The notes below the pieces were generated by a model. It made no database searches and had not been told where the DNA came from. It was given only the letters and a program-made list of their open reading frames with translations. This document shows, one piece after another, positions 1-11,615 of a stretch of DNA of 11,615 nucleotides (within the stretch, counting starts at the first letter, position 1; the number at the start of each line of letters is the position of its first letter). The stretch comes from an uncultured Coriobacteriia bacterium (GTDB lineage: Bacteria; Actinomycetota; Coriobacteriia; Coriobacteriales; QAMH01): contig CASDTD010000009.1 of the NCBI GenBank assembly GCA_949283445.1, positions 1 through 11,615 of the forward strand, written 5' to 3'. A program made the translations under genes and the position numbers.

Positions 1-484
1 CAGACGAGAAGTCGAACGAGGATAGATCCAGGCTCGTCAGTCTCTTACAGTCGGCGAACATGAGGAAGAAGTCGCGCACGGCGGATGTATCGAAGCCCGA
101 CAGGTCAACCCATTCAAGCTCTGCGCAGCCCCAGAACATCCCGCTCATGCGACGCACGCCGACCGTCTCGAACCGCGACAGGTCGAGCGACCTGAGCCTG
201 CGGCACCGGCTGAACATGTTCGCCATGGTGGCGGCAGACGAGGCATCGAATCCCGAAACATCGAGCCACGTGAGCTTCGAGCAGCTCGCGAACATCGACG
301 TGAAATCGCGAACTCGTGCGGTGTCGAACCCCGACACATCGATTGCGATGAGCTCGTCGCACCCGTTGAACATGTTGCTCATGTCGGTCACCTGTGATGT
401 GTCGAAATGGGAGACGTCCAGCGTCTGCAGCGACGAACACGCGCTGAACAGGTTCGCCATGTTCGTGACGCGCGACGTATCGAC
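1..484 (-). repeat. 26-residue (78-bp) DUF285 coding repeats
   Basis: Six complete units of exactly 26 codons start at residues 127, 153, 179, 205, 231 and 257 of the protein, with a seventh beginning at 283. There are no length changes. Each has an aromatic start, a D/E-T-S or variant turn, MF, a single Cys and L-D-[VL]-S. Confidence 0.85.
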
Positions 485-862
485 CAGCGAGAGACCCTCG
501 ATGCTCTGCAGCTCCCGGCAACCCGCAAACCAGCCCCGCATGCTGACCGGGGCAATGGGCGCCGTGACGAAGGCGCGCGCGACGCCGCTCCACGGCTGAG
601 CCCAGCGAACGGTGTTGGCCTCGGGCATCTCGGGATCGTCTGCGGGCTCGACGATGGACGGATACCCCGTTTCCGGAACCTTGAAAGGACCGGAGAGAAG
701 CTTGAGCCGATACAGCACGTTTCCCTCTGCATAGCTGGAACGCGCGCAGTCCCACGGCGTGGCGCCGAACACGACCAGCGCGGTGCAATCCTCGGCAAGC
801 GCCTCGCCGGTGGCCGGCTGCGTCTCGTAGATCGACGCGTATACCAAAGAGGACTTCGTCAT
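1..862 (-). CDS. BspA-like DUF285 repeat protein, cytoplasmic, 3' end cut by window edge
   Basis: The reading frame opens at ATG 862 and stays open through 287 codons to the left edge, so the C-terminus is missing. The start is supported by GAGAAAGGG about six bases upstream. The first ~105 residues have no signal peptide. They resemble the linker before the repeats of the kinase at 4335-6824: both have a VFG strand, a W/PW pair and then R-x-WFAGC followed by DTS. From residue 127 there are six full 26-residue units (F-D-T-S-x-V-x-x-M-x-x-MF-x-x-C-x-x-L-x-x-LDVSG) and the start of a seventh. This is the DUF285/BspA leucine-rich-like pattern, which forms an elongated scaffold. Known relatives are mostly surface proteins; this one looks intracellular. 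It is probably the last or a late gene of the phospho-signalling operon. Whether it also ends in a SEC-C motif cannot be seen. The family call is secure, the function unknown. Confidence 0.88.
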   Translation of the reverse strand, partial: MTKSSLVYASIYETQPATGEALAEDCTALVVFGATPWDCARSSYAEGNVLYRLKLLSGPFKVPETGYPSIVEPADDPEMPEANTVRWAQPWSGVARAFVTAPIAPVSMRGWFAGCRELQSIEGLSLVDTSRVTNMANLFSACSSLQTLDVSHFDTSQVTDMSNMFNGCDELIAIDVSGFDTARVRDFTSMFASCSKLTWLDVSGFDASSAATMANMFSRCRRLRSLDLSRFETVGVRRMSGMFWGCAELEWVDLSGFDTSAVRDFFLMFADCKRLTSLDLSSFDFSS

Positions 863-898
863 CGGATACCCTTTCTCGAAAAGCAGGCTCGGCGGGAA

Positions 899-931
899 CG
901 CCGCCTGAACGAATGCCCTGCCCAGGCGGCG
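899..931 (-). other. GC-rich intergenic hairpin between FHA gene and DUF285 gene
   Basis: The arms at 899-907 (CGCCGCCTG) and 923-931 (CAGGCGGCG) pair perfectly over nine bases around a 15-base loop. The hairpin lies nine bases after the stop codon of the FHA gene (941) and ahead of the ribosome binding site of the next gene (862). The only T-run (TTTT) comes about 20 bases later, so it does not look like a classic intrinsic terminator. It may stabilise or attenuate the mRNA between the two cistrons. Confidence 0.4.
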
Positions 932-940
932 CGAAGGGCT

Positions 941-2017
941 TTATGCCGCATCAAGGCAGACCGTGCGGCTTTCGGAGGATAGTAAGAAGGTGACCTGCCG
1001 GCGCGCGCCGGCGAACAGCAAGCCGTCACCGTCGCGCAGCACCACGGAGTCACCCCGCTCGAGCGTAGCCACGATCCGCCCGTCGCGCACCACCGTGGTG
1101 CCGTTGGAACCCAGCTGCTCGAAGCGCCATATCTCCTGCGCCGTATCGTAAGCAAGGCGCCCGTGCCTGCGGGACACCAGGTAGAAGTCCTCGGAATACG
1201 GCAGCATGATATCCGCCTGGTCGGAACCGTCGCCGCGCTTGACGCCAACCGTCATGCCATCGCGGAGCGGATAGCGCTTGTGACCGAACGCCAGGATGCC
1301 AAGGGGGGCTTCCGTCATGAGGCAGGGCGTGAGGGACGGTGCCTCGAGGACGTCGCGCTCTGCCATGGTTGCGGTGCCGGCTTCGGGCGCGGTGCCGATC
1401 ACGGGCGTGGCGCCGGCTTCTGCCACGTCCTCGACGACCGCCTTGCCGCTGAAGACGCCCTCGGGGTTGGCACCCGCGGCCGCGTTCCCGGCAGCCACGG
1501 CCGCATCGCCAGCGGCTTCGTCGTGCACATCCGCCTGCTCGTCCAGCGTATCGAAGTAAAAGGACTGCACAATGAGTTCGTCGTCGAGCAGCGCCATGGT
1601 CGGGCAGATGGTCACGCGCGGCGACAGGTCGCACCCGAGCTTGCGGTGAAGCTTGGCCTGGACCGCGCCCTCAATGCGCGTGCAAATCTCCGCGGTGCCG
1701 TGCCCGTAGTACATCCGCCACGCGGACACGGGAACCTGGATCTCGAAGCGGTCGGGGCACTGGATGCCCGTCACGCCACCGCCCCAGTCGACCAGCCCTC
1801 CCATCGCCTTGGACACGACCGCCTCGATGACCTCGCTCGGCGCGGGCGCGACCACCGAATCGCCGCTCAAGCCGGCAATCCACAGGCGGAGCTTGATGAT
1901 GGGATGAGCATACGAGATGGCGTCGAACAAGCGGGCGAATCTGCGCTCGACGGCGTCGAGCTTGGCGGCGGAGGAGGCATAGGCGCGGTTGGTGCGGCGG
2001 CTGTTGCTGTACTTCAT
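941..2017 (-). CDS. FHA-domain protein, FhaA-like (DUF3662-type N-terminus)
   Basis: 358 residues. The ATG at 2017 is preferred over the upstream ATG at 2089 because GAAAGGACG lies just before it. Residues ~15-157 (long helix, then CPDRFEIQVP, helix, and a strand-rich end around residues 134-155) resemble the DUF3662 domain found at the N-terminus of actinobacterial FhaA. This part of the call is moderate. Residues ~160-225 are an Ala/Gly/acidic linker. Residues ~245-347 are an FHA domain with SRRH (282-285) and SNGT (304-307), the core phospho-threonine-binding loops. The usual Arg of the G-R motif is replaced (VGVKR, 257-261), with Lys and Arg two to three places later. FHA domains bind phospho-threonine peptides, so this is a likely reader for the kinase encoded upstream. 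It follows the PP2C gene by 114 bases and precedes a DUF285 gene by 78. No membrane segment is seen. Confidence 0.88.
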   Translation of the reverse strand: MKYSNSRRTNRAYASSAAKLDAVERRFARLFDAISYAHPIIKLRLWIAGLSGDSVVAPAPSEVIEAVVSKAMGGLVDWGGGVTGIQCPDRFEIQVPVSAWRMYYGHGTAEICTRIEGAVQAKLHRKLGCDLSPRVTICPTMALLDDELIVQSFYFDTLDEQADVHDEAAGDAAVAAGNAAAGANPEGVFSGKAVVEDVAEAGATPVIGTAPEAGTATMAERDVLEAPSLTPCLMTEAPLGILAFGHKRYPLRDGMTVGVKRGDGSDQADIMLPYSEDFYLVSRRHGRLAYDTAQEIWRFEQLGSNGTTVVRDGRIVATLERGDSVVLRDGDGLLFAGARRQVTFLLSSESRTVCLDAA

Positions 2018-2056
2018 GGCGACGTCCTTTCTGGTTGGCTGCCGGTCGTCGAGGCT

Positions 2057-2090
2057 AGTGTGCCATCGCCCAATCGTCCCGTTGCGCAAC
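2057..2090 (-). promoter_or_regulatory. GTTGCGCAAC palindrome plus -10-like hexamer, site A
   Basis: The perfect 10-base palindrome GTTGCGCAAC (2081-2090) lies in the gap before the FhaA-like gene, centred 68 bases upstream of its ATG. Read on the minus strand, 18 bases follow it before CACACT (2062-2057), a weak -10-like hexamer. A further half-site CGCAAC lies at 2098-2103. This is site A of four similar sites in this cluster. The promoter part is weak; the palindrome is directly visible. Confidence 0.35.
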
Positions 2091-2131
2091 CTTGTCCCGC
2101 AACAACTCCTGGCAGCCCCGCACCAGCGCTG

Positions 2132-3067
2132 TCACCACGCCGAGATCCACGGTGTCTGCTGCCTGCTCGGCATCTCGCTGCGGCGCACGTCGATCACGAC
2201 TGCCGTCGCGTTGTCGCTCCGTTCGCCGCCCGCCTCTGCCGCCTCGAGGACGATACTGCGCGATGCCGTGCACGGCTCACCGTCGAGGGAGAGCAGCTCT
2301 GCTATGCGCGCCGTGGGCAGCTGATCCCACACGCCATCGCTGCACAGAAGAATCTTCATACCCTCCCGCATCGGCATGCTCGCTGTCTGCAAGGGGGCGT
2401 TGCCGCCGTTTCGCAGCACATGGTATCCCATCGCGGCGCGAAGCGCATTGCCCCCCGCACGGATGCGGCCCCGATCGTTGCCGAATACGTGCTCAAGCCC
2501 ACCGTCATCGCACAGGACGTAGGCGGTCGAATCGCCCATCCTGCCGAACACGAGCTCCCCCTCGCACGCAGCCACGGCGACCAGGGTTGCCCCGGACCCC
2601 TCGCCCAAACATGAGGACACCTTGCTCACGAATGCATCTACCGAGACGAACGCCTGATACATGCACCACTCGCCGAGCGCCCAGCGACCCGCCGCATCTC
2701 CGACAGCATCGAGGGCCGATTTCCATGCCTTGTCGAACGCCCCGCAGCACAACCTGGACATGACGTCGCCGAACGGCGCGCCGCCAATCCCGTCGCTCAA
2801 GCAAGCGCAGTCGTCCCCGTACCAAGCGCAGTCCTCGTTGCCCAAACGGGCGCCGCGCTCGCTTGAGGACGCCGCGACGAGCATGAAATCCCGCACATCT
2901 GAGATGTCCTCGACGGAATGGCGTTCGACCGGAGCTTCCTGGGAAGCCGCACCATGAGATAGCTCGTCAACGGGCAGGGCAAGGGACTCGGCGCTCATCT
3001 CGGAGCCCGAGCCGGCACCCAGGTCGAACCCGACACCACCCAGTTGCTTGTCTTGGTGGTTATGCAT
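2132..3067 (-). CDS. PP2C-family (PPM) serine/threonine phosphatase
   Basis: 311 residues from ATG 3067. That start is chosen over ATG 3145 because GAAAGGA sits seven bases before it. PP2C enzymes are metal-dependent phosphatases that remove phosphate from Ser/Thr. The ordered motifs are present: NED (77-79), SDGIGG (91-96, usually DGMGG), GSGATL (157-162, the G-[TS]-T/A-T element), GDS (178-180), SDG (243-245) and SDNAT (284-288). The metal-binding Asp residues are therefore intact (D92, D244, D285) and activity is expected. Residues 1-55 are a low-complexity, acidic extension with no known domain. There is no membrane segment. It lies between two FHA genes and two genes after the kinase, so it is the natural eraser for that kinase. 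Its length is slightly above the usual ~240 residues because of the N-terminal tail. Confidence 0.93.
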   Translation of the reverse strand: MHNHQDKQLGGVGFDLGAGSGSEMSAESLALPVDELSHGAASQEAPVERHSVEDISDVRDFMLVAASSSERGARLGNEDCAWYGDDCACLSDGIGGAPFGDVMSRLCCGAFDKAWKSALDAVGDAAGRWALGEWCMYQAFVSVDAFVSKVSSCLGEGSGATLVAVAACEGELVFGRMGDSTAYVLCDDGGLEHVFGNDRGRIRAGGNALRAAMGYHVLRNGGNAPLQTASMPMREGMKILLCSDGVWDQLPTARIAELLSLDGEPCTASRSIVLEAAEAGGERSDNATAVVIDVRRSEMPSRQQTPWISAW

Positions 3068-3089
3068 GGTCGTATCCTTTCGATTCGAC

Positions 3090-3103
3090 GGATCGTACGA
3101 CCC
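3090..3103. other. TCGTACGA-centred imperfect palindrome upstream of PP2C gene
   Basis: The bases from 3090 to 3103 form an imperfect inverted repeat around the 8-base core TCGTACGA (3093-3100), about 30 bases before the phosphatase ATG. It could be an operator or chance. It overlaps the region where transcript or leader would start if site B below is a promoter. Confidence 0.2.
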
Positions 3104-3104
3104 G

Positions 3105-3144
3105 ATTCTCCCTGTGCGAATCGTGCACGTTGTGCAACCGTGCA
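3105..3144 (-). promoter_or_regulatory. GTTGCACAAC inverted repeat nested in a longer palindrome, site B
   Basis: GTTGYRCAAC-type repeat at 3129-3138 (minus strand GTTGCACAAC) is nested inside outer arms TGCAC/GTGCA spanning 3124-3144. Together they make an imperfect 21-base dyad with one bulge. It is centred 66 bases upstream of the PP2C ATG, almost the same distance as site A from its gene. Eighteen bases further on the minus strand comes GAGAAT (3110-3105), matching TATAAT at four of six positions. It could act as an operator, or as an RNA hairpin in the intergenic leader. Confidence 0.35.
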
Positions 3145-3151
3145 TCTGCGT

Positions 3152-4258
3152 CTACCCGAGCACCTCGAACCGATAGTTCTCGTCGCGCATGCGGGATGCC
3201 CATGAAAAGTTGGCGGCACAGTAGTCGCCAGACAGCACACGGCGCGGAAAGATGCAGATAAGATCGCCATGGTGCAATTCGCAGCTATCACCCTGCAGCA
3301 GCACCGGCAACGCCTCAAGATCGGCCGGCGTCACCAGCGTGCCGTACCTGCTGCCCTGCCCGTCGGTGCCCACGTCGGCAATTGTCCAGCGCCCACAATC
3401 GAACGTGATCTCGCAGTGATGCCGCGAGGCGTACGCCGCACGGGTGACGACTGGGCAGCGCCCGCGGTCAGCGCACCATGCGCGATCCTCGCGACCGATA
3501 CGCGCGCCCTGCGTCTCCGAAAAGCGGTAGACCGTCACTGCTCGGGCGCCGTCGTCGAGCTGTGTTGAGTAGTCGAGCGGATCAGGGCCAGCCATCACGA
3601 CGGGCACCAGCTGGGCCTCCCGCAGCGCAGAATCTGTAACGACGGGGGCGATCCCCCCGACACTCACCGGCGTCTCGCGCAAGGCAAAGCCCATCTCCTG
3701 ACGGTTGTCGCGCGCACCAACCAAGCTCGCGTACACGCACGCCGCGATCACTCCGCGCTGCACGTCCTTGATGGTCTCAACGTTATCGGCGAGCACCATG
3801 TCCAGCCGTCCAGTCTCGTCATCAATGACCTGCCAAAAGCCTGGCAAATCGTAGGCGAGGCCATCGGCCTGGAGCGCCGCGCTGAACGCCGTGCGGAACG
3901 CATCGGTCCGGATGAAGTTCGCCTTGAGCTCTTTCCACAAGTCGATATCCAAAAAGATTCGACCCGTCGCTTCGAGGTCGTGCGCGACGTCGCGCGCATT
4001 CTCGTCCAACAGCTTAGCTACCCGCGAGCCGCGAGCCGTGCGGTCACGAACCAGATGCGCAAACGACGCGTACCTCGACGTCGCTGAAAAGCTCCGCTGT
4101 GCTCGAGCGAGCTCGTCTTGGGGCGACAAGCGGTAGACGCGGCTCGCGTCGTACTTCGATTTAACAGCGTTGTCATATGAGGCGAGCACCTGGCACTCGG
4201 GCACGCCCGAGAACTCCCTGCAAAACGCCTTGACGAACGTCTTGAGTGCTTCGGCCAT
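3152..4258 (-). CDS. FHA-domain protein with unrecognised helical N-terminal region
   Basis: 368 residues from ATG 4258, which follows GGAAGGA by seven bases; an ATG at 4294 has no such support. Residues 1-185 are mostly helical, with charged and aromatic residues. I do not recognise a family there. Residues ~240-345 are an FHA domain with IGR (254-256), SRHH (278-281) and, in the second binding loop, GSRYGT (302-307) where most members have N-G-T. The Arg and Ser/His residues that hold the phosphate are thus present, but the usual Asn is replaced by Tyr, so specificity or affinity may differ. It directly follows the kinase gene (76-base gap) and precedes the phosphatase (84-base gap), which suggests it reads a phospho-site made by that kinase. 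No signal peptide or membrane segment. The FHA call is strong; the role of the N-terminus is unknown. Confidence 0.85.
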   Translation of the reverse strand: MAEALKTFVKAFCREFSGVPECQVLASYDNAVKSKYDASRVYRLSPQDELARAQRSFSATSRYASFAHLVRDRTARGSRVAKLLDENARDVAHDLEATGRIFLDIDLWKELKANFIRTDAFRTAFSAALQADGLAYDLPGFWQVIDDETGRLDMVLADNVETIKDVQRGVIAACVYASLVGARDNRQEMGFALRETPVSVGGIAPVVTDSALREAQLVPVVMAGPDPLDYSTQLDDGARAVTVYRFSETQGARIGREDRAWCADRGRCPVVTRAAYASRHHCEITFDCGRWTIADVGTDGQGSRYGTLVTPADLEALPVLLQGDSCELHHGDLICIFPRRVLSGDYCAANFSWASRMRDENYRFEVLG

Positions 4259-4285
4259 AGCGCGATCCTTCCCTGAGACGACCTG

Positions 4286-4307
4286 CGACCGCAAGCGACG
4301 ACCGCAA
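4286..4307 (-). repeat. Tandem 9-base direct repeat before FHA gene
   Basis: The plus-strand word CGACCGCAA occurs at 4286-4294 and again at 4299-4307, thirteen bases apart. The minus strand reads TTGCGGTCG twice, and the second copy extends to GTTGCGG, half of the palindrome seen at sites A to D. It lies 28-49 bases before the ATG at 4258 and may be a degenerate version of the same regulatory element. Confidence 0.25.
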
Positions 4308-4334
4308 CCTCAATGAATGTATCTGACTCAGCCG

Positions 4335-6824
4335 TTAACGGTTCCTTCCGTGGCAGGTCTTGAATTTCTTCCCACTTCCGCAAGGACACGGATCATTGCG
4401 CCCCACATTAGCGTAAGAATCGGCATCGACCGCGGTATCGGCATACGAACGATCGACCACCTCGAAAAAGGGGCAGTCTTCGAACATGAGAGCGAGATCG
4501 GTGCCCTCAGGAATGGAAAACGGCCATCCCTTAAGGTTGTCAAGCGAGGTGCAATCTGCGAACATCCAGCTCATGTCGGAGGCAGACGAGGTGTCGAAGC
4601 CCGAGACGTCGAGGGATCTCAGGGAAGAGCAGCCTGCGAACATGCACGTGAAATCATCAACACGACGCGTATCAAAACGCGAGACATCGAGTTGCCTCAG
4701 ATTTCCGTCGTTGAAGAACATGTGACGCATGTTCGTGACGCGGGACGTGTCGAAGCCCGAGACGTCGAGCTTCCGCAGCGACGAGCAGCCGTTGAACATC
4801 GACATGAACGACTCTACATGCGGCGTCCTGAAGCCGGAGACGTCGAGCGCCTCGAGCCCGCCGCAGCCGTAGAACATCCAGCCCATGTCCGTGGCAGACG
4901 AGGTGTCGAACCCCGAGACGTCGAGCTCCCGCAGCGAGGAGCAGCCGCAGAACATCGACTTGAACGACTCGACGTGCGGCGTCCTGAAGCCGGAGACGTC
5001 GAGCCGTCGCAGCGAGGAGCAGTCGTTGAACATGAAGTCAAATGACTGGACCTTGTCCGTCTTGAAGCGTCCAACATCCAACACGACGAGCGCCGAGCAT
5101 CCATTGAACATGCTGGTCATGGAGATGACCTTCGATGTGTCGAAGCCACCCACGTTGATCCCCTGCAGCGCCGCGCACCCGTGGAACATGGCGTTCATGC
5201 GCTCGACCTGCGAGGTGTCGAACCCGAACACGTCCACGTATTCGAGCGACGAGCAATCGTGGAACATGAACTGCATGTCAGTCACCGCAGAGGTGTCCAG
5301 GCGGTCGATGTGCAGCAACTCGGTAAGGTTTTTGCACCCCGCAAACCACGCGCGCATCCTCGCAGGGCGAACCTTGGTCAAAAAGTCGACGATTTTGATA
5401 CTCTGCCAGGGAGAATCGCTTTGCCACTCCTTCACGCCCCACCCAGCGCAGCTCATGTCGTAGCACGGCCCCACGTGTTCGGCAGCGTACGTCACGCCGC
5501 GGTAACGGTATTCCCGAATGTCTACGGTTTGCTTGCTGTCGCCGAAGACGAGCAGGTCGGCCTCTGCGTCCGAAAACGGCGTGCCATCGGGGCCGGTCAG
5601 CTTGTACACGCCGGCGAGTACGACGCCCGACTCGACACGGGCACCCTGCTCGGAGCCGCCCCCATCCTCGAGCGTCGGCGTGACTTCGGGCACGTACGTC
5701 ATCTGCTGGAAACGCTCGTCATCCGTACCCTCCGCCACCCGCGTGAGCAGGCGACGAATATGGAGGCGATCGCGGTCGCGCGGATCCCAGGCGGTGCAGA
5801 GCGCGATCGCCTGGCCAAGCAGCAACTCGCGCTCCTCATTCATATAGTCTGGGAGGCTCAGGCTATCGCGCTTCTCCTCGATCAGTGCACGAAACGCATC
5901 GTCGTCATCGAGCTTCACCTCTCCACGCCAGAAGCCCGAAACATCGCCGCGCTTGGCGTACTGCACCGAATACCTCGGCGCCTTGCGCAGCGCGAGCTGG
6001 TACATCAGGGCGCCGAGCGACCAAAGATCGACCTCTGGGTCGTTGCGCAGGTCATACAGCTCATCGTGCTCGCGGCAGGCTTCCGAATCCCTCTCTCGCA
6101 GCGCGAACTTGGGGATTGACTCCGGGGCGCAGTACTCCACCATGCCCATACGCGGGTGCACGCCCGGCGCAAATGAAGGGGTTACGTCCTCGTCCGCATA
6201 CTTAGACTGGCCGAAGTCGATCAGATAGACCCAATCGAAGACCCCGTCATCCGAAGAGCGCCGCACGTACACGTTCCAAGGCGACAGGTCGGCATGGGCG
6301 ATCCCCCTCTTCTTCCCCTTCCCTTGCTCGGCAAGAAGGTCGAGTACATCCAGCATGCGCAGGCCGAACGTCGCGACCTGACCCGCTCCGAACGGCTCGT
6401 GATGTTTCTGCAAGACCTTATCGAGCCGCTCGGCGGGGCTGCCGACCTCCTCCATGAGGAAGGCGGGGCTGTACGTGACGCCGCCAGCCCCGTCGTCGAT
6501 CACGAGGAACCCGCACGCGTAGGCCTGCGGCACGTGGCCGTCGAGTCCGTCGAGCGCGCAGAGCATATCGTACTCATCGTATAGAGCGCCCCATTTCGCC
6601 TTGCGGCGGAGACGCTCGCCTGCCCGGTACGGCTCCGGAAAGCGCTTGAACACCTTGAGGATGCCGCCGACCGGCAGGCCGGGCTGGATCGGCACGCGGT
6701 AGATCGTGGCGTAGCCGCCCTCGTCAATCCGGCTTGCGGTCAGCGGATCGATGGACGACGAGCCGTTCTTTCCGACGACCGGCGCGTTATACCACACGGA
6801 CTCCAACCGGATATGCTCTCCCAT
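4335..6824 (-). CDS. Ser/Thr protein kinase - DUF285 repeat - SEC-C fusion protein
   Basis: 829 residues from ATG 6824, preceded by GGGGAGAAGGAC. Residues ~28-362 are a Hanks-type kinase: EGGYATIY (35-42, Gly loop), Lys57 (ILKVF), Glu84, HADLSPWN (177-184, HxDxxxxN catalytic loop), DFG (203-205), APE (233-235) and DLWSLG (266-271). All catalytic residues are present, so it should phosphorylate Ser/Thr. Thr215 in the activation segment is a possible autophosphorylation site. Residues ~400-508 are a linker shared with the protein at 1-862. Residues 509-768 are ten DUF285 units of exactly 26 residues. Residues 806-826 are a SEC-C motif (NDPCPCGSGKK, then C824-H825), a zinc-binding tail known from SecA and various cytosolic proteins. 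There is no membrane or PASTA segment, unlike PknB. It sits 36 bases after the DUF3825-FHA gene, so the two are probably co-transcribed. The repeats likely recognise a substrate or scaffold partner; that is inference. Confidence 0.93.
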   Translation of the reverse strand: MGEHIRLESVWYNAPVVGKNGSSSIDPLTASRIDEGGYATIYRVPIQPGLPVGGILKVFKRFPEPYRAGERLRRKAKWGALYDEYDMLCALDGLDGHVPQAYACGFLVIDDGAGGVTYSPAFLMEEVGSPAERLDKVLQKHHEPFGAGQVATFGLRMLDVLDLLAEQGKGKKRGIAHADLSPWNVYVRRSSDDGVFDWVYLIDFGQSKYADEDVTPSFAPGVHPRMGMVEYCAPESIPKFALRERDSEACREHDELYDLRNDPEVDLWSLGALMYQLALRKAPRYSVQYAKRGDVSGFWRGEVKLDDDDAFRALIEEKRDSLSLPDYMNEERELLLGQAIALCTAWDPRDRDRLHIRRLLTRVAEGTDDERFQQMTYVPEVTPTLEDGGGSEQGARVESGVVLAGVYKLTGPDGTPFSDAEADLLVFGDSKQTVDIREYRYRGVTYAAEHVGPCYDMSCAGWGVKEWQSDSPWQSIKIVDFLTKVRPARMRAWFAGCKNLTELLHIDRLDTSAVTDMQFMFHDCSSLEYVDVFGFDTSQVERMNAMFHGCAALQGINVGGFDTSKVISMTSMFNGCSALVVLDVGRFKTDKVQSFDFMFNDCSSLRRLDVSGFRTPHVESFKSMFCGCSSLRELDVSGFDTSSATDMGWMFYGCGGLEALDVSGFRTPHVESFMSMFNGCSSLRKLDVSGFDTSRVTNMRHMFFNDGNLRQLDVSRFDTRRVDDFTCMFAGCSSLRSLDVSGFDTSSASDMSWMFADCTSLDNLKGWPFSIPEGTDLALMFEDCPFFEVVDRSYADTAVDADSYANVGRNDPCPCGSGKKFKTCHGRNR
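4521..5300 (-). repeat. Ten tandem 26-residue (78-bp) DUF285 repeats within the kinase gene
   Basis: Units start at residues 509, 535, 561, 587, 613, 639, 665, 691, 717 and 743 with no indel, and a degenerate half-unit follows to ~791. Units 5 and 7 (FRTPHVESF) are nearly identical and are separated by a different unit, giving a 52-residue higher-order repeat. Units 6 and 10 also share long near-identical DNA (around 4893 and 4581, 312 bp apart). Confidence 0.92.
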
Positions 6825-6860
6825 GTCCTTCTCCCCTGCTCACATGCGAAGGTACCTGCG

Positions 6861-8561
6861 CTACACCATGAACTTCATCCACGCCGACTCGGCGAACGAC
6901 AGCTCGTCGCCAGAGGCGAGCTCGGTCTTGGAACCTTTGGTCAGCTTTTGAACAGACCCGTCGATATGGCGCACCTTGGTGCCGTTCACATCGTGCTGCT
7001 CATAGCTCCAGGTGCCGCCGGCGCACGTGAACGTGCCGTGCCGCTGTGACACGTACTTGAATGTACGTATCGAGGGCAGCACGATATCGGGCGCAGGGTC
7101 ACTGCTGCGACGCGCCACGCCGATCACGTCGCCGGGCCGCACCACGTACGTCCCCATCGCGGGATCCTCGGGCGCCAGGCGAGCCAAGCGCGAGGATGGG
7201 TCGTCTTGCTCATCATCGTTGCCCAGCTGCGGCGTCATAGACGGTGCGATCGTACTCGAGAAAGCCGAGTCACCGCCTGCCGGGGTAATCGAGCCCTCAG
7301 CGGCCACAGACGGGAAGGCCGACTCAATCCACCCCATGAGACCGTCGACGCGTTGGAGAGTCCGCGCGTGCTCGTACGCCATCTGCAGCGAGTAGATTGT
7401 CTCGCCCTCGTAGTAGCAATACGGCGCCCCGTCGCGCTGGACCTCGATCCTACGTGCTACCAGCACCGCGTCCACACGGTCGACATCGACCAAGCTCAGC
7501 GGCAGGCAGAAGAAGACCTCGCCGCCCTTGCTGCGCTTCGGATTCCACGACGGGATGGCGCTGGAGAACATGTAGCGCGCCCGCGTCTGCGCAAGCTCGC
7601 ACGCGTCACTCAGCGCCCGCCACAGCGATCGGCGCAGGCGCTCGTCGCCGTCCACGATTCCCTTCAAGGGCTCGAGGAGCTCCTGGCGTTTCTTGGGATC
7701 GGATTCGCGCTCCGCCTCATCGATGAGGGGCGCCGCTTCAGCAGAACCCGCGAACAGCACGCGCAGGGCGGAGGGTTCGACGCGGTTCCAGCGCAGCATC
7801 AGATGCTCGAAGTCCGGCACGAGCTCGAAGGAGCCGTCGTACACGACGTCGGTCAGGGTTCGGTAGTACACGGCTCGCTGGGGCATGTCGGTGCCGAGTG
7901 CGCGGACAAGGCGCTTGCCAGCATTGCCCGAGCCCTTAGTGCAGAACGACTTGACGATCCATTCGGCTTTAGCCTTGCTGTTCGGCTCACAGAAGCAGTA
8001 GATGTCCTCGAAGTTACGGTTGACCAAACCCGTGCAGAAGACCGCGAACTTGCCCTGGGCATCCTGTCCGTAGCGAATCTTCTCCTCGTCCAGCAGATGC
8101 AGAAACGTACCGTTGAGATACCAGCTGAGAATCTCATGGCCGCCGTCACGATCGGTAAACGACCACGGCTCGGGCAGAGCGAGGTCCATGAGCTGCTTAT
8201 ATGCGCTATCCGACACGTAGGCAAAATCCCACAGCCTCTGGTAGGGGCGTTGGGGACCGTCCTCGCGATCGACGCCGTAGGTGTAGTACGGCTTGGGATT
8301 CTTGCGCGCCGGCTTCTTGTTTGGGTCGTTCTGCTTGAGCTTCACCACAAGCACCTGCTCCTCGCCCGCTTGGTCGCGGACGGACACCTGGAAGCGGATG
8401 ATGTCGCGCATGCACTTGTAGGACTTATCGGCAAACGCCAGTTTCCAGCCCGCCTTGAGAAGGTCTTCCGCATCGGTTCCCCCCGTCGTCCTGTTGACCG
8501 CCTCACGGGCAGCATTGGTGATAGCGCAGAATTCGAACAGGTCGCCGGTGATGGTATCCAT
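6861..8561 (-). CDS. DUF3825-FHA fusion protein
   Basis: 566 residues from ATG 8561, with GGGAG nine bases upstream. Residues ~105-415 match the DUF3825 pattern in order: WYLNGTFLHLLDEEKI (147-162), FAVFCTGLVNRNFEDIYCF (172-190), LP/MP-x-x-A-x-Y (226-232), FEHLMLRW (251-258), a helix, a PSW segment (337-339), FCLPLSL (351-357), LVARR (367-371) and Y-E-G-x-T-I-Y-S-L-x-x-AY-x-x-AR (384-400). DUF3825 has no known biochemical role. Family members are often found with RNA-binding OST-HTH or cold-shock-like domains. Residues ~420-470 are a linker. Residues ~473-566 are a C-terminal FHA domain with SQRH (505-508) and NGT (526-528). The G-R position is G-V here, followed by RR. It lies 36 bases before the kinase gene and is likely its partner, tying a possibly RNA-linked module to phospho-threonine recognition. 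Confidence 0.87.
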   Translation of the reverse strand: MDTITGDLFEFCAITNAAREAVNRTTGGTDAEDLLKAGWKLAFADKSYKCMRDIIRFQVSVRDQAGEEQVLVVKLKQNDPNKKPARKNPKPYYTYGVDREDGPQRPYQRLWDFAYVSDSAYKQLMDLALPEPWSFTDRDGGHEILSWYLNGTFLHLLDEEKIRYGQDAQGKFAVFCTGLVNRNFEDIYCFCEPNSKAKAEWIVKSFCTKGSGNAGKRLVRALGTDMPQRAVYYRTLTDVVYDGSFELVPDFEHLMLRWNRVEPSALRVLFAGSAEAAPLIDEAERESDPKKRQELLEPLKGIVDGDERLRRSLWRALSDACELAQTRARYMFSSAIPSWNPKRSKGGEVFFCLPLSLVDVDRVDAVLVARRIEVQRDGAPYCYYEGETIYSLQMAYEHARTLQRVDGLMGWIESAFPSVAAEGSITPAGGDSAFSSTIAPSMTPQLGNDDEQDDPSSRLARLAPEDPAMGTYVVRPGDVIGVARRSSDPAPDIVLPSIRTFKYVSQRHGTFTCAGGTWSYEQHDVNGTKVRHIDGSVQKLTKGSKTELASGDELSFAESAWMKFMV

Positions 8562-8585
8562 GTCATCAGTCTCCCATGTCAGTGC

Positions 8586-8600
8586 TTATAAAAAATGATA
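8586..8600 (-). promoter_or_regulatory. AT-rich -10-like element before DUF3825-FHA gene
   Basis: In this GC-rich gap, the minus strand has TATCAT (8600-8595, five of six matches to TATAAT), a run of T, then TTATAA (8591-8586). A start near 8588 would give a leader of about 27 bases to the ATG at 8561. No good -35 hexamer is found at 16-18 bases. A weak hairpin just upstream (CCGTCC/GGATGG on the minus strand) followed by the T-run could instead make this a poor terminator for the DUF285 gene at 8801-9940. Confidence 0.28.
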
Positions 8601-8706
8601 CCGCCATCCAGCGCTCGTCGGACGGTGCCGGCGAGGCATTCCTCAGACGTTAATTGGCGGTTGCAAGGTGCTCGCAGGCGCTCCTCCCGTCGTGGTTGGC
8701 AAGGCT

Positions 8707-8740
8707 ACGATATCGCCGGGCGGCGCCCCTGTTGCGCAAC
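8707..8740 (-). promoter_or_regulatory. GTTGCGCAAC palindrome plus -10-like hexamer, site C
   Basis: A second exact copy of the palindrome GTTGCGCAAC lies at 8731-8740, in the 239-base gap between the DUF285 gene and the DUF3825-FHA gene. On the minus strand an 18-base spacer leads to TATCGT (8712-8707, four of six matches to TATAAT). Two exact copies of one 10-mer plus two variants, all in gaps of one cluster, are more than expected by chance. The distance to the next ATG (8561) is long, about 174 bases. Apart from this and the AT-rich element, the gap shows GC-rich inverted repeats but no gene. Confidence 0.35.
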
Positions 8741-8800
8741 ACGAAGGGCGCGAGCGCTGCGGCGGGAAGCGAGCGCCGCGGCAGCGTGACACCGCAAGCG

Positions 8801-9940
8801 CTACGGCAAGGGTGCCGGGCAACCCTCGCGAGCTCGATGGGCGTCCTCCGCCTGCGTCAGGTCAACGAAGCCGTCGGGGACATGCGCCAAGCTCTTGCAG
8901 CCGAAGAACAGCCGCGCCGCGTTTCGGATGTTCTCCATGCCACGTCCCTCGTGCGCGATGCGCTCCAGTGCCGTGCAGCCGTCGAACATGCCCTGTGCGC
9001 GCAAAACGCCAGAGAGATCCATGGTGCCGAACGCCACCTCGCGCAGCAAGGCGCACCCGTCGAACATATAGCTCTCGTCAATGAGTTCATGGGTGCCCCA
9101 GCCCGCCAGGCTCGCACGTTCGATCGGCGTATAGGAGAACATGCCGCGCGCCGCCTGCAGGCGAGGCATGCGCCACATGGACACATCGAGTTGCGAGAGG
9201 GACGAACAGCCGCTGAACAGGAAGTTCGCCTCGCGGACGCTCGCGGTGTCCCACAACGCGCAATCGAGCTGCGACAGGCGCGCGCAAAAGCGGAACATGC
9301 CGGAAAGGTTTTCGATACGACCGGTCTGCAGGCCATCGACGCCCGTGATGCGCTCCAGGTTGCAGCAGCCATAGAACATCCGCTCCGCCGTGACGAGCCG
9401 CCCGGTTCGCGCGCCGACGAACGAGACCTCGTCGAGCCAGGTGCACATCCGAAAGAAATCGGACGCGTCCTCGAGGTTCGGAGCACCCAGCGCCGCGAAA
9501 TCGAACGAGTGCAGTCTACGGCATCCGCGAAACATGCCGCCCGCCTCGCGCAGCTCAGGAAACCCCTGCGCGGGAAGGACGACCTCGCGCAGCTCGCGGC
9601 AATCTTGGAACATGCCCCATGCGCTGCGCACGCGCGAGGTATCGAATGCCGAAAGATCGATACGGCGCAACTTGGAGCAACCCGCGAACATCTCGCTCGC
9701 GTCCTCGGCTCCCGCACTGCCATCGGGGCACGTCAAGTTTTCCAGACCGTCTACGGCGGTCAGGTGGAGGAAACCGGCGAACAATCGATCCAAGCGCTCC
9801 ACCTGCGCACCGGACTGCACGCTCACCGCGTGGATTTGGTCGGCGATCTGCTGCCAGGGAACCTCGTCCGCACACGGGACGAAGCCGTCGACCACCAGCG
9901 TTCCGCCGTCGTCCAGATACCAACCTTCGTCGCTACGCAT
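8801..9940 (-). CDS. Stand-alone DUF285/BspA-like repeat protein
   Basis: 379 residues if translation starts at ATG 9940, which has GAGG six bases upstream and opens directly into the family's usual first strand (GWYLDDGGTLVVDG, then PW at 28-29). An alternative ATG at 10060 has AGGAG four bases before it and would add 40 residues of Arg/Cys/Trp-rich sequence that looks non-coding. Residues ~48-360 hold about eleven degenerate DUF285-like units, marked by MF-x-x-C or LF-x-x-C (84-88, 110-114, 136-140, 188-192, 215-219, 241-245, 292-296, 318-322, 344-348). They are less regular than in the other two repeat proteins, with DTS turns in only some units. There is no signal peptide, anchor or SEC-C. 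It is the first gene of the minus-strand cluster, separated from the next by 239 bases, so co-transcription is less certain than for the others. Confidence 0.82.
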   Translation of the reverse strand: MRSDEGWYLDDGGTLVVDGFVPCADEVPWQQIADQIHAVSVQSGAQVERLDRLFAGFLHLTAVDGLENLTCPDGSAGAEDASEMFAGCSKLRRIDLSAFDTSRVRSAWGMFQDCRELREVVLPAQGFPELREAGGMFRGCRRLHSFDFAALGAPNLEDASDFFRMCTWLDEVSFVGARTGRLVTAERMFYGCCNLERITGVDGLQTGRIENLSGMFRFCARLSQLDCALWDTASVREANFLFSGCSSLSQLDVSMWRMPRLQAARGMFSYTPIERASLAGWGTHELIDESYMFDGCALLREVAFGTMDLSGVLRAQGMFDGCTALERIAHEGRGMENIRNAARLFFGCKSLAHVPDGFVDLTQAEDAHRAREGCPAPLP

Positions 9941-10002
9941 GCGGAACCTCGCTTCCTCGTTCGGGACATGGGAGCAGTCGACCGGGCGCTTCGCCCACCT
10001 GA

Positions 10003-10041
10003 AGTGTACCGCACGCCATCGCGTTGTTGCGCACCCGCAAC
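10003..10041 (-). promoter_or_regulatory. GTTGCG-CACC-CGCAAC inverted repeat plus -10-like hexamer, site D
   Basis: The plus strand at 10026-10041 has arms GTTGCG and CGCAAC around a four-base centre, the same half-sites as at sites A and C but spread apart. On the minus strand a 17-base spacer follows, then TACACT (10008-10003, four of six matches). Transcription would start near 9996 and give a ~56-base leader for the DUF285 gene, which would also exclude its alternative ATG at 10060. It lies in the 244-base divergent gap shared with the permease. Confidence 0.33.
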
Positions 10042-10119
10042 AGCGCAGCGTATGCCCCATGTATCTCCTGCCGCACGCCCCCGGAGCCCGCGCCCGCGCA
10101 TCTCGGCGAAACCATAGCC

Positions 10120-10148
10120 TTGCCAGCGGAAAGGGCTTGTCATACGCT
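10120..10148 (+). promoter_or_regulatory. Possible promoter of the permease gene
   Basis: TTGCCA (10120-10125, five of six matches to TTGACA) is followed after 17 bases by TACGCT (10143-10148, three of six). Transcription would begin near 10155, giving a leader of about 30 bases that includes GAAAGG at 10174-10179, five bases before the ATG. The -10 match is poor, so this is only a candidate. Confidence 0.27.
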
Positions 10149-10184
10149 AAGCGGGCTCCATCTCATGTGAAACGAAAGGCTCCC

Positions 10185-11459
10185 ATGGACGCGTTCATGC
10201 GTTTTGCTCTCAACGTGCGCGAAATCGTGCGAAAAGACCCCGTGCTCGTCGTGGCCATCGTGCTGGCGATCATCTCGTGCGCCGCCGTCCCGCCCGACGC
10301 TGCCTATGCGGAATACGTCGACCTTCGCACCATCGGCATGCTCTTCAGCCTCATGACGATCATGGCCGGGCTCTCGCGTCTCGGCGTGTTCCGCATCGCC
10401 TGCCGGCATCTCCTAAGCGCCGTACGCGGACCCCGACGCCTCGCGCTCGCACTCACGCTCCTCGCCTTCTTCTCGAGCATGCTCATCACGAACGACGTCG
10501 CCCTCGTGACGTTCGTCCCCTTCGCCCTGCTGGCGCTGCGCACGCTCGATTCCCCACGCCATGCATGCTTCACCGTGGTCATGATGACCATCGCCGCGAA
10601 CCTCGGCAGCATGCTCACGCCCATCGGCAACCCGCAGAACCTTTACCTCTACAGCACATCGCACATGGCTCTCACCGACTTCCTGCTGCTCATGCTGCCT
10701 TATGCCGCAGCAGCGCTCGTGCTGCTCGTGGGCGCGATCGCGTTCTTTGGCCGAATTCCAGAGCACGCGAAGGAGAAGGCGGCGCGCAGCGTGGACGCGG
10801 GCAACCCGGCCAGCAGCAGCGAAGACGGCAGTGCGGACAGCCCGGCAACTTGCGGTGAAGCCGACAACGCTGCTAGCGCCACGGACGCCAACGAAACCCC
10901 GCAGCTCGCCAGCGATGCCGACGACCCCGCACCCTCCCCGCTCCGCGTGCTCCCCTGGGCGGCACTTTTCGTACTCGCCCTGCTTTCCGTCGCGCATATC
11001 CTCCCCTACCAGGCAATCGTCGCGGTAACCATCGTCGTGGCGCTTGCCGCAGACCGCCGCGCGCTTCTGCATGTGGACTACGCGCTGCTGTTCACGTTCA
11101 TCGCGTTCTTCGTCTTCGTGGGCAACGTCGGCCGCATCGAGGTGGTGAGCGCCGCGCTTGCCCAGTTCATCGATGGTCACGAGCTCGCCGTCTCCGTCAT
11201 CGCGAGCCAAGTGCTCTCGAATGTGCCTGCCGCCATCTTGCTCTCCGGCTTCACGTCGAACTTCGCTGCGCTCATCGTGGGCACGAACCTCGGCGGCCTG
11301 GGTACGCTCATCGCGTCCATGGCGAGCCTCATCTCGTATAAACAGGTAGCACTCGTGCTCCCGCGCGAGAAGGGCCGCTATTTCATGCTGTTCACCGTGT
11401 GGAACATCGCGTTCCTCGCCGTACTTGCGGTGCTTGCCGCCGTGTTGGAGGTGCTATGA
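10185..11459 (+). CDS. SLC13/ArsB-NhaD-type (CitMHS-like) permease
   Basis: 424 residues from ATG 10185. The frame is open far upstream (from 9390), but GAAAGG at 10174-10179 and the onset of hydrophobic sequence fix this start. It is an integral membrane protein of the ion-transporter superfamily that includes SLC13, ArsB and NhaD. Two halves are visible: helices at ~18-36, 48-67, 84-119, 126-145 and 163-188, then ~255-290, 297-316, 334-356, 361-386 and 399-422. The first half has SSMLITNDVALVTF (97-110) and TPIGNPQNLYL (145-155), the second has SNVPAAILLS (345-354) and GTNLGGLGT (366-374). These are the paired re-entrant Asn-Pro/Gly loops that bind substrate. A hydrophilic, Asp/Ala/Ser-rich loop of about 60 residues (194-253) joins the halves. 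The substrate cannot be deduced; a dicarboxylate or other anion is likely by family. It overlaps the next gene by four bases, so the two are translationally coupled. Confidence 0.88.
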   Translation: MDAFMRFALNVREIVRKDPVLVVAIVLAIISCAAVPPDAAYAEYVDLRTIGMLFSLMTIMAGLSRLGVFRIACRHLLSAVRGPRRLALALTLLAFFSSMLITNDVALVTFVPFALLALRTLDSPRHACFTVVMMTIAANLGSMLTPIGNPQNLYLYSTSHMALTDFLLLMLPYAAAALVLLVGAIAFFGRIPEHAKEKAARSVDAGNPASSSEDGSADSPATCGEADNAASATDANETPQLASDADDPAPSPLRVLPWAALFVLALLSVAHILPYQAIVAVTIVVALAADRRALLHVDYALLFTFIAFFVFVGNVGRIEVVSAALAQFIDGHELAVSVIASQVLSNVPAAILLSGFTSNFAALIVGTNLGGLGTLIASMASLISYKQVALVLPREKGRYFMLFTVWNIAFLAVLAVLAAVLEVL

Positions 11460-11615
11460 GCAACAGCCGAACTACCCGCACGCAAACCGCCCCTTCACTC
11501 GAAGATTTCGCAGTTTGGAGCGTCCAGCCCAACCGAACAGACGCCATCGAGCTTATAGATGGACAATCCGCCACCCGCGTACCCGAGCTCGTGCCGCTCC
11601 GCTACGAGCGCATGG
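11456..11615 (+). CDS. DUF2252 family protein, N-terminal part only
   Basis: The ATG overlaps the permease stop as ATGA, a typical sign of translational coupling. Fifty-three codons are visible before the right edge. The segment R-x-PELVPLRYERM (residues 42-53) matches the conserved start of DUF2252, where it is followed by a conserved F-x-F-x-RG segment that would lie outside the window. DUF2252 proteins are usually 400-450 residues; their function is not established. The match covers only the first motif, so the call is moderately strong. The pairing with a permease suggests a shared pathway but names none. Confidence 0.72.
   Translation, partial: MSNSRTTRTQTAPSLEDFAVWSVQPNRTDAIELIDGQSATRVPELVPLRYERM

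Follow-up and report, generated by a model that had tools for sequence, protein, structure and literature searches.

A cytoplasmic kinase, phosphatase and FHA gene cluster with a variable DUF285 repeat array in Coriobacteriia: a possible accessory relative of the actinobacterial cell-wall locus

Among the described circuits, the type VI secretion circuit is composed of PpkA, PppA and TagH, and the TerY-P triads carry a vWA-domain TerY protein next to a PP2C and a kinase. A locus conserved in Actinobacteria comprises fhaA, fhaB, pstP, rodA, pbpA, pknA and pknB (PMC6554272), and canonical FhaA has been proposed to affect the supply of wall precursors via phosphorylated PknB substrates (PMC11898655). 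PARCELs have been described as horizontally spread elements shuffled inside genomes; the emphasis of the report on them is on membrane-targeted PARCEL proteins, and it leaves undecided whether untargeted ORFs encode cytoplasmic products or are pseudogenes (PMC2996958).

We analyzed a stretch of Coriobacteriia DNA of 11,615 nucleotides (hereafter, the window), in which the following features were annotated:

2..862, minus strand: g1, free DUF285 protein with a linker resembling that of the kinase; cut off by the window edge (344 aa in G001)
941..2089, minus strand: g2, FhaA-like protein (FhaA N-domain, linker and FHA); ORF of 382 aa, likely start at residue 25, base 2017
2132..3145, minus strand: g3, soluble PP2C-type phosphatase of the island type; ORF of 337 aa (PP2C_2, E 1.1e-10; alignment; trees)
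3152..4294, minus strand: g4, FHA protein whose N-terminal region is uncharacterised; ORF of 380 aa (Pfam FHA, E 9.7e-8)
4335..6824, minus strand: g5, Ser/Thr kinase, linker, DUF285 array and SEC-C, 829 aa (Pfam and kinase motifs)
4338..4415, minus strand: SEC-C metal-binding motif at the C-terminus of g5 (Pfam)
4455..5372, minus strand: DUF285 array of g5, about residues 485-790; the number of 26-residue units varies between alleles
6861..8561, minus strand: g6, DUF3825-FHA protein, 566 aa
8801..10060, minus strand: g7, free DUF285/PARCEL repeat protein, 419 aa (Pfam DUF285, E 3.1e-28)
10167..11459, plus strand: CitMHS-type transporter of the host chromosome, outside the module (CitMHS, E 1.8e-37)

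All seven cluster products look soluble. Pfam assigns Pkinase (E 1.1e-8), DUF285 (E 2.8e-54) and SEC-C (E 1.8e-10) to g5, and SEC-C, LRR and kinase entries were matched when g5 was searched against the sequences of solved structures. The catalytic Lys, Asp and DFG motifs are all present (ILKVF at 55, HADLSPWNV at 177 and IDFGQ at 202), an intact set that matches a Hanks-type kinase, putatively an active one. Neither a PASTA domain (Pfam) nor a hydrophobic segment was found in g5, and its identity to canonical PknB is 19-23% (E 2.2e-5 to 1e-3). The tandem units of 25-26 residues score 264.9 bits in g5, 169 in g1 and 73.6 in g7 with TIGR02167 (cut-off 30), and g1 resembles a kinase-free copy of the g5 linker and array. 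The g7 protein is 95% identical to the G001 copy and 45% to that of G002. Alignment with homologues places the likely start of g4 at Met13 (base 4258), and an in-frame ATG at base 3067 was taken as the start of g3 for the PP2C alignment. The Pfam scan yielded no nuclease, toxin or vWA family in the seven cluster proteins and no wall-synthesis enzyme among the window proteins. A sequence scan detected no sigma-70-like promoter, and terminator-like sites were no more frequent than expected by chance.

The sequence-only reading had described a cluster of a kinase, a PP2C, three FHA proteins and DUF285 repeat proteins; this description was largely right, and the soluble kinase/PP2C/FHA module centered on a repeat protein recurs as a whole in a second Enorma genome. 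The reference genome for the window, G001, is the nearest to it among the genomes examined (75% of sampled words shared), and its cluster has the gene content and order of the window, with the kinase interrupted by a run of unknown bases; an apparent frameshift in this kinase was rejected, its position being that run in the assembly. G002, of the same genus, carries the same set plus a second kinase and an extra membrane protein.

The island is found in two of the five Enorma genomes examined (G001 and G002). The G001 island is bounded on one side by the CitMHS gene and on the other by an integrase element with a tRNA-Met gene at its end, beyond which comes a GlmS-type gene; a repeated tRNA-end sequence borders the element, not the island. 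The CitMHS gene is conserved beside the island-free site in G004, where it is followed by one open frame, the tRNA-Met gene and the GlmS-type gene. The island is also absent in G003, where one or two other open frames separate CitMHS from an element sharing 95.6% identity over 5 kb with the one adjoining the G001 island. Thus, the island is accessory and occupies a defined chromosomal site.

A profile of the cluster-type PP2C recovered 7 of 396 Coriobacteriia genomes at E 2.4e-134 to 2.4e-59 and an eighth at E 1.2e-36, with the next-best match at 1.5e-28, so that this PP2C type is rare in the class; among 396 genomes drawn from the whole phylum, 1e-30 was passed by G001 and, weakly, by G664 (E 2.7e-34) and G517 (E 3.4e-31) alone. 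In G157, the cluster comprises kinase-DUF285, PP2C, FhaA-like, Hsp70-like and coiled-coil-like proteins and a g4-like FHA protein; in G238 and G271, kinase-LRR_5, PP2C and DUF3825-FHA, from which an FhaA-like gene lies roughly 4 kb away; in G382, kinase-DUF6273, PP2C, an FhaA-like protein, FHA proteins and a SEDS-PBP fusion; and in G236, three Sel1-repeat kinases together with PP2C, FHA proteins and a SEDS-PBP fusion. The doubtful relative G275 encodes a kinase-TPR protein with a sub-cut-off AAA_16 match, a further kinase, an AAA protein, a protein matching Mob_Pre below the cut-off and an integrase-type transposase; no FHA gene was seen there, Pfam giving no FHA for the FHA-looking Mob_Pre-like protein. 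The second half of the kinase is thus DUF285, BspA-LRR, Sel1, DUF6273 or TPR, depending on the cluster. Free variation of the neighbors between related genomes would have spoken against a module, and here the outcome is divided: both island-bearing Enorma genomes keep the neighbors, but beyond Enorma only kinase, PP2C and FHA recur (in seven of eight clusters), while the other genes and the kinase second half change.

The extra membrane protein of G002 had no Pfam match, and it resembles SEDS by profile over 225 columns (probability 90, E 1.6e-6), compared with a probability of 0.1-0.2 for three other membrane proteins. This protein appears to be SEDS-like and can be read as a SEDS relic within the genus; the window has no counterpart of its gene.

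The N-domain of g2 adopts an FhaA-type fold in the predicted model, as judged by fold search, and, with an N-terminal FhaA domain followed by FHA, g2 has the domain composition of FhaA. Pfam FhaA_N did not reach E 1 on g2, and a search of G001 with this family found the canonical copy alone. When the window-type N-domain was compared directly with canonical FhaA at the profile level, the probability was 0.6 with two sequences and 30 with three, and comparison routed through other islands gave about 94 for each of two steps. The FhaA_N search, which left out G236 and G275, gave no match in G002 and G003 and revealed second copies in G193, G223 and G310, all without the island-type PP2C; second FhaA_N copies and the island PP2C are not always found together. 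GarA and OdhI structures were also among the matches of the g2 and g6 FHA domains, and searches of solved-structure sequences with g2 and with the g6 alignment produced no useful match. In g4, which has a long N-terminal region, the FhaB model scored 14.9 bits against a cut-off of 125. The fold searches with g6 were dominated by FHA and barely covered the DUF3825 part. A scan of the named genomes with the g6 sequence alone returned no locus, and the alignment-based scan returned one, on a G002 contig. Two distant DUF3825 relatives, 23-24% identical, were detected on viral contigs. No mention of DUF3825 was found in a literature search whose scope excluded most subscription journals; nor was any paper uniting all terms for kinase/PP2C/FHA systems found within the same coverage.

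The g3 protein is a PP2C, as at the pstP locus, though apart from the canonical PP2C and free of a membrane segment; against the Stp1/IreP model it scored E 2.4e-17, under the model cut-off. In the PP2C tree, 7 cluster and 9 canonical sequences split cleanly (support 100/100), and so they did when an eighth cluster sequence was added, that of G275, which fell on the island side with the longest branch among the island sequences; given the very long branches and a sampling without other PP2C families, these trees speak to separation from the canonical type, not to origin. The canonical set itself was located in G001 on a separate contig, where a PASTA kinase, a RodA-PbpA fusion, PP2C and FhaA occur together; the window cluster is therefore a second, accessory set. 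Of the 12 genomes searched, 11 contain a SEDS frame as long as a RodA-PbpA fusion (965-1060 residues); the exception is G002, which is 76% complete.

Several observations underlie our reading of the cluster as an accessory, diverged relative of the fhaA-fhaB-pstP-rodA-pbpA-pknB locus that turned into a cytoplasmic phospho-circuit controlling envelope growth: its domain composition, a g2 model with an FhaA-type fold, a PP2C distinct from the canonical type, three related clusters that contain SEDS or SEDS-PBP genes, a patchy distribution and an array that varies. To this reading we assign about an even chance. The sequence-only reading had taken the cluster to be self-contained and unrelated to the cell-wall system, a view at odds with the FhaA-like g2 and with the SEDS-PBP or SEDS-like genes in three corresponding clusters. 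Given the divergence of g5 from PknB, common descent of the kinase with the canonical locus is tentative.

Ligand binding, substrate choice, signaling direction and output are all inferred here. Under the cell-wall-derived reading, the internal LRR-like DUF285/PARCEL array would replace the membrane-spanning PASTA sensor and bind a protein ligand or substrate, with its variable surface choosing the partner. Ligand binding would then prompt g5 to phosphorylate threonine residues of the ligand itself or of cluster products; docked on these phosphothreonines, the FHA proteins (the FhaA-like g2, g4 and the DUF3825-FHA protein g6) would carry the output; and the PP2C g3 would reset the circuit, making kinase, FHA and PP2C a cytoplasmic write-read-erase system. 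The free DUF285 proteins, as shared-surface partners of the kinase array, might serve as substrate adaptors, competitors or decoys. The main output would be envelope growth through g2, the likeliest one given that this reader is FhaA-like and that related clusters contain SEDS genes, with a possible second arm through the DUF3825 region of g6.

The g5 kinase query retrieved 51 proteins, from which we assembled 42 full-length alleles, including that of the window, 96-100% identical to the window protein over residues 1-390; the more distant relative P0146 (714 aa) formed a 43rd row and was omitted from this count. The alleles are 829 (18), 855 (6), 881 (1), 907 (14), 933 (1) or 1246 (2) residues long. 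From 829 to 933 aa, the length steps are whole 26-residue units, whereas in the 1246-aa alleles the array is interrupted by a stretch as long as another linker, with another array behind it. Early units are mostly common to the alleles and later units are exchanged, and two alleles identical at residues 1-484 have arrays of unequal length. On the kinase tree, repeat number changes 18 times for 7 length classes (minimum 6; shuffled mean 21.2), and 18 changes or fewer occurred in 11 of 200 shuffles, that is, repeat number is weakly clustered on a tree with few supported forks, and metagenome assembly of repeats may introduce errors.

Among the 18 alleles of 829 residues, polymorphism affects 8 of the 110 positions assigned to the scaffold and 65 of the 176 remaining positions of the repeats, compared with 52 of 390 positions in the kinase domain; the scaffold positions were picked by conservation between units, so this comparison is not independent of the fold. 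The fold of the array appears to be under selection because polymorphism avoids the scaffold positions. Strong point-level hypervariability across the whole array was rejected, array diversity being only 1.7-fold that of the kinase (0.047 versus 0.028); among the 15 closest alleles, the values are 0.038 and 0.025. For comparison, g6 diversity over 59 alleles is 0.012 in the first 410 residues and 0.022 in FHA.

A more specific version of the cell-wall-derived reading, which we consider unlikely as it stands, is that g5 is an intracellular recognition receptor, a kinase with an LRR-like PARCEL array that is diversified between strains by unit gain, unit loss and cassette exchange and coupled through FhaA-type readers to growth control, such that ligand recognition would stop or redirect envelope growth. 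If so, the kinases with DUF285, BspA-LRR, Sel1 or TPR in the same slot would be a receptor family derived from a cell-wall locus.

Other explanations have to be weighed. The array might recognize an invader protein, for example, from a phage, upon which the kinase would fire and the FHA proteins, chiefly the one with DUF3825, would halt growth or attack nucleic acid. Such a conflict module, which we hold to be rather improbable, is consistent with alleles that differ in unit number and at non-scaffold positions, with the absence of the island next to the same CitMHS gene in G004 and G003, with the sub-threshold AAA_16 and Mob_Pre matches near the integrase-type transposase of G275, and with a type IIG restriction gene at a distance of a few kilobases from the G002 island and a PIN-domain gene nearby. 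However, six of the seven proteins matched no PADLOC family up to E 0.1 and the g5 matches are mostly partial; five neighboring proteins checked at the G157 and G271 islands belong to sugar or carbon metabolism or are a Y-family polymerase; and the seven proteins include no nuclease or toxin family in the Pfam scan.

Alternatively, the cluster could be a stress or metabolism switch of the GarA/OdhI type, in which FHA proteins directly hold or release enzymes or RNA-linked factors with no link to the envelope. The soluble appearance of all components, the match of the g2 and g6 FHA domains to these structures and the Hsp70-like gene within the G157 gene run fit this possibility; the FhaA-type N-domain of g2 and the SEDS genes in related clusters do not, and a housekeeping role would be unexpected at 7 or 8 of 396 genomes, so that we judge it doubtful. 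Least probable, in our view very much so, is that DUF285/PARCEL is a passenger, a mobile coding repeat that spread into the kinase and its neighbors and varies by neutral slippage: the horizontal spread and shuffling reported for PARCELs (PMC2996958) and the 78-base tandem repeat at 4752-5068, inside the g5 array, would favor slippage and spread, but the avoidance of scaffold positions indicates a selected fold, and LRR_5 or Sel1 occupies the post-kinase position in other clusters, which fits a functional slot.

Type VI secretion circuits share with the window the joint presence of a kinase, a PP2C and FHA; this candidate was rejected because TagH scored 15 bits against a cut-off of 120.25 and Pfam detected no secretion family among the window proteins, the G001 flanks having been inspected for secretion genes mostly by eye. 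The PADLOC anti-phage kinase systems were likewise rejected for want of a near-full-length match and of partner genes: the g5 matches comprise mostly partial kinase hits and SEC-C, and the best, to the MADS kinase MAD6 (44.8 bits), covers about 160 residues (134-291), with no partner model matched. With PARCEL/DUF285 (TIGR02167) proteins, the window shares repeat type, variable copy number and spread between organisms; unlike the membrane-targeted PARCEL proteins emphasized in the published work (PMC2996958), its repeat is fused to a motif-intact kinase without a membrane segment. We propose a cytoplasmic role for these repeats, whose membrane-untargeted copies lacked an explanation in that work, and the variable array offers a natural mutant set for ligand finding.

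We know of no counterpart of g4 and g6 in the canonical pstP locus. This locus combines a membrane PASTA kinase with RodA (SEDS) and PbpA, none of which is among the window proteins (Pfam), whereas the window encodes a soluble kinase with a DUF285 array, a soluble PP2C and extra FHA proteins, including DUF3825-FHA. Nevertheless, both encode a kinase, a PP2C and an FhaA-type reader together, and the likeness extends to the SEDS-PBP fusions in the G382 and G236 clusters and the SEDS-like protein in that of G002. The cluster is best read as a variant of the FhaA/PstP circuit with exchangeable cytoplasmic repeat sensors, which suggests that a conserved actinobacterial growth-control circuit has been copied, freed from the membrane and equipped with such sensors.

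In the nearest genome, G001, which carries the same genes in the same order as the island of the window, an integrase-bearing element of ~21.5 kb occupies a tRNA-Met gene and directly adjoins the island (L013, L014 and L143, positions 23240 to about 44886), and the tRNA-end sequence is present as a repeat at both ends of this element. A related element was identified in G003, an Enorma genome from which the island is absent. In G002, an island-bearing genome of the same genus, the genes downstream of the island encode a PIN-domain protein, an MmeI-like type IIG restriction protein and an AAA-ATPase_like protein (L016, 3438-10126). In G157, another genome with an island-type PP2C cluster, the run of genes that includes the kinase encodes an Hsp70-like ATPase and a coiled-coil-like protein with a weak match to GrpE, both placed after the FhaA-like gene and before the FHA gene in the series (L060, 10270-12965).

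Three relatives or alleles of the kinase (P0100, P0101 and P0136; 1246 and 1392 aa) carry a second DUF285 array beyond a linker-sized gap. Other repeats are found in the kinases of further Coriobacteriia clusters: three neighbouring kinases in G236 carry C-terminal Sel1 repeats (L126, 10926-16756), in the same cluster as a SEDS-PBP fusion, and those in G238 (L055) and G271 (L056) carry BspA-type LRR_5 repeats followed by what appears, by eye, to be a transmembrane segment. The latter two clusters include DUF3825-FHA proteins. Matches to the profile of g6, the DUF3825-FHA protein of the window, are common in the class and occur in 126 of the 396 Coriobacteriia genomes; many of these matches cover only the DUF3825 part and some only the FHA part. 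DUF3825 was not mentioned in the literature searched for that word.

In the canonical cell-wall locus of G001, RodA and PbpA are fused in a single open frame of 971 aa (L084, 5981-8893). SEDS frames near this length were found in 11 of the 12 Coriobacteriia genomes searched, with the PbpA part of a canonical frame checked solely in G001.

The doubtful relative in G275 comprises the following gene set:

L127, 3583-16069: kinase-TPR protein, AAA protein, second kinase, Mob_Pre-matching protein and integrase-type transposase

The kinase-TPR protein (1222 aa) matches AAA_16 below threshold, as does one protein Mob_Pre. In look, this gene set resembles conflict systems more closely.
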